Origin: Pseudomonas hefeiensis
GTDB taxonomy: Bacteria > Pseudomonadota > Gammaproteobacteria > Pseudomonadales > Pseudomonadaceae
Direction: 5' to 3'
Assembly (NCBI RefSeq): GCF_030687835.1
Contig: NZ_CP117449.1
Location: 5,585,001 to 5,649,000, forward strand
DNA: 64,000 nt
The notes beneath the pieces are model-generated. The model was given only the letters and a program-made list of their open reading frames with translations, searched no databases and had not been told where the DNA came from. Numbering within the stretch: position 1 is the first letter of the stretch; each line of letters opens with the position of its first letter. A program made the translations under genes and the position numbers. Shown one piece after another: positions 1-64,000 of the stretch.

Positions 1-693
<693 letters not shown>

Positions 694-840
694 AAACATC
701 TTTGGGTTTTGAGAAAACCCTAAACTTGGCTCAGCAATCGTTGGTTACATCTTTGATTTCTCGCGGAGTAACTTGTGATGCTGATAATCTGTTGACTAGC
801 AGTCTGACTCCACAAGCACCCACACGAATTGCTTGATTCA

Positions 841-853
841 GTTGTTAAAGAGC
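841..853 (-). promoter_or_regulatory. rrn boxA antitermination element
   Basis: The minus strand reads GCTCTTTAACAAC, matching the bacterial rRNA boxA consensus TGCTCTTTAACA. It lies in the leader between the promoters and the 16S gene, where NusB/NusE-dependent antitermination complexes are loaded in rRNA operons. Confidence 0.85.
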
Positions 854-888
854 GGTGGGCTGAGTCTTTCGTCTCAACCGAGGCGCGC

Positions 889-916
889 ATTCTACAGCGC
901 CCGGTGTATCTGTCAA
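889..916 (-). promoter_or_regulatory. rrn promoter, gene-proximal
   Basis: On the minus strand a perfect -35 TTGACA (916-911) is followed after 16 bp by -10 TAGAAT (894-889) and a GC-rich discriminator (GCGCGCC). It is the closest to 16S of three promoters with the same design. GC-rich discriminators are typical of stringently controlled rRNA promoters. Confidence 0.85.
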
Positions 917-1008
917 GCGGTTATTTTTGAAGTTTTCAAAGTTTTGCTTTCCAAAACTTCAGCAACTTCAACCACTTGCGCTTCCGATCTCTCGTTAGCG
1001 GGAGGCGA

Positions 1009-1036
1009 ATTCTACAGCGTTACTCGCTGCTGTCAA
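1009..1036 (-). promoter_or_regulatory. rrn promoter, middle
   Basis: On the minus strand TTGACA (1036-1031), a 16 bp spacer and TAGAAT (1014-1009) are followed by CGCCTCCC. The layout is the same as the gene-proximal promoter 120 bp downstream. Confidence 0.85.
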
Positions 1037-1211
1037 CACCTCTTTTTGACCGCTTTCGATCGAGAAGACCGAATCGTTAACGGAGCCATGTAAACCGCCC
1101 CACTAACTGCTTCCCAGGCTTCGATGATCTGAAGCCCTGCGCCGCCAAAAATCGTTTAACTCATTGAAACTCAAGGAGTTTTACGTTTCGACTGCGCCGG
1201 AAGTGGGGCGA

Positions 1212-1239
1212 ATTATAGACGTCCAGGATTTGCCGTCAA
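1212..1239 (-). promoter_or_regulatory. rrn promoter, distal
   Basis: On the minus strand TTGACG (1239-1234), a 16 bp spacer and a consensus TATAAT (1217-1212) are followed by TCGCCCCAC. It is the most upstream of the three tandem promoters. The stretch 694-1289 holds only this leader and promoter region; I see no protein gene in it. Confidence 0.85.
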
Positions 1240-1289
1240 CACCTATTTTCACAATTCTGTCACATCAGTCTAAAAGCCCTGCAAACACA

Positions 1290-1317
1290 GAGGCCGGCGC
1301 CCAAGGGCGCCGGCCTC
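1290..1317 (-). terminator. Terminator-like hairpin after bauC
   Basis: A GC-rich palindrome with a 12 bp stem (GAGGCCGGCGCC) and a CAAG loop lies just after the stop of the aldehyde dehydrogenase gene, which is transcribed toward it. No continuous T-run follows immediately, so it is a strong hairpin rather than a textbook intrinsic terminator. It separates the bau transcript from the rrn promoters. Confidence 0.7.
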
Positions 1318-1330
1318 TTCACTGACCCGA

Positions 1331-2824
1331 TTACAAACTGGGGAACGCGAACTGTGAAGCTTCATGGCTGGCACGCTGCGGCCAGCGCTGGGTAATCGCC
1401 TTGCGACGGGTATAGAAACGCACCCCGTCCGGACCATAGGCATGCAGGTCGCCGAACAGCGAACGCTTCCAACCGCCAAAGCTGTGATAGGCCACGGGCA
1501 CCGGCAATGGAACGTTGACGCCCACCATGCCGACCTCGATCTCATCGCAGAACAACCGCGCCGCTTCGCCATCACGGGTGAAGATGCAGGTGCCGTTGCC
1601 ATACTCATGATCATTGATCAGTTGCATCGCCTCTTCCAGGCTGTTGACCCGGACGATGCACAGCACCGGCCCGAAAATCTCTTCCTTATAGATGCGCATC
1701 TCGGGCGTCACGCGATCAAACAGGCAGCCACCCAGGAAGAAGCCTTCTTCATGCCCGACCACACTCAAGCCACGGCCATCGACGACCAGCGAAGCACCCG
1801 CCGACACGCCATCCTCTATATAGCCGCTGACCTTGTCCCGATGCTGACCGGTCACCAACGGCCCCATGTCCAGTCCACACGACGTACCCGCGCCGATTTT
1901 CAGCGCCTTGATCTGCGGCACCAGTTTGGCTACCAGCGCATCCGCTACCTGATCGCCCACACACACCGCCACCGAAATCGCCATGCAGCGTTCGCCGCAC
2001 GACCCATAGGCCGCCCCCATCAGCGCACTGACGGCGTTATCCAGATCTGCATCCGGCATCAAAACCGCGTGGTTCTTAGCACCACCCAGTGCCTGAACGC
2101 GTTTGCCGCGCCGGGTGCCTTCGGCATAGATGTATTCGGCAATCGGCGTGGAGCCGACAAAACTCAGCGCCTTCACCTCCGGCGCTTCGATCAGCGCGTC
2201 CACTGCGGCTTTGTCGCCATGCACCACGCTCAACACGCCTTTGGGCAACCCGGCTTCCAGAAGCAATTGGGCGATCAGCAACGTCGAACTCGGGTCACGC
2301 TCGGACGGCTTGAGGATGAAGCAGTTGCCACAAACGATCGCCAGCGGGTACATCCACAGCGGCACCATCGCCGGGAAGTTGAAGGGGGTGATGCCCGCCA
2401 CCACGCCCAAGGGCTGGAAATCTGACCACGCGTCGATGTTCGGACCTACGTTGCGGCTGTATTCGCCCTTCAGAATCTCCGGTGCCGCGCAGGCGAACTC
2501 AACGTTCTCGATGCCGCGCTTAAGCTCTCCGGCCGCGTCTTCCAGGGTCTTGCCGTGCTCTTCGCTGATCAACTGGGCGATGCGCGACTCGTTCTGCTCC
2601 AACAACTGCTTGAACCGGAACATTACCTGCGCTCGTTTGGCCGCCGGTGTGTTGCGCCAGGCCGGAAAAGCCGCCTTGGCCGCATCGATAGCCTGCTGGA
2701 TCGTCGCACGATCAGCCAGTGGCACCTTATGAATCGCCTGGCCGGTGGAAGGGTTGAACACGTCGGCGGTACGAGCGCTGTCGCTCAGCAGTTCGCCATT
2801 GATCAAATGCGCAATGAGGCTCAT
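1331..2824 (-). CDS. bauC: CoA-acylating malonate/methylmalonate-semialdehyde dehydrogenase
   Basis: A 497-aa aldehyde dehydrogenase of the MmsA type. It should oxidise malonate semialdehyde (or methylmalonate semialdehyde) with NAD+ and CoA to acetyl-CoA (or propionyl-CoA) and CO2 in the cytosol. Visible landmarks are PFNFP at 147-151, KPSE at 172-175, the ALGGAKNH segment near 246-253 that replaces the usual glutamate motif of other aldehyde dehydrogenases, and catalytic Cys280 in GERCM. It lies 72 bp downstream of the beta-alanine transaminase, so it probably takes that enzyme's product; this context favours bauC over the valine-pathway mmsA. A terminator-like hairpin follows the stop. Confidence 0.85.
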   Translation of the reverse strand: MSLIAHLINGELLSDSARTADVFNPSTGQAIHKVPLADRATIQQAIDAAKAAFPAWRNTPAAKRAQVMFRFKQLLEQNESRIAQLISEEHGKTLEDAAGELKRGIENVEFACAAPEILKGEYSRNVGPNIDAWSDFQPLGVVAGITPFNFPAMVPLWMYPLAIVCGNCFILKPSERDPSSTLLIAQLLLEAGLPKGVLSVVHGDKAAVDALIEAPEVKALSFVGSTPIAEYIYAEGTRRGKRVQALGGAKNHAVLMPDADLDNAVSALMGAAYGSCGERCMAISVAVCVGDQVADALVAKLVPQIKALKIGAGTSCGLDMGPLVTGQHRDKVSGYIEDGVSAGASLVVDGRGLSVVGHEEGFFLGGCLFDRVTPEMRIYKEEIFGPVLCIVRVNSLEEAMQLINDHEYGNGTCIFTRDGEAARLFCDEIEVGMVGVNVPLPVPVAYHSFGGWKRSLFGDLHAYGPDGVRFYTRRKAITQRWPQRASHEASQFAFPSL

Positions 2825-2896
2825 GGGGACTCCAGAATGTTATCCACAGGCGCCCACTGCCGGACGCCCATATTGAAAGCTATATAGAAGGATGCG

Positions 2897-4252
2897 TCAG
2901 TCGAGCTTGTTCAGCACTTCACCGACCGCATCGAACAAACGATCCAGATCCTGTGGCTTGCTGTTGAACGTTGGCCCGAACTGCAGAGTGTCGCCGCCGA
3001 AGCGCACATAGAACCCGGCTTTCCATAACGCCATGCCTGCTTCGAACGGACGCACGATCGCGTCGCCATCACGCGCTGCGATCTGGATCGCCCCGGCCAG
3101 GCCATAGTTGCGGATGTCGATGACGTTCTTCGCCCCCTTCAGGCCATGCAAGGCATTCTCGAAATGCGGTGCAACCTCAGCCACGTTCTGCACAAGGTTT
3201 TCCTTTTGCAGCAGATCCAGCGCCGCCAAACCTGCCGCGCACGCCACCGGGTGCGCCGAATAGGTGTAGCCATGGGGAAATTCCACCGCGTACTCAGGCG
3301 TCGGCTGGTTCATGAACGTCTGGTAGATCTCGGAGCTGGCTATCACCGCGCCCATGGGGATCGCGCCATTGGTGACCTGCTTGGCAATGCACATGAGATC
3401 CGGGGTCACGCCGAAACTATCGGCACCGAACATCGAACCGGTGCGGCCGAACCCGGTGATGACCTCGTCGAACACCAACAGGATGCTGTGCTGGTCGCAG
3501 ATCTCCCGCAGGCGCTTGAGATAACCCTCAGGCGGCACCAGCACACCGGCGGAACCGGCCATCGGTTCGACAAACACCGCGGCGATGTTGGAGGCATCGT
3601 GCAGCTCGATCAGCTTCAACAGCTCGTCGGCCAAGGCGATACCGCCCTCTTTTGGCATGCCACGAGAATAGGCATTGCTTGCCAGCAAAGTGTGGGGCAA
3701 GTGATCAACGTCCATCATCGCCTGGCCGAACAACTTGCGGTTACCGCTGACGCCGCCAAGGCTGGTACCGGCGATATTCACGCCATGGTAACCACGAGCA
3801 CGACCGATCATCTTGGTCTTGGTCGCCTGGCCCTTGAGACGCCAGTAGGCGCGGACCATTTTCACCGCGGTATCGGCACACTCGGAACCGGAGTCGGTGA
3901 AGAACACATGGTTGAGGTTGCCCGGTGTCAGGCTGGTGATTTTTTCCGCCAGCTGGAACGACAACGGGTGGCCGTACTGGAAGCCCGGCGAGTAATCGAG
4001 GGTGCCCAACTGTTTGGCGACCGCTTCCTGGATTTCCTTGCGGGTGTGCCCGGCGCCGCACGTCCACAGACCCGACAGCGAGTCGTACACCTTGCGCCCT
4101 TTGTCATCCACCAGCCAACTGCCTTCGGCGGCGACGATCAGACGTGGATCGCGCTGGAAGTTGCGGTTGGCGGTGTAAGGCATCCAGTGGGCATCAAGCT
4201 TGAGCTGGCTGGCCAGGGAGCCGGCAGCATGTTCGGGCATGTTCATCGACAA
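2897..4252 (-). CDS. bauA: beta-alanine--pyruvate transaminase
   Basis: A 451-aa class III (omega) aminotransferase that moves the amino group of beta-alanine to pyruvate, giving malonate semialdehyde and alanine with PLP. PLP-site landmarks are SGSE near 121-124, the DEVITGFGR segment at 262-270, and Lys291 in AKQVTNGA, the Schiff-base lysine. The length fits the family. It is divergent from the LysR gene bauR and cotranscribed with bauC; the 116 bp divergent intergenic region should hold the BauR-controlled promoter. In P. aeruginosa the bau locus also has bauB and bauD, which are absent between these two genes here. Confidence 0.88.
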   Translation of the reverse strand: MSMNMPEHAAGSLASQLKLDAHWMPYTANRNFQRDPRLIVAAEGSWLVDDKGRKVYDSLSGLWTCGAGHTRKEIQEAVAKQLGTLDYSPGFQYGHPLSFQLAEKITSLTPGNLNHVFFTDSGSECADTAVKMVRAYWRLKGQATKTKMIGRARGYHGVNIAGTSLGGVSGNRKLFGQAMMDVDHLPHTLLASNAYSRGMPKEGGIALADELLKLIELHDASNIAAVFVEPMAGSAGVLVPPEGYLKRLREICDQHSILLVFDEVITGFGRTGSMFGADSFGVTPDLMCIAKQVTNGAIPMGAVIASSEIYQTFMNQPTPEYAVEFPHGYTYSAHPVACAAGLAALDLLQKENLVQNVAEVAPHFENALHGLKGAKNVIDIRNYGLAGAIQIAARDGDAIVRPFEAGMALWKAGFYVRFGGDTLQFGPTFNSKPQDLDRLFDAVGEVLNKLD

Positions 4253-4368
4253 AACCTCGCAGGATAGGAGCGACAGGGATCGAAAGACGTTCTTGCAGCT
4301 AACTTGCCACGGCGATAAAGTCGGTGAAATCCAACTTTTCTAACCTTCAGTCAGCGGATCACTAAACT

Positions 4369-5289
4369 ATGAGTGCGCGTCGTCCCGATCCGCTGGCCCA
4401 GGTCAGCGACTTTGATATTCGTCTGTTGCGCATTTTTCGCAGCGTGGTGGAGTGCGGTGGATTCTCCGCAGCGGAAACGGTGCTTGGGATCGGTCGCTCC
4501 GCCATCAGCCAGCAGATGAGCGACCTTGAACAGCGTCTTGGCCTGCGGCTGTGCCAGCGCGGGCGTGCGGGCTTTTCCCTGACGGAGGAAGGCCGCGAGG
4601 TCTATCAATCGGCGTTGCAACTATTAAGTGCACTGGAAAGCTTTCGCACCGAAGTCAACGGCCTGCATCAGCACTTGCGCGGCGAATTGATCATCGGCCT
4701 GACCGATAATCTCGTCACCCTGCCCCACATGCGCATCACCCATGCCCTGGCCCAATTGAAGGAGCGCGGGCCTGACGTGCAGATTCAGATTCGCATGATC
4801 GCTCCCAATGAAGTCGAACAAGGCGTACTTGACGGTCGACTGCATGTCGGCGTGGTGCCCCAGGCCAGCGCCCTTTCCGGGCTGGAGTATCAACCGCTCT
4901 ACAGCGAACGCTCGCTGTTGTATTGCGCGGTCGGGCATCCGCTGTTTTATGTGGATGACCAACAACTGGACGACGCTCGCCTCGACAGCCAGGATGCAAT
5001 CGCACCAACCTTCCGCCTGCCCGCCGAGATCCAGGCCCACTACCAGGCGCTCAATTGCACTGCCAGTGCATCGGACCGCGAAGGCATGGCGTTCCTGATT
5101 CTTACAGGGCGCTACATCGGTTACCTGCCGGATCATTACGCTAGCCTGTGGGTCCAGCAGGGACGGTTGCGCGCCCTCAAGCCCACGGTCCGTTTCTATG
5201 ATTTGAGCCTGGCGTCGGTCACGCGCAAGGGGCGTCGGCCTCATCTGGTGCTGGAGAGTTTTCTCCAGAGTCTGGCGGCAACTCGCTAA
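4369..5289 (+). CDS. bauR: LysR-family regulator of beta-alanine catabolism
   Basis: A 306-aa LysR-type regulator. The N-terminal winged helix-turn-helix (about 15-75) includes FSAAETVLGIGRSAISQQ, followed by the hinge and a periplasmic-binding-like effector domain from about residue 95. It is divergent from bauA, the usual LysR layout, and is the likely activator of bauA-bauC in response to beta-alanine. Naming rests on family and position relative to bauA; the ligand is not visible in the sequence. Confidence 0.75.
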   Translation: MSARRPDPLAQVSDFDIRLLRIFRSVVECGGFSAAETVLGIGRSAISQQMSDLEQRLGLRLCQRGRAGFSLTEEGREVYQSALQLLSALESFRTEVNGLHQHLRGELIIGLTDNLVTLPHMRITHALAQLKERGPDVQIQIRMIAPNEVEQGVLDGRLHVGVVPQASALSGLEYQPLYSERSLLYCAVGHPLFYVDDQQLDDARLDSQDAIAPTFRLPAEIQAHYQALNCTASASDREGMAFLILTGRYIGYLPDHYASLWVQQGRLRALKPTVRFYDLSLASVTRKGRRPHLVLESFLQSLAATR

Positions 5290-5407
5290 CGCCTTGACCC
5301 TATGTCGATCGCCACTGAGGGCTTTTGGTGTGATGGCACTTGTCGGATCGCTGCCGGTGCGCTATCAACGCATTTGCTTGCCCCACAGACCCAGCCCGGA
5401 AAAGCCC

Positions 5408-6058
5408 ATGACCTTTGAAGTCCCTGCCCACGGCGGCAAGCCCACCAGCCGCATTCGTCAAAAAAACGAAGAGACCATTCTCAAGGCTGCCGAAGATGAA
5501 TTCGCCCGTCACGGGTTCAAAGGCACCAGCATGAATGCCATTGCCTTGAAAGCCGGGCTGCCCAAGGCGAACCTGCATTATTACTTCACCAACAAGCTTG
5601 GGTTGTACGTGGCGGTGCTGAGCAACATCATCGAGTTGTGGGACAGCACCTTTAATACCCTCACCGCCGAGGATGATCCGGCCGAAGCCCTGACCCGCTA
5701 CATACGCGCCAAAATGGAGTTTTCCCGCCGCCAGCCCCAAGCGTCCCGGCTTTTCGCCATGGAAGTGATCAGCGGGGGGGAATGCCTGACTGAATATTTC
5801 AACCAGGATTATCGCGCCTGGTTCAACGGTCGCGCGGCGGTGTTCCAGGCCTGGATCGATGCCGGCAAGATGGATCCGATCGACCCCGTGCACCTGATCT
5901 TTCTATTGTGGGGAAGTACTCAGCATTACGCCGACTTCGCCACCCAGATCTGCCGCGTGACCGGGCGCAGCAAGCTGACCAAGCAGGACATGATTGATGC
6001 CGGCGACAACCTGATCCGCATCATTCTCAAGGGCTGCGGCCTGAAACCAACTTTATAA
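5408..6058 (+). CDS. RutR-like TetR-family regulator
   Basis: A 216-aa TetR-family repressor. The start ATG at 5408 is preferred; the frame stays open upstream but that part has no domain similarity. The HTH (about 20-65) ends in KANLHYYFTNKLGLY, and the C-terminal part contains YIRAKMEFSRRQPQASRLF and DPVHLIFLLWGSTQHYADFA, which I recognise as closely similar to E. coli RutR, the uracil/thymine-sensing regulator. Its place beside beta-alanine genes is consistent with pyrimidine catabolism, since reductive uracil breakdown yields beta-alanine. The regulated genes are inference. Confidence 0.75.
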   Translation: MTFEVPAHGGKPTSRIRQKNEETILKAAEDEFARHGFKGTSMNAIALKAGLPKANLHYYFTNKLGLYVAVLSNIIELWDSTFNTLTAEDDPAEALTRYIRAKMEFSRRQPQASRLFAMEVISGGECLTEYFNQDYRAWFNGRAAVFQAWIDAGKMDPIDPVHLIFLLWGSTQHYADFATQICRVTGRSKLTKQDMIDAGDNLIRIILKGCGLKPTL

Positions 6059-6065
6059 GATCCTC

Positions 6066-6647
6066 ATGCCTTTTACCCTCACCGGCTTTTGTGAATACCG
6101 CGAAGAGATTCGCAAAAGCCGCTTCATCACCCTCGCCGCCCCTATCACCAGCCCCGCCGATGCCGTGGCCTTTATAGAACAGCACAGCGATCTGAACGCC
6201 ACGCACAACTGCTGGGCCTGGAAACTCGGCGACCAATACCGCAGCAACGACGACGGCGAACCGGGTGGCACCGCCGGGAGACCGATTCTGGCGGCCATCG
6301 AAGCCCAGGCTTGCGATCAGGTCGTGGTGCTGGTGATCCGTTGGTACGGCGCAATTCAGTTGGGCACCGGAGGGTTGGCCCGGGCGTATGGCGGGGGCGC
6401 AAACAAATGCCTGCAAAACGCCGAGAAGGTTGAATTGATCAGCCGCGTGGCGCTGCGCTGCACCTGCGGTTTCGCGGAACTGGCTCTGGTGAAACTGCGG
6501 GTGGCCGAATGCGGCGGGCTGGTGAACGCAGAGAGCTTTACAGCCAATGGCGCGGACTTGCAGGTGGCCGTGGGTGAAGCGCAGATCGAAACATTGCAAA
6601 AGCAATTGGCCGACCTGAGCCGTGGACGGATTCTGCTGGAGCGATGA
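6066..6647 (+). CDS. yigZ: YigZ/IMPACT family protein
   Basis: A 193-aa member of the YigZ (IMPACT/UPF0029) family. The N-terminal domain shows the diagnostic pattern SRFITLAAPI, HNCWAWKLG, DDGEPGGTAGRPIL and VIRWYGAIQLGTGGLARAYG. A smaller ferredoxin-like C-terminal domain follows. The cellular role in bacteria is not settled; the eukaryotic relative IMPACT acts in translational control. It starts 7 bp after the RutR-like gene and may be cotranscribed with it. The length matches family members of about 200 aa. Confidence 0.85.
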   Translation: MPFTLTGFCEYREEIRKSRFITLAAPITSPADAVAFIEQHSDLNATHNCWAWKLGDQYRSNDDGEPGGTAGRPILAAIEAQACDQVVVLVIRWYGAIQLGTGGLARAYGGGANKCLQNAEKVELISRVALRCTCGFAELALVKLRVAECGGLVNAESFTANGADLQVAVGEAQIETLQKQLADLSRGRILLER

Positions 6648-6719
6648 GAGCGAAGGTTTCTGCGACTTTTCAGGGCAAAGCCCATTGTGCGACTTGCCCA
6701 CATCCACTGTGCACCCGAC

Positions 6720-7155
6720 TGTGGATAACCTGAGCACATTCCGCTGTAACCCTTCTGTCATGCGGCTTTGCGGCCGTTGTGCGTTTTTTGATCAAAGCAC
6801 TGTTTTCTGTACGAATTCGTCAGCAAAACAAATGCTTGCGAGGTTTTATCACCTTTAGAAGAAAGCCGGGCGCTGGTTATGCCTGACCCTCAGGCTTGCG
6901 CACAATAACTGTGGAACATCCTGTGGATAACCCGTTCATGGCTCACCCCGTCCCATGAAAAACATGGCTCGCAGTCGCCTGATCATTTTTTAACCACCCG
7001 TTTCGGGGCACAAACAACGCCCGGATCACCCTGCTCGCCCCATTGCGGTGCCCGATCAATAGTGCAAGTGCTGGCGTGTATGCCAAGCCGACAGCCAAAG
7101 CGCGGGGCTCGCTGACATTTCCTGACCTACTGGCCAGGAAATTGCTTTATCCACA
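6720..7155. other. Intergenic region with three DnaA-box matches
   Basis: The 538 bp gap between yigZ and the ABC ATPase gene (6648-7185) has no convincing gene. It contains three exact 9-mers TTATCCACA or its complement: 6720-6728 and 6922-6930 on the minus strand, 7147-7155 on the plus strand. An AT-richer segment lies near 6780-6850. The region presumably also holds the promoter of the purine transporter genes. I see no riboswitch-like fold. Confidence 0.5.
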
Positions 7156-7185
7156 GGCATTCATGTCCCTTGACCCGAGCCTGTC

Positions 7186-8739
7186 ATGTCCGACCCCGAT
7201 TCCATCCCGCGCCTGCAATTGCGCAAGATCAGCAAACGCTACCCTGGTTGCCTGGCCAATGACGCCATCGACCTGAGTATCCAGCCCGGCGAGATCCACG
7301 CGCTGCTCGGCGAAAACGGCGCTGGCAAAAGCACCCTGATGAAGATTATCTACGGCGTTACCCAAGCCGATTCGGGCGAGGTGATCTGGCAAGGCCAACA
7401 GGTCGACCTTCGCAACCCGGCCCAGGCCCGCAGCCTGGGGATCGGTATGGTGTTCCAGCATTTCTCGCTGTTTGAAACCCTCACCGTGGCGCAGAACATC
7501 GCCCTGGCCATGGGCGCGGCGGCCGGCACACCGGCGCAACTGGAGCCACGAATCCGCGAAGTTTCCCGACGCTACGGCATGGCCCTGGAGCCGCAGCGGC
7601 TGGTCCACAGCCTGTCGATTGGCGAGCGCCAACGGGTGGAGGTCATTCGCTGCTTGATACAGGACATCCGCCTGCTGATTCTCGATGAACCCACCTCAGT
7701 GCTGACGCCCCAGGAAGCCGAAGACCTCTTCGTGACCCTGCGGCGCCTGGCGAGCGAAGGCTGCAGCATTTTGTTCATCAGCCACAAGTTGGGCGAGGTC
7801 CGCGCGTTGTGCCACAGCGCGACGGTGCTGCGCGGCGGACGGGTGTCGGGGCATTGCACACCGGCGCAATGCTCGGACCAGGAGTTGGCACAGTTGATGG
7901 TCGGCGAAGCGGCCGGGCTGATCGCAGACTATCCCAAGGTCAGTGCAGACAAAGCGTTCCTTGAGATCCACAAACTGTCATGGCCAAACCCAGACCCGTT
8001 CGGTTGCTCGTTACGCGATATAGACCTTGAGGTACGCAGCGGTGAAATCGTCGGTATCGCCGGAGTGGCGGGTAATGGCCAGGACGAGTGGCTGGCATTG
8101 CTCAGCGGTGAAACGCAACTGCCCCGCCACAAAGGCGAGACGATCCGGTTCGACGGGCAACCTGTGGCGCATCTGCGCCCCGATGCCCGTCGCCGCCTCG
8201 GGCTGGCATTTGTTCCAGCCGAACGCCTGGGCCACGGCGCCGTGCCGCAGTTGAGCCTGGCGGATAACGCCCTGCTCAGCGCCTTCCAACAAGGACTGAT
8301 CAGTTGCGGCCTGATTCAACGGCGCAAGGTCGAGCACCTGGCCGAGGAGATTATCCGTCGTTTTGGGGTGAAGACGCCTGACACCAAAACCCCGGCGCTC
8401 AGCCTATCGGGGGGCAACCTGCAGAAATTCATCCTTGGTCGGGAAATCCTTCAGCAGCCCAAGCTACTGGTAGCGGCACATCCGACCTGGGGCGTGGACG
8501 TCGGCGCGGCAGCGACCATCCACAGGGCCCTGATTGCCTTGCGCGACGCGGGTGCCGCGATTCTGGTGATCTCTGAAGACCTCGATGAACTGTTCCAGAT
8601 CAGCGACCGCCTCGGCGCTTTGTGCGGCGGGCGTTTGTCCGCCTTGCGGCCCACCGTCCAAACCCGGCCAAGCGACGTCGGCGGCTGGATGGCCGGCCAG
8701 TTCGACGCCCCTCAGTCCCCTGATCCCGCGACGGTCTAA
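7186..8739 (+). CDS. Nucleoside/purine ABC transporter, ATP-binding protein
   Basis: A 517-aa double ABC ATPase of the sugar/nucleoside (COG3845) type that powers import through the two permeases encoded next. The N-terminal cassette has Walker A GENGAGKST (42-50), the signature LSIGE (143-147) and Walker B LLILDEPT (163-170). The C-terminal cassette keeps the signature LSLSGGN near residues 405-411, but its Walker A (GIAGVAGNGQDE) and Walker B (VAAHPTWG) are degenerate, as is common in this family. It is the first gene of an operon with close spacing (11 bp to the next). No strong Shine-Dalgarno precedes the ATG. Confidence 0.85.
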   Translation: MSDPDSIPRLQLRKISKRYPGCLANDAIDLSIQPGEIHALLGENGAGKSTLMKIIYGVTQADSGEVIWQGQQVDLRNPAQARSLGIGMVFQHFSLFETLTVAQNIALAMGAAAGTPAQLEPRIREVSRRYGMALEPQRLVHSLSIGERQRVEVIRCLIQDIRLLILDEPTSVLTPQEAEDLFVTLRRLASEGCSILFISHKLGEVRALCHSATVLRGGRVSGHCTPAQCSDQELAQLMVGEAAGLIADYPKVSADKAFLEIHKLSWPNPDPFGCSLRDIDLEVRSGEIVGIAGVAGNGQDEWLALLSGETQLPRHKGETIRFDGQPVAHLRPDARRRLGLAFVPAERLGHGAVPQLSLADNALLSAFQQGLISCGLIQRRKVEHLAEEIIRRFGVKTPDTKTPALSLSGGNLQKFILGREILQQPKLLVAAHPTWGVDVGAAATIHRALIALRDAGAAILVISEDLDELFQISDRLGALCGGRLSALRPTVQTRPSDVGGWMAGQFDAPQSPDPATV

Positions 8740-8750
8740 CGGAGTTTTTT

Positions 8751-9857
8751 ATGCTGCTGTCTCTTGAACCCCGCGGCCAACAATCGCGCCTGATGCTTTG
8801 GTGCTCGCCGCTGCTGGCCGCCGTATTGACCCTGGGCTGTGGCTCGCTGCTGTTCACCGCGCTGGGGCATGATCCATTGCAAACCTTGTACACCTTGTTG
8901 ATCGCACCGATCAGCGATCTATACGGCGTGTCCGAATGGCTGGTCAAGGCCTTGCCGATTCTGCTCTGTGCCCTCGGCCTGGCGGTGGCCTACCAGGCAC
9001 GAATCTGGAACATTGGCGCCGAGGGACAACTGCTATTGGGCGCCCTGGCCGGCAGCGCTGTCGCGGTGAACATCATCGGCATGCAAAGCCGCTGGACACT
9101 GGTGTTGATTCTGCTGACCGGCACCCTGGCCGGTGCCGCCTGGGCCGGGCTCACGGCGTGGCTGCGCACGCGCTTCAATGCCAATGAAATCCTGACCAGC
9201 ATCATGCTCAACTACATCGCGCTGAACCTGCTGCTGTTCTGCGTTCACGGGCCGCTGAAAGACCCGGCCGGGTTCAACTTTCCGGAGTCGGCCATGTTCG
9301 GCGATGCCAGTCGCCTGCCATTGCTGGTGGAAGACGGGAGGCTTCATGCCGGGTTGTATTTCGCCCTGCTGGCGCTGGTGGCGGTCTGGGTGTTGCTGCA
9401 GAAAAGTTTTGTCGGGTTTCAAATCAAAGTGTTGGGCCTGGACGCTCGCGCCGCCGGTTTCGCCGGCTTCCGTCAGAAGCCGCTGGTGTGGCTGGCGTTG
9501 TTGATCAGCGGCGCGCTGGCCGGGCTCGCTGGTGTCTGCGAAGTGACCGGGCCAATCGGCCAACTGGTGCCGCAGGTATCGCCGGGCTACGGCTATGCGG
9601 CGATTACCGTGGCGTTCCTCGGGCGTCTGAATCCCATCGGCATTCTGTTCGCCAGCCTGTTGATGGCCTTGTTGTACATCGGCGGCGAAAGCGCACAGAT
9701 GTCGCTAAACCTTCCCCAGGCGATCACCCAGTTGTTCCAGGGCATGATGCTGTTTTTCCTGTTGGCCTGCGACGTACTGATCCTCTATCGGCCACGCCTG
9801 AACCTGCGCTGGGCCCGGCGCACCCGGACCACCGCCGTACAGGCAGGAGCGCTGTGA
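8751..9857 (+). CDS. Nucleoside/purine ABC transporter permease 1
   Basis: A 368-aa inner-membrane permease of the branched-chain amino acid/ribose-type family used by BMP-dependent nucleoside importers. About nine or ten hydrophobic segments are visible, with the family motif IWNIGAEGQLLLGALAG near residues 84-100 and NEILTSIMLNYIA near 144-156. GGAG sits 6 bp before the ATG. Its stop overlaps the next start (TGATG), so the two permeases are translationally coupled and probably form a heterodimer. Confidence 0.85.
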   Translation: MLLSLEPRGQQSRLMLWCSPLLAAVLTLGCGSLLFTALGHDPLQTLYTLLIAPISDLYGVSEWLVKALPILLCALGLAVAYQARIWNIGAEGQLLLGALAGSAVAVNIIGMQSRWTLVLILLTGTLAGAAWAGLTAWLRTRFNANEILTSIMLNYIALNLLLFCVHGPLKDPAGFNFPESAMFGDASRLPLLVEDGRLHAGLYFALLALVAVWVLLQKSFVGFQIKVLGLDARAAGFAGFRQKPLVWLALLISGALAGLAGVCEVTGPIGQLVPQVSPGYGYAAITVAFLGRLNPIGILFASLLMALLYIGGESAQMSLNLPQAITQLFQGMMLFFLLACDVLILYRPRLNLRWARRTRTTAVQAGAL

Positions 9858-10783
9858 TGGATATCGACCTGTTGAGCAATATTTTCTACGCCATGATCCG
9901 TTGCGGCACACCGTTGCTGCTGGTGGCCCTGGGTGAGCTGATCTGCGAGAAAAGCGGTGTTTTAAACCTGGGCCAGGAAGGCATGATGCTGTTCGGCGCG
10001 GTAATCGGTTTTATCGTCGCGTTCAACAGCGGCAACCTGTGGCTTGGCGTGCTGCTGGCAATGGCCGCCGGGATGCTGTTATCGGCGCTGTTCGCGTTGG
10101 TGGCGCTGGCGTTCAACGCCAATCAGGTGGCCACCGGATTGGCGCTGACGATTTTCGGCGTGGGGCTGTCGAGTTTTGTCGGAGCAGCCTGGGTCGGCAA
10201 GCCGCTGGCGGGGTTCGAGCCACTGGCGATTCCCTACTTGAGTGACATCCCGTTGATCGGGCGGATGCTGTTTGCCCAGGATCTGCTGGTGTACCTGTCT
10301 TTTGCACTGTTTGCCCTGGTAGCGTGGGTGATAGTGAAAAGTCGCGTCGGGCTGATCATCCAGGCGGTGGGGGAAAATCCCGATGCCGCCAGCGCCATGG
10401 GCTTGCCAGTGTTGCGGGTGCGGACCCTCGCGGTGCTGTTCGGCGGTGCCATGGCCGGGCTGGCGGGTGCCTATCTATCGCTGGCCTACACGCCGATGTG
10501 GGCCGAGAACATGAGCGCCGGACGCGGCTGGATCGCCCTGGCGCTAGTGGTCTTCGCCAGTTGGCGAGTCTGGCGCCTGCTGCTGGGCGCCTATCTGTTT
10601 GGCCTCGCCAGCATCCTGCACCTGGTGGCCCAGGGGTTGGGGCTGGCGATTCCGTCGAGTCTGCTGGCGATGCTGCCGTATGTCGCAACCATCGTGGTGC
10701 TGGTGCTGTTGTCCCGGGATGCCGTGCGTACCCGGCTGTATGCGCCCGTGTCGCTGGGGCAGCCCTGGCAGGCGGGGCATTGA
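9857..10783 (+). CDS. Nucleoside/purine ABC transporter permease 2
   Basis: A 308-aa inner-membrane permease, partner of the preceding gene. The frame is open well upstream, but the ATG at 9857 is chosen because it overlaps the previous stop and begins a normal permease N terminus (MDIDLLSNIFYAMIRCGTP). Family motifs include EKSGVLNLGQEGMMLFGA near residues 29-46 and AVGENPDAASAMGL near 170-183. The matching BMP-type binding protein is encoded 4.8 kb downstream at 15588. Confidence 0.85.
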   Translation: MDIDLLSNIFYAMIRCGTPLLLVALGELICEKSGVLNLGQEGMMLFGAVIGFIVAFNSGNLWLGVLLAMAAGMLLSALFALVALAFNANQVATGLALTIFGVGLSSFVGAAWVGKPLAGFEPLAIPYLSDIPLIGRMLFAQDLLVYLSFALFALVAWVIVKSRVGLIIQAVGENPDAASAMGLPVLRVRTLAVLFGGAMAGLAGAYLSLAYTPMWAENMSAGRGWIALALVVFASWRVWRLLLGAYLFGLASILHLVAQGLGLAIPSSLLAMLPYVATIVVLVLLSRDAVRTRLYAPVSLGQPWQAGH

Positions 10784-10801
10784 GATAGACCGCGGCGCGC
10801 C

Positions 10802-10914
10802 TGTCGCGGGCAAGCCTTGCTCCCACAGTTTTTCATGAACTCAACAGACTTTCAGTGCTTTCATGAACTCCACAGACTTTCAGTGACTTGTGGGAGCAAG
10901 GCTTGCCCGCGATG
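10802..10914. repeat. REP doublet with internal 28 bp direct repeat
   Basis: Two inverted REP palindromes (10802-10828 and 10889-10914) flank two tandem copies of a 28 bp sequence beginning TCATGAACTC (10833-10860 and 10861-10888). The right REP runs into the 3' end of the minus-strand membrane protein gene. Confidence 0.85.
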
Positions 10915-11314
10915 AAGCCCGAACAGGCAACACCTGCATAACGCCCCACACCAACTCGAAAAACAGAAAAACCCACAACACCGCACTGGCCCCATGAAGT
11001 AGTGCATAAAGCTGCCAGGCCGCAAACAGAAACCGTCCCGCCGCGTCATAACGCCCGTACAGCGGTTGCGGATCACGAATCCGCAGCACCGCCCATACAC
11101 AGACAATCGAACCCAACAAATTCGCCATCAGCATGTGCACCGGCGCGAACGCTGGCAGCTCGCCCGGCAGGTTTAACATTTGGCTGATGCTCACCAACAC
11201 GCCGTGTACCGCCGCAAAACTCCACGGCGTGGCAAATGCCGCTGTCACGATCAGGTCGTACCAGGCACTGCCGCGCACCAATCGGCGGTATTGCATTGAA
11301 GTCCACATGGGCAT
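10880..11314 (-). CDS. Small membrane protein under a MerR-type promoter
   Basis: A 144-aa protein with four predicted membrane segments. The frame is open upstream to 11719 but that part is antisense to the MerR gene; ATG 11314 has GGAG (TCTGGAGCA) in front and is preferred. I do not recognise a named family; it resembles small uncharacterised inner-membrane proteins. The last dozen residues (ASSRASLAPTSH) are encoded by a REP sequence, so the natural C terminus may have been extended by REP insertion. It is divergent from a MerR regulator with a MerR-type operator between them, which suggests direct regulation. Confidence 0.65.
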   Translation of the reverse strand: MPMWTSMQYRRLVRGSAWYDLIVTAAFATPWSFAAVHGVLVSISQMLNLPGELPAFAPVHMLMANLLGSIVCVWAVLRIRDPQPLYGRYDAAGRFLFAAWQLYALLHGASAVLWVFLFFELVWGVMQVLPVRASSRASLAPTSH

Positions 11315-11339
11315 TGCTCCAGATAATCGGGGAGCAAAG

Positions 11340-11371
11340 AAGCTAAAGCCTGGGGTATGCTCCAGGGTCAA
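11340..11371 (-). promoter_or_regulatory. MerR-type operator/promoter
   Basis: On the minus strand a -35 TTGACC (11371-11366) and a -10 like TAGCTT (11345-11340) are separated by 20 bp (or TTAGCT with 19 bp). The overlong spacer holds a dyad, CCTGG (11349-11353) with CCAGG (11362-11366). This is the layout of MerR-family activated promoters and points at the small membrane protein gene. Confidence 0.65.
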
Positions 11372-11389
11372 GCCCTGCGGAGACTCATC

Positions 11390-11740
11390 ATGCGCATTGG
11401 TGAACTGGCCCTGGCCTGTGCCGTCAGCCGTGACACGCTGCGTTTCTATGAGGCACGCGGGCTGATCGCGGCACGACGCAGTGCCAATGGCTATCGCGAT
11501 TACCCCGCCGATATGGTGCAGCTGGTGCTCTACATCAAGACCGCCCAGCGCCTGGGTTTTACCCTCGGCGAGATCGGTAACAGCGTCGCCGCCCTGTGGC
11601 ACGCACCGGACCCGGACCGCGCCGTGACGCAATTGCTGCAAGACAAACTGAACCTGATCGAAACCCGTATGACCGAACTCGACGCGTTGCGTCACGAGCT
11701 GCAACAACGGCTCGGGCAACGTTGTCCATTAAATCCGTGA
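11390..11740 (+). CDS. MerR-family transcriptional regulator
   Basis: A 116-aa MerR-family regulator. ATG 11390 starts the canonical helix-turn-helix (IGELALACAVSRDTLRFYEARGLI) and is preferred over an upstream open extension. A wing (RSANGYRDYPADMVQ) and a C-terminal dimerisation coiled coil (LLQDKLNLIETRMTELDALR) follow. The only cysteine after the HTH is near the C terminus, so it lacks the paired metal-binding cysteines of CueR or MerR and probably senses something other than a thiophilic metal. It is divergent from a small membrane protein and 25 bp upstream of an SDR gene. Confidence 0.8.
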   Translation: MRIGELALACAVSRDTLRFYEARGLIAARRSANGYRDYPADMVQLVLYIKTAQRLGFTLGEIGNSVAALWHAPDPDRAVTQLLQDKLNLIETRMTELDALRHELQQRLGQRCPLNP

Positions 11741-11765
11741 CCTTTTTTCATCAAGGATGCTCCTC

Positions 11766-12452
11766 ATGAATTCGGCAAAAAACGCATTGATCATTGGCGC
11801 CTCCCGAGGCCTGGGCCTAGGCCTGGTGAAGACACTGCTGAGCGATGGCTGGAGCGTGACCGCCACCGTGCGCAACCCGCAGAACGCCGAGGCGTTGAAG
11901 GCGCTTGGACCGGTGCGGATCGAAAAGCTCGACATGGACGACCAGCAAGCCGTCATCGCCCTGAGCCAGCAGCTCAAGGACGAAACCTTCGACCTGTTGT
12001 TCGTCAATGCCGGCGTCAAAGGCCCTGATACCCAGACCCCCGGCGGCGCGACGCTGGCCGAAGTCGGTCAGTTGTTCTTCACCAACGCCGTGGCGCCGAT
12101 CAACCTGGCCCAGCGTTTCGCCGGCCAGATCCGTGATGGCAGCGGCGTGCTGGCATTCATGAGCTCCGTGCTGGGCAGCGTGACCATGCCAGACGCCCCG
12201 GAACTGGCGCTGTACAAGGCGAGCAAGGCTGCACTCAATTCCATGACCAACAGTTTCGTCAGCCAACTGGGCGAACAGACGCTGACCGTCCTGTCACTGC
12301 ACCCCGGCTGGGTGAAGACCGACATGGGTGGCGAAGGCGCGGACATCGATGTAGAGACCAGCACCCGGGGCCTGATTGATCAGGTCAATGCCTTTGCCGG
12401 CAAGGGTGGGCATCATTTCGTCAACTACAAGGGCGAGACGATTCCCTGGTAA
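11766..12452 (+). CDS. Short-chain dehydrogenase/reductase
   Basis: A 228-aa SDR, similar in layout to C-factor-like NAD(P)-dependent oxidoreductases. It has the glycine-rich IIGASRGLGLGL near residues 9-20, the NAG motif in FVNAGVKG, and the YxxxK active site in LYKASKAALN. The ATG at 11766 follows AAGGA with 8 bp spacing; a second ATG 9 bp upstream is possible. It may be cotranscribed with the MerR gene. The substrate is unknown. A REP doublet follows the stop. Confidence 0.8.
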   Translation: MNSAKNALIIGASRGLGLGLVKTLLSDGWSVTATVRNPQNAEALKALGPVRIEKLDMDDQQAVIALSQQLKDETFDLLFVNAGVKGPDTQTPGGATLAEVGQLFFTNAVAPINLAQRFAGQIRDGSGVLAFMSSVLGSVTMPDAPELALYKASKAALNSMTNSFVSQLGEQTLTVLSLHPGWVKTDMGGEGADIDVETSTRGLIDQVNAFAGKGGHHFVNYKGETIPW

Positions 12453-12467
12453 CCCAAGCCCTCCCCT

Positions 12468-12556
12468 TGTGGGAGCGAGCCTGCTCGCGATTGCGGTCTG
12501 ACATTCACCATGATGTCGACTGACACACCGCTATCGCGAGCAGGCTCGCTCCCACA
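12468..12556. repeat. REP doublet (REPIN)
   Basis: TGTGGGAGCGAGCCTGCTCG at the left and its inverted copy at the right flank about 40 bp that includes TGTCGACTGACA. It lies between the SDR and the purine deaminase genes. Confidence 0.85.
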
Positions 12557-12698
12557 TGGCTCCCGTTCAACTCTGGAAATGTGCCCCTCAACCTGAGTAA
12601 ACTCCGTACCTCGCCCCTCCAACGGGCGACCCTGGATCAGCAGACAGGGCATCACTGAGCTGGCTAACCTGAACCCACTTTCAGAGGAGCCGGCCACC

Positions 12699-14057
12699 AT
12701 GCCTGCGACCCGTACCTGGTTAAAAAACCCCCTCGCCATCTTCACGGCCAACGACCTCGATGCCCGTGGTGGTCTCGTCCTGCAAAACGGCGTGATCGTC
12801 GAACTGCTGAGCGCCGGCCAACAACCCACCCAGCCCTGTGACACTGTCTTCGATGCCCGCGAGCATGTGATCCTGCCGGGGCTGATCAACACCCATCATC
12901 ATTTCTACCAGACCCTGACTCGCGCCTGGGCGCCGGTGGTGAACCAACCGCTGTTTCCGTGGCTGAAAACCCTCTACCCGGTATGGGCGCGGTTGACGCC
13001 GGAAAAACTCGCCCTGGCAAGCAAAGTGGCACTGGCCGAACTGCTGCTTTCAGGCTGCACCACCGCAGCCGATCACCATTATCTGTTTCCCGAAGGCCTG
13101 GAAAACGCCATTGATGTGCAGGTGCAAAGTGTCCGAGAGCTGGGCATGCGCGCGATGCTGACCCGCGGTTCCATGAGCCTGGGCGAAGCTGACGGAGGCT
13201 TGCCGCCGCAACAGACCGTGCAGCAGGGACAAGTGATCCTCGAGGACAGCCAGCGGTTGATCACCCAATACCATGAGCGCGGCGACGGTGCGCACATCCA
13301 GATTGCCCTGGCGCCTTGTTCACCGTTTTCGGTCACGCCGCAAATCATGCGCGCCAGCGCCGAGCTGGCGGAGAAACTCGACGTGCGCCTGCACACCCAC
13401 CTGGCCGAAACTCTCGATGAAGAAGATTTCTGCCTGCAACGCTTCGGCCTGCGCACTGTGGACTACCTGGACAGCGTCGGCTGGCTCGGCCCACGCACCT
13501 GGCTGGCCCACGGCATTCATTTCAACCCTGATGAAATCACCCGCCTCGGTGCCGCCGGCACCGGTATCTGCCATTGCCCAAGTTCCAACATGCGCCTGGC
13601 CTCGGGCATCTGCCCTACCCTGGAACTCACCGCCGCCGGCGCACCGCTGGGCCTGGGTGTGGACGGCTCGGCATCCAACGATGCCTCGAACATGATCCTG
13701 GAGACCCGCCAGGCGTTGTACATCCAGCGCCTGCGCTATGGCGCGCAGGCGATCACCCCACAACGAGTGCTGGGCTGGGCGACACGCGGCTCGGCGCAAC
13801 TGCTGGGGCGCAGCGATATCGGTGAACTGGCGGTGGGCAAGCAGGCTGACCTGGCGCTGTTCAAGCTCGACGAACTGCGCTTCTCCGGCAGTCACGATCC
13901 GGTCTCGGCCCTGCTGCTGTGCGGCGCGGACCGGGCGGACCGGGTAATGATCGGCGGGCAGTGGCGGGTCATCGACGGGCAGGTCGAGGGGTTGGACCTG
14001 AAGGGGTTGATTGCCGATCACAGCCAGGCGGCGCGGGAGCTGATCGCCGGCGCCTGA
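12699..14057 (+). CDS. 8-oxoguanine/guanine deaminase-type amidohydrolase
   Basis: A 452-aa zinc amidohydrolase. Metal-site motifs are THHHFYQ (His66-68), HTHLAET near 229-235, the AHGIHF histidine, and GVDGSASND with the catalytic Asp. The sequence and neighbourhood correspond to P. aeruginosa Pa0142, which I recall as a characterised 8-oxoguanine deaminase (8-oxoguanine to urate); guanine-type purines are alternative substrates. Its position next to purine importer genes supports a role in purine salvage or clearing oxidised bases. GAGGAGCCGGCC precedes the ATG with a slightly long spacing. Confidence 0.8.
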   Translation: MPATRTWLKNPLAIFTANDLDARGGLVLQNGVIVELLSAGQQPTQPCDTVFDAREHVILPGLINTHHHFYQTLTRAWAPVVNQPLFPWLKTLYPVWARLTPEKLALASKVALAELLLSGCTTAADHHYLFPEGLENAIDVQVQSVRELGMRAMLTRGSMSLGEADGGLPPQQTVQQGQVILEDSQRLITQYHERGDGAHIQIALAPCSPFSVTPQIMRASAELAEKLDVRLHTHLAETLDEEDFCLQRFGLRTVDYLDSVGWLGPRTWLAHGIHFNPDEITRLGAAGTGICHCPSSNMRLASGICPTLELTAAGAPLGLGVDGSASNDASNMILETRQALYIQRLRYGAQAITPQRVLGWATRGSAQLLGRSDIGELAVGKQADLALFKLDELRFSGSHDPVSALLLCGADRADRVMIGGQWRVIDGQVEGLDLKGLIADHSQAARELIAGA

Positions 14058-14065
14058 CCGGACGC

Positions 14066-14159
14066 CATCGCGGGCAAGCCTTGCTCCCACAGGTCTCGCG
14101 GCAAGGCTGACTTCATAAACACCCACCATTCATTGTGGGAGCAAGGCTTGCCCGCGATG
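14066..14159. repeat. REP doublet (REPIN)
   Basis: Inverted REP copies of the CGCGGGCAAGCCTTGCTCCC type at 14066-14092 and 14134-14159. It lies between two convergent genes, just past the antiporter stop. Confidence 0.85.
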
Positions 14160-14164
14160 CTCTT

Positions 14165-15256
14165 CTAGAGGCCCAGCAAGGACAACATGATAAACGTCGC
14201 AAACAACACAAAATGGGTCATGCCTTCAATGGCATTGGTTTCCCCATCATTGAGGTTGATGGCGCAGACGATCAAGGTGATGAAGATCATCACCGTCTGC
14301 ACCGGGGTCATTGCCATCTGGAACGGCTGGCCGGTATAGAGCGCCATCGCTTCCATCACCGGCACCGTGAGGATCACGGTGGACAGCGAAGCCCCCAAGG
14401 CGATATTCACCACCGACTGCATGCGGTTTGCCAGCGCCGCGCGCAAGGCGGTGAGGATTTCCGGTGCCGCGGAAATGGCGGCCACCAGAATCGCCGTAAC
14501 CACCGGCGGCGCGCCTGAACCTTCCAGCCCCAGGTCGATGGTTTTGGACATGACTTCGGCCAACGCTCCGATCACCACGATGCCAAACACCAGTGCCGCG
14601 ATAGAGAACGTCAGGCTGATAGGTTTCGGCTGGTTTTCCAGCGGCTCTTTCCTGCGGCGTTTTTCCGGGTAGCTGTAGCTGAAGAAGTAACTGTGAGGCC
14701 CCACCTGCATGCGCAGGAACAGGGTGTACAGCACGATCATCGCGCCGATGGTGAATGCCGAATAGAGCTTCCAGCTCTCTTGGGGAATGAACTCCGGCAC
14801 CACCATCGACACGCCCATGGCGGTGAGAATCATCACACTGTAGGTGCGCGCCGAATCATCGTTGTAAGCCTGCTCGCCATGCTTGATTCCGCCCATCAGC
14901 GCCGCAAGGCCGAGAATGCCGTTGATATCGAGCATCACCGCTGAATAAATGGTATCGCGCACCAGCGTTGGCGAGGCTTCGTTGCTCATCATGATCGCCA
15001 GGATCACCACTTCTACCAGCACCGCCGCCAGGGTGAGGATCATAGTGCCGTAAGGGTCACCGACCTTTTCCGCCAGCAACTCTGCATGATGGGCGACACG
15101 CATGGACGCCGCGACGATAAAACCAATCAGAACCAACCCGCCAATCAACGCCACCACCTGTCCACTGCCCAGCAGCCAATGCTCCAGCGGGTAGGCGACA
15201 CATGCGGCGAGCAAGGCCAGCAACAACAGTTTTTCTTGCTTGATCAGGGAGAGCAT
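14165..15256 (-). CDS. chaA: Calcium:proton antiporter (CaCA family)
   Basis: A 363-aa inner-membrane cation/proton exchanger with about eleven transmembrane segments. Both alpha-repeat motifs with acidic residues are visible: GTMILTLAAVLVEVVILAIM near residues 69-88, and APPVVTAILVAAISAAPEI near 248-266. A charged loop (YPEKRRRKEPLE) divides the two halves. It should export Ca2+ (and perhaps Na+ or K+, as E. coli ChaA does) in exchange for protons. It is transcribed alone, convergent with the deaminase gene. The exact ion is not readable from sequence. Confidence 0.82.
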   Translation of the reverse strand: MLSLIKQEKLLLLALLAACVAYPLEHWLLGSGQVVALIGGLVLIGFIVAASMRVAHHAELLAEKVGDPYGTMILTLAAVLVEVVILAIMMSNEASPTLVRDTIYSAVMLDINGILGLAALMGGIKHGEQAYNDDSARTYSVMILTAMGVSMVVPEFIPQESWKLYSAFTIGAMIVLYTLFLRMQVGPHSYFFSYSYPEKRRRKEPLENQPKPISLTFSIAALVFGIVVIGALAEVMSKTIDLGLEGSGAPPVVTAILVAAISAAPEILTALRAALANRMQSVVNIALGASLSTVILTVPVMEAMALYTGQPFQMAMTPVQTVMIFITLIVCAINLNDGETNAIEGMTHFVLFATFIMLSLLGL

Positions 15257-15383
15257 CGCGGGCCTTTAACCGTGGGCGGGTGATGAGTTACTGACTGTGG
15301 GGGGAGGCGAACGTTCGCGCGAAGTGCCGCACCAGTGAGTGGCGAGAGGGAAGCAGATGCACCTTTATTGTTCTCAAGGGCCT

Positions 15384-15490
15384 CATCGCGGGCAAGCCCT
15401 GCTCCCACAGGTATTACAGCGCAATTGTGAGAGCAAGCCTGATGCAACATGGTTTGGCCTTGCACTTGTGGGAGCAAGGCTTGCCCGCGA
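15384..15490. repeat. REP doublet in the antiporter/BMP intergenic region
   Basis: The 331 bp gap 15257-15587 contains a REP doublet (15384-15410 and 15467-15490, inverted) and a degenerate REP fragment near 15428. The promoter for the binding-protein gene must lie to its right; I cannot assign -35/-10 boxes with confidence. Confidence 0.8.
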
Positions 15491-15587
15491 CGGCTGTGTC
15501 AAGACGCCGAATATTTGTTGTCTTGTTGGTCAGCATTTTGCATTAGCGCTGTTCAGCCAACCTCACAACAAAATGGAGTTCGAGTTC

Positions 15588-16670
15588 ATGCACAAGCGTC
15601 CCTTGAAGAAGTTGCTTTGCGCCATCGCTGCAACTGTCGGTCTGAGCGCCGGCCTGAATGCCAGCGCCGCCGACCCGCTGAAGGTCGGCTTCGTCTATAT
15701 CGGCCCTATCGGTGACCACGGCTGGACCTACCAGCATGAACAGGGACGCAAGGAACTGGTGGCGAAACTCGGCGACCGAATCACCACCAACTATGTGGAA
15801 AACGTGCCCGAAGGCGCCGACGCCGAGCGGGTGATCCGCAACATGGCCAAAGACAAGTATGACCTGATCTTCACCACGTCCTTCGGCTACATGAACCCGA
15901 CTTTGAAGGTCGCCAAGCAATTCCCCAAGGTGACCTTCGAACACGCCACCGGCTACAAACAGGACAAGAACCTGGGCACTTATCTGGCACGCACCTATGA
16001 GGGTCGCTACGTCGGTGGTTTCATCGCGGCAAAGATGACCAAGAGCAAAAAAATCGGCTACGTCGCCTCCTTCCCGATTCCAGAAGTGATCCGCGATATC
16101 AACGCTATCCAACTGGCCCTGAACAAGTACAACCCCGGCACTGAAATCAAAGTGGTGTGGGTCAACTCCTGGTTCGATCCGGGCAAGGAAGCCGACGCCG
16201 CCAACGCGCTGATCGACCAGGGCGTGGACGTGGTGTTCCAGCACACCGACAGCCCGGCGCCGATCCAGGCCGCCGAGCGGCGCGGCGTCTACGCCGTCGG
16301 CTACGCTTCGGACATGGCCCACTTCGGTCCCAAGGCGGTGCTGACCTCCATTGTCAACGACTGGGGCCCGTACTACATCCAGGCGACCCAAAGCGTGATC
16401 GACCATAGCTGGAAATCCCAGGACTACTGGGGCGGTCTGAAGGAAGGCACGGTGAAGCTGCCGATCAGCGACCTGGTGCCTGCGACGGTCAAAGTCGAAG
16501 CCGAGCAAATCATCGCCGACATCGAGAGCGGGGCTTTCCATCCGTTCACCGGACCGATCAAGGACCAGGCCGGCGTCGAGAAAATCCCGGCGGGCGTGAG
16601 CGCTACCAATGCGGAACTGGCGTCGATGAATTACTACGTCGAAGGTATGAAGGCTGAGATTCCCAAATAA
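15588..16670 (+). CDS. BMP-family purine/nucleoside-binding lipoprotein-like protein
   Basis: A 360-aa periplasmic substrate-binding protein of the BMP (basic membrane protein/PnrA) family. ATG 15588 has GGAG at 15575-15578 and begins a signal peptide (KRPLKKLL, hydrophobic stretch, cleavage near ASA-AD at residue 27). There is no lipobox cysteine, so it is soluble in the periplasm. The mature part shows the family pattern GFVYIGPIGDHGWTYQHEQG and ITTNYVENVPEGADAE. It should deliver purines or nucleosides to the ABC importer at 7186-10783, from which it is separated by 4.8 kb. Confidence 0.85.
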   Translation: MHKRPLKKLLCAIAATVGLSAGLNASAADPLKVGFVYIGPIGDHGWTYQHEQGRKELVAKLGDRITTNYVENVPEGADAERVIRNMAKDKYDLIFTTSFGYMNPTLKVAKQFPKVTFEHATGYKQDKNLGTYLARTYEGRYVGGFIAAKMTKSKKIGYVASFPIPEVIRDINAIQLALNKYNPGTEIKVVWVNSWFDPGKEADAANALIDQGVDVVFQHTDSPAPIQAAERRGVYAVGYASDMAHFGPKAVLTSIVNDWGPYYIQATQSVIDHSWKSQDYWGGLKEGTVKLPISDLVPATVKVEAEQIIADIESGAFHPFTGPIKDQAGVEKIPAGVSATNAELASMNYYVEGMKAEIPK

Positions 16671-16693
16671 TCCCAGCCCCAACACATCACCTT

Positions 16694-16783
16694 TGTGGGA
16701 GCGGGCTTGCTCGCGAAGACGGCGGTACATTCAACATCAATGTCGACTGACACGCCGCCTTCGCGAGCAAGCCCGCTCCCACA
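16694..16783. repeat. REP doublet (REPIN)
   Basis: Inverted copies of TGTGGGAGCGGGCTTGCTCG flank a 41 bp centre containing TGTCGACTGACACGCCG. It lies between the binding-protein and oxygenase genes. Confidence 0.85.
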
Positions 16784-16815
16784 TTGGCGCTCCCATTTCA
16801 ATTCAGGAAAGCCGC

Positions 16816-17781
16816 ATGAACAGCCTTCCCATCATCGACATCAGCCCGCTCTACGGCGATGCACCCAGCGCCTGGCAATCGGTCGCCAGCCAGATCGACC
16901 AGGCCTGCCGCCAGTGGGGCTTTTTCTACATCAAGGGTCACCCCATCAGCCCGGCGCGCATCACCGACGTCCTGGGCCATGCCCAACGCTTCTTCACGCT
17001 GCCGGTAGAAGAAAAACTCAAGATAGATATCACCCAGACCCGCCATCATCGCGGCTACGGCGCCGTCGCCACCGAACAACTGGACCCGGCCAAACCCAGC
17101 GACCTGAAAGAAACCTTCGACATGGGCCTGCACTTGCCGGCCGATCATCCCGACGTGCTGGCGCATAAGCCTCTGCGCGGTCCTAACCGACACCCGGACC
17201 TGGTGGGCTGGGAACCCCTGATGGAGCAGCATTACCGCGACATGCAGGCACTTGCACAAACACTGCTGCGCGCCATGACCCTGGCCCTCGGCATCGAGCG
17301 GGACTTCTTCGACACACGTTTCAACGAGCCAGTGAGCGTGCTGCGCCTGATTCACTATCCGCCGCGTCACACCGCCAGTTCTGCCGAGCAGCAAGGTGCC
17401 GGCGCCCATACCGATTACGGTTGCATCACCCTGCTCTACCAGGACGCCGCCGGTGGTCTGCAAGTGCGCAACGTCAACGGCCAATGGATCGATGCGCCGC
17501 CCATCGACGGCACGTTCGTGGTCAACCTCGGCGACATGATGGCGCGCTGGAGCAACGACCGTTACCTGTCCACGCCGCATCGGGTGATCAGCCCGCTGGG
17601 AGTGGATCGCTATTCGATGCCGTTCTTTGCCGAGCCGCACCCCGACACGCTGATCCAATGCTTACCCGGTTGCCAGGATGACGCCCATCCACCGAAGTAC
17701 CCGACCACCACCTGCGCCGAATTCCTGCTGTCGCGCTTCGCTGACACCTATGCTTATCGGCGGGAACAACAGGCGGTGTAG
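16816..17781 (+). CDS. Fe(II)/2-oxoglutarate-dependent oxygenase, isopenicillin N synthase-like
   Basis: A 321-aa non-haem iron oxygenase. The N-terminal DIOX_N domain includes LPIIDISPLYGD and CRQWGFFYIKGH. The iron triad is visible: His198 and Asp200 in HTDYG, His255 in TPHRV. The 2-oxoglutarate-binding RxS is Arg265-Tyr-Ser267. ATG 16816 is chosen because it begins the conserved N terminus after an AGGAAAGCCGC stretch; the open frame continues upstream into a REP. It lies between purine transport and deaminase genes, as PA0147 does in P. aeruginosa, so a modified purine is a plausible substrate, but the reaction is unknown. Confidence 0.82.
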   Translation: MNSLPIIDISPLYGDAPSAWQSVASQIDQACRQWGFFYIKGHPISPARITDVLGHAQRFFTLPVEEKLKIDITQTRHHRGYGAVATEQLDPAKPSDLKETFDMGLHLPADHPDVLAHKPLRGPNRHPDLVGWEPLMEQHYRDMQALAQTLLRAMTLALGIERDFFDTRFNEPVSVLRLIHYPPRHTASSAEQQGAGAHTDYGCITLLYQDAAGGLQVRNVNGQWIDAPPIDGTFVVNLGDMMARWSNDRYLSTPHRVISPLGVDRYSMPFFAEPHPDTLIQCLPGCQDDAHPPKYPTTTCAEFLLSRFADTYAYRREQQAV

Positions 17782-17855
17782 TGGATCAGCCGGTCAGGTT
17801 TTACCAGACATTGCGGCCAGCCCCTGTAGAATGCCCGCCATCGATTCGCTGATGA

Positions 17856-18818
<963 letters not shown>

Positions 18819-18835
18819 GACTGGCGATGCCCCCT

Positions 18836-18925
18836 TGTGGGAGCAAGCCTGCTCGCGATAGTGGCATGACATTCAACATCAATGTCGACTGACTTACCGC
18901 CATCGCGAGCAGGCTCGCTCCCACA
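18836..18925. repeat. REP doublet (REPIN)
   Basis: Inverted REP copies at 18836-18860 and 18901-18925, with a TGTCGACTGAC centre, between convergent genes. Confidence 0.85.
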
Positions 18926-18938
18926 AGGGTGGAGTGGT

Positions 18939-20322
18939 TTAACCGGCCACCGTACCCTCGCTCAACTCCTCCAGCGTCTTGCCCCGCGTTTCCATCCCGA
19001 ACAACCAGACCACCCCCGCCGCCACGGCGAAGCACAGCGCGCCCAGGGCGAACACGCCGCCCTGTCCGGTAATGGGAAATACCAACCCGGTGACCAGAGG
19101 CCCGAGCAGCGAACCAATACGGCCGACAGCCGAGGCAAAGCCCGAACCCGTGGCCCGTGCCGAAGTGGGGTACAGCTCCGGCGTGTAGGTGTAGAGCACC
19201 GCCCACATGCCGAACAGGAAAAACTGCATCAAAAGCCCGGTGCCGATCAGCAAGCCCACGTTGCCGCCAAACACCGCGCTCTGACCATACAGAAACGCCA
19301 TCACCCCACCACCCAGCAACGTGACAACGCACACCGGTTTACGTCCCCAGCGCTCCACCAGCCACGCCGCCATCAGGAAACCTGGAATCCCGCCCAGGGA
19401 AATCAGCACGGTGTAATACACCGACTGGGTCACGGCGAACCCCGACTGCTGCAACAACGCGCTGAGCCAGGACGTCAGGCCATAGAAACCGAGCAAAGCA
19501 AAGAACCAGACGCTCCAGATCATCATCGTGCGCTGGCGATAAAGTGGCGACCAAATCTGCCCCAGAGCCGAAAAGAAACTGCCCGGCGTCCTCTCAACCC
19601 TCGGCAGGCGAATCGGCTCCGGCAGCTCCCGACGCCCCAACGAGGCCCGGACCTTGTCTTCGATTCGCTTGAGCACGGCATCCGCCTCGTCCCCCCGGCC
19701 GGCTTGTTCCAGCCAGCGCGGCGACTCGGGAATGAAGAAGCGAATCACCAGGACAAACACCGCCGGCACCGCCAATACCAGGAAGATGTCGCGCCAGCCG
19801 ATCACCGGCAATAGAAAGTACGACAGTACGCCCGCCGCCACGAAACCCAACGGCCAGAAGCCGTCCATCAAGGCGATATAACGGCCCCGGCGCTTGGCCG
19901 GGATCATCTCCGAGAGCATCGACTGGGCAATCGGAAACTCCATGCCCATGCCGATACCCAGCAGGATGCGAAACAGCATCAGTGAGTCGACGCTTTGGGC
20001 GGTAGAGCACAAGTAACTGGCGATGCCCCACAACACGATGCTCCACTGGAACACCGGTTTGCGCCCGAACCGATCGGCCAGCATGCCTGACAGCGAAGCC
20101 CCCAGTACCATGCCAAAGAAGCTGGAGCTGGCGAGCAAACCTGCCTGGGGCGGTGCTTAAGCCAAACTCGGCTTTGATCGAGCCCAGCAGGAACGTCATC
20201 ATGGCCAGGTCCATGGAGTCGAAGAAAAACGCCAAGGCGATGATGATGAAAATAATCCGGTGATAGCCGCTGATGGGCAGTCGCTCCAGACGTTCGGCCG
20301 CGCTGTAGCCGTGAGTATCCAT
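18939..20322 (-). pseudogene. MFS transporter with a +1 frameshift
   Basis: A major facilitator of the sugar/aromatic-acid porter type, about 460 aa if repaired. The N-terminal part starts at ATG 20322 (MDTHGYSAAERLERLP) and is in one frame to about residue 57. The rest, from LLASSSFFGMVLGA with the loop motif GMLADRFGRKPVF, continues in another frame to 18939. The break is at 20147-20150, where removing one base from a run of four G (plus strand) restores LSTAQAGLLASSS. Repaired, it has 12 membrane segments and both MFS loop signatures. It is either a recent pseudogene or a sequencing error. The substrate is unknown. Confidence 0.75.
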
Positions 20323-20410
20323 GCTGTTTCCCCCCAATCCAAAAAAATCCCAGGATCGAGTGTGCGCGAACCTTGCTGGAGGCTATTGCTGAATACGACC
20401 TGTGGCCGCC

Positions 20411-21146
20411 CTAGAACGCCATTTCCACAGTGTCCTGCCTGGCAAACCGATGGATTTCCTGCTGGCCAAGCACCGTCACCTGCAAGGCCCTGGAGTCGTT
20501 GGGCAGGCTCAGCCAGCCGGACTGCATGAACAGTTGCAGCAACGCCGCGCCCAGGGCGCCCCCCCAGGTGCGGACGCCGCTCGCTCCAGTCCGGACAGGC
20601 ACAAGCGGTGCGGGCGTTGCGGTGGGCCAGCGCCTGGATGAACAAACCGTGCCCGGCCAGCTCATTGGCGCCTTTGTGAGTCACGATCACCCGCTGGTCG
20701 CCCTGCTCGATCCAGCCGGCGTCCAGCAGGCGCTGATACAGGTCTGCCGCCAGGGTGCCGCCCAGATGGTCGTCGCAAAGTCTGGCGCGCATCAACGAAG
20801 CGGGAGCCGACGGGGCCTTGGCCGGCATGACCCCGCGCTTGAAGACTTCTGGAAGCTGCCGCGGTGTGCTGGCCAGGGTCGCGCTGGCCAGTGCTTCGAC
20901 GGCAGCGCCGATCTCGGGTGCCGCCAGGCGGAAAAACCGTTTGCGGCCACGGGCTTCGACTTTCAACAGGCCTCCGGCGGACAGACGGCCCAGATGAGCA
21001 CTGGCCGAAGACGGCGACAGCCCGGCCAACAACGCCAGCTCTTCAGCCTGCCGCGCCGTGCCATCCATCAAGGCCCACATCATTGCGCTGCGTTTTGGGT
21101 CGGCCAGCAGCGTGGCGATCTGGCTGATGCAAGGTGCATGTTCCAT
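20411..21146 (-). pseudogene. ArsR-family regulator with a +1 frameshift
   Basis: An N-terminal ArsR-type winged helix (about 1-90; AEELALLAGLSPSSASAHL) is followed by a C-terminal domain with CACPDWSERRPHLGG. At a run of seven C (20559-20565, plus strand) the frame changes. Deleting one base gives the continuation LGAALLQLFMQSGWLSL, ending at 20411 (about 244 aa). As written, the frame instead runs on to 20199 with unrelated sequence overlapping the MFS gene. The CxCxDW..HLGG motif is common in this regulator subgroup. It lies immediately upstream of the frameshifted MFS gene on the same strand and probably controls it. Confidence 0.7.
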
Positions 21147-21348
21147 GTATTCACTCCCTGTTGAATCATTCGTCTACTGCTCTGGCGCATAGTGACCAGC
21201 AATGGGGCCGCCCAAAGCGGCTAGACCGGCGCAAGTCGCGCGCCGCTTCAGGCGGCCGCTAGTATAAGCGTGCAGATCGAGGTTTCCTGTCCTCCGGAAA
21301 CCTTTGGAGGCGATTGGTCGTGAGGGAAAAGTCTCTATTTACCCGCGA

Positions 21349-22278
21349 CTAATGGTCGGGACTCGACGAGCGCGCAAATTGTGCCGTCAACCGGCCACAA
21401 CGCAGCTTGAGCATTTCTCGCAGCAGATTGATGGGTTTGCTCAACTGCGATCGGTGAGCACACAGCAGATTGAGCGGCGCGCGCTCGCATTGCAGGTGCG
21501 GCAGCAGGATTTTCAAACGTCCGGCCAACACATCGGTTGAAACATCCAGCCAGGATTTATAAGCGATCCCCGCACCTGCCACCGCCCAGCGACGCACCAC
21601 ATCGGCATCGTCGCTAAAACGGTCGCCGCTGACGGTCAGGCTCATTTCCCGTTTGCCGTCATGGAAGCACCAACGGTCATGAACCCGCGTGCCGAGCATA
21701 TACAACAGGCAATTATGCTGGGCCAGTTGCTCCAACTGATTGGGTTCGCCATGCCGAGCCAGGTAACCCGGCGATGCACACAGCACCCGATGGTTATCCG
21801 GCGCGACAGGCAGAGCCACCAGGCTCGAATCTTCCGGCTCGCCATACCGCAACGCGACATCCACCGGCTGCTTGAACAGATCCGCGATGCGATCACCCAG
21901 CAGCAGTCGCACCGTCAGCCCAGGGTGCTCGTCCTGGAACGCGTCCAGCCAGGGCAGCAGCAGGTTGCGTCCCAAGTCCGAGGGGGCGGACAACTGCAAC
22001 ACCCCGCTGACCTGATCCTGGCCGCTGGTCAATAACCTGCGCCCTTCATCGAGGCTGCTCAGCGCGGCGCGGGCGTACTCGAGGAAACCTTCGCCTTCGG
22101 CCGTCAGGCGCAAACTGCGGGTAGAACGGGCCAACAGCCGGGCGCCCAGGTGTTGTTCTATCCGCTTCAACGCGGCGCTGGCCACCGCCGCCGACAAGTC
22201 CATGACCCTGGCTGCGGCAGAAAGGCTGCCCAGGTCTGCGGCCCGGACGAACAACTGCAAGTCGTCGAATCGAAGCAT
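21349..22278 (-). CDS. LysR-family transcriptional regulator
   Basis: A 309-aa LysR-type regulator: N-terminal HTH (about 1-60; FVRAADLGSLSAAARVM), linker helix, and an effector-binding domain from about 90. The sequence SAPSDLGRNLLLPWLDAF is typical of the CrgA/PA2206-like subgroup that controls adjacent oxidoreductases. It is divergent from the quinone oxidoreductase-like gene at 22391 with a 112 bp gap, so that gene is the likely target. The C-terminal end (ARSSSPDH) is unremarkable. Confidence 0.85.
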   Translation of the reverse strand: MLRFDDLQLFVRAADLGSLSAAARVMDLSAAVASAALKRIEQHLGARLLARSTRSLRLTAEGEGFLEYARAALSSLDEGRRLLTSGQDQVSGVLQLSAPSDLGRNLLLPWLDAFQDEHPGLTVRLLLGDRIADLFKQPVDVALRYGEPEDSSLVALPVAPDNHRVLCASPGYLARHGEPNQLEQLAQHNCLLYMLGTRVHDRWCFHDGKREMSLTVSGDRFSDDADVVRRWAVAGAGIAYKSWLDVSTDVLAGRLKILLPHLQCERAPLNLLCAHRSQLSKPINLLREMLKLRCGRLTAQFARSSSPDH

Positions 22279-22390
22279 GACGGCCTCATTATCAAAAAAA
22301 CATTGAAAGAGCCTGTTCTTTTAGCCGGTTTTATCTCGGTGATAAATAGCTAAACATGGTCTTCATCCATCTCACCTCACGGAGCGCTTC

Positions 22391-23404
22391 ATGAAAGCCA
22401 TTGCCTACTACCATTCGTTGCCGATCACCGACCCACAATCGCTGCAAGACATTGAACTGCCGGAACCCACTGTCGGTCCTCGGGATCTGCTGGTGGAAGT
22501 CAAAGCCATTTCGGTCAACCCGATCGACACGAAAATCCGCCAGAACGTCCAGCCCGAAGACGGCGCAGCCAAAGTGTTGGGCTGGGATGTGGCCGGCGTG
22601 GTCAAGGCGGTGGGCAATGAGGTCACGCTGTTCAAGGCGGGCGACAAGGTGTTCTACGCCGGCTCCATTGTCCGTGCCGGCGGCAACAGCGAATTGCATG
22701 TGGTGGATGAACGCATCGTCGGCCAGATGCCCAAGACCCTCGGTTTCGCCGAAGCCGCTGCCCTGCCGCTGACGGCCATTACCGCGTGGGAGTTGCTGTT
22801 CGAACGCCTGCAAATCCAGGAAGGCCAGGACGATCAGGGCCAAAGCCTGTTGATCGTCGGTGCGGCGGGAGGTGTCGGCTCGATACTGACGCAACTGGCC
22901 AGCAAGCTCACCGCACTGAAAGTCATTGGCAGCGCTTCCCGGCCGCAGACTCAGGACTGGGTACGAGGCCTGGGTGCCGACCTGGTCGTGGACCACAGCC
23001 ATCCGCTGAGCGATGCATTGAAGCAAGCAGGCCAGGCTCAGGTGACCCATGTCGCCAGCCTGACCCAGACCGACCAGCACCTGGATCAATTGGTGGAGGC
23101 CCTGGCGCCCCAGGGCAAACTGGCACTGATCGATGATCCCAAGGCGCTGGATGTGACTAAGCTCAAGCGCAAGAGCCTGTCGTTGCATTGGGAATTAATG
23201 TACACCCGCTCGCTGTTCGAAACAGCGGACATGATTGAACAGCACAAACTGCTCAACCGCGTCGCCGCGCTAATCGACGCCGGCACCTTACAGACCACCG
23301 TCGGCGAGCATTTTGGCACCATCAACGCCGAGAACCTGCGCCGGGCCCATGCCTTGCTGGAAAGCGGAAAAGCCAAAGGCAAGATTGTGCTTGAAGGTTT
23401 CTGA
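22391..23404 (+). CDS. Zinc-type alcohol dehydrogenase-like / quinone oxidoreductase
   Basis: A 337-aa medium-chain dehydrogenase/reductase of the NADPH:quinone oxidoreductase type. It has the N-terminal GroES-like fold (VGPRDLLVEVKAISVNPID), VLGWDVAGVV near 60-69, and the Rossmann motif VGAAGGVGSILTQLA near 156-170. The cysteines that bind structural and catalytic zinc are missing, so it is a zinc-independent member. It probably reduces quinones or enals. The divergent LysR gene likely regulates it. The ACGGAGCGCTTC sequence supplies a Shine-Dalgarno. Confidence 0.82.
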   Translation: MKAIAYYHSLPITDPQSLQDIELPEPTVGPRDLLVEVKAISVNPIDTKIRQNVQPEDGAAKVLGWDVAGVVKAVGNEVTLFKAGDKVFYAGSIVRAGGNSELHVVDERIVGQMPKTLGFAEAAALPLTAITAWELLFERLQIQEGQDDQGQSLLIVGAAGGVGSILTQLASKLTALKVIGSASRPQTQDWVRGLGADLVVDHSHPLSDALKQAGQAQVTHVASLTQTDQHLDQLVEALAPQGKLALIDDPKALDVTKLKRKSLSLHWELMYTRSLFETADMIEQHKLLNRVAALIDAGTLQTTVGEHFGTINAENLRRAHALLESGKAKGKIVLEGF

Positions 23405-23428
23405 GCACCGATGAGGGGACGGTTTTTT

Positions 23429-23517
23429 TGTGGGGGAAAAGCTTGTTCGCGATAGGCGATGACTCGGCCTGACAGGGAACCGCGTAGCCTTCATCGCGAG
23501 CAAGCTTTGCTCCCACA
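23429..23517. repeat. REP doublet (degenerate left copy)
   Basis: A degenerate left copy (TGTGGGGGAAAAGCTTGTTC) and a good right copy (ATCGCGAGCAAGCTTTGCTC), inverted, lie 25 bp after the oxidoreductase stop. Confidence 0.75.
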
Positions 23518-23627
23518 AAAAAACCTGCACCGTCAGTCTGAGAATTGACCCTTGTCACAATTGCGATCGCATTCAGGTCTACACTCGAGGCCTTTGCAGC
23601 GCAATCTTTTACGTGAGGAGGTCAGCA

Positions 23628-23798
23628 ATGAAGATCCTGATAAAAGAAGTGGCAAAATCCCAGTGGCAAGTGCGTCTTGACCAACACGTCGTGACCTTCC
23701 GTACCGAGGCCGAGGCACAGGCTTTCGCCACCACCCTGCAAGCGCGTATTCACGCACCTCACCACTACCCCGAACAGCAGCAGCGAGCGGCCGGCTGA
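23628..23798 (+). CDS. Small conserved-looking protein, DUF2188-like
   Basis: A 56-aa protein. ATG 23628 sits behind a perfect AGGAGG (23616-23621), which makes it very likely to be translated. The core pattern (KILIKEVAKSQWQVRLDQH, then EAEAQAFATTL) resembles the short DUF2188 fold: a beta hairpin with an alternating hydrophobic strand followed by one helix. No function is known. It stands alone between a REP doublet and the convergent Bcr/CflA gene, which ends directly after it. Confidence 0.6.
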   Translation: MKILIKEVAKSQWQVRLDQHVVTFRTEAEAQAFATTLQARIHAPHHYPEQQQRAAG

Positions 23799-23799
23799 A

Positions 23800-25002
23800 T
23801 CAGTCCTGGCCACTGGCTTGTGCCAGTGTCCGGGCATGTTGCAGGCGGCGGGTCAGCATCGCTGCGCCCACCACCAATAGTCCGCAAAGGCTGATGACCA
23901 TTGCCATCGGCACGGCCGTGCCATCGTGCAGCGCCGCCACCAACGCGGCGGCACCAGCGGCTACGGAAAACTGCAGGCATCCCAGCATCGCCGACGCGCT
24001 ACCGGCACGAGCCCCCTGCCCGTTCATGGCGCAAGCCGAAGCATTGGGCAGGATGCAACCCAGGCTGGCGATGCAGATGAACAGCGGAATCAATAACGGC
24101 CACAGCCGCTCAGTGTGCATGGAACTGATCGCCAACAAACTCAGCCCGGCGGCGAGATAAACCCATACCGCGCGAGACAGCAGGAATGCCGGCCCACGCT
24201 TGGACAACAACCGGGCGTTGACCTGTGCCACCAGGATAAAACCCGCCGCGTTGGTCCCGAACAGCCAGCCGAAGTGTTCGGCCGGTACACCGTAGAGCTT
24301 GATGAAGACGAAAGGCGAACCGGCGATGTAGGCAAACATCCCGGCGATAGCGATGCCCCCCGTCAAGGCGTGCCCCAGGAAAATCGAGTCGGTCAACAGT
24401 CGACCATATTGGCGCAATGCCCCGGACAACGGTTGACGAGGTACATGGGCCGGCAGACTTTCCGGCAGCCACAACGCCACAGCTGTCGCCGCCAGTGCGC
24501 TGAACACCGTCAGGGCAATGAAGATCGATTGCCACCCATGCAGGTTCACCAACAACCCGCCGAGCACCGGCGCGAGGATCGGCGCCAGGCCCATCACCAG
24601 CATCAGTTGCGAGAACACCTTGGCCGAGCCCACCGCGTCGCATTTGTCACTGACCACCGCCCGGGAAATCACCATACCGGCGCATCCGCCCAGGGCCTGG
24701 ACGAAGCGGGCACCGATCAGCCATTCAAGACTCGGCGCGTAGGCACAGGCCAGAGACGCCAGGGTGAACAGGCCAACGCCCGTCAGCAATGGAATGCGCC
24801 GCCCGAAGCGATCCGCCACCGGCCCATAGGCCAGTTGCCCGATGGACAATCCGAGAAAATAAGCCGCCAGGGTCAGTTGGATGTGATTTTCATCGGTGCC
24901 AAAGGCAGTCGCCATGGCCGGAAAAGCCGGCAGATAGAAATCGATCGCCAAGGGACCGAATGCGCTCAAGGCGCCAAGAATCAGAATGGTACGGAAGTTC
25001 AT
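23800..25002 (-). CDS. Bcr/CflA-type MFS multidrug exporter
   Basis: A 400-aa MFS drug:H+ antiporter with 12 membrane segments. Diagnostic features are the N-terminal DFYLPAFPAMATAF, loop GPVADRFGRRIPLL near 80-93, and RFVQALGGCAGMVISRAVV near 119-136, typical of the Bcr/CflA/chloramphenicol exporter subfamily. It should export small drugs such as bicyclomycin or sulphonamides in relatives; the specific substrate is not readable. The stop lies 1 bp from the convergent small gene, so the two transcripts collide. Confidence 0.85.
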   Translation of the reverse strand: MNFRTILILGALSAFGPLAIDFYLPAFPAMATAFGTDENHIQLTLAAYFLGLSIGQLAYGPVADRFGRRIPLLTGVGLFTLASLACAYAPSLEWLIGARFVQALGGCAGMVISRAVVSDKCDAVGSAKVFSQLMLVMGLAPILAPVLGGLLVNLHGWQSIFIALTVFSALAATAVALWLPESLPAHVPRQPLSGALRQYGRLLTDSIFLGHALTGGIAIAGMFAYIAGSPFVFIKLYGVPAEHFGWLFGTNAAGFILVAQVNARLLSKRGPAFLLSRAVWVYLAAGLSLLAISSMHTERLWPLLIPLFICIASLGCILPNASACAMNGQGARAGSASAMLGCLQFSVAAGAAALVAALHDGTAVPMAMVISLCGLLVVGAAMLTRRLQHARTLAQASGQD

Positions 25003-25097
25003 CGGGCGTCCAGGTTCAGGCGTCAGTCAGCAGCCCGACAGTCTAGCCGTGCCGGGCGCTCTTGAACATTCCGATAGGTCGCTAACGATTAAAAATC

Positions 25098-25295
25098 TCA
25101 GGCGAGACTGGCCTCGTACCCCTCCTCTTTAATGGCTTGGACTACGGCATCGACCGACAAAGCACTCTGCACCTGAACAGTCCTGGCGCTCAGATCGATC
25201 TGCACATCCGCCGCCGGATCCTTGGCCTGCACAGCTTGGGTGATGGCCTTGACGCAGTGACCGCAGGACATTCCCTGAACATTGAATGTTTGCAT
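25098..25295 (-). CDS. copZ: Copper chaperone with HMA domain
   Basis: A 65-aa soluble heavy-metal-associated domain with the Cu(I)-binding motif GMSCGHC at residues 8-14 and a beta-alpha-beta-beta-alpha-beta pattern. ATG 25295 follows AAGGAG with 7 bp spacing. It should carry Cu(I) in the cytosol and pass it to CopA or to CueR. A CueR-type promoter lies directly upstream. It is encoded 0.7 kb from copA on the opposite strand. Confidence 0.88.
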   Translation of the reverse strand: MQTFNVQGMSCGHCVKAITQAVQAKDPAADVQIDLSARTVQVQSALSVDAVVQAIKEEGYEASLA

Positions 25296-25326
25296 GAGAT
25301 AACTCCTTGGGATTGAGGTTGCCAGC

Positions 25327-25357
25327 AGTTTCAAGCTTGCCATCATGGAAAGGTCAA
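25327..25357 (-). promoter_or_regulatory. CueR-type operator/promoter of copZ
   Basis: On the minus strand TTGACC (25357-25352) and GAAACT (25332-25327) are separated by exactly 19 bp. The spacer reads TTTCCATGATGGCAAGCTT and contains the imperfect dyad (ACCTTTCC / GGCAAGCT) typical of CueR boxes. It ends 31 bp before the copZ start codon. Confidence 0.75.
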
Positions 25358-25443
25358 GTTCTGACGAAAACTGCCGGGCTGGCAATCGGTGCCGAGCTCA
25401 GCCAAGCTGCACACATCAAGGATTTCACACCGGAGGTTCAGCC

Positions 25444-25827
25444 ATGCGCTGGTCAGCGTTCAGCCTGTTTTGCATGCTCGGTTTGTCAGCGGTGAGCCCC
25501 CAGGCGTCGGCCGTCGGCGAAGACTACGGCGTGCTGATCATTTCCCGCGAGCGCCTGGAAGTGCCGACTTCCTGCGAAATCGGCATCTATATCGGCGATC
25601 AGCTCTCGGGGCGCTTGTTCCAGGAACAGAGCACCTCCTTCAACTTGCCACCGGGAAAATTCTCCTTGCGCTTGAAGCTGCTACCGGGCCAGGCGCCGGG
25701 CTGCAGTCCGGGCATGCTCGCGCCAGGTTCGCAGGATGTCACGCTCAAGGCGGGCGACGTACTGAAGTTCCGCATTGCCATGACCCAGGAAGGGATGTAT
25801 CTCAAGCCGGCTGGTCTCGGTTACTGA
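25444..25827 (+). CDS. Secreted hypothetical protein in the copper locus
   Basis: A 127-aa protein with a signal peptide (MRWSAFSLFCMLGLSAV, cleavage near ASA at residues 21-23). The mature part has an immunoglobulin- or PEGA-like pattern: SCEIGIYIGDQLSGRLF, FNLPPGKFSLRLKLLPG, QDVTLKAGDVLKFRIA. Two cysteines are left after the signal sequence, which could form a disulphide. GGAGG precedes ATG 25444. I do not recognise a named family. It lies between copZ and copA, but its sequence shows no Met-rich or His-rich copper motif, so a link to copper is only positional. Confidence 0.6.
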   Translation: MRWSAFSLFCMLGLSAVSPQASAVGEDYGVLIISRERLEVPTSCEIGIYIGDQLSGRLFQEQSTSFNLPPGKFSLRLKLLPGQAPGCSPGMLAPGSQDVTLKAGDVLKFRIAMTQEGMYLKPAGLGY

Positions 25828-25842
25828 GTCCTTAGATAAAAA

Positions 25843-25925
25843 ATGGGCTTGCTCGCGAATGCGGTGTGTCAGTCGATTCAAGGGTTAGCTGACACACCGC
25901 ATTCGCGAGCAAGCCCGCTCCCACA
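25843..25925. repeat. REP doublet with a long perfect stem
   Basis: Arms beginning GGGCTTGCTCGCGAATGCGG and ending in its exact complement form a 28 bp perfect inverted repeat around a 16 bp centre. The left REP lacks its outer GTGGGAGC part. Confidence 0.8.
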
Positions 25926-25955
25926 AGGTGTGTATGCAAGCTTTTGGATTGGCGC

Positions 25956-25986
25956 TTGACCTTCCCGGCATGGCAAGGTTGATCCT
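25956..25986 (+). promoter_or_regulatory. CueR-type operator/promoter of copA
   Basis: TTGACC (25956-25961), a 19 bp spacer TTCCCGGCATGGCAAGGTT and GATCCT (25981-25986) match the architecture of Cu(I)-CueR activated promoters, with the dyad ACCTTCC / GGCAAGGT. It ends 30 bp before the copA start codon. Confidence 0.85.
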
Positions 25987-26016
25987 GTAGTCATTCACTA
26001 CAAGGGAGCCTGTCCG

Positions 26017-28410
26017 ATGCCTGAATCCACCCTTTTCGATCTGCCGATTGCCGGGATGACCTGTGCCAGCTGCGCCGGTCGGGTCGAGCGCGCCTTGAGC
26101 AATGTCACAGGGGCCAGCGCCGTCAGCGTGAACCTGGCAACCGAACAGGCGCGGGTCCAGGCGCCCGGGGGCAGCCTGCCAGCCTTGATGCAGGCCGTTG
26201 AACAAGCCGGCTACAGCGTCCCGGTCCAGACTCTGGAACTGTCGATCGAGGGAATGACCTGTGCCTCATGCGTCGGCCGGGTCGAGCGCGCCCTGAGCAA
26301 AGTCGCCGGGGTGAACCGTGTCAGCGTCAACCTCGCCAACGAACGGGCCCACCTCGACTTGCTCGGCCGGGTCGATCCGCAAACCCTGATCGATGCGGTC
26401 AAGGGTACCGGTTATGACGCCAGTGTCTGGCAGGCCGAGCAACCCCATGACGCGCAAAGCAATCGCCTGAACCGCGAGCGCCTGGCCTTGGTGCTGGCGA
26501 TTTTGCTGTCCGTACCGTTGGTGCTGCCAATGCTTTTGCAACCGTTCGGCGTGCATTGGATGCTGCCGGCCTGGGCGCAATTCACTCTGGCGACACCGGT
26601 GCAATTCATCTTCGGCGCGCGTTTTTATGTCGCGGCCTACAAAGCCGTGCGTGCCGGGGCCGGGAACATGGATCTGCTGGTGGCCCTGGGCACCAGCGCG
26701 GGTTATGGCTTGAGCATTTATGAATGGGCCATCGCCCGTCCCGGCAGCATGCCACACCTGTATTTCGAGGCCTCGGCCGTGGTGATTGCCCTGGTGTTGC
26801 TGGGCAAATACCTGGAAAGCCGCGCCAAGCGCCAGACCGCCAGCGCTATCCGCGCCCTCGAAGCCTTGCGGCCGGAGCGGGCGATCCAGGTCATTGATGG
26901 TCAGGAACGGGACGTCGCCATCAGCGCCCTGCGTTTGAATGATCGGGTACTGGTCAAGCCCGGCGAGCGTTTCCCGGTGGACGGCGAAGTGCTGGAAGGC
27001 CAGAGTCACGCCGACGAGGCCCTGATCAGTGGCGAAAGCCTGCCGGTGCCCAAGCAACCCGGCGACAAGGTGACGGGCGGTGCCATCAACGGCGAAGGCC
27101 GTCTGCTGGTACGCACCCAGGCCCTGGGCGCCGAAACCGTCCTGGCGCGCATCATCCGCCTGGTGGAGGACGCCCAGGCGGCCAAGGCCCCCATTCAAAA
27201 ACTGGTGGACAAAGTCAGCCAGGTCTTCGTGCCGGTCGTGCTGGTGCTGGCCCTGGCCACGCTGGTCGGCTGGTGGCTATACGGCGCGCCACTGGAGACA
27301 GCCCTGATCAACGCCGTCGCTGTGTTGGTGATTGCCTGCCCGTGCGCCCTCGGACTGGCGACACCCACGGCAATCATGGCCGGCACCGGTGTGGCCGCCC
27401 GCCACGGAATCCTGATCAAGGATGCCGAGGCCTTGGAGCGCGCCCATGAAGTCACCGCAGTGGTGTTCGACAAGACCGGAACCTTGACCTCCGGCACGCC
27501 GCGCATCGCCCACTTGACCGCCCTGGACGGTGACGAAGACAGGCTGCTGCAAATGGCCGGGGCACTGCAACGCGGCAGCGAACATCCCCTCGCCAAGGCG
27601 GTGCTGGACGCTTGTACCGAGCGCGGCCTGAATGTCCCGGACATCAACGACAGCCAGTCGCTGACCGGACGCGGTATTGCCGGCAGCCTCGATGGGCAGC
27701 GTCTGGCCCTCGGTAACAGACGCTTGCTGGACGAACTGGGCCTGGCCCCGGGTTCGCTGAGCGAGTCGGCCCAGGCCTGGGAGACCGAGGGCCGAACCCT
27801 GTCCTGGCTGATCGAGCAAAACGCAACGCCTCGGGTGTTAGGCCTGTTCGCCTTCGGCGACACACTCAAGCCCGGCGCCCTGGCGGCCGTACAAGCCCTG
27901 AATGAACGCCACATCGGCAGCCATCTGCTGACCGGCGATAATCGGGGCAGTGCCCGGGTGGTGGCCGAGGCATTGGGCATCGACAACGTTCATGCCGAAG
28001 TACTGCCGGCCGATAAGTCCGCCATCGTCCAGCAATTGAAGAAAAACGCAGTGGTGGCCATGGTCGGCGACGGCATCAACGACGCCCCGGCCCTCGCCGC
28101 CGCGGACATTGGCATTGCCATGGGCGGCGGCACCGACGTGGCGATGCACGCCGCCGGCATCACCCTCATGCGCGGCGATCCACGGCTGGTGCCGGCGGCG
28201 CTGGAGATCAGCCGCAAGACCTACGCCAAGATCCGGCAGAACCTGTTCTGGGCATTTGTCTATAACTTGATCGGTATTCCGCTGGCGGCGTTCGGCTTCC
28301 TCAACCCGGTGCTGGCCGGTGCCGCCATGGCCCTGTCGAGCGTCAGCGTGGTGAGCAATGCATTACTGTTGAAACTCTGGACACCCAAGCACCTGGAGGA
28401 CAAGCGATGA
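26017..28410 (+). CDS. copA: Cu(I)-exporting P1B-type ATPase
   Basis: A 797-aa copper-transporting ATPase of the inner membrane that pumps cytosolic Cu(I) to the periplasm. Two N-terminal heavy-metal-associated domains carry GMTCASC at Cys16/Cys19 and Cys82/Cys85. The transport site CPC is at 441-443, the phosphorylated Asp at 485 (DKTGTL), the SEHPLAKAV histidine in the N domain, and the hinge motif VGDGINDAPAL near 684-694. Eight membrane segments are expected. A CueR operator precedes it, and cueR overlaps its stop codon by 4 bp. Confidence 0.95.
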   Translation: MPESTLFDLPIAGMTCASCAGRVERALSNVTGASAVSVNLATEQARVQAPGGSLPALMQAVEQAGYSVPVQTLELSIEGMTCASCVGRVERALSKVAGVNRVSVNLANERAHLDLLGRVDPQTLIDAVKGTGYDASVWQAEQPHDAQSNRLNRERLALVLAILLSVPLVLPMLLQPFGVHWMLPAWAQFTLATPVQFIFGARFYVAAYKAVRAGAGNMDLLVALGTSAGYGLSIYEWAIARPGSMPHLYFEASAVVIALVLLGKYLESRAKRQTASAIRALEALRPERAIQVIDGQERDVAISALRLNDRVLVKPGERFPVDGEVLEGQSHADEALISGESLPVPKQPGDKVTGGAINGEGRLLVRTQALGAETVLARIIRLVEDAQAAKAPIQKLVDKVSQVFVPVVLVLALATLVGWWLYGAPLETALINAVAVLVIACPCALGLATPTAIMAGTGVAARHGILIKDAEALERAHEVTAVVFDKTGTLTSGTPRIAHLTALDGDEDRLLQMAGALQRGSEHPLAKAVLDACTERGLNVPDINDSQSLTGRGIAGSLDGQRLALGNRRLLDELGLAPGSLSESAQAWETEGRTLSWLIEQNATPRVLGLFAFGDTLKPGALAAVQALNERHIGSHLLTGDNRGSARVVAEALGIDNVHAEVLPADKSAIVQQLKKNAVVAMVGDGINDAPALAAADIGIAMGGGTDVAMHAAGITLMRGDPRLVPAALEISRKTYAKIRQNLFWAFVYNLIGIPLAAFGFLNPVLAGAAMALSSVSVVSNALLLKLWTPKHLEDKR

Positions 28411-28820
28411 ACATCGGCCAAGCGGCCCGCCAGAGCGGCCTGAGCGCGAAGATGATCCGGTATTACGAGTCCATTGGCCTGCTCAAGGCGGCTCATCGCA
28501 CCGACAGCGGCTACCGGATCTACGGCGCCGATGACCTGCACACCCTGGCCTTTATCAAACGCTCACGGGACCTGGGGTTTTCATTGGAAGAGGTCGGAAA
28601 ATTGCTGACCCTCTGGCAAGACCGCCAACGTGCCAGCGCCGACGTCAAGGCCCTGGCCCGGCAACACATCGACGAGTTGAACCAGAAAATCCGCGAGCTG
28701 GGCGAACTGCGCGACACCCTCCAGGACCTGGTGGAACACTGCCACGGCGACCACCGCCCGGACTGCCCGATTCTCAAGGAACTGGCGTCGGGGCGCTGCG
28801 AAAAGGCAGTGCATGCCTGA
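28407..28820 (+). CDS. cueR: Cu(I)-responsive MerR-family regulator
   Basis: A 137-aa regulator with an N-terminal MerR helix-turn-helix (MNIGQAARQSGLSAKMIRYY), a dimerisation helix, and the metal loop with Cys112 and Cys120 (HCHGDHRPDC), the same two positions that bind Cu(I) in E. coli CueR. ATGA overlap with copA makes the operon copA-cueR self-regulating. It should activate the two 19-bp-spacer promoters at 25956 (copA) and 25357 (copZ). Confidence 0.92.
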   Translation: MNIGQAARQSGLSAKMIRYYESIGLLKAAHRTDSGYRIYGADDLHTLAFIKRSRDLGFSLEEVGKLLTLWQDRQRASADVKALARQHIDELNQKIRELGELRDTLQDLVEHCHGDHRPDCPILKELASGRCEKAVHA

Positions 28821-28830
28821 GCGAAGTCTA

Positions 28831-29507
28831 GAGCGAGCCTGCTCGCGATGACGCCGGCACATCCAACATCCATGCAAGCTGCCCCACCGCCTTCGCGAGC
28901 AGGCTCGCTCCCACAGGGGGTGGCGGTGGACCCAGATTTTGAGGCCTCACAAAGAACAGTGTGGGAGCGAGCCTGCTCGCGATGACGCCGGCACATCCAA
29001 CATCCATGCAAGCTGCCCCACCGCTTTCGCGAGCAGGCTCGCTCCCACAAGGGGTTGGCGGTGGACGCAGGTTTTGAGGCCTCACAAAGAACAGTGTGGG
29101 AGCGAGCCAGCTCGCGATGACGCCGGCACATCCAACATCCATGCAAGCTGCCGACCGCTTTCGCGAGCAGGCTCGCTCCCACAGGGGGTTGGCGGTGGAC
29201 GCAGGTTTTGAGGTCACACAAAGAACAGTGTGGGAGCGAGCCTGCTCGCGATGACGCCGGCACGTCCAACATCCATGCAAGCTGCCGACCGCTTTCGCGA
29301 GCAGGCTCGCTCCCACAGGGGGTTGGCGGTGGACGCAGGTTTTGAGGCCACACAAAGAACAGTGCGGGAGCGAGCCTGCTCGCGATGACGCCGGCACATC
29401 CAACATCCATGCAAGCTGCCCCACCGCTTTCGCGAGCAAGCCCGCTCCCACAGGGGGTTGGCGGTGGACGCAGGTTTTGAGGCCACACAAAGAACAGTGC
29501 GGGAGCT
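28831..29507. repeat. Tandem array of REP doublets, period 134-135 bp
   Basis: Five near-identical units start at 28831, 28965, 29100, 29234 and 29368, with the beginning of a sixth at 29503. Each unit is one REPIN (GAGCGAGCCTGCTCGCGATG, about 40 bp containing CATCCAACATCCATGCAAGC, then the inverted REP) plus a spacer (GGCGGTGGACGCAGGTTTTG, CACAAAGAACAGTG). Variation between units is a few bases; unit 3 has CCAGCTCG instead of CCTGCTCG and unit 5 has an AAGCCCG variant. It fills the cueR to RIO-kinase gap; no gene is supported in 28821-29558. Confidence 0.92.
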
Positions 29508-29524
29508 TTTTGGGTAGCTACAAA

Positions 29525-29546
29525 AAACCCGGCCTGGGCCGGGTTT
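29525..29546 (-). terminator. Intrinsic terminator of the RIO kinase gene
   Basis: On the minus strand AAACCCGGCCCAGGCCGGGTTTTTTG forms a GC-rich stem followed by a T-run, 13 bp after the kinase stop. It directly borders the REP array. Confidence 0.9.
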
Positions 29547-29558
29547 CTGGTTGACCGA

Positions 29559-30452
29559 TCACTGCATCCAGGGCGGAGGCGGTTCTTCGGTTTTTCCGGG
29601 TGGAGCGTCGTCAGCGGCGCGTACGGCCTGGCGGCGTTCCTCGTCCAGGCGGGCAGCCTCGATCTCGCGCATGATCCCGCCGACATCCGCCTGTTCTTCC
29701 GGCTCGTCGAATTCGCCGGTCAGGACGCTGGCAGGGTGCAAGATGCCGGCCTCATACAACGCCCACATTTCCTTCGCGTACCGGGTGCGCTTGAGCTCCG
29801 GGGCAAACCGGCCGAAGTAGGATGCCATGTTGCCCACGTCCCGCTCCAGCATGCTGAAGGCGTGGTTGTTGCCCGCGGCATCCACCGCTTGCGGCAGATC
29901 GATGATCACCGGGCCCGTCGGCGTAAGCAGCACGTTGAACTCCGACAGGTCACCGTGCACCAGCCCGGTACACAGCATCAGCACGATCTGGGAAATCAGG
30001 AAAGCGTGATACTCACGGGCCTGGTCCGGCTCCAACACCACGTCGTTCAGACGCGGCGCCGCGTCGCCATACTCGTCGGCCACCAACTCCATCAGCAGCA
30101 CACCTTCGAGGAAGTCGTACGGCTTGGGCACTCGTACCCCCGCGCCGGCCAACCGGAACAGCGCCGCCACTTCGGCGTTCTGCCAGGCGTCTTCGGTTTC
30201 CTTACGCCCGAACTTGGAGCCCTTGGCCATGGCACGGGCCTGGCGGCTGTTACGCACCTTACGGCCTTCCTGGTATTCGGCCGCCTGACGAAAACTTCGC
30301 TTATTCGCCTCCTTGTAGACTTTGGCGCAACGTAGCTCATTGCCGCAGCGCACCACATAAACAGCTGCTTCTTTACCACTCATGAGTGGGCGCAGCACCT
30401 CGTCGACCAGACCGTCCTCGATCAGGGGTTCAATGCGTTTTGGAGTCTTCAT
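29559..30452 (-). CDS. RIO-type serine protein kinase
   Basis: A 297-aa RIO1/RIO3-like atypical protein kinase, probably cytosolic. Lys44 in CAKVYK is the ATP-binding lysine, HGDLSEFNVLL (166-176) is the catalytic loop with Asp168 and Asn173, and Asp185 in IIDLPQAVD is the metal-binding residue. The insert EGRKVRNSRQARAMAKGSKFGRKE is the flexible loop typical of the family. The tail is acidic and proline-rich (PPGKTEEPPPPW). Bacterial RIO kinases have poorly known targets; ribosome-related roles are known only from archaea and eukaryotes. A terminator follows. Confidence 0.88.
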   Translation of the reverse strand: MKTPKRIEPLIEDGLVDEVLRPLMSGKEAAVYVVRCGNELRCAKVYKEANKRSFRQAAEYQEGRKVRNSRQARAMAKGSKFGRKETEDAWQNAEVAALFRLAGAGVRVPKPYDFLEGVLLMELVADEYGDAAPRLNDVVLEPDQAREYHAFLISQIVLMLCTGLVHGDLSEFNVLLTPTGPVIIDLPQAVDAAGNNHAFSMLERDVGNMASYFGRFAPELKRTRYAKEMWALYEAGILHPASVLTGEFDEPEEQADVGGIMREIEAARLDEERRQAVRAADDAPPGKTEEPPPPWMQ

Positions 30453-30677
30453 CAGCTTTTATTGGGGGTCCTTTATTACCGAACACGCGAATGACAGTCG
30501 TTATACGGCAATCCTCACTCCACGGGGAGGGGTTGCCGACTTATGAAGCCTAGTGATGCACACAATGTGCCGGATTAAATCGACCGAGCCAAATCATAGC
30601 CGAGACTGGGCGTAGCGTTGTCAACTGAATGCGAAGGTATTTGCCACAAGAACTGACAGCCATGTCCTTGTGCCGAT

Positions 30678-31469
30678 TCAATGTTTAAACAGCTCCCCCG
30701 GTGTAAACCCAAACATCCTCTTGAACGCCGCGATAAAAGCGGACGTGGAGTCATACCCACAGGACAACGCTGCGCCGGTCACACTATCGCCTTTTTCCAA
30801 CGCCCCCAAGGACGACAACAACCGCGAGCGCTGGCGCCAGGCGCGAAAGCTCAGGCCGGTTTCGCGCTGAAACAGGCGCATGAGGGTTTTTTCCGATGTG
30901 CCCAAACGCTCGGCCCAGGCTTGCAAGGTCACGTTCTGTTCGGGCTGTTCGATCAGTTCGTTGCACAGTGCCAGCAGACGAGCGTGTCGGGGCAGCGGCA
31001 GGCAAAAACCCACTTCCGGCAGCACTGCCAACTGATCCAGCAACACCTGCACCAGTCGTGCTTCCTGGGTATCGCCCTGTGAGTAGTCGGCCGGCATCTG
31101 ACAAAAAGCCTTGATCAGCTCCCGGGCCAGCGGCGTGACCTCCAGCACCCGGCAGCGCTCATCGGCCCACGGGCAGGCTTGGCGATGGACATAGAGGCTG
31201 CGCATTTCCGCCCGGGTTGAGGTCACCACGTGATGCTCCAGGTCGGCAGGAATCCAGATACCCCATTGAGGCGGCGCGAAGAAGCTGCCTTCGGCAGTGT
31301 GCACGCCGAGCACGCCACTGATGGCGTAGGAAAACTGCACCCAATCATGACGATGGGCCTGTGTCCAGGAACCGGCGCTCAAACTTTCGACACGGGCGTA
31401 AAGCGGCCTGGGCAACTCAGTCAGGTCAGGAATGCGTCTTTCGAGTTGTTGGTGTCCGTTAGTCGGCAT
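30678..31469 (-). CDS. AraC-family regulator with N-terminal cupin
   Basis: A 263-aa AraC/XylS regulator. The N-terminal half is a cupin-like sensor (HRHDWVQFSYAISGVLGVHT). The C-terminal half has two helix-turn-helix units (LQAWAERLGTSEKTLMRLFQRE and GAALSCGYDSTSAFIAAFKRMFG). It is divergent from the BASS-type transporter at 31549 with a 79 bp gap and probably controls it. The ligand is unknown. The 225 bp gap before it (30453-30677) shows no gene. Confidence 0.85.
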   Translation of the reverse strand: MPTNGHQQLERRIPDLTELPRPLYARVESLSAGSWTQAHRHDWVQFSYAISGVLGVHTAEGSFFAPPQWGIWIPADLEHHVVTSTRAEMRSLYVHRQACPWADERCRVLEVTPLARELIKAFCQMPADYSQGDTQEARLVQVLLDQLAVLPEVGFCLPLPRHARLLALCNELIEQPEQNVTLQAWAERLGTSEKTLMRLFQRETGLSFRAWRQRSRLLSSLGALEKGDSVTGAALSCGYDSTSAFIAAFKRMFGFTPGELFKH

Positions 31470-31548
31470 TGATTGGCCCTATGTCGCAAGACGGCTGCAA
31501 GTGCCGACGTTAGGCTAAGTCGACTTTTCTTACAACTTGCGGTGCCGT

Positions 31549-32577
31549 ATGCACATTTTCAGACACCTCAAACGCTTGGTAACCGACTGGTTCCTGTGCG
31601 GCATGCTGCTTGCCACGTTACTGGCGTATCTGTTTCCCAGCTTTGGCGCCACGGGTGGCGCCATGCATGCCGAGTGGGTGGTCAATATCGGCATCTTTGT
31701 GGTGTTCTTCCTGCATGGGATAAACCTGTCCGGCGAGCAGATCCGCCACGGTCTGAAAAACATCCGGCTGCACTTGATGGTGCAGGTTTTTACCTTCGGC
31801 GTGTTTCCGTTGATCTGGCTGGTCAGCGACTCGCTTCTGGGCCGCCATATGCCATCACTGCTGATGCTGGGGTTCTTTTACCTGTGCGTCTTGCCCTCGA
31901 CCATTTCCTCCTCGGTGGCCCTGACCGGCAGCGCCGGCGGTAACGTGCCGGCAGCGATTCTCAACGCGAGCCTGTCCAGTGTGCTGGGGATTTTCCTGAC
32001 ACCGCTGCTGGTCAGCTTCGTCGTCGGTAGCGGCGCCGGGGGCATCGACCTGGGTGCAACCTTGCTCGACCTTTGCCTGATGTTGCTGTTGCCGCTGGTG
32101 CTTGGGCAGTTGCTGCGGCGCTGGCTGGCCGGTTTTTTCGGGCGGTATAAACGCTACACCAGCATCATCGACAAACTGGTGATCCTGCTGCTGGTCTACG
32201 CGGCATTCTGTAATTCGATGGTGTCCGGGATCTGGCAACAACAAGGCAACACCGTGCTGCTCAGTGCATTGCTTGGCAGTGCCGTGTTGCTGGCAATCAT
32301 TTTGTGGATGACCACCCGCACCGCCCGGGCCTTGCGGTTCAGCAACGCCGATGAGATTGCGGCGGTATTTTGTGCCAGCAAGAAATCCCTGGCGGCCGGG
32401 GTGCCGATGGCCGCGTTGATTTTCGGCAACAACCCCGGCCTGGGGCTGATCCTGTTGCCGATCATGATTTATCACCCGTTGCAGTTGATCGTCTGTTCGA
32501 TCCTCGCCGAACGCTACGCCAACCGCCAGCGGGAACTGATCAATCAACAGCGCGAGGCGCTCCTCAACGTTCGATAA
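31549..32577 (+). CDS. Bile acid:sodium symporter-like transporter (SBF-like)
   Basis: A 342-aa inner-membrane protein with about ten hydrophobic segments, of the SBF-like/YfeH group of the BASS superfamily. The patterns FFLHGINLSGEQIRHGLKN and LPSTISSSVALTGSAGGNVPAAI are typical. ATG 31549 is chosen although a TTG 12 bp upstream is in frame; neither has a strong Shine-Dalgarno. Relatives move organic anions with Na+; the substrate here is unknown. Its 3' end overlaps the convergent thiolase gene by 14 bp. Confidence 0.8.
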   Translation: MHIFRHLKRLVTDWFLCGMLLATLLAYLFPSFGATGGAMHAEWVVNIGIFVVFFLHGINLSGEQIRHGLKNIRLHLMVQVFTFGVFPLIWLVSDSLLGRHMPSLLMLGFFYLCVLPSTISSSVALTGSAGGNVPAAILNASLSSVLGIFLTPLLVSFVVGSGAGGIDLGATLLDLCLMLLLPLVLGQLLRRWLAGFFGRYKRYTSIIDKLVILLLVYAAFCNSMVSGIWQQQGNTVLLSALLGSAVLLAIILWMTTRTARALRFSNADEIAAVFCASKKSLAAGVPMAALIFGNNPGLGLILLPIMIYHPLQLIVCSILAERYANRQRELINQQREALLNVR

Positions 32578-33841
32578 TTGCCGTCACACCCTGGCCACCG
32601 GCCGCGCAGATGGAAATCAGACCACGGCCCCGCCCCGCCGTATCCAGCAACTTGGCGAGGTTGGCGACGATTCGTCCACCTGTGGCGGCAAACGGGTGCC
32701 CGGCGGCCAGGGAGCTGCCCTTCACGTTCAACCGGCTGCGGTCTATGCTGCCCAACGGAGCGTCGAGGCCCAGGCGCGTCTTGCAATAATCCGGGTCTTC
32801 CCAGGCTTTGAGCGTGCATAACACTTGAGCGGCGAATGCTTCGTGGATCTCGTAGTAATCAAAGTCCTGCAACGTCAGGCCGTTGCGCGCCAGCAACCGA
32901 GGCACGGCGTAGACCGGCGCCATCAGCAACCCTTCTGCCCCGTTGACGAAATCCACCGCTGCTGTTTCGCCGTCGCGCACATACGCCAGGATCGGCAGTC
33001 CCCGGGACTTGGCCCACTCTTCGCTGCCCAGCAACACCAGTGAGGCACCATCGGTCAACGGCGTGGAATTGCCCGCCGTCATCGTGCCCTTGGCGCTTTT
33101 TTCGAAGGCAGGCTTAAGCGCGGTGAGTTTTTCCAGGGTCAGGTCCGGGCGCAGGTTGTTGTCCCGTGTCAGACCGAGAAACGGTGTCATCAAATCGTTC
33201 TGCCAGCCCTCGGCGTAAGACGCGGCCATTTTCTGATGACTCTCCAGGGCCAATTGGTCCTGCTCCCCCCTGGGAATCTGCCAGGTCTGCGCCATCAATT
33301 CGCAGTGCTGACCCATGGACAGGCCGGTTCGTGGCTCGCCATTGCGAGGCAGTTCGGGAACGAAGTGCTGGGGACGCAGTTGCAGGAAGGTCTTGATTTT
33401 CTCAGCGGTGGTTTTGGCGCGATTGGCTTGCAGCAGGATCCTGCGCAGCCCTTCGTTGACGCCAATCGGCGCATCCGAGGTGGTGTCCACGCCGCCGGCA
33501 ATGGCACTGTCGATCTGCCCGAGGGCAATCTTGTTGGCCGTCAACAGCACGGTTTCCAGCCCGGTGCCGCAAGCCTGTTGCAGGTCATAGGCCGGCGTGG
33601 TGGGCGACAGGCGCGAACCGAGCACGCATTCGCGGGTCAGGTTCAGATCCCGGGAATGCTTGAGCACCGCACCGGCGGCCACCTCACCGATATGCAAACC
33701 ATGCAAGTTGTAGCGCTCGATCAGCCCCTCGAGCGCGGCGGTCAGCATCGCCTGGTTGCTGGCGGTGGCATAGGGCCCGTTGGAGCGAGCGAAGGGGATG
33801 CGGTTACCACCGATGATCGCGACGCGGCGTAGCTGTGTCAT
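32564..33841 (-). CDS. Acetyl-CoA C-acyltransferase (thiolase)
   Basis: A 425-aa thiolase, similar to FadI/YfcY-type enzymes, which cleaves or condenses 3-ketoacyl-CoA. Cys91 in LQQACGTGLE is the nucleophile. His in GHPFAATGGR and Cys in CAAGGQG near the C terminus complete the active site. ATG 33841 follows GGGAG with suitable spacing; the frame is open 21 codons further but without similarity. It is divergent from the FabG-like/MaoC pair at 33987-36196, and the three probably act together in fatty-acid or polyester-precursor metabolism. Confidence 0.88.
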   Translation of the reverse strand: MTQLRRVAIIGGNRIPFARSNGPYATASNQAMLTAALEGLIERYNLHGLHIGEVAAGAVLKHSRDLNLTRECVLGSRLSPTTPAYDLQQACGTGLETVLLTANKIALGQIDSAIAGGVDTTSDAPIGVNEGLRRILLQANRAKTTAEKIKTFLQLRPQHFVPELPRNGEPRTGLSMGQHCELMAQTWQIPRGEQDQLALESHQKMAASYAEGWQNDLMTPFLGLTRDNNLRPDLTLEKLTALKPAFEKSAKGTMTAGNSTPLTDGASLVLLGSEEWAKSRGLPILAYVRDGETAAVDFVNGAEGLLMAPVYAVPRLLARNGLTLQDFDYYEIHEAFAAQVLCTLKAWEDPDYCKTRLGLDAPLGSIDRSRLNVKGSSLAAGHPFAATGGRIVANLAKLLDTAGRGRGLISICAAGGQGVTAIIER

Positions 33842-33986
33842 GAAGAACTCCCTGTGTATGTCCGGATGCGCCAATGGGCCTGCGGGAACCCGGCTCCCGC
33901 ACAAGCTTAGGCTTTATCTGGCCGATCGAACGACCGATTGCCAATCATGGTCCACACTTTGAACCTCATCAGCCGGAGTGTGTTCC

Positions 33987-35339
33987 ATGTCAGACCGTTA
34001 TATCGACTTCGCCAATTCGCCCCTTGGCCTGCGTCTGGTCGGTGCGCTGGGCCTGCCATCGCCGGTACGCCTGGAGCGCTGGCAGGCCGGGCGGCTGCGG
34101 CCGATCGAAGGCGCGTTGCTGCTGGGCGGCGGACCGTTGACCGAACAGATCGGCGCATTTGCCAAGCGCCTGACCGATGCGATCTTCATCTACGGAGGCG
34201 AACCGACACTGGCCACCGAGTGGATCCCCGGCCACGGTCCGAAAATCAGGGCCGTGGTGTACGACGCCAGTCATCTGACGCAGGCCGATCAGCTCAAGCA
34301 ACTGCGCGAGTTTTTCCAACCCCTGATGAAGAACCTCGACCACAGCGCCCATGTCGTCATCCTCGGCCGCGCTCCAGAAAGCCTTGACGACCCGTTCGCC
34401 GCCAGCACGCAGCGGGCCCTGGAGGGCTTCAGCCGTTCGCTGGCCAAAGAATTGCGCCACGGCGGGACGCTGCAACTGCTGTATGTGGGTGACGGCGCCG
34501 AAGCCCAACTGGAAGGTGCGCTACGGTTTTTCCTGTCGCCCAAGAGCGCCTACGTTTCCGGGCAGGTTATTCGCCTCAAGGCCTGCCAGGCCCAGGTCCA
34601 GGACTGGACGCGTCCGCTCACGGGCCTCAAGGCCCTGGTCACCGGCGCGGCCCGCGGGATCGGCGCCTCCATCGCCGAAACCCTCTCCCGTGATGGCGCC
34701 GACGTGATCCTGCTGGACGTCCCGCAGGCCAAGGCCGACCTCGAAGCCCTGGCTGCGCGCCTTAGCGGGCGCAGCGTGACGCTGGACATCTGTGCGGAAG
34801 ACGCCGCTACGCAATTGATTGAACACCTGCCCGACGGCGTCGACATCGTGGTACACAACGCCGGCATTACCCGGGACAAGACGCTCGCCAACATGACTCC
34901 GGAATTCTGGGACGCGGTGCTGGCGGTCAACCTCAACGCGCCGCAGGTGCTGACCAAGGCCCTGCTCGACAGTGGCACCCTGCGGGACAATGGCCGAGTG
35001 ATTCTGCTGGCGTCCATCAGCGGCATTGCTGGCAATCGCGGCCAGACTAACTATGCGGCGAGCAAGGCCGGATTGATCGGCCTGGCCCAGGCCTGGGCGC
35101 CGGTCCTGCAACCTCGGGGGATCAGCATCAATGCCGTGGCCCCGGGTTTCATCGAAACCCGCATGACCGCCGACATCCCTTTCGCCCTGCGCGAAGCCGG
35201 GCGGCGCATGAGTTCCCTGGGCCAGGGCGGCCTGCCACAGGATGTTGCTGAAGCCGTGGCCTGGCTCGCCCAGCCGGGCACGGGCGCCGTTACCGGCCAG
35301 ACGCTGCGGGTGTGCGGGCAAAGCCTCCTGGGAGCATGA
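33987..35339 (+). CDS. Long FabG-type 3-oxoacyl reductase
   Basis: A 450-aa protein with two parts. Residues 1-205 are a degenerate Rossmann-like domain without a clear NAD motif. Residues 210-450 are a complete SDR with TGAARGIG at 219-226, NAG at 291-293, Ser343/345, Tyr356 and Lys360 (YAASK). This is the high-molecular-weight FabG (FabG4-like) architecture, which reduces 3-oxoacyl-CoA with NADH in known cases. ATG 33987 follows GGAG with 8 bp spacing. It is cotranscribed with the MaoC-like gene 2 bp downstream. Confidence 0.85.
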   Translation: MSDRYIDFANSPLGLRLVGALGLPSPVRLERWQAGRLRPIEGALLLGGGPLTEQIGAFAKRLTDAIFIYGGEPTLATEWIPGHGPKIRAVVYDASHLTQADQLKQLREFFQPLMKNLDHSAHVVILGRAPESLDDPFAASTQRALEGFSRSLAKELRHGGTLQLLYVGDGAEAQLEGALRFFLSPKSAYVSGQVIRLKACQAQVQDWTRPLTGLKALVTGAARGIGASIAETLSRDGADVILLDVPQAKADLEALAARLSGRSVTLDICAEDAATQLIEHLPDGVDIVVHNAGITRDKTLANMTPEFWDAVLAVNLNAPQVLTKALLDSGTLRDNGRVILLASISGIAGNRGQTNYAASKAGLIGLAQAWAPVLQPRGISINAVAPGFIETRMTADIPFALREAGRRMSSLGQGGLPQDVAEAVAWLAQPGTGAVTGQTLRVCGQSLLGA

Positions 35340-35341
35340 CC

Positions 35342-36196
35342 ATGACGATTCAATGGCATGAAGTAAACGCCGCACCCGGTATGTCCGCGCTGTACATGAA
35401 AGCCGCGACACGGCGCAAGGTCACCGGAAAAACCTTGCCCGAGGACGGATTGCGCCAAGTGATACAGGTCGATCCGCAACGCCTGGCGGCTTATCGCAAG
35501 GTCTGCGGTTTTGCCGAAAACGGGCTGCTGCCGCCGACCTATCCCCACGTGCTGGCGTTTGCCCTACAGATGCAATTGCTCACCGCCCGGGACTTTCCGT
35601 TCCCGTTGCTGGGGCTGATCCACCTGAGCAATCGCATCCGCGTACTGCGGCCCATGGGCGGGGTCAGCCAAGTACAGGCCCGCGTCAATGTCCAGAACCT
35701 GCAAGCCCATCCCAAGGGTGCGGTGTTCGACCTTGTGACTCGCATCGACGATCAACTGGGGCCGCTGTGGGAGGCCGAGAGCCAGATGCTCTGCAAGGGC
35801 GTCCAGCTTGACGGTGCGTTGGTGGAAGAGCCGCTGCAAGAGATCCAGGCATTGACTGAAGTGGCGCACTGGACCGCGCCGGCTGACATTGGCCGGCAAT
35901 ACGCCAAGGTGTCCGGCGATTACAACCCGATCCACCTGAGCGGCCTCAGCGCCCGGCTGTTCGGCTTCCCTACCGCCATCGCCCACGGCCTGTGGAACAA
36001 AGCCAGGACCCTGGCGGCGCTGGACGAACACTTGCCCGATGCCAACATCGAGATCGAGGTCACCTTCAAGAAGCCGGTGCGCCTGCCCAGCAAAGTGACA
36101 CTGCTGGCGAGTGCGGCGGGGTCCAGTGGGGATTTGCGACTGATCGGGTCCGGGGAGTTGGAACATATGGTGGGGAGCTGGCGGCCGGTTGGCTAA
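35342..36196 (+). CDS. MaoC-like hot-dog dehydratase
   Basis: A 284-aa MaoC-family (R)-enoyl-CoA hydratase or dehydratase. The C-terminal hot-dog domain carries GDYNPIHLSGLSARLFGFPTAIAHG, the hydratase 2 motif with its Asp and His. The N-terminal half resembles a second, degenerate hot-dog. ATG 35342 is chosen because GGGAG lies 8 bp upstream; an ATG at 35336 overlaps the previous stop. It works with the reductase encoded just before it. Confidence 0.82.
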   Translation: MTIQWHEVNAAPGMSALYMKAATRRKVTGKTLPEDGLRQVIQVDPQRLAAYRKVCGFAENGLLPPTYPHVLAFALQMQLLTARDFPFPLLGLIHLSNRIRVLRPMGGVSQVQARVNVQNLQAHPKGAVFDLVTRIDDQLGPLWEAESQMLCKGVQLDGALVEEPLQEIQALTEVAHWTAPADIGRQYAKVSGDYNPIHLSGLSARLFGFPTAIAHGLWNKARTLAALDEHLPDANIEIEVTFKKPVRLPSKVTLLASAAGSSGDLRLIGSGELEHMVGSWRPVG

Positions 36197-36222
36197 GGAC
36201 CTGCATCTTTGTTGAATGTGAT

Positions 36223-36246
36223 GCCGTCATCGCGAGCAGGCTCGCT
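36223..36246. repeat. Left part of a REP interrupted by the IS
   Basis: CCGTCATCGCGAGCAGGCTCGCT is a REP that stops abruptly at 36246. Its missing right part CCCACATTGG resumes at 37416 after the insertion. The inverted partner REP is at 37466-37490, so the element sits inside one REP of a doublet. Confidence 0.85.
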
Positions 36247-36262
36247 TGTATGTTTAGACTTG

Positions 36263-36400
36263 AAGGGGTGGGCGGGACTAAAAGCTCGATTCCGACTCTA
36301 GCCAGTACGGACCGTGGGAGACTTCTCGTCCCGCCCCTTCTACCCAAAGCGCCAATAAGGAATTCATCGGTAAAACCGACAATAGAGGCAAGCCAGCGCA
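36263..36400 (+). ncRNA. Putative IS110 bridge RNA
   Basis: The left-end non-coding region folds into two stem-loops upstream of the transposase. Stem 1 pairs GGCGGGAC (36271-36278) with GTCCCGCC (36328-36335) and encloses GCTCG (36284-36288), identical to the target left of the core, and GTGGGAG (36314-36320), complementary to core plus right target CTCCCAC. The second region, flanked by GCGC (36349-36352, 36396-36399) with the hairpin TCGGT/ACCGA, holds GGAATTC (36359-36365) and AGGCAAG (36386-36392), which partly match the IS right end (AGAATCT) and left end (CTTGTAT). Exact RNA ends are unknown. Confidence 0.65.
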
Positions 36401-36447
36401 AAGGTAGACCCCGACAAGCACCTAAACCCTAGCTCCGAGGATTCGCT

Positions 36448-37410
36448 ATGACAATCCTTACCTCGCAGACGGTTGTTGGTATTGATATAGCCAAGGCCGA
36501 AGTTGTTGTTTATCGCTATGACCTGCAAACCACTGACACCATCAAGAATGACCGAACATCCCTCAAACGCTGGCTTAAAACGTTGCCCGCCCAAAGTGCT
36601 CTAGCCGTCGAAGCAACCAACATCTACCACCTGGACACCGTCGAGCTGGCTCATGCGATGGGGCATCAGGTCTATGTCGTGGATGCTTATCGGGTGAGCA
36701 ATTATCGTCGCGGCATCGGCCAGCGGGCTAAGAACGATCCTTGTGATGCTCGTCTGCTGGCGCGGTATTTAACCAATGAACAGCACGAGTTGCGGCTCTG
36801 GAGCCCGCCACCGAAAGCCTACACGACGTTAAAAAGCCTGCTTCATAGGCGTGCGACGCTGGTCAAGAACCATACCGGCCTGATGTTGAGCTGGCACGAT
36901 GAGCCTCTGTTAAAAAAAACGCTGGCCACTCAGCAAAAGGCGTTCGAACAGGCGATTCAGGCCATTCAGAAGTTGCTACGAAAAGTCAGCAAAGAAGCGG
37001 GAATTGAGGCGAATATCGGCCGCTGCAAAGCCATCGAGGGCGTTGGTGAACTGGTCGCTACTGGATTGGCGACGAGTTTCATGCGAGGTGATTTTGCGGA
37101 CAGCGATGCATTTATCGCGTTTTTGGGGATGGACTTGAGGGTCGATGACTCCGGAAAAAAGAAGGGTCAACGGCACCTCACCAAGAAGGGCGATTCAGAG
37201 ATACGCCGATTGGCTCATATCGCTGCAATGACAGCACGCCGCTCGCCTAGATGGAAGCCGTTCTACGAGTCATACCTGGCGAGAGGTTTCTCAAAAACCC
37301 AGGCATTGGTGGTGCTGGCCCGAAAGTTATGCCGGGTGGCATTTGCTTTGATGAAAAATCAGAGCGAGTACCAGCCGACACCTATGTTGCAGGGTTGCCC
37401 TGCAACATAG
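36448..37410 (+). CDS. IS110-family transposase (DEDD recombinase)
   Basis: A 320-aa transposase that should insert and excise the element with guide RNA help. The RuvC-like N-terminal domain has the DEDD tetrad Asp13 (GIDIAK), Glu55 (AVEATN), Asp97 and Asp100 (KNDPCDARLLARY). The C-terminal Tnp20 domain includes AIEGVGELVATGLA and GMDLRVDDSGKKKGQRHLTKKG. The length is typical, with no frameshift, so it may be active. The stop codon lies inside a 13 bp perfect hairpin (37382-37410). Confidence 0.93.
   Translation: MTILTSQTVVGIDIAKAEVVVYRYDLQTTDTIKNDRTSLKRWLKTLPAQSALAVEATNIYHLDTVELAHAMGHQVYVVDAYRVSNYRRGIGQRAKNDPCDARLLARYLTNEQHELRLWSPPPKAYTTLKSLLHRRATLVKNHTGLMLSWHDEPLLKKTLATQQKAFEQAIQAIQKLLRKVSKEAGIEANIGRCKAIEGVGELVATGLATSFMRGDFADSDAFIAFLGMDLRVDDSGKKKGQRHLTKKGDSEIRRLAHIAAMTARRSPRWKPFYESYLARGFSKTQALVVLARKLCRVAFALMKNQSEYQPTPMLQGCPAT
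37382..37410 (+). other. Hairpin over the transposase stop codon
   Basis: CTATGTTGCAGGG, a TTG loop, and CCCTGCAACATAG form a perfect 13 bp stem that includes the last codons and the TAG stop. It ends five bases before the right border of the element, so it is both a transcript-end structure and a subterminal DNA palindrome. Confidence 0.8.
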
Positions 37411-37465
37411 AATCTCCCACATTGGTTCTTGGGTGTTCATGGGGCCTGCGTCCGGCACAAATCCC

Positions 37466-37490
37466 TGTGGGAGCGAGCCTGCTCGCGATG
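37466..37490. repeat. REP, partner of the IS-interrupted copy
   Basis: TGTGGGAGCGAGCCTGCTCG in the opposite orientation to the split REP at 36223-36246. Together they formed a REPIN before the IS insertion. Confidence 0.8.
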
Positions 37491-37524
37491 GCGGTGGCTC
37501 AGTTGGCTTCGATGCTGGATCTGC

Positions 37525-38082
37525 CTAGCGCGGCGGATAGTTCGCCAGGATCCGCGCAACCGTCTCACGCACCGCGGTGCTGCGATCAGTCGGGTTCGGC
37601 GAATGGCTGAGCAGTTGTTCATCACTGCCACGCCACACCAGCTTGCCGTCCTTGCCATCGAGCAGATCAATCTGCACCGTGGCGACCTTGTAGCTGATGT
37701 TGCGGGTTTCGTTGTACATCGGCCCGCCCCAATAGCCATTCCAGGGGCCGCCCCAACCGCCGCCATAGTTGGTCGTGACCTGCTGCTGGCGATCCTCGAC
37801 GATCAGGTAGGTCTGGACCATCACATCCCCTCGCCCGCCAGCCTGGGCCGGGCGCAGTCCGCGCTGGTCGAGTTGATCGGCAACCGCCTGACGGATCCGC
37901 TGTTCGGTCAGGTCGCTCTTGATGCGCGGATCATCGGGGCGATATTGCAGCGCCGGCTCTTTCCAGCTCCAACTGCGGTAAGCCGAGAAATCCCGGCTGG
38001 TGTCAAAGTCGTGGTTGACCGGGGTACCCGCACAGGCGCCGAGCAACAGGGTGAAAGCCAGTAGAGCGAGACGGCGAAACAT
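37525..38082 (-). CDS. DUF4136 lipoprotein A
   Basis: A 185-aa predicted lipoprotein with the lipobox LLLGACAG (Cys16) and a DUF4136 domain ([45 protein letters not shown]). A glycine/tryptophan-rich loop (GGGWGGPWNGYWGGP) lies in the middle. DUF4136 lipoproteins are envelope proteins of unknown function. It is followed by no other gene before the IS and lies 20 bp downstream of a second DUF4136 gene, so the two are paralogues in one operon. Confidence 0.85.
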   Translation of the reverse strand: MFRRLALLAFTLLLGACAGTPVNHDFDTSRDFSAYRSWSWKEPALQYRPDDPRIKSDLTEQRIRQAVADQLDQRGLRPAQAGGRGDVMVQTYLIVEDRQQQVTTNYGGGWGGPWNGYWGGPMYNETRNISYKVATVQIDLLDGKDGKLVWRGSDEQLLSHSPNPTDRSTAVRETVARILANYPPR

Positions 38083-38102
38083 GGTTTTTCTCCGTTACGT
38101 GA

Positions 38103-38720
38103 TCAACTTGGAGGATAAGCCGACAGGGCTTTTTCCACCGCTTCGCGAATGGCGTCGGTGCGCGCGCTCTGACTGCCGCGCTGGCTGGTCTCGGCGCTGG
38201 CGCTCCACACCGGCTGACCATTACGGGCATCGAACAAGTCTACTCGCACCACCACGACCTGCTCCCGATAAGTGCGTACCACCGGCACCGAGTGGTACAT
38301 GCCATAGCCGGGACCGTAGCGGTCATAACGGTTGTAGCCGCCGTAGTAACCGGAGTCATAGTCGTCGCGAACCTGGCGCACCCGCGTTTCCAGGCGCAGG
38401 TCGGCGCTGACGAACAGGTCGGCCGGGCGGTTGTCATGCAAGGGGCGAAGGCCGCGTTGATCCAGAGCATTGCTCACCGCTTCAGCCACTTGGGCCGAGT
38501 CCGCCCAAGCGGTGCCCGGTGGCAGTCGCCCGTTGAGCCAGGCCCAACTGCGATAGCGCCCGTAATCACGGGGTGGCGCAGGGTAAGCACTGCGATCAAA
38601 CACCGTGGCGGCCTCCGGTGGCGCCGGTGGCAGCGGATTAGACGTGGCGACATACGGGTTGCTGCCCTGGCAGGCAGCCAGTCCCAGGCACAACACCAAC
38701 AACCCTGAACGACCTTTCAT
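38103..38720 (-). CDS. DUF4136 lipoprotein B
   Basis: A 205-aa predicted lipoprotein with the lipobox LGLAACQG (Cys17) and a DUF4136 domain aligned with the downstream gene ([38 protein letters not shown]). The loop here is Tyr/Gly-rich ([20 protein letters not shown]). The paralogues keep the same C-terminal pattern (LVWRGS or PVWSAS, AVRETVARI or AIREAVEKA), consistent with tandem duplication. The function is unknown. Confidence 0.85.
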
Positions 38721-38745
38721 TTCGCGCTCCGATTACTCTTTCAGA

Positions 38746-39495
38746 TCAGAGGGGACGGCAAACCCAGTGCAGATAACGCCCCAACCCGGCAAACGCAGGA
38801 TGGCGACGGTGGGCCAGCTCCATCTCCAGCAACTGCGCAAGCTCCACGCGGCCCTGGAACTCCACCGGCATGTAGTCATGGAAAACCCGCACGCCACTTT
38901 GAGTTTCGACCTGCCACAAGCCCTCAAGTTGCGCCGCCAATTCCCGCGGATCAAGGGGTTGTTGCGGGGTCAGGCTCTGTTTTTCCCCGGCCATGTCGTT
39001 TTTGCGCAACTTGCGAAAATGCCCCTTGAGCAGGTTGCGATAGACCAGCGCGTCGCGGTTGTAGAACGCCAGGGACAACCAGCCGCCCGGGGCCGTGAGT
39101 TGATGCAGCACCGGCAGGATGGCGTGAGGTTCGGCCAGCCACTCCAGCACCGCGTGACACAGCACCAGGTCGTAAGGCTCAGCAAGCTGTTCGAGCAGCG
39201 CCTGCCACGGCGCCTGGATGAACGTTGCGCTCTGACCGGCATCGGCAAACCGCTGGCGGGCACCTTCGAGCATGGGCTCGGCGGGCTCGGCGAGGGTCAC
39301 CTGATGGCCGCGCTCGGCCAGCCACAACGACATGTGGCCCAAGCCGGCGCCTATGTCCAACACGCGCAACGGACGCTCAGGCAAGGCTTCAAGCAGATCG
39401 GCCTGCAGCACCGCCAGGCGGATCGCACCTTTGGCCCCGCCGTAGATTTTTTCAGCAAAGCGTGTGGCGAGCTGATCGAAATGACGATCACTCAT
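38746..39495 (-). CDS. cmoM: tRNA uridine 34 5-carboxymethoxy methyltransferase
   Basis: A 249-aa class I SAM-dependent methyltransferase matching CmoM (formerly SmtA), which methylates 5-carboxymethoxyuridine at tRNA position 34. Motifs are GGAKGAIRLAVLQADL, the SAM motif VLDIGAGLGHMSLWLAE, EKQSLTPQQPLDP, and SGVRVFHDYMP, which I associate with this family. Its start overlaps the stop of the upstream MazG-like gene (ATGA), so they are coupled. Confidence 0.88.
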   Translation of the reverse strand: MSDRHFDQLATRFAEKIYGGAKGAIRLAVLQADLLEALPERPLRVLDIGAGLGHMSLWLAERGHQVTLAEPAEPMLEGARQRFADAGQSATFIQAPWQALLEQLAEPYDLVLCHAVLEWLAEPHAILPVLHQLTAPGGWLSLAFYNRDALVYRNLLKGHFRKLRKNDMAGEKQSLTPQQPLDPRELAAQLEGLWQVETQSGVRVFHDYMPVEFQGRVELAQLLEMELAHRRHPAFAGLGRYLHWVCRPL

Positions 39496-39797
39496 TGGCC
39501 GAACCGCCGCTCACTGTCAGCCAGTTTGCTGCGCACCACGGCGTCCATGTCCAACCCCAGCTCACTGCACAGCAGCAACAGGTACAACACGATGTCACCG
39601 ACTTCCTGTCCGGCGTGGGCCAGTTTGTCCGCTGGCAACTGGCGCGACTGGTCCTCGGTCAACCACTGGAAAATCTCCACCAGTTCGGCCATTTCCACGC
39701 TGGCGGCCATGGCGAGGTTTTTCGGGCTGTGAAATTGCCGCCAATCGTTACGGTCACGAATGGCATGCAGGCGTTCGGTCAGTTCAACAAGGTTCAT
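39492..39797 (-). CDS. MazG-like nucleotide pyrophosphohydrolase
   Basis: A 101-aa all-alpha NTP pyrophosphatase of the dCTPase/RS21-C6 type. ATG 39797 follows GGAG with 7 bp spacing; an in-frame ATG 21 bp upstream is less likely. The metal-binding acidic residues are visible in VEMAELVEIFQW and EVGDIVLYLLLLCSELGLD. It probably removes non-canonical deoxynucleotides such as modified dCTP. It overlaps cmoM by 4 bp. Confidence 0.85.
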   Translation of the reverse strand: MNLVELTERLHAIRDRNDWRQFHSPKNLAMAASVEMAELVEIFQWLTEDQSRQLPADKLAHAGQEVGDIVLYLLLLCSELGLDMDAVVRSKLADSERRFGQ

Positions 39798-39962
39798 CGA
39801 GGTCTCCTGAATGCGCATAGCTTCGGGGGGATGACGAGGGAAGGCAAGCGTCTCGGTACGAAGCGGCGTTTTGCCCCATAATCGAACGATCTTGGCCTTC
39901 AGCCGCTCTTACAACCAGAAGCCCAAGGCTCGATTCCGATCCCCTCTCATCAGGACGTACAC

Positions 39963-40256
39963 ATGCAGGTAGAAAGCTTTTTCGAATGGCTCGGCCAGGC
40001 GCTCGGTTCGGTGATCCGGTTTATCGTCGACCTGCTCAGCGGCCTGTTCAACACCCTGGCCAATGCCGGCGGCAACTTTGTCGATGGCCTGTCGCGCACA
40101 CTGGGCATGGACACCTCGATCATCAGCATCATTGCGCTGATCCTCGGGCTGATGCTGCTGTACTCGGCAATCCGCGCGTTCATGCGGGCATCGATCATCC
40201 TGGGCATTATCTGGTTGGTGCTGGGGTTGTGGCTGTTGAGCTGGATCATTCACTAG
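39963..40256 (+). CDS. Small two-segment membrane protein
   Basis: A 97-aa protein with an amphipathic N terminus (FFEWLGQALGSVIRFIVDLL), a glycine/asparagine-rich middle (TLANAGGNFVDGL), and two hydrophobic helices at about 53-70 and 77-96. I do not recognise a family. It is preceded by CATCAGGACGTACAC with a plausible AGGA at long spacing. A REP-like hairpin with a T-run follows the stop and may terminate it. Confidence 0.6.
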   Translation: MQVESFFEWLGQALGSVIRFIVDLLSGLFNTLANAGGNFVDGLSRTLGMDTSIISIIALILGLMLLYSAIRAFMRASIILGIIWLVLGLWLLSWIIH

Positions 40257-40267
40257 GGCCGAGAGCA

Positions 40268-40304
40268 CTGTGTGGGAGCAAAGCTTGCTCCCACACAGTT
40301 TTTT
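40268..40304 (+). terminator. REP-like hairpin with T-run
   Basis: CTGTGTGGGAGCAA and its exact complement (14 bp stem, AGC loop) are followed by TTTTTT at 40299-40304. The stem is a REP core, yet the shape is that of an intrinsic terminator for the small membrane protein gene 12 bp upstream. Confidence 0.75.
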
Positions 40305-40316
40305 GAGATCGAACGC

Positions 40317-40363
40317 GGAGCGTCCCTGGAGGCATTCCCACGCGGAGCATGAGAACGATCATG
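40317..40363. repeat. Degenerate second Pseudomonas repeat type
   Basis: GGCATTCCCACGCGGAGCATGAGAACGATCATG resembles a different palindromic repeat common in fluorescent pseudomonads (CGTTCCCACGCTCCGCGTGGGAA type). It is imperfect here and lies just upstream of the MATE gene. Confidence 0.5.
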
Positions 40364-40402
40364 CGAGAACCCGCTACAATCGCGCTCCGTCAAGGAGCTC
40401 GC

Positions 40403-41749
40403 ATGTCCAACCTGATCACCGACTGGCGTGACCGTCTTACTCACCGCCGGGTTTGGGCGCTGGCCGCGCCGATGATTCTTTCGAACATCTCCGTGCCGCT
40501 GGTGGCGCTGGTGGACAGCACGGTCATCGGCCACCTGCCCCATGCCCACCAGTTAGGCGCGGTGGCAGTCGGGGCGAGCTTGTATACGGTGCTGGCCTGG
40601 GCCATGAGTTTCTTGCGCATGGGCTCCACCGGGTTCGCCGCCCAGGCGGCCGGCCGTGGTGATGGGGCGGCGTTGCGGCAGGTGCTGGTGCAAGGTCTGC
40701 TGCTGGCGTTGGGGTTGGCGCTGGTGCTGGGGGCGGTCGGCGTACCATTGAGTGGGGTGGCGTTGCATTTCATGCAGCCGTCCGCCGAGCTTGAGCAGTT
40801 GACCCGGGACTTTTTCCACACCCGGTTGTTTGGCTTGCCGGCGGCGCTGGCCAGTTATGCGCTGGTAGGTTGGTTTCTCGGCGCACAGAATGCCCGGGCA
40901 CCGTTGGCGATCCTGCTGGTGACCAACCTGATGAACATCGCCCTGAACCTGTGGTTCGTGATCGGCCTGGAGTGGGGCGTAACCGGCTCGGCCCGGGCGT
41001 CGGTGATTGCCGAGTGGACCGGCGCCCTGGTCGGTCTGGTCCTGGCGCGCAACACGCTGCGGGCCTGGCCGGGACAGATCGCCTGGGCGGCGCTGGGCGT
41101 GTGGCAAAGCTGGCGCCCGCTGCTGGCGGTGAACCGGGACATTTTCATTCGCAGCCTGGCGCTGCAAGCGGTGTTCTTCCTGATCACGGTGCAAGGCGCG
41201 CGCCTGGGGGATGCGACCGTAGCAGCCAACGCCCTGCTACTTAACGGCCTGCTGCTGACGGCCCATGCCCTGGACGGTCTGGCCCATGCCGTCGAAGCGC
41301 TGTGCGGTCACGCCATCGGCGCCCGCGACCGCTTGGCCCTGCGTCGCTCGCTGGTCGTGGCCTGCGGTTGGTCACTGATTGCAAGCGTGGGGTTTGCCCT
41401 GCTGTTTCTGCTGGCCGGGCACCTGTTCATCGATATGCAGACCGATATCCCCGACGTGCGCGACACCGCTTACCGCTACCTGCCTTACCTGGCAGGACTG
41501 CCGTTGATTGCGGTCTGGAGTTATTTGCTCGATGGTTTGTTCATCGGCGCCACCCGCGCCCGGGAAATGCGCAACGGCATGCTGCTGACTCTGTTGCTGG
41601 TGTTGCCGTTCGCCTGGGTGCTGCAAGCGCTGGGCAACCACGGGCTGTGGATCACTTTCCTGTTGTTCATGGCATTGCGCAGCTTGACCCTCGGCGCTTT
41701 TGCCTGGCACTTGCAGCGGCGCGACGGCTGGCTTGGTGTCCGAACCTGA
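40403..41749 (+). CDS. MATE-family efflux transporter (DinF-like)
   Basis: A 448-aa inner-membrane exporter with 12 hydrophobic segments. ATG 40403 has AAGGAG with 7 bp spacing and is preferred over the longer open frame. The pattern VWALAAPMILSNISVPLVALVDSTVIGHL is the family N terminus, with the internal repeat at NRDIFIRSLALQAVFFLITVQGARLGDATVAANALL. It is closest in layout to DinF. Relatives export cationic drugs or protect from oxidative stress with H+ or Na+ exchange; the substrate here is unknown. Confidence 0.85.
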   Translation: MSNLITDWRDRLTHRRVWALAAPMILSNISVPLVALVDSTVIGHLPHAHQLGAVAVGASLYTVLAWAMSFLRMGSTGFAAQAAGRGDGAALRQVLVQGLLLALGLALVLGAVGVPLSGVALHFMQPSAELEQLTRDFFHTRLFGLPAALASYALVGWFLGAQNARAPLAILLVTNLMNIALNLWFVIGLEWGVTGSARASVIAEWTGALVGLVLARNTLRAWPGQIAWAALGVWQSWRPLLAVNRDIFIRSLALQAVFFLITVQGARLGDATVAANALLLNGLLLTAHALDGLAHAVEALCGHAIGARDRLALRRSLVVACGWSLIASVGFALLFLLAGHLFIDMQTDIPDVRDTAYRYLPYLAGLPLIAVWSYLLDGLFIGATRAREMRNGMLLTLLLVLPFAWVLQALGNHGLWITFLLFMALRSLTLGAFAWHLQRRDGWLGVRT

Positions 41750-41756
41750 TAACGTT

Positions 41757-42554
41757 TCAACCTTGATTGTTTTGCCACAGTTGTCGCAGATAATCGAGCC
41801 GCTCACGCTGCGAGGCGCCTATCAGTTCCGGCACCGGCCGGGCATGGGGGTATTGCAGGCGCAGCCAGAGCCAGTCGTCGAGCACCGGCCGTTCGGTAAA
41901 CCCCAGTTTCAATCCTTGCTGCAAGTCGCTCCAGAGCAGGCGGTAATCACGCCCGATGGAGCGGGACCATTGCCAGGCGTGACGCTCCAGCAGGCATTGC
42001 TGCAACTGCCGTTGCTGCCGATCGCTGAGGCTGTGTTCGTTCTCCAGCCTCGCCACCGTCAGCCCCGGGTTGGACAGTTGCTGCCAGCCCTGACTGCCAA
42101 TCGCCCGGTCGGCCCAGGTGCCGCCGAACCAGCGCAACAGGCTGATCGGACCCAGCCAGCAACTGAGCTCCCCCGGATCGCAACCGTCGAAAAAATAGCT
42201 GGCGGTGTGCGGGTTGTAGTAGTTCAACAAGGCTTTGTGATGCAGGCCCAACGTCACCGTCAACATACGCCGCAGATGCGCCAGCAATTGCGCAGCCGGC
42301 GATGCACTCACCAACAGCAGCCCCGGCCAGGAGCCGGCATCCAGATGACACAGACTGGTCAGCGCTGGCGAATGCTGCAGATCCACCAGCAGCGGACCCT
42401 GCTCCCTCAGCTCGTGGAACTCAGTGCCTTCGAACAAGGCAACACTCCGGGTCTCAGCGAACTGTTCTTGCAGACGCCGCGCGGCCGCCGGTGCGCCCGG
42501 CACGTCGAGCAGCAGCCATCGAGGCACTGATCCAGACATGTCGGCGGCGCTCAT
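41757..42554 (-). CDS. DUF4123 type VI secretion adaptor
   Basis: A 265-aa DUF4123 protein (WLLLDVPGAPAAARRLQEQF, GPLLVDL, LLRYW-like WLGPISLLRWF near the middle). Members are chaperones that load effectors onto VgrG tips. ATG 42554 overlaps the vgrG stop (ATGA) and is chosen over an upstream in-frame start. The expected partner, an effector gene downstream, is missing: the next gene is the convergent MATE exporter 8 bp away. Confidence 0.78.
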   Translation of the reverse strand: MSAADMSGSVPRWLLLDVPGAPAAARRLQEQFAETRSVALFEGTEFHELREQGPLLVDLQHSPALTSLCHLDAGSWPGLLLVSASPAAQLLAHLRRMLTVTLGLHHKALLNYYNPHTASYFFDGCDPGELSCWLGPISLLRWFGGTWADRAIGSQGWQQLSNPGLTVARLENEHSLSDRQQRQLQQCLLERHAWQWSRSIGRDYRLLWSDLQQGLKLGFTERPVLDDWLWLRLQYPHARPVPELIGASQRERLDYLRQLWQNNQG

Positions 42555-43849
42555 GGCGCAGCGCCCACGCCGAACCGCGTGAGCATGCGACAGGTACACA
42601 CCATCTGGGCGCAAGGGCTGAAGCGGCCGCCTCCGGGCAACAGGCACAACAAGACCAACGGCTCGGCACTCTGGATCGCTGCCAATAAGACCGGGTCGGC
42701 TCCCAGCCCGAGCGTTTCGCTTAAGGAAGGCTCTTGCGAGCGTTCTGCCAATGCGGGTGTGTCGAGGAATGCGCTGATCAACGGCCTGTCCGGATCGCCT
42801 TCGATAAAACTCACCAACACCTCGGTGCCGTCACGAATGACTCCAGGCCCGCAGGCAGCCAGCTCGGGCGCCAATGGCAGCCAACAGTGACTCGGGTTGG
42901 CCCCTTCCCCTTGATAGGTCCAGTCGAACTGCACCGCCACTCGCCCGGCCATCTGCACCGCCGGCTCATCCACCACCCAGCCCCGCTGCCGGCTCAGCAT
43001 GCGCGGCTTTGCAGGAACCCCGGTTGCCACGAACGGCAACCCCCAAGAGATGGCGTAAAAGTGGTTGCCATAAACACCGGCCTGGCCGCGATGCTCAACC
43101 TTCGTCAACAGCCAGCGCTGGTTCCAGCCGTCAAAAGGATGGGCCGTCAGCGACAGTACACGGCCACAATGCAGGTGCGTCAGATCGCTGCGACCCCGGG
43201 TAACTTGCTCCCCCGACGCATCGGCTTGAACGCTGAAGGCTCGCACCGCCGGAGTCTGCCCTTCAGCCTCGTACGCTGCCTGGCCTGCGGGCGGAAAACT
43301 GCCCGCACTGTCGGCGAAAACCAGGCAATGCCCGTCCCGCGCTTGCTCGAAATGGAAGTGGATGCCTGCCTGGAAGCACACCCGCTGGAGAAACTGCAGG
43401 TCCGATTCCCGATACTGGGTACAGAAATCCTGCGGCGGATAATCACCGCTCAAGTCCAGGCACACATGGCGCCCGGCAATGCCATGAGCCTTGAGTACCT
43501 GGCGGATGATCTGCGGCACCGAGCGTGCACTGAATACCCGTTGAGTGAAGCGCTGCGCCAGGCAAGCCAGCTTCGGCCCGATGCGCACCCGACAGCCAGC
43601 GCCATGACGACGCTGTACCAGTTCGTGAAGCTGCCCATGGATACCTCGCCCCGAAGCCCCGAAACTCAACCAGACGCTGCGGTACAGCAGGCCAGCCAGG
43701 TCCAGGGACGTGTCGCCGATCAACAGCTCCACTTCAAAGACGAAGGGTTCGCTGATGGCTTCGCTGCCCGTGAAGGCCACGACAACAAAGGATTCGGGCA
43801 GACCGGCTATCTCCAGACGAAATGACGGCTCGCTGGCTGGATCGGACAT
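42551..43849 (-). CDS. Short orphan VgrG
   Basis: A 432-aa VgrG-like type VI secretion tip protein. The gp27-like base (FRLEIAGLPESFVVVAFTGSEAISEPF, HGQLHELVQRRH, CTQYRESDLQFLQRVCFQAGIHFHFE) and the OB-like domain (VAVQFDWTYQGE, GDPDRPLISAF) are present. It ends soon after, lacking the gp5 needle repeats of typical VgrGs (about 600 aa or more). No other T6SS component is in the window. With the DUF4123 gene it forms an orphan module, perhaps served by a T6SS elsewhere. Confidence 0.85.
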   Translation of the reverse strand: MSDPASEPSFRLEIAGLPESFVVVAFTGSEAISEPFVFEVELLIGDTSLDLAGLLYRSVWLSFGASGRGIHGQLHELVQRRHGAGCRVRIGPKLACLAQRFTQRVFSARSVPQIIRQVLKAHGIAGRHVCLDLSGDYPPQDFCTQYRESDLQFLQRVCFQAGIHFHFEQARDGHCLVFADSAGSFPPAGQAAYEAEGQTPAVRAFSVQADASGEQVTRGRSDLTHLHCGRVLSLTAHPFDGWNQRWLLTKVEHRGQAGVYGNHFYAISWGLPFVATGVPAKPRMLSRQRGWVVDEPAVQMAGRVAVQFDWTYQGEGANPSHCWLPLAPELAACGPGVIRDGTEVLVSFIEGDPDRPLISAFLDTPALAERSQEPSLSETLGLGADPVLLAAIQSAEPLVLLCLLPGGGRFSPCAQMVCTCRMLTRFGVGAAP

Positions 43850-44006
43850 CGGCGTTTCTCTACAGGAGGGGCGGCCGTGGATTCTCGCTGAGAGCCATGG
43901 CCGAGTAGAGAGCCCAAGTACAAGTTAGGAAAGGGACTACATGAAATAAGGACAGCACCGGTTAAATGAACCGATGTGCGGAAATAGCAACCAGTAAAAA
44001 TAAAAA

Positions 44007-44072
44007 CGCCCTTCGGGACTATCCGAAAAAACCCGCAACACGCGATGTATTTTCTGACAGTCCCGGAGGGCG
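44007..44072. repeat. Imperfect inverted repeat, possible small RNA or terminator
   Basis: CGCCCTTCGGGACT (44007-44020) and AGTCCCGGAGGGCG (44059-44072) are complementary at 13 of 14 positions, around a 38 nt loop. It is unrelated to REP. It lies in the 413 bp gap 43850-44262, which otherwise holds the vgrG promoter side and degenerate REPs. Confidence 0.5.
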
Positions 44073-44110
44073 ATGCCGATCAGTCAAGTGGTCGAGCCAG
44101 ATGCGATCTT

Positions 44111-44244
44111 TTATCCCTGCCGTGGCAGCAAAGCTTGCTCGCGATTTTTATCCCTGCTGTGGGAGCAAAGCTTGCTCGCGATACAGGCACCTCGATCTCT
44201 GACAGACCGCATCGCCTTCATCGCGGGCAAGCCTTGCCCCACAG
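44111..44244. repeat. Degenerate REP cluster
   Basis: Two direct copies with a 37 bp period (TTATCCCTGC then GCAAAGCTTGCTCGCGAT, from 44111 and 44148) are followed by an inverted REP at 44219-44244. It lies just after the speA stop. Confidence 0.7.
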
Positions 44245-44262
44245 CAAGCGCTCATCAGCCCA

Positions 44263-46176
44263 TCAGGAAGACAGGTAGGACGAACGCGTCAGCCCCAGGC
44301 GCAGGGCATCCAGGAACTGGGTGCGCTCGGCGGCACTGATACGGGCGCTGGCGCATTTGTCGCGGTAGTGGGTCATCAACTCCTCCGGCGACAGGTGCAC
44401 GTAGCGCAGCATGTCTTCGATGGTGTCGTGGGTTTCGATGCCGGCGTGGTACACGCTGCCGTCGGCATTCTGGTAGATGTTCACCGAGTCGGTGTCACCG
44501 AACAGGTTGTGCATGTCGCCGAGGATTTCCTGGTAGGCGCCAACCAGGAAAATGCCCAACAGGTAGTCTTCGCCCGGGTTGAGGGAATGCACCGGCAGGC
44601 TGGTTTCGATGCTCTGCTCGTCAACGTACTGCTTGATCTTGCCGTCGGAGTCGCAGGTCAGGTCTTGCAACACGGCGCGGCGCAGCGGCTCTTCATCGAG
44701 ACGATGCAGCGGCAGGATCGGCAACACCTGACCGATGGCCCAGGTGTCAGGCAGGCTCTGGAACACCGAGAAGTTGCAGATGTACTTGTCGGCGAGCTTG
44801 TCGTTGAGTTCATCCAGCACCTGGCGATGGGAACGCTGGCGCGCCTTCAACGAGTTATGCAGGCGACGGCACACGGCGAAGTAGCACTGCTCGGCCAGGG
44901 CTTTTTCCGCCAGGGTCAGCTTGCCGTCGGCGTACTGGGCGGCCACGTCGCTCATGTAGTGAGTGGCGCGCCAGTAGGTCTCGGTGACCATCTCGATATC
45001 GGTCGGGCCCAGCAGGTCAACCAGCCATTGCACGGTCTCCGGCAGGCTTTCCTTGTTTTCGATCACCGGCACGTCGTCGTGGTGTTTCTCGACGTCGGTC
45101 ACCTGCACCACCAGCATCGCGTGGTGGGCGGTCAAGGAGCGACCACTTTCCGAGAAGATGTGCGGATGCGGCAGGCTCTGGGCATCGCAGAACTCCTTGA
45201 GCATACCGACCACGACACCGGCGTAATCGTCCATGTCGTAGTTGATCGAACTGGCATTGCGCGAGTGCGTACCGTCGTAGTCCACGCCCAGGCCACCGCC
45301 AACATCGATGTGATCCACCGGCAGGCCGAGGTTGCGCAGCTCACCGTAGTAGCGGATCGCTTCCTTGAAACCATGCTGGTAGTCCGCCAGGTTGGCGATC
45401 TGCGACCCCATGTGGAAATGCAGCAGGCGGATGCCCTGATCCAGGCCGGCAGCGCGGAAGCGCTCGACCACCGACAGTAGCTGCGCGGCAGACAAGCCGA
45501 ACTTGGACTTTTCGCCACCGGTATCGGCCCACTTGCTCGACGCCAGGGACGACAGGCGCACCCGCAGGCCGACCTGTGGCTTGACCTTGAGCGCCGCGGC
45601 TTCTTCGATCACCAGGCCGACTTCGGATTCTTTCTCGATCACGATGAAGACGTTATGGCCCAGTTTCTGGCCCATCAGCGCCAGGCGAATGAACTCACGG
45701 TCCTTGTAACCGTTGCAAACGATGGTCCCGCCCTTGGGCGCCAGGGCCAGCACCGCCAGCAGCTCGGGCTTGGAGCCGGCCTCAAGACCGATGGAAACGT
45801 TCTGGGTGGCGATGATGTTTTCGATCACCGCTTCCTGCTGGTTGACCTTGATCGGATAAAGCGCGGTGTACTGGCTCTGGTATTCCAGGCGCGCGATGTT
45901 GCTGTCGAACGCACCGGTGAGCTGGCGCACGCGGTCTTGCAGGATGTCGGGGAAACGCACCAGCAAGGGCAGCGACAGGCCGCTCTGACGCAACTGGTCG
46001 ACTTGCTCGAACAGGTCGATAGGCGAACTGCCTGGACCGTTCGGGCGGACTTCGACGCGACCGGCGTCATTGATCGCGAAATACCCGGCCCCCCAATGGC
46101 GAATCCCGTAAACACTGCGGCTGTCCGCAACTGTCCATTGGCTGCCATCGTCTTTGCGTGTGCGTCGTACGGACAT
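44263..46176 (-). CDS. speA: Biosynthetic arginine decarboxylase
   Basis: A 637-aa PLP enzyme converting arginine to agmatine, the first step of the agmatine route to putrescine. Lys110 in YPIKVNQQ is the expected Schiff-base lysine. Other landmarks are [44 protein letters not shown] and [15 protein letters not shown]. The length is typical of the fold III SpeA family. It heads the minus-strand side of a block with the same order as PA4839-PA4844. Its leader 46177-46315 has no obvious riboswitch. Confidence 0.95.
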
Positions 46177-46315
46177 CGAAGTCCCCTATAAAAGAAGTCA
46201 AAATGCACCATCCGGTAGGAGGCTGGCGCAGTCTAAAGAATGGAAATGACGATTTGCCTGTAAGCAAGGTAGACCCTGCTCGCAGCGCTGAGTTTAGAAA
46301 CCCGTTCAGAACAGG

Positions 46316-46396
46316 CTCTGTGAAAACCATGTGGGCGACGTCGAACCGTGCTCTGTAGAAGGGGTTCGAATCAAGCCGAGGGTGGTTTTCACAGAG
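46316..46396. repeat. MITE-like element or long hairpin
   Basis: A perfect 14 bp inverted repeat CTCTGTGAAAACCA (46316-46329) and TGGTTTTCACAGAG (46383-46396) encloses 53 bp; with one mismatch it extends outward to 16 bp. It sits directly after the sui1 stop and upstream of speA. Confidence 0.6.
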
Positions 46397-46400
46397 GCTG

Positions 46401-46772
46401 CTAGCCGCCGGACTTTTTCGCCTTGAAACCGTGTCTGGTCAGTTCCGCCAGCAACAGCTCGACGTGATCGCCCTGGATCTCGATGATGCCGTCTTTCAAC
46501 GCGCCACCGGTGCCACAGCGTTTCTTCAACGTGGTGGCCAGTTCCTTGAGCGCGTCCTCGGCCAACGGCACGCCGGTGATTGTGGTCACCGTCTTGCCGC
46601 CGCGGCCTTTGCTTTCACGGCGCACGCGGGCGATACCGTCACCGGCAGGGATGGCGGTCTGTTTGCAGATGCAGGCATCCACCGGCTGGCGGCAATCAGG
46701 GCAATGACGACCGGCGTCGGTAGAAAATACCAGGCCGCCCAAGGCGGCGAAGGATGCGGCTTTTTTGGCCAC
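46401..46772 (-). CDS. SUI1/YciH translation initiation factor-like protein
   Basis: A 123-aa protein of the eIF1/SUI1 family (YciH). The N-terminal part has four cysteines (CPDCRQPVDACIC) suggesting a small zinc site. The SUI1 domain follows (RESKGRGGKTVTTITGVPL, LKKRCGTGGALKDGIIEIQGDH). GTG 46772 is chosen with AAGAGGA upstream; a TTG two codons earlier is also possible. In E. coli YciH affects translation initiation fidelity. It is the equivalent of PA4840 by position. Confidence 0.85.
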   Translation of the reverse strand: MAKKAASFAALGGLVFSTDAGRHCPDCRQPVDACICKQTAIPAGDGIARVRRESKGRGGKTVTTITGVPLAEDALKELATTLKKRCGTGGALKDGIIEIQGDHVELLLAELTRHGFKAKKSGG

Positions 46773-46942
46773 CGGCAATCCTCTTGGGAGGACAAAGACT
46801 GGTCGGGCAGAGAAAGTGCCCCGACCGCGAAGCCCCACTCAGGCAGGGGCAGCGCTACTGGACCGCAGACAGCGGTTCAGCTTGAAAAGTCGCGCAGTGT
46901 AACGGCAAAAAGCCGACTTGCTAAGGGCCAATCGGCGCCAAT

Positions 46943-47500
46943 TTAGCGCTTCTTTGCGACATCCCCGCGATGGGCTCGCAAATAGCGTTCGAGCGCCGCC
47001 AGAGAGTCCGGGCAGTAAGGCTTGCGCTGGATTTCATCGAGCACTTGGGCCACAGGCAGGAAACGCGCCTCGAGCACCTCTTCAGGTTGCAGGACCAACG
47101 GCCCGTCCCACACCGCCGAGAACGCCGAGCACCACAGGCGACTGCCGCTGTCTTCGAAATAAAAATGGTCATGGGCCGTCAGTTCGACCCCGCTCACACC
47201 CAGCTCTTCCGCCAGCTCTCGAGCCGCCGACTCGGCGTAAGTCTCGTTAGCCTGGACCATACCGCCTGCCGCCACGTCCCAGAAGCCCGGATAGATCGCC
47301 TTGCTCAGGGTCCGCCGATGAACGCACAACTCACCGGCCGAGTTGAACAGCATGATGTAGGAGCCGCGTCCGATCAGGCCGCGCTCGCGCAGGTCCGAGC
47401 GCACCAGGCTGCCAAGCAGGTTGTCGTCTGTATCGACCCAAGCAATAAGCTCGGCATCCGAGGCCACTCGATGAGCGACCTCCCGGGGGCTTTCGTCCAT
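46943..47500 (-). CDS. NUDIX hydrolase
   Basis: A 185-aa NUDIX protein of the YfcD type. The NUDIX box is GGMVQANETYAESAARELAE followed by ELGV, matching GX5EX7REUXEEXGU. The N-terminal region (EVAHRVASDAELIAWVDTDD) is family-typical. It hydrolyses a nucleoside diphosphate linked to another group, but the substrate is not readable. It starts 3 bp after the DUF2333 stop, so both share a transcript. Confidence 0.88.
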   Translation of the reverse strand: MDESPREVAHRVASDAELIAWVDTDDNLLGSLVRSDLRERGLIGRGSYIMLFNSAGELCVHRRTLSKAIYPGFWDVAAGGMVQANETYAESAARELAEELGVSGVELTAHDHFYFEDSGSRLWCSAFSAVWDGPLVLQPEEVLEARFLPVAQVLDEIQRKPYCPDSLAALERYLRAHRGDVAKKR

Positions 47501-47503
47501 CTG

Positions 47504-48571
47504 TCAGCCCTGGTTCAGCAATTGCCGCAAGTCGATCACCGCCGCATTGGCGCGTGAGATGTAGTTAGCCATCACCAGCGAATGGTTCGCCAATACACCG
47601 AAGCCGCTGCCATTGAGGATCATCGGGCTCCAGACCGGCTCCTGGGAGGCTTCGAGTTCACGAATGATCTGTCGTACGCTGACCGTGGCGTTTTTCTTTG
47701 CCAGCACATCGGCGAAATCCACTTCAATTGCGCGCAGCAAATGCGACAGCGCCCAGGCCTGGCCACGAGCTTCGTAGAACACGTTGTCGATCTGCATCCA
47801 CGGAGTTTCGACCACCTCTTCGTCCACTTGCGGTACCTGGCCCGGGACCGGGACTTCGGTTTTCAGCGAGGTGTTGAGCTTGACCCGACCCACACTGGCC
47901 GAAAGGCGCTGGGACAACGAACCCAGACGAGTGCCGACATCGCCCAGCCAGTTGTTCAGGTTATCGGCGCGGGCGTAGAACAGCGCGCTTTTCTGGTTTG
48001 GGTCGGACAGGCGCGCCTGATAGCGACTCAGCAGAGTGATGCCTTCCTGGTACTCCGATTCACTGGAGGGCAGCACCCAGCTGCGGTTATCGAAGTTGAA
48101 ACGCGGCTCGGCCTTGGCCAGGTCGGCGTCCTCGGCGGACTGGGACTGGGACCGGGCGAAGTCCTTGCGCAAGGCGCGGCTCAGGTCGCGCACCTGCACC
48201 AGCACGCCATATTCCCAGCTCGGCATGTTGTCCATCCACAGGCCCGGCGGGAAACGGTCGTTGGAAATGTAGCCGCCTGGCTTCGTCAGCAGGGTTTCGG
48301 CCACGGTCTTGAGGGTCTCGACGGTGGTGTAGCCGAGCACCATTTGCCGGCCATCCTTCTCCGCGGCGGCCTGGGCGTTCTGCTGCACGGGGAACAGCGC
48401 GGGCTCCTGGCTCCAGTACCAGCCGACGGCAATGGTCACCAGCAAGTACAGGCCGACCAGGGTGGCCAGTGCCCGGCTGAAAAAAAGCCCACCCAGGTAG
48501 CTGCGGGGGGCCGATTTCGGCTCGGCGGCACGTTCAGGCGCGCTGCCCGCGCGGTTTTTCCAGTCCAGCAT
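47504..48571 (-). CDS. DUF2333 membrane-anchored protein
   Basis: A 355-aa protein with one N-terminal membrane helix at about 30-50 (FFSRALATLVGLYLLVTIAVGWYW) after a basic cytosolic tail, and a large, mainly helical periplasmic domain. FPPGLWMDNMPSWEYGVLVQVRDLSRALR is a conserved-looking block of DUF2333. The function is unknown; relatives are widespread in Pseudomonas next to the same NUDIX gene (PA4842-PA4841). Divergent from gcbA by 285 bp without further genes. Confidence 0.8.
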   Translation of the reverse strand: MLDWKNRAGSAPERAAEPKSAPRSYLGGLFFSRALATLVGLYLLVTIAVGWYWSQEPALFPVQQNAQAAAEKDGRQMVLGYTTVETLKTVAETLLTKPGGYISNDRFPPGLWMDNMPSWEYGVLVQVRDLSRALRKDFARSQSQSAEDADLAKAEPRFNFDNRSWVLPSSESEYQEGITLLSRYQARLSDPNQKSALFYARADNLNNWLGDVGTRLGSLSQRLSASVGRVKLNTSLKTEVPVPGQVPQVDEEVVETPWMQIDNVFYEARGQAWALSHLLRAIEVDFADVLAKKNATVSVRQIIRELEASQEPVWSPMILNGSGFGVLANHSLVMANYISRANAAVIDLRQLLNQG

Positions 48572-48856
48572 GGCGATGTCCCTTCAATCACTTGAGTTCA
48601 CGGTTCGACCACAACCCTACGCCATCGTGCCTGATTTGAAACGCGATAATGCGGCGCAAATCATGCCGGCCACGACAGGGCAATCGAACGGCCACTATAA
48701 AGGAACCGCTGCCGCCAGCCTACGAGACTGACCGGTCACAAACTGAATACCCGAACAAGACAGATTATTGACGTATGACACTCATGCAAATGAAAAGAGG
48801 TGCTAGCATAGAGCCACCAGTCGATCTCAGCATGCACCCTAACTAGTAGTCAGGAT

Positions 48857-50527
48857 ATGACCGAGCCAGAAGACCCCAGCCGTGAGCGCCTCAAGCACCA
48901 CTTTGCCCAGCGGGTAATTCACCAGGCTCGTCAGATCCTGGAGATTTGGCAGCGCCTGCAACGCAGTGAATGGTCAGGCGTCGACCTCTCGGAGCTCAGC
49001 GAAGCCAACCTGCGCCTGCTGCGCTTTGCCGAGCGCTTCGAGCAACCGGAGCATTGCCAGCTCGCCCAGGGCATCAGTCAATCGCTGCAAGCGGTGGAAG
49101 CCAATCGCGGGCGTCTGAGCAGTCACCTGATCACTGAAATCAATCGACTGATGCAACGCCTGTCCCGCACCGGCCTGCGCCATGGCGACCAACTCGAACA
49201 AACCTTTCTGCCGCCACTGCGCAAACCCATCTATGTGATGTTGCAGGACCATGACCGCGCCGAGCGGCTGGCCAAGCAGTTGGAGTTCTTCGGCCTCAGT
49301 GCCCAGGCGCTCGACAGCGTGGCGGCGTTTCGGGCCTCGATGGTCGAGCGCCTGCCGGCCGCGATAGTGATGGATGTGGACTTCAGCGGTCCCGGCATCG
49401 GCCTGAAACTGGCCGCCGAAGCCCAGGAAGGCCTGGAGCAGCCGCTGCCCTTGCTGTTCTTCAGCCTGCTGGAAACCGACACCCCGACACGCCTGGCCGC
49501 CGTGCGCGCCGGCGGGCAGGAGTTCCTCACCGGTACCCTGGAAGCATCGAGCCTGCTGGAAAAGATCGAAGTGCTGACCTGCGTTGCCCAGTACGAACCG
49601 TACAAGGTATTGATCATCGATGATTCCCGTGCCCAGGCCTTGCATACCGAGCGCCTGCTCAACAGCGCCGGTATCGTCACCCGCACGCTGATCGAACCGA
49701 TCCAGGCCATGGCCGAGCTGGCGGATTTCCAGCCCGACCTGATCATCCTCGACATGTACATGCCCGCCTGCACCGGCACGGAACTGGCGAAGGTGATCCG
49801 CCACAATGACCGCTACGTCAGCGTGCCGATCATTTACCTGTCCGCCGAAGACGACCTGGACAAACAGCTCGACGCCATGAGCGAGGGCGGCGACGACTTC
49901 CTGACCAAACCGATCAAACCCCGGCACCTGATCACCACCGTGCGCAACCGCGCGGCCCGGGCCCGCAACCTCAAGGCACGGATGGTCCGCGATAGCCTCA
50001 CCGGACTTTACAACCACACCCATATCCTGCAATTGCTCGAAGACTGCTGCTTCCGCGCTCGCCGCGAGAGCAAACCGCTAAGCTTTGCCATGCTGGACAT
50101 CGACCATTTCAAACGGGTCAACGACAGCCATGGCCACCCGATGGGCGACCGGGTGATCAAGAGTTTGGCGCTGTTTCTCAAGCAGCGGCTGCGCAAGACC
50201 GACTTCATTGGCCGTTATGGCGGTGAAGAGTTCGCCATCGTCATGCCGGACACGGACATCGATGCGGCCTATAAGGTCCTGGATGAAATCCGCCAGCGGT
50301 TTGCCGAAATTCACTACCCGGCGCAGCCCCAGGACCTGTGGTGCACCTTCAGCGCCGGTGTGGTGCAAATGAGCGAAGAGTCCGACAGCCTGATGATGGC
50401 CAGCCAGGCAGACGAAGCGCTGTATCGCGCCAAGCATGCAGGACGCAACCGGGTGCAATGCGCGCGGCAATCAAAGCAAAGTGCCACCTTTTCATCGGAA
50501 TCGACCGATTCAGTCATAAACCTGTAA
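48857..50527 (+). CDS. gcbA: Response-regulator diguanylate cyclase
   Basis: A 556-aa cytosolic protein. Residues 1-125 are a helical region, about 127-245 a first receiver-like domain, 250-370 a second receiver (phospho-acceptor Asp in LIILDMYMP, FLTKPIKP), and 385-545 a GGDEF domain. The active site is GGEEF at 455-459 with an inhibitory RxxD (RKTD) at 446-449, so it should make cyclic di-GMP under product feedback. The first receiver lacks the conserved lysine (FLTGT). In P. fluorescens GcbA promotes biofilm formation; position equals PA4843. Confidence 0.88.
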   Translation: MTEPEDPSRERLKHHFAQRVIHQARQILEIWQRLQRSEWSGVDLSELSEANLRLLRFAERFEQPEHCQLAQGISQSLQAVEANRGRLSSHLITEINRLMQRLSRTGLRHGDQLEQTFLPPLRKPIYVMLQDHDRAERLAKQLEFFGLSAQALDSVAAFRASMVERLPAAIVMDVDFSGPGIGLKLAAEAQEGLEQPLPLLFFSLLETDTPTRLAAVRAGGQEFLTGTLEASSLLEKIEVLTCVAQYEPYKVLIIDDSRAQALHTERLLNSAGIVTRTLIEPIQAMAELADFQPDLIILDMYMPACTGTELAKVIRHNDRYVSVPIIYLSAEDDLDKQLDAMSEGGDDFLTKPIKPRHLITTVRNRAARARNLKARMVRDSLTGLYNHTHILQLLEDCCFRARRESKPLSFAMLDIDHFKRVNDSHGHPMGDRVIKSLALFLKQRLRKTDFIGRYGGEEFAIVMPDTDIDAAYKVLDEIRQRFAEIHYPAQPQDLWCTFSAGVVQMSEESDSLMMASQADEALYRAKHAGRNRVQCARQSKQSATFSSESTDSVINL

Positions 50528-50578
50528 CCCAAACGCAATAACTTCAGGCACTTACGATTCTGCCCTTGGTAGACCTTG

Positions 50579-52525
50579 ATGCGCCTGAAGCTGCTGACCA
50601 ATCTCAATACCCTTCTTTTAGTTGCCGTGTGCCTTGGCCTGGCTTCCACCCTGTGGTGGTCGCAGATCGCCCTGGAGCGCCCCTACCTGTTGATGGAGCG
50701 CTACCTGAGCCTGTCGCGGCAATTCCAGGGCGAGGTGGCGCGCAACATCGAAGATTACTTGGCCAGCGGTGACGCCTTGCGCCTCAGCGCAGCGACCCAG
50801 TCCCTTGATACCTTGCAAAAGGAACTGGACCAATTTCCTCCCGAACTGGCCAAGAGCTTGCGCCCAAGCCTGTCCAACCTCGACGGCTTCAGCAAGACCG
50901 ATCTGCTGGCCGCCGGTAAGCTGGCCGGCGATCCGCAAGCCCTGCTGTTACAGGCCGAACGGGAGCTGAGCGCAAGCCTGGACCGCCTCGCGCAATACGC
51001 CAATGGCGCCCCGGCCTACCTGCCGCCGTTGTTCGCGGCTTCGCAACATCTGGGCCGGCTGTCCCTGGCCCGGGACAAACTGGTCAGCAGCGGACGCAGC
51101 GAATTGGCCGCCGATGTCGAACGGGAACTGCAGAGCATCCGTACGCAGGCCGAGAGCCTCGACAGCCTGCCACTGCTGGGCGTAACAGCCAGCAACGAAT
51201 CGCAGGGCGATGATTTCGCCGCGCTGATGGGCTTGCAGACCCAGGAAGAGACCGTCGCCGAAGACGCCGGCATCGCCCTCAAGCGCGAACTCAACAGCCT
51301 GCTCGGCCGCTACCCCGCCGAACTGGGGCGCACTCGCGCACTGATCCAGAAGCGCACAGAACTGAGCAGCGCCACGCACTTGAAAATCGCCGATGTGCAA
51401 CAGGCCATTGATGCCATGGAGTCGGCGGTTCGCGCCCAACATGGCCAGATCCAGGGCGAAGTTCGGCTGATTCAGGGCTTGATGATCGGCCTGATCCTGT
51501 TGATCGCACTGCTCATCGACACCTTGCAGCGACGCCTGGCCCGGACCTTGACGAATCTGGCACCCGCCCTGTCGACTTGGGCCGAAGGAGATTTCAGCCG
51601 CGACATCCATGTGGGTGCCAGCAACCGCGAATTACAGGATATCCAGGCCTCGCTCAATCGCTTGCGGGCGTACCTGGTGGATCTGGTAGGCACCATTCGC
51701 CTGAACGCCGAACAGGTCGCCGGCAGCAGCCGGGCACTGGCCGAGCTAAGCGGCGAGCTGCACAGTGGCGCCGAACACCAGGCCGGTGACACAGCGCTGA
51801 TCCGCGACTCCCTCAGCGAACTGGAAGCGACCATCCAGCAGGTGGCCGGCGACGCCAGCCAGGCCGCCGACGCCAGCCGCAGCGCCGGGCATGCCGTGGA
51901 ACAAGGGCAGAAAGTCATCGGCCTGAGCCTCACCGGCCTGCACGCGCTGGTGGGCGAAGTGCAAGGCAACGCGCAAATGATCGAACAACTGGCCGAGGAG
52001 TCGGCCACCATCGGCGGCGTGCTGACGGTAATTCGCTCGATCGCCGATCAGACCAACCTGCTGGCCCTCAACGCCGCCATCGAAGCCGCCCGTGCCGGGG
52101 ACATGGGCCGAGGCTTTGCGGTGGTGGCCGAGGAAGTCCGCTCCCTGGCCCAACGCACGGCGGGCGCCACAGCCGAGATCCAGGAACTGATCGCCCGCCT
52201 GCAAGCGGCTGCGCGTCAGTCAGTGGACGGCATGCGCGCTCAGGTGGAACACGCCGAAGCCACCGCCAACCAGGCGCAAGCGGCCGACGGTGCGCTGGAT
52301 AAAATCGTCGGAGCCATCCAGACCATTTCCGAAACCGCAGTGCGCATCGCCGACGTCACCGCCCAACAAAGCGGCGCCGTCAGCGAAATCCGCGATCACA
52401 GTGAGCGGATTCATCAGTTGGGTGGGGATAACCTGCTGCGCATCGGTGAGGGACGGGAACAGGGTGACAACCTGCTGGTGCTCGGTGGGCGGTTGCATAC
52501 GGCGGTGCAGGCGTTTCGGGTTTAA
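50579..52525 (+). CDS. ctpL: Methyl-accepting chemotaxis protein
   Basis: A 648-aa transmembrane chemoreceptor: first membrane helix at 8-25, a helical periplasmic sensor of about 270 residues, second helix near 300-318 ([16 protein letters not shown]), HAMP domain, and a cytosolic signalling domain with the highly conserved tip ([18 protein letters not shown], then [17 protein letters not shown]). By position after gcbA it equals P. aeruginosa CtpL (PA4844), reported for taxis to low phosphate and chloroanilines. The ligand here is inferred only from that. Confidence 0.82.
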
Positions 52526-52540
52526 GCACCACAGATCTAT

Positions 52541-52627
52541 TGTGCGGGCTTGCTCGCGAAAGCGGTGGGTCAAGTTTGCATTGATGTTGAATGTGCCGCC
52601 GTCTTCGCGAGCAAGCCCGCTCCCACA
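52541..52627. repeat. REP doublet (REPIN)
   Basis: Inverted copies (TGTGCGGGCTTGCTCGCG and CGCGAGCAAGCCCGCTCCCA) flank 44 bp, just after the chemoreceptor gene. Confidence 0.8.
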
Positions 52628-52676
52628 GTGGCTTTCGAGGTATTCCTGAGACTTGGCGTACGAACTGCGCCGATGA

Positions 52677-53135
52677 CTATAACCGCCGCGACATCAGCCA
52701 TTGCTCTTTCCCCCAAGCCTCAAAGCGCTCCAGCACGTCCCAGCCAAGCCCGGCGTAATAATCACTCTGGCTGTGGGTGTGCAAGTACAAGGTGGTGAGT
52801 CCCGTTTCTCTGGCATGGTTGCAGATGCCTTCGATCAGTTGCGCGGCAAGGCCTCTGCGGCGGGCGGTTGGGGTGATGAAGACGCATGCCAGCCATGGGC
52901 CAAGTTCTGGTCGGTCGGGCAGGTCGTCGCTAGCAAGAGAGGCGCCGCCCAGCAGTTGGTTTTGTTCTGTGGCGATCAGGCATTTCCAGTGACCATTGCG
53001 TTGGCCCGCAGCAAACTCTTGCTGCCAACTGGTGAGGGATTGCTGGGCAAATTCATAACTGAACTCTCGATGAAGCCATCCGGCCATCTGGTCGCATTTG
53101 TCCATGTGGTTTTCGAGCCAATCCATTTGCGGCAC
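52677..53135 (-). CDS. GNAT-family N-acetyltransferase
   Basis: A 152-aa acetyltransferase with the acetyl-CoA-binding segment FITPTARRRGLAAQLIEGI and the C-terminal motif SDYYAGLGWDVLERFE. The start is a GTG at 53135 with AAGGAG at about 10 bp; an ATG three codons inside is an alternative. The substrate is unknown. Confidence 0.82.
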   Translation of the reverse strand: MPQMDWLENHMDKCDQMAGWLHREFSYEFAQQSLTSWQQEFAAGQRNGHWKCLIATEQNQLLGGASLASDDLPDRPELGPWLACVFITPTARRRGLAAQLIEGICNHARETGLTTLYLHTHSQSDYYAGLGWDVLERFEAWGKEQWLMSRRL

Positions 53136-53197
53136 TTGGAGTACTCCTTATTTTTTTTGGACGGCAGGCTGTTGATCTGTTTGGCTGATGAACTGCT

Positions 53198-53334
53198 ATC
53201 GCGAGCAAGCTTTGCTCCCACAGAGGCTTGTGGCGGGCATAGGTTCGGTGGGAGCGGGCTTGCTCGCGAAGGCGGTGGTCAGTCAATATCAATGGTGGCT
53301 GATTACCGCATTCGCGAGCAAGCCCGCTCCCACA
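53198..53334. repeat. Three REP copies
   Basis: REPs at 53198-53223, 53247-53271 and 53309-53334; the last two form a doublet. The 338 bp gap 53136-53473 holds these and, to the right, the presumed promoter of the phospholipid operon; I see no gene and no certain -35/-10 pair. Confidence 0.8.
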
Positions 53335-53473
53335 AGCGGTATTTCATTCACAGGGAGATTTCGTTGCCAGATGCCTACCTGCGCGCATTCTCGAGAATTA
53401 CCCTCCAGCAAACCTGCAGGCTGTCGTAATCTCGCACTGAACACGCCCCGTAACCGGCCGAGATTTCCTTCCC

Positions 53474-54097
53474 ATGCCCTCCATCTACCAGCTCAAACCC
53501 GCCTTCCAGAACCTGCTGCGCCCCATGGTCCAGCGCCTCTACGACAAGGGCATCACCGCCAATCAGGTCACCCTGCTCGCCGGCATTGTCTCTGTGCTGG
53601 TGGGGGCCGTGGTTGCGTGGTTCGCCAATCATCCGGGGGTGTTTATCCTGGTGCCGATCTGGATGCTCCTGCGCATGGCGTTGAATGCGGTGGATGGCAT
53701 GCTGGCGCGGGAGTTCGGGCAGCAATCGCATCTGGGCGCCTACCTCAATGAGCTATGCGATATCATCGCCGACGCTGCCCTGATCCTGCCTTTTGCCTTG
53801 TTTGCCGATGCCAGTCTGTTGCTGGTGTTGTTGGTCACGCTGTTGGCGCTGTTCAGCGAATACGCTGGTGTGCTGGGGGCGATGGTCGGGGCTTCGCGGC
53901 GCTATGACGGGCCGATGGGCAAGAGTGATCGCGCCTTTGTGTTGGGCCTGTTGGCGACCGGGATTGCCCTGGGTTGGCTCGGGACGCTCTGGGTTGATGG
54001 TGTGATGGCGGTGGTGGCCGCCCTGCTGGTTTATACCTTGGTCAATCGGGTGCGTCATGGCCTGAATCACGTGACGGAAAACGCTCCCTCAGCATAA
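53474..54097 (+). CDS. CDP-alcohol phosphatidyltransferase, YnbA-like
   Basis: A 207-aa inner-membrane enzyme that should transfer a phosphatidyl group from CDP-diacylglycerol to an alcohol. The CDP-OH-P motif is visible at 74-96: Asp74-Gly75, Ala78-Arg79, Gly88, then Asn92 where most family members have Asp, and Asp96. The sequence resembles E. coli YnbA over its N terminus (QLKPAFQNLLRPMVQRLYDKGITANQVTLLAG). It is the first gene of a six-gene operon (ynbA, ynbC, ynbD-like, small membrane protein, plsC-like, cdsA-like). The alcohol acceptor is unknown. Confidence 0.85.
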   Translation: MPSIYQLKPAFQNLLRPMVQRLYDKGITANQVTLLAGIVSVLVGAVVAWFANHPGVFILVPIWMLLRMALNAVDGMLAREFGQQSHLGAYLNELCDIIADAALILPFALFADASLLLVLLVTLLALFSEYAGVLGAMVGASRRYDGPMGKSDRAFVLGLLATGIALGWLGTLWVDGVMAVVAALLVYTLVNRVRHGLNHVTENAPSA

Positions 54098-54107
54098 GGA
54101 AGTTGCA

Positions 54108-55865
54108 ATGCGCGAAGCCCAGGAACTGACGTTTACCACCTTTGACGGCGTGGAGTTGTTCTACCGGCACTGGCCGGCCGTCGATGCGGCGCCGGGTGAG
54201 CCTCGTCAGGCGGTGTTGTTGTTTCATCGGGGCCATGAACACTCCGGACGCATTGCCCATCTGGTGGATGAGCTGGATTTGCCTGGCTTCGACTTTTTCG
54301 CCTGGGATGCCCGCGGCCATGGCCAGTCGCCGGGTGCGCGTGGCGACAGTCCGAGTTTTGCCACCAGCGCGCGGGATGTGCAGACCTTCTGCGATCACAT
54401 CGGCGCAACGCATCAGATCGACGAGCAGAACATCGCCGTGGTGGCGCAGAGTGTCGGGGCGGTGATTGCGTCGACCTGGGTTCACGATTACGCCCCGCGC
54501 ATTCGTTCGCTGGTGCTGGCGTCGCCGGCGTTCAAGGTCAAGCTTTACGTGCCTTTCGCTCGTCCAGGCCTGGCGCTGATGCGCCGGTTTCGCGGCAATT
54601 TTTTCGTCAACAGTTACGTCAAGGCGAAATTCCTCAGCCATGACCCGGAGCGGGTGGCGTCCTACGACAGCGATCCGCTGATCACCAAGGCGATTTCGGT
54701 AAATGTTTTGCTGGGTCTGTACGAAGCCGCCGACCGGGTGGTGGCCGATGCCCAGGCGATTCAGGTGCCGACGCAGTTGTTGATCTCCGGTTCCGACTTT
54801 GTGGTGCAGCGCAAACCCCAGGAGCAGTTCTTCGAGCGGCTGGGCAGTGTGCACAAGGAGAAACACATTCTGCCGGGGTTCTTCCACGACACCCTCGGCG
54901 AGAAGAACCGTGCGCCGGCCATCGCCAGTGCCCGTCGGTTCATTCTGCAAAACTTTGCCCGGCCGCTGGACCGCCCTTCCCTGCTGGACGCTGATCGCCT
55001 GGGTGCGACCTGCGCCGAGTCCGAAGCCTTGGCGACGCCGCTGCCGCACAATTCGTTGCGCGACCTGTACTGGCGCATGACCCGCGCCAGCATGCGCTTT
55101 GGCAGCAAGTTGTCGGCTGGGGTGAAGTTGGGTTTCGACACCGGCTTCGACTCCGGCAGCACGCTGGATTACGTCTACCGCAATCGCCCCACCGGCACCT
55201 CGGCCGTGGGACGGATGATTGACCAGAATTACCTGAACTCCATCGGCTGGCGCGGGATTCGTCAGCGCAAGTTGCACGTCGAGGAGCTGCTGCGTCTGGC
55301 CATGGGCACGTTGCGCGAGCAGGACCGCGAGGTGCGCATTGTCGACATCGCCGCCGGCCATGGCCGCTACATTCTCGAAGCGCTGCAAGGCGTCAGTCCG
55401 TTGCCGGAGTCGATCCTGCTGCGCGACTACAGCGACATCAACGTGCGGGACGGCAGTGCGCTGATTCTTGAGAAGGGCTTGGGCGATATCGCTCGGTTCG
55501 TCAAAGGTGACGCCTTTGATCGCTCGGATCTGGCGGCGCTGGCGCCCAAACCGACGCTCGCGGTGGTGTCCGGGTTGTATGAGTTGTTTGCCGACAATCA
55601 GATGGTCGGTGATTCCCTCGCCGGCCTGGCCGAAGCGGTGGAGCCTGGCGGGTTCCTGGTCTACACCGGGCAGCCGTGGCACCCGCAACTGGAACTGATC
55701 GCCCGCGCCCTCACCAGCCACCGCGCCGGGCAGGCCTGGGTGATGCGCCGACGCACGCAGGCGGAGATGGATCAACTGGTGGAGGCGGCGGGTTTCCGCA
55801 AGATAACTTTGCGGGTCGATGAATGGGGCATCTTCAGCGTTTCGCTGGCTCAGCGAGTGCAGTGA
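54108..55865 (+). CDS. alpha/beta hydrolase - SAM methyltransferase fusion, YnbC-like
   Basis: A 585-aa two-domain protein. The N-terminal alpha/beta hydrolase (about 1-300) has the nucleophile Ser115 in AQSVGA and the block FFAWDARGHGQSPG at 63-76. The C-terminal methyltransferase (about 365-585) has the SAM motif IVDIAAGHGRYILEAL near 410. It matches the layout of E. coli YnbC. AAGGAAG precedes the ATG. With a phosphatidyltransferase and a phosphatase beside it, it could methylate or deacylate a lipid head group. No membrane segment is seen. Confidence 0.85.
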   Translation: MREAQELTFTTFDGVELFYRHWPAVDAAPGEPRQAVLLFHRGHEHSGRIAHLVDELDLPGFDFFAWDARGHGQSPGARGDSPSFATSARDVQTFCDHIGATHQIDEQNIAVVAQSVGAVIASTWVHDYAPRIRSLVLASPAFKVKLYVPFARPGLALMRRFRGNFFVNSYVKAKFLSHDPERVASYDSDPLITKAISVNVLLGLYEAADRVVADAQAIQVPTQLLISGSDFVVQRKPQEQFFERLGSVHKEKHILPGFFHDTLGEKNRAPAIASARRFILQNFARPLDRPSLLDADRLGATCAESEALATPLPHNSLRDLYWRMTRASMRFGSKLSAGVKLGFDTGFDSGSTLDYVYRNRPTGTSAVGRMIDQNYLNSIGWRGIRQRKLHVEELLRLAMGTLREQDREVRIVDIAAGHGRYILEALQGVSPLPESILLRDYSDINVRDGSALILEKGLGDIARFVKGDAFDRSDLAALAPKPTLAVVSGLYELFADNQMVGDSLAGLAEAVEPGGFLVYTGQPWHPQLELIARALTSHRAGQAWVMRRRTQAEMDQLVEAAGFRKITLRVDEWGIFSVSLAQRVQ

Positions 55866-57208
55866 TGAGCGCCGTCATCGCCCCGACCCGCGAGCCCGGC
55901 CTGCTGAAACCGGCGGTGCTGTGGTTGCTGTTGTTGGCGCCGTTGTTTTTCAGCACCTATGGCTTCGCCACTTGGGTGACGTCCCAGCGGGATGACGTGG
56001 GCAGCCTGGTGTTTGGCTGGGAAAGCCGCATGCCGTTCATGGCCTGGACCATCGTGCCCTACTGGTCGATTGATCTGCTGTACGGCCTGTCCTTGCTGTT
56101 GCCCAGCAGCCGCGAAGAACTCAAACGCCACGCCTTGCGTCTGCTCACGGCCCAGGCGATTGCGGTCAGTTGTTTTCTGATCTGGCCGTTGCGCTTCACC
56201 TTCGCCCGGCCAGAAATGGATGGAGTGTTCGGTTGGCTGTTCGATGTGCTGGCGGGGTTCGACAAGCCGTTCAATCAGGCGCCATCGCTGCACATCGCGT
56301 TGTTGGTGGTGCTGTGGGTGTGTTATCAGCGGCACCTGCAAGGGCTCTGGCGTTGGCTGATGCACGGTTGGTTCGCGCTGATTGGTGTGTCGGTGCTGAC
56401 CACCTATCAACATCACTTTATTGACCTGCCCACGGGTGTGTTGGCTGGGTGGTTATGTGTCTGGTTGTGGCCGCTGGATCGGCCCAGCCCGCTGAAAAAT
56501 GCGCGTGTGACCGCGGACCCGGCTCGTCTGCGATTGGCTTTGCGCTATGGTTTAGGGGCTGCGGCGTTTTTTGTTCCGGCGTTTGCCTTGGGTGGCGCGT
56601 GGCTTTGGTTGATCTGGCCGGCGGTGGCGGTGCTGTGGGTGGCGCTGAATTATCTGGTGTTTGGTGCCGACGGCTTTCAGAAGCGTGCCGAGGGCCGATT
56701 GAGCCCGGCGGTTCGCTGGCTGTTGGCGCCTTATCTGGCGGCAGCGTGGATCAATTCCCGATGGTGGACGCGCAAGCATCCGCAGGCGGATCAGGTGGCC
56801 GACAACGTCTGGCTGGGGCGCATTCCCACGCCGATGGAATTAAAGGACAGTCCATTTAACGGCATGCTCGACCTTTGCGCCGAAATGTCCATGGACAGCA
56901 CCGGCATCGCCTATCGCGCGTTGCCGGTGCTTGACCTGACCGCGCCCAGCGCCGAGCAGTGCCTGAAGGCTGCACGGATGATTGAGAACCTGCGTCAGCA
57001 AGGGCCGCTGCTGGTCTGCTGCGCCTTGGGTTATTCGCGCAGCGCCAGCGCCGTGGCCGCGTGGTTGTTGCACACTGGTCGGGCCGCTAGCGTCGATGCG
57101 GCCATCGTCCAAATCCAGCGGGCCCGCCCGCACGTTGTTTTGCATCCGGCGCACCGTCGCGCGTTGGAACGGTTATCCACAAATACGAGGAATGACCATG
57201 ATCAGTGA
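55865..57208 (+). CDS. PAP2-like / dual-specificity phosphatase membrane protein, YnbD-like
   Basis: A 447-aa protein. The N-terminal half has about eight membrane segments with PAP2-like features (FNQAPSLHIALLVVLW and TTYQHHFIDLPTGVLAGW, supplying the phosphatase histidines). The C-terminal part (about 310-447) is a soluble dual-specificity phosphatase with the CX5R signature CALGYSR near 385-391. ATG 55865 overlaps the previous stop. The same fusion occurs in E. coli YnbD. It probably removes phosphate from a lipid phosphate made by the operon, as PgpB or PTPMT1 do for phosphatidylglycerol phosphate. Confidence 0.85.
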   Translation: MSAVIAPTREPGLLKPAVLWLLLLAPLFFSTYGFATWVTSQRDDVGSLVFGWESRMPFMAWTIVPYWSIDLLYGLSLLLPSSREELKRHALRLLTAQAIAVSCFLIWPLRFTFARPEMDGVFGWLFDVLAGFDKPFNQAPSLHIALLVVLWVCYQRHLQGLWRWLMHGWFALIGVSVLTTYQHHFIDLPTGVLAGWLCVWLWPLDRPSPLKNARVTADPARLRLALRYGLGAAAFFVPAFALGGAWLWLIWPAVAVLWVALNYLVFGADGFQKRAEGRLSPAVRWLLAPYLAAAWINSRWWTRKHPQADQVADNVWLGRIPTPMELKDSPFNGMLDLCAEMSMDSTGIAYRALPVLDLTAPSAEQCLKAARMIENLRQQGPLLVCCALGYSRSASAVAAWLLHTGRAASVDAAIVQIQRARPHVVLHPAHRRALERLSTNTRNDHDQ

Positions 57209-57653
57209 TATGGAACTCCACACGGTGGCGAGCCTGTTGCGCCGAGGTCACTCGCTGGATCAGCTTTCCACGGGGCTGACCCTGTTGGCGGCGCTGCTGG
57301 GGCTGGCTCAATTTTTGGTCGGTAGCGTCAATCCGTGGCTGCTGTGCTTTAGCGTCGTGATCTTCATGCTTGGCGTAATGCAAAAGTACTGGGCGCAGCG
57401 TGTAGCGTTTGATGCCGACCTGTTCCAGCGCATGGCGGACAGTACGCAATCGCTGGCCGAACGAACCTATACATTGGATCAAGCCCTCACCGCCCTCGGC
57501 CTGCAACCGGTCGAACGCAGCGGTCGGCTCTGGACCGAGCGCCGGCATGGCGCATTATTGCTGCTGCGCCGCCAGTCGTTGTTGCTGGCCACGCAAGTTG
57601 TCTTGACGCTGGGCTTGATCCTGGCCAGTCCCTGGTTAGCTTTTTCCGGATAA
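57198..57653 (+). CDS. Small membrane protein in the phospholipid operon
   Basis: A 151-aa protein with three hydrophobic stretches (STGLTLLAALLGLAQFLV, PWLLCFSVVIFMLGV, LLATQVVLTLGLILA), probably two helices near the N terminus and one near the C terminus. ATG 57198 follows GAGG at 7 bp and overlaps the previous gene by 11 bp. I do not recognise a family. Its conserved place within the operon, to be tested, suggests a subunit or scaffold for the lipid enzymes. Confidence 0.7.
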   Translation: MISDMELHTVASLLRRGHSLDQLSTGLTLLAALLGLAQFLVGSVNPWLLCFSVVIFMLGVMQKYWAQRVAFDADLFQRMADSTQSLAERTYTLDQALTALGLQPVERSGRLWTERRHGALLLLRRQSLLLATQVVLTLGLILASPWLAFSG

Positions 57654-57662
57654 GGAATCCTC

Positions 57663-58283
57663 ATGTTCGAACCCGTGGTCGCCAGCCTCATCACCTCCGC
57701 CGCCCGCATGGTCACGGGTGCTCGCAGCCTGTGGCTCGGTTGCGCGCCGCAACCGGTGCAGCGGATCTACTTCGCCAATCACAGCAGCCACGGCGATTTC
57801 GTGCTGCTCTGGGCCTCGTTGCCACCAGCGCTGCGCAAGCTCACCCGGCCGGTGGCGGGCGCCGACTATTGGCAGACCAGCCCGCTGCGGCGCTACATCA
57901 TCAACCGGGTGTTCAACGGCGTGCTGGTGGACCGCGAGCGCAAGGACCCTTCGTACAACCCGTTGCAGCCGATGCTCGACGCCCTGGTAAACGGCGACTC
58001 GCTGATCATTTTCCCCGAGGGCACGCGCAACCCGGAGGAAGGTCTGTTGCCGTTCAAAAGCGGGATCTATCACTTGATGAAAAGCCACCCCGAGGTCGAG
58101 GTGATCCCGGTGTGGATCGCCAACCTCAACCGCGTCATGCCCAAGGGTCGGGTGCTGCCGCTGCCGCTGTTGTGCACCACCAGTTTCGGCGCGCCGCTGT
58201 GCATCGAAGAAGGTGAAGGCAAAGAGCAATTTCTTGAACGCAGCCGGGCCGCGCTGCTGGCACTGGCCCCGGAGCACGTCTGA
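57663..58283 (+). CDS. Lysophospholipid acyltransferase (PlsC-like)
   Basis: A 206-aa glycerophosphate acyltransferase-family enzyme. The HX4D motif is NHSSHGD at 39-45, and the substrate motif IFPEGTRNPEEG lies near 114-125. It should acylate a lysophosphatidate-like acceptor to phosphatidate, the substrate for the CdsA-like enzyme encoded 1 bp downstream. It is shorter than housekeeping PlsC and lacks an obvious membrane anchor. AAGGAATCC precedes the ATG. Confidence 0.85.
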   Translation: MFEPVVASLITSAARMVTGARSLWLGCAPQPVQRIYFANHSSHGDFVLLWASLPPALRKLTRPVAGADYWQTSPLRRYIINRVFNGVLVDRERKDPSYNPLQPMLDALVNGDSLIIFPEGTRNPEEGLLPFKSGIYHLMKSHPEVEVIPVWIANLNRVMPKGRVLPLPLLCTTSFGAPLCIEEGEGKEQFLERSRAALLALAPEHV

Positions 58284-58284
58284 C

Positions 58285-59217
58285 ATGGATAGACATACCC
58301 TGATGTTGTTTGGCGGGATCGGCGCAATCCTGCTGCTGGCCTCCGTGATTGGTTTCATTCTCAAACTGCGGACAAAAGGCGCGCCGAATTCGGTCATCGA
58401 TAACCTCAACGCGCGGATCAATGCCTGGTGGGTGATGGTGCTGGTGATCGGCACGGCGTTTTGGCTGGGCAACGCGGCGGTCATCCTGTTGTTCTACGCC
58501 GTGTCGTTTTACGCCCTGCGGGAATTCCTGACCCTGACACCGACCCGGCGCAGCGACTATCCGGCCTTGGTGGCGGCGTTTTACCTGGCACTGCCGCTGC
58601 AATACCTGCTGATTTATTTTGATTGGTACGGGCTGTTTTCGATCTTTATCCCGGTGTACGTGTTCCTGCTGCTGCCGATCCTCGCGTCCCTGGGCGGCGA
58701 CAGCACGCACTTTCTGGAGCGCGCTTCCAAGGTCCAGTGGGGACTGATGATCGCGGTGTTCTGCATCTCGTTCGTACCGGCGCTGCTGACGTTGGACATC
58801 GCCGGCTTTGAAGGGCGCAACCTGTTGCTGATCGCTTACCTGGTGATCGTGGTGCAGCTATCGGATGTGCTGCAGTACGTGTGCGGCAAGTTGTTCGGCA
58901 AACACAAGATCGCTCCGAACCTGTCGCCGTCGAAAACCGTCGAGGGTTTTGTCGGCGGCATTCTGCTGGCCTCGCTGATCGGTGGCGCGTTGTGGTGGAT
59001 CACGCCGTTCAATCCGTGGCAATCGTTCCTCATTGCCTTGCTGATCAACTTGCTGGGGTTTGCCGGTGGGATTGTCATGTCGGCGATCAAACGCGACCGT
59101 GGTGTGAAGGATTGGGGGCACATGATCGAAGGCCACGGCGGCATGCTCGACCGACTGGACTCGGTCTGCTTCGCCGCGCCGATCTTCTTTCATCTGGTGC
59201 GGTACTGGTGGACCTGA
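58285..59217 (+). CDS. Phosphatidate cytidylyltransferase (CdsA/YnbB-like)
   Basis: A 310-aa inner-membrane enzyme with about eight membrane segments that should make CDP-diacylglycerol from phosphatidate and CTP. The CDS signature is near the C terminus: SAIKRDRGVKDWGHMIEGHG followed by GMLDRLD, with the expected Asp and His residues. It corresponds to YnbB in E. coli. It is the last gene of the operon; the next element is a REP doublet. The housekeeping cdsA is expected elsewhere, beside uppS, so this is a second copy. Confidence 0.88.
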   Translation: MDRHTLMLFGGIGAILLLASVIGFILKLRTKGAPNSVIDNLNARINAWWVMVLVIGTAFWLGNAAVILLFYAVSFYALREFLTLTPTRRSDYPALVAAFYLALPLQYLLIYFDWYGLFSIFIPVYVFLLLPILASLGGDSTHFLERASKVQWGLMIAVFCISFVPALLTLDIAGFEGRNLLLIAYLVIVVQLSDVLQYVCGKLFGKHKIAPNLSPSKTVEGFVGGILLASLIGGALWWITPFNPWQSFLIALLINLLGFAGGIVMSAIKRDRGVKDWGHMIEGHGGMLDRLDSVCFAAPIFFHLVRYWWT

Positions 59218-59242
59218 AAACGTCGGGGCACACGCATTAACC

Positions 59243-59332
59243 TGTGGGAGCGGGCTTGCTCGCGAAGACGGCGGCACAGTCAACATTGATGTCGCTTGAT
59301 GCACCGCCTTCGCGAGCAAGCCCGCTCCCACA
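59243..59332. repeat. REP doublet (REPIN)
   Basis: Inverted REP copies (TGTGGGAGCGGGCTTGCTCG and its complement) between the two convergent operons. Confidence 0.85.
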
Positions 59333-59357
59333 AGGGTTCAGTGCTTGACCCAGAGAT

Positions 59358-60515
59358 TCAGTCAAGGATCAGATGCGGCAGGAACCGGCTCGAATCCTTG
59401 GTGATCAGGCTGTTGTCTTCCCGCACGCCAATGCCGGCGGCCTGGTCGCCGATGACCCAGGAGCCGATCAGCGTGTAGCTGTCGCCAAACTTCGGCAACG
59501 GGGCGAATTCCTGGAGGATGAAGGGAGCGTCGGTGTAAGGGCCGTCTTCTCTGACGATCAGGCCATCAGCGGTTTGCAGCTCGATGTTGGCGCCTTCCCG
59601 GGAAAAGAACGGCTTGCGTACCCAGCCCTTGGGCACGGCTTTGCTCGAGTCGCTGTCGAGATGGGCTGCGAGCAGGTTCGGGTGACCTTTGTTGGACTCC
59701 CACAGCAACGGCAGGATGCCTTTGTTGGAGATGATCGATTTCCAGGCCGGCTCGAAAAACTGCGTGTCGCTCTGGGCAATCGCCGCACCAAAAGGCTCGT
59801 GGAAGATGAACTCCCAGGCATGCAGCTTGAACAGGTGAGGGATCCAGCGATCTTCCAGATCGACGAAACGGCCTTCACTGTTAAGGCCGATGTCCTCGAT
59901 ATCGATGTGCCGCGATTCGATGCCGACTTTTTCCGCGATCAGGCGCAAGTAGTCGGTGGTGCCCTTGTCTTCAATCGAGTCTTTCATCGACGCAAAGTAA
60001 AAGGGTTGCTCGAGTTGAAGTTGGGCAAAGACCTGATGCAGCTTGGTGTCGATGCTGTTGAACTGGTCGGCATGCCCGGGCAACAGTCCGCGCTCGATGC
60101 ATTGCTCCAGCCAGCCCCACTGAAACGCTGACGCTTCGTACAGGCTGGTCGGCGTGTCGTAGTTCAGTTCCAGCAGCTTGGCGGGGCCGCTGCCGTTGTA
60201 GGAGAAGTCCATGCGCCCATACAGGTGCGGATGCCCTTCGAGCCATGAGGTGCGAACCATGTCGAAGAACGGCGCAGGAATGCTCAGGCGCTCCAGCAGT
60301 TCCTCGCTCTGCACCACTCGGGCCACCAGGTCCATGCACATCTCATGGATCTCGGTGGTCGGGTCTTCGAGATCGTCTTCGATTTGCTTGAGCGTGAACT
60401 GGTAGTACGCGCTCTCGTCCCAATAGGGTTCGTCGTCGATGGTGTGGAACAGAAAGCCGAGACTCTCGGCGGTCTGTTTCCAGTCATGACGTTCGGCGCA
60501 ATGGACTTTCTTCAT
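59358..60515 (-). CDS. Glutathionylspermidine synthase-like ATP-grasp enzyme (YjfC/YgiC-like)
   Basis: A 385-aa protein of the glutathionylspermidine synthase preATP-grasp family. It lacks the N-terminal amidase of the E. coli Gsp enzyme, so it is the short YjfC/YgiC type. Typical stretches are GRMDFSYNGSGPAKLLELNYDTPTS near residues 100-124, LPLLWESNKGHPNLL near 272-286 and KPFFSREGANIEL near 303-315. It probably forms an amide bond between a peptide and an amine with ATP; the true substrate of this subgroup is unknown. AAGGAACGCGTC precedes the ATG. It is the last gene of the stress-type operon. Confidence 0.85.
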   Translation of the reverse strand: MKKVHCAERHDWKQTAESLGFLFHTIDDEPYWDESAYYQFTLKQIEDDLEDPTTEIHEMCMDLVARVVQSEELLERLSIPAPFFDMVRTSWLEGHPHLYGRMDFSYNGSGPAKLLELNYDTPTSLYEASAFQWGWLEQCIERGLLPGHADQFNSIDTKLHQVFAQLQLEQPFYFASMKDSIEDKGTTDYLRLIAEKVGIESRHIDIEDIGLNSEGRFVDLEDRWIPHLFKLHAWEFIFHEPFGAAIAQSDTQFFEPAWKSIISNKGILPLLWESNKGHPNLLAAHLDSDSSKAVPKGWVRKPFFSREGANIELQTADGLIVREDGPYTDAPFILQEFAPLPKFGDSYTLIGSWVIGDQAAGIGVREDNSLITKDSSRFLPHLILD

Positions 60516-60527
60516 GACGCGCGTTCC

Positions 60528-61247
60528 TTAACTGCTCGATCGCCCGAAGCTGCTCGAACCGCCCCAACCGCTGCGGGCGCTGGCTTTACTGCCGAAACCG
60601 CCACGGGAGGTGGACGAAGCAACAGAGATCGGTTTGCTGGCGGACCGGACCGTATCGCTGTAGTTGCCATACCTCGCCTGATTGGACTTGGTGAAGGTCG
60701 AGCCTTTGGAAATCCGCTGGGCGAGTGTTGAGGACCCGTAGTTGCCGCGATCATCGCGATAGCGGTAGACCGGTTGGGAGTAATAGCTGTTGCGGTTGCT
60801 GCTCAACATGTTGCCGATCAGCAACCCGGTCAGCAGGCCGGTGCCGGAGAACCCTGAGCCTTGCGCGTTGGCTTCGGAGGCCGGCAGTTGCGCCTTGGCT
60901 GCGTCCACCTGGGCTTGGGTGACCTGGCCATCGGCGGTCAGTTCGAAACCACCCAGCCTGGGGATGAACTGGCCGGTGGAATCCTGTTGGCACCAATCGG
61001 CAACAAAGTCGGCATCGCAATCGGCCTGGTTGCTGTACGTCGGTGCGATGCGGCGATGCTCGGCCATGGCGGCCATGTAGGCGTCGGAGCAAACGTCTAC
61101 CGGGAGTTTTTCATCGGCACATTGCTGAACGGACTGGAAGTTGTACTTCTTCTGTACCGGGTAGGTTTTTTCCGTCGGGCCGCAGCCTGATATCGCCATC
61201 GCGACCGACGCTGCCAGCGAGAGCTGAACGTACTTGCTTCGTTTCAT
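60528..61247 (-). CDS. DUF1190 lipoprotein (YjfM/YgiB-like)
   Basis: A 239-aa predicted lipoprotein. ATG 61247 follows GGAG and begins a signal sequence with lipobox AISGCG (Cys22). DUF1190 features are QQCADEKLPVDVCSDAYMAAMAEH and DCDADFVADWCQQ, with paired cysteines likely in disulphides. The C terminus is Ser/Gly/Arg-rich and of low complexity. It lies 12 bp upstream of the ATP-grasp gene; DUF1190 and this enzyme are neighbours in E. coli too (ygiB-ygiC, yjfM-yjfC). Confidence 0.85.
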   Translation of the reverse strand: MKRSKYVQLSLAASVAMAISGCGPTEKTYPVQKKYNFQSVQQCADEKLPVDVCSDAYMAAMAEHRRIAPTYSNQADCDADFVADWCQQDSTGQFIPRLGGFELTADGQVTQAQVDAAKAQLPASEANAQGSGFSGTGLLTGLLIGNMLSSNRNSYYSQPVYRYRDDRGNYGSSTLAQRISKGSTFTKSNQARYGNYSDTVRSASKPISVASSTSRGGFGSKASARSGWGGSSSFGRSSS

Positions 61248-61265
61248 GGGATCTCCGTAGCGCAA

Positions 61266-61694
61266 TCAGTTCTGGGAAGGCGTCATGCACGCGGCGTTCA
61301 ACATGCCGACGCTGATGGCCACTGCCGCGATATAAATGCCCGCGGCGATTTCACCCTTTTTAATGCGTTCAGAGGCGCCTTTGAGCACCAGACTGGTCAC
61401 CAGAAATGCCAGCAGTTGCACGAACGCGGCAATCACCGCCCAGACGACGAAGTCCAGAAGGCTGATGGAATAGGCAATCACATTGCTGGCCGGGATGGCA
61501 AAACCGATGATGGCGCCGCCCAGCGCGATGGCGGCGGCCACGTTGCCCGAACGGATCAGTTCGAACTCCTTGTGCGGCGTGATCCGGGTGTAGATGAACT
61601 GGTACAGCGCGAACAGCACGGCCGCACCGAGGATGTACAACACAAACCCGAGCACGGCGGCTTTGTTCAGGGAAATGGAGAGCGCTTCAAGCAT
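61266..61694 (-). CDS. DUF350 inner-membrane protein (YjfL-like)
   Basis: A 142-aa protein with four membrane segments and the DUF350 pattern (IRSGNVAAAIALGGAIIGFAIPASNVI). The DUF350 family is of unknown function; it is commonly linked to PspA-like and ATP-grasp genes. It ends 19 bp before the DUF1190 start in the same operon. Confidence 0.85.
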   Translation of the reverse strand: MLEALSISLNKAAVLGFVLYILGAAVLFALYQFIYTRITPHKEFELIRSGNVAAAIALGGAIIGFAIPASNVIAYSISLLDFVVWAVIAAFVQLLAFLVTSLVLKGASERIKKGEIAAGIYIAAVAISVGMLNAACMTPSQN

Positions 61695-61709
61695 GGACTT
61701 CTTCCTTTT

Positions 61710-62384
61710 TTAAAAAGTGTTCAGGTCAGTGGTATACAGCGAAATGCCCAGCGACGTGCTCAAGCTGATGGCGCCTTCGGCATCTTCTTCGACGGAAAAC
61801 AGCAGGAATTCCCGGCGATCGGTCAGGCCGGTTTCGCGGGCATACAGCATTGAGCGGTGTTCGATGCTGTAGGACTCATCCGGATTGCTCACGCGCTCGC
61901 TCAACGCAACCAGTTCTGTCTGACCTTCCTCGGTGCCCCATTCGCGGCTGTACTCGACACCGTCATGAGTGTAGGTCGGCAGGCCGATCAAGCTTTGCGG
62001 CCCGGCCAGCCGCCGCAACTCCGCTTCACTGTTGAGGGTGACGTAACTGAGGTAATTGAACAGGATCACCGACTCGACCTGCCCGGCGACGTCGCCGCTG
62101 GTGTGCACTTGCAGCCAGTAGTCCTCGTCGTTCATGTAACAACGCGTCAGCCAGTTCGATTGCCCGAGATCGACGATGCCGGTGCTCCAGATCTGCTGGG
62201 CATCCGGGATGACCACGCTGGTGTTGCCGTCGAGCAACAGTTTCAGCGTGCTATCGAACCTGAGCTCTTTTCCAGATGCCAGGCCCAGCGGCCCGACGGC
62301 GGCCGGGATTGGGTTAGCGACCCATTTGGAGTCTGTGCCCGAGTTCGGCGCCTCGATGCCCATCAACCGTTTAAACCAGCCCAT
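61710..62384 (-). CDS. DUF2491 protein (YjfK-like)
   Basis: A 224-aa soluble protein of the DUF2491 family (MGWFKRLMGIEAP, SVVIPDAQQIWSTGIVDLGQ, SWLTRCYMNDEDYWLQ-like middle). ATG 62384 follows AAGGA and overlaps the end of the channel gene by 14 bp. Function unknown; in E. coli the relative yjfK lies next to the PspA-like yjfJ. Confidence 0.82.
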   Translation of the reverse strand: MGWFKRLMGIEAPNSGTDSKWVANPIPAAVGPLGLASGKELRFDSTLKLLLDGNTSVVIPDAQQIWSTGIVDLGQSNWLTRCYMNDEDYWLQVHTSGDVAGQVESVILFNYLSYVTLNSEAELRRLAGPQSLIGLPTYTHDGVEYSREWGTEEGQTELVALSERVSNPDESYSIEHRSMLYARETGLTDRREFLLFSVEEDAEGAISLSTSLGISLYTTDLNTF

Positions 62385-63408
62385 TGGAGATTTCCTTGAG
62401 ACGCGCGGAGGCGATATAGAAGAGGTCGCCGCCGCCCCCGACGCGCGTGTCGCAGGGCGGGTTGATCGACGGGTGCCGGGCGCCTTTGGCACGGTAGCCG
62501 ATGAGAATAGCGTTGTGGTGCTCTTTCATCTGCACATACAGATCGCCGAACGCGGCATCAAACGCTTCGGGCAGCTTCATCAGATACTGAGTAGCGCCCT
62601 CGCCCACGCACAGCAATTCATTGATGACCACCGACGAACCCGGATCCTGTGAAGCACGTACCAACATCTCGATGGCCATGCTGGAAGTGCACTCCAGGCT
62701 GGGTGCGTAGGCGCTGGCGAGCGCGGCCACTTCACTGTCATTGAAGTGGGCGACCACATGCCCGACAGGGTTCAGTTGATTGACCGCCAGCACGGTGGAC
62801 AGGGTCAGGTCGTCTGAGTGAGTGCGCACCAGGACGCGTTCGGCACCCGGCACGCCAGCGCGCTGCAAAAGTGCGACAGAGGACAGGCTTTCGCCTTTGA
62901 TAAAAGTCGTCTTGCCGGGCATGGGGTTTTCTTCAAGCACGCAATCGCAGATGACAATCAGATTGTCATTGGACGTCTCGTCCTGCAGGAGCAACTCGAT
63001 GACCCGCTCGCTGGAGGCGCCCTCCCAGCCGATGAGAACGGTGTGACCGGTCTTGCCGGTGAAATCGCCTTTGCCCTTCATGCCTTTTCTCCATACATCA
63101 ATGACGCTGCTGGTGGTTTTGCCGATGACCGTCGTCAACAGGGCAATGCCCCCGAGCATGATCCAGGTTGCCACGAAAATTCGCCCGGCGGATGTCTGTG
63201 GCAACAGATCGCCATAACCGACGGTGAGCGTGGTGGTGAGATAGAAGTAGATGAACGTGGCGGCGGCGATGAGGTGCTGTTCGCCCAGAAGCACCAGGCC
63301 GATCCAGGCGATGGCCAGGTGCACGCCCATCGCAATCGCCAGTCCCGCCCAGCCGAACCGATGGAAGAAGGACGAGGCGTAGGTTCGCAGTAAAAGGAAA
63401 ATCGACAT
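62371..63408 (-). CDS. Ion channel with RCK/TrkA-like cytosolic domains
   Basis: A 345-aa two-transmembrane potassium-channel-like protein. Helices lie at about 18-40 and 74-96, with the selectivity filter TVGYGD at about 63-68 between them. The cytosolic part (about 115-345) resembles a nucleotide-binding RCK/TrkA-N domain (HTVLIGWEGASSERVIELLL, LIVICDCVLEE). ATG 63408 is preferred; an in-frame ATG 42 bp upstream (63450) is possible. It is placed between PspA-like and DUF2491 genes, so it may answer to membrane stress rather than serve general K+ supply. Confidence 0.83.
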   Translation of the reverse strand: MSIFLLLRTYASSFFHRFGWAGLAIAMGVHLAIAWIGLVLLGEQHLIAAATFIYFYLTTTLTVGYGDLLPQTSAGRIFVATWIMLGGIALLTTVIGKTTSSVIDVWRKGMKGKGDFTGKTGHTVLIGWEGASSERVIELLLQDETSNDNLIVICDCVLEENPMPGKTTFIKGESLSSVALLQRAGVPGAERVLVRTHSDDLTLSTVLAVNQLNPVGHVVAHFNDSEVAALASAYAPSLECTSSMAIEMLVRASQDPGSSVVINELLCVGEGATQYLMKLPEAFDAAFGDLYVQMKEHHNAILIGYRAKGARHPSINPPCDTRVGGGGDLFYIASARLKEISNGLV

Positions 63409-63597
63409 TTCGTCCCTGACTCCGTGGGGGTTCGCTCCTGGCGACGTCATCGCCCTGGCGTCTGAGTGCGTAAGTGCGGTTACGGGGCAGCATTAAACCT
63501 GCTGCGGGGATTGGATAGAAGAGCTTTGGTGACAATAAATCCGGGATTTTTCAGGAAAACAGGACTAAGACACAAACCTGAAGCTGAACACAAAACC

Positions 63598-63731
63598 TGT
63601 GGCGAGGGGATTTATCCCCGCTGGGCTGCGGAGCAGCCCCAATAACAGCGAACTCGACCCAGCTGACACACCGAGGGTGTCAGGTTTCAGGGCTGCTTCG
63701 CAGCCCAGCGGGGATAAATCCCCTCGCCACA
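63598..63731. repeat. Long inverted repeat of a second palindrome family
   Basis: Arms of 42 bp (63598-63639 and 63690-63731), beginning TGTGGCGAGGGGATTTATCC, are almost perfect complements around a 50 bp centre. They differ from the GTGGGAGC REPs. The gap 63409-63785 otherwise contains no gene. Confidence 0.85.
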
Positions 63732-63785
63732 AGGTCTGTGCCTGGCTTGCCTTGGCCGGTCCTCACCAAGGCAAAGCCCAGCCGA

Positions 63786-64000
63786 TTACTCCGCCGATTT
63801 TTTCTTCAGGCGTTCCAGAATCGCATTGGCGCTGCCTTCGTTCGGCGTGATGCCGGCATCGCGCAGTTTGCGCTCCAGGTCGTTGCCGGTCGAAGCCTCG
63901 GCCAGTTCGTCCTGGGCTTGCAGTTCAGCGGCACGTTGCTGTTGCTTGGCCTGCAGGCGGTTCAGCGTACCGACGGCGGTTTCCAGCTTGCCATTGGCGC
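63786..64000 (-). CDS. PspA/IM30-family protein, C-terminal fragment
   Basis: The last 71 codons of a gene cut by the window edge. The visible part is a charged helical stretch (LETAVGTLNRLQAKQQQRAA, LAEASTGNDLERKLRDAG) ending ILERLKKKSAE, consistent with the coiled-coil tail of PspA-like YjfJ proteins. Recognition relies on this coiled coil and on its neighbours (channel, DUF2491, DUF350, DUF1190, ATP-grasp), which accompany PspA-like genes in E. coli yjf. It would bind the inner membrane surface under stress. Confidence 0.65.
   Translation of the reverse strand, partial: ANGKLETAVGTLNRLQAKQQQRAAELQAQDELAEASTGNDLERKLRDAGITPNEGSANAILERLKKKSAE

Follow-up and report, generated by a model that had tools for sequence, protein, structure and literature searches.

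An ISPpu10-like IS110-group element of Pseudomonas hefeiensis that very probably uses a guide RNA of its own to choose where it inserts

Guide-RNA targeting was demonstrated for members of the IS110 family in 2024. The bridge RNAs of the family, and the covariation of their guides and targets across it, have been described (PMC11208160). The first element proven to work with a bridge RNA was IS621 of E. coli. In IS621, the left target guide (LTG) pairs to the left of the core, with the bottom strand, and the right target guide (RTG) to its right, with the top strand (PMC11208160), and the right donor guide (RDG) is split, with two bases flipped out (PMC11208158). ISPpu10 is one of six elements for which a figure legend in PMC11208160 gives predicted pairing of the bridge RNA. 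ISPpu9 and ISPpu10 are reported to insert in REPs at the same point, ISPpu10 with a 2-bp direct repeat, in 7/7 of its copies in P. putida KT2440 (PMC1525189). ISPpu9 is described as having a 244-nt leader, an overlying antisense RNA of ~180 nt (Asr9) and a downstream RNA (Ssr9) (PMC8450116). The IS1111 group is also RNA-guided, by seekRNAs (PMC11187229).

Here we describe a new member of this known kind of system (IS621, ISPpu10). The window, i.e., the whole stretch of DNA analysed, is 64,000 nucleotides of the Pseudomonas hefeiensis genome, and it contains an IS110-group, ISPpu10-like element which, judging from its sequence, very probably finds its landing sites by means of its own guide RNA. 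Sequence data show its ends, cores, guide words, guide-target covariation and catalytic residues.

The element, its transposase and its copies

The element lies on the plus strand at 36247-37415 (1169 bp including one CT core), with its limits set by comparison of copies in its own genome. It has the layout of the IS110 group: 201 bases upstream of the gene, 3 downstream of the stop codon and a CT core at both ends. The host genome, a single contig of 6,451,026 bases, carries five copies which are identical over 1164 bases and have different flanks, and in 5/5 of them a REP is split at the same CT. In the window, the left part of the split REP (36228-36246, plus strand) ends in the left target AGGCTCG (36238-36244) and the core CT (36245-36246), while sequence and copy comparison place the second core CT and the right part of the REP (CTCCCACA) at 37414-37421 (plus strand). 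The right end after the stop codon is short (37411-37413, plus strand), and its ATAGAAT (37407-37413) overlaps the stop. The REP pattern ARGCYNGCTCCCACA has 534 + 517 = 1,051 matches in the genome, and its reversed control has 0. An intact second REP in inverted orientation stands ~45 bases to the right of the split one (window 37466-37491), so the insertion struck one of a REP pair.

The transposase (recombinase) gene, 36448-37410 on the plus strand, encodes 320 aa. The protein matches PF01548 (DEDD RuvC-like domain), with D13, E55, D97 and D100 present, and PF02371 (Transposase_20), with the catalytic S235 aligned to S241 of IS621; in that alignment the DEDD residues and catalytic serine of IS621 are all conserved. 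It also scores 169.1 bits against NCBIfam NF033542, ‘IS110 family RNA-guided transposase’ (cut-off 140). A sequence search for solved structures found just two transposases, those of IS621 and ISCro4. Among the best 120 of 896 matches are relatives which their sources name ISPpu10, at 83% (P0045) and 63% (P0110) identity. Plasmid matches (2,115 records) were all below 60% identity, and at most 29.1% among the 30 listed; phage matches (19 records) reached at most 29.6% among the 5 listed.

Searching the genome with a model of the donor loop, for which 150 of 3,281 candidates were scored, found at least nine such elements, five of the window type and four of a related type. This second IS110 type (L006-L008 and L012) is 70-81% identical in matching pieces, has the guides AAGTCCG and AGGTTCG, and has a REP as left flank in 3/4 copies. 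Elsewhere in the window, a partial 16S rRNA gene occupies positions 1-693 on the minus strand, where the window edge cuts it.

The left end and its predicted bridge RNA

A sequence-only reading of the left end had pointed out a strong stem, two target-like words and two end-like words, and all five are borne out by the sequence. GGCGGGAC (36271-36278) is complementary to GTCCCGCC (36328-36335); GCTCG at 36284-36288 is identical to 36240-36244, directly left of the CT core (36245-36246); GTGGGAG at 36314-36320 is the reverse complement of CTCCCAC at 37414-37420; GAAT at 36360-36363 recurs at 37410-37413, within the right end; and CAAG at 36389-36392 is the complement of CTTG at 36245-36248. GCTCG and GTGGGAG each occur once within 36247-36447. 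GCTCG by itself is weak evidence, appearing in 19.9% of 20,000 dinucleotide shuffles of that region, and the base outward of it is mismatched (A36283 in the RNA, G36239 in the target). GTGGGAG appears in 0.93% of the shuffles, and GCTCG followed by GTGGGAG within 60 bases in 0.055%. The sense of both guides is correct: the LTG is identical to the top strand on the left of the core, and the RTG complements the top strand on its right.

Folding and the alignment of relatives predict a bridge RNA at 36257-36421 (plus strand, ends approximate), in which in silico modelling places a target loop and a donor loop. The 199 bases 36249-36447 have a folding z of -2.62, with 1/200 shuffles at least as good; the fold of the naked RNA pairs part of the LTG, which we count against the model. 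The predicted target-binding loop spans 36262-36340 (plus strand) and is closed by an outer stem of GAAGGGGTGGGCGGGAC with GTCCCGCCCCTTC, a helix also found in relatives. Within it, all on the plus strand, are the LTG AAGCTCG with AT next to it, at the core position (36282-36290), assigned from its 6/7 match to AGGCTCG and from covariation; an inner hairpin of CCGACT with AGTACGG (36292-36310), assigned from the relatives’ alignment, one pair of which is U-A in 30/34 rows and C-G in 4/34; and the RTG GTGGGAG (36314-36320), complement of CTCCCAC, followed by A36321 at the handshake position.

A MAFFT alignment of whole left ends (A1) misaligned the target stem, so we sought helices in each element separately and aligned the donor loop alone (A2). 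The target stem has 10-13 contiguous pairs in Pseudomonas left ends (32 distinct left ends were used); in L073 and L074 it has 6, and shuffles do equally well. Rfam gave nothing at gathering level for the left end; over 36150-37550 its sole matches were three below threshold (E 0.72 to 5).

The predicted donor-binding loop (36339-36408, plus strand) has outer stems TCTACC/GGTAGA and GCGC/GCGC and an inner hairpin TCGGT/ACCGA. Its putative left donor guide, AAGGAATT (36357-36364, plus strand), faces the right end ATAGAAT plus the core C with 5 Watson-Crick and 2 wobble pairs of 8. The putative RDG (36382-36393, plus strand) is split in an IS621-like layout, with AT at 36382-36383, G36388 and CAAG at 36389-36392; it faces CTTGTAT (36245-36251), with C36393 at the handshake position. 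These candidate donor guides show matches to the element’s own ends, which among relatives vary too little for covariation to bear on them. The donor outer stem beats shuffles in 23/32 left ends (fewer than 10 of 200 shuffles do as well), the figure being 10 or more of 200 in the other 9/32. In A2, 4/9 pairs of the GCGC stem and inner hairpin have double changes, which 0/500 shuffles reach. In the inner hairpin, two of its five pairs do not form in 11 and 18 of the 30 rows, respectively, and a +3 shift of the partners yields 3 double-change pairs plus 6 other pair types, compared with 4 and 5 for the actual structure.

We infer that the RNA is made and is needed for recombination. The element would leave as a circle, and its joined right and left ends would form a promoter expressing a bridge RNA of ~165 nt from the left end; the DEDD and serine transposase would then exchange strands at CT. 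Promoter scoring picks out a -10-like TATGTT (36249-36254, plus strand), which lies 17 bases from TTGCCC (37395-37400) in the circular form only. For 34/34 distinct junctions, the circle has a higher best promoter-like score than the integrated left end, as scored with hexamer weights and without a shuffle control. In 26/34 junctions the -10 of the best site falls within the right end, and in 8/34, including the window’s, the site spans the junction.

Guides and targets across relatives and hosts

The comparison drew on the best 80 of 122 confirmed related loci, from named genomes (71 labelled Pseudomonas), and on a search for the window’s own subfamily in 398 genomes of the genus, 13 of which had a match, the host included. 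An exact left-end word was lacking in 14/92 loci. L009-L011 duplicate the elements L006-L008 and were dropped from the early guide-target set, in which two rows were also skipped (a stray word and a missing flank); two stray words without the guide motif were left out of the further set. Removing 9 duplicates from 124 rows left 115 distinct elements, among which the kept row L042 is an assembly artefact.

The 7-base LTG matches the left flank at 7/7 in 62/115 elements, at 6/7 in 37/115 and at 5/7 or less in 16/115, one of the last being an assembly artefact; if G-T wobble is allowed, 73 are exact and 31 match at 6/7. The mean match is 6.28/7 in register, at most 3.25 at nine other shifts and 3.61 at the next-best left-end position, and 0/10,000 permutations reach the observed total. 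The guides AGGCTCG, AAGCCCG, AAGCCAG, AAGCCGG, AAGCTCG and AAGCTTG are each found with their own REP class. An exact target is lacking for 9/15 guide types, which are mostly one base off: none of the 8 elements with AGACTCG is exact, all being in AGGCTCG, and none of the 6 with CAGTCCG is in an exact target. The RTG is exact to the right flank in 106/109 elements that have one. L070 has GTAGGAG with CTCCTAC, both changed in step, and in L063, L097 and L111 the right target has changed and the guide has not. Across a tree of 66 transposase genes, the 14 guide types require a minimum of 17 guide changes.

As for the handshake positions, the base after GTGGGAG is A in 115/115 elements and complements the final T of the right end (the search pattern required this A, and no row was lost thereby). 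The base after CAAG is C with G at target -1 in 109/115, as handshake pairing expects. It is T in 5 elements of one lineage, L019 and those of G161 (L100, L111, L119, L124); 4/5 of these have C at target -1, so the position has changed and is not complementary, and handshake covariation was not found.

Two further observations concern L064 and G068. L064 (~1288, Pseudomonas fluorescens ISL-62) has no split REP; a 16-bp direct repeat, CTCCCACATTTGGTAG, flanks the element, and its left target does not match its guide. In G068, a one-contig genome, apparent 680-bp mini-elements without a transposase (L116, L145-L147) proved to be runs of N inside IS copies, so we do not claim non-autonomous derivatives.

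Covariation of this kind bears on what the left end does. It could be a transposase leader with a regulatory RNA, as in ISPpu9 with its 244-nt leader and ~180-nt antisense RNA (PMC8450116), the protein alone recognising REPs, and the window’s left end would indeed also be the gene’s leader. However, recognition by protein predicts neither co-change of guide and target nor a within-genome preference for one REP class, and we consider this explanation very unlikely; a regulatory role beside guiding could exist. Alternatively, the guide-like words may be functionless REP sequence which the left end acquired by gene conversion or shared ancestry. Contact with REP sequence would be easy given 1,051 pattern matches, but one word is sense and the other antisense with a hairpin between them, in the order of IS621, agreement does not extend beyond the guide register, and copies in a REP class unlike their guide are only 3/38. 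We regard such an origin as highly improbable.

A third explanation is that guide-target agreement mirrors the commonest REP class of each host, with no choice of site. REP classes were therefore counted genome by genome as background, with copies treated as independent insertions for the P values. For three guide classes, 35/38 copies were in the cognate REP class against 19.5 expected (P 8e-12), the exceptions being L023, L048 and L058. This test omits L043, L046, L064 and L072, whose left targets fall outside the classes; L019, L020 and L042 have guides of the three classes and no background entered. For the guide AAGCTCG, 19/29 copies across genomes were cognate against 9.5 expected (P 1.4e-6), a signal driven by G147. 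This second test omits L098 and L118 (G236, out of register), L022 (genome uncounted) and the genomes G044, G074 and G161 (other guides). For G000, the numerator uses a 14-base pattern and the denominator a 15-base pattern.

Some of these data would suit the commonest-class explanation: the cognate class exceeds 70% of counted sites in several genomes, and G363, G122, G236 and G068, with 8/9, 1/3, 1/2 and 3/3 copies in exact AAGCTCG sites, are singly not significant at 0.05. Yet where the cognate class makes up under half of the sites, 14/17 copies are still cognate against 3.6 expected. For example, 4/5 copies with guide AAGCCAG in G001 are in a class that accounts for 42 of 891 counted sites, and 5/5 counted copies with guide AGGCTCG in G008 are in a class of 180, beside one of 540. 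In G147, likewise, 6/7 copies are cognate where 106/1,099 sites (9.6%) are. Abundance by itself is therefore a barely credible account.

Guiding by the element’s own RNA is the reading we prefer. The sequence-only reading had taken the element for a self-guided, REP-specific recombinase, and covariation, protein domains, catalytic residues, CT cores and the long left end support this. It had also proposed asking of other copies whether the loop varies in step with the target: it does, also after correction for REP background.

The window’s guide and the comparison with known systems

Where the sequence-only reading went too far was in calling the element programmed for the REP it sits in. The left guide matches that REP at 6/7, but the one base by which it is off makes AAGCTCG an exact fit to another REP class. 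That exact target has 12 sites in the genome against 1,051 matches to the general REP pattern, and 0/5 own-genome copies occupy one: 4/5 are in AGGCTCG, with an A-C mismatch, and 1/5 in AAGCCCG, although the wobble-compatible AAGCCCG class is larger than AGGCTCG (618 vs 419). The REP type that the guide fits would thus be scarce in this host, and all five insertions would have used sites one base off. Relatives carrying the AAGCTCG guide often use exact sites, and the simplest reading is that the element arrived from a host with AAGCTCG REPs. We predict that the target AAGCTCGCTCCCAC is the best for the window’s guide and that its AGGCTCG and AAGCCCG versions are weaker.

A joint reading, to which we give about an even chance, is that in the REP-targeting IS110 elements of Pseudomonas the left guide is a fast-switching tag which follows the REP classes of successive hosts; that the window element is a recent arrival from an AAGCTCG-rich host, using one-mismatch sites here, where its guide class is ~1% of sites; and that the clade may run without the 5' stem-loop of IS621. 

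For practical purposes, genome sequence by itself suffices to recognise a bridge-RNA element and to read and check how it is programmed. Pseudomonas REP classes, which differ by one or two bases, provide a natural series for studying mismatch tolerance and retargeting in compact RNA-guided recombinases. The guide changes among relatives are themselves a useful natural series, and for engineering tests the clade supplies an RNA that lacks the 5' stem-loop and a right guide of 7 bases. A search of the titles of open-licence papers found none on guide changes across Pseudomonas REP classes.

Among known systems, ISPpu9 belongs to the same IS110 family and is set beside the window element here by its published description. 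The IS1111 group, in which ISPa11 also targets REPs, shares the transposase superfamily, but has its long noncoding region on the downstream side of the gene, whereas that of the window element is upstream. IS621 has in common with the window element the CT core, a REP target, the layout of the left-end RNA, an RDG split against CTTGTAT and the DEDD and serine residues, at 25% protein identity (79/311 aligned). The two differ in RDG spacing, which is AT, four bases, G, CAAG in the window and AT, TT, G, CAAG in IS621 (L093), and in RTG match length, which is 7 bases in the window’s clade and 4 in IS621. Our donor-loop model (R1) did not find the donor loop at the IS621 locus L093 (best E 0.55). 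The stem-loop 5' of the target loop in IS621 is absent in the Pseudomonas clade: ~19 bases before the target loop in L070, L073-L076 and L082 are missing from Pseudomonas rows, and this segment folds as a hairpin in L070, L074 and L082, the three tried. ISPpu10, known here from the literature and from the names given to relatives, is likewise inserted in REPs.
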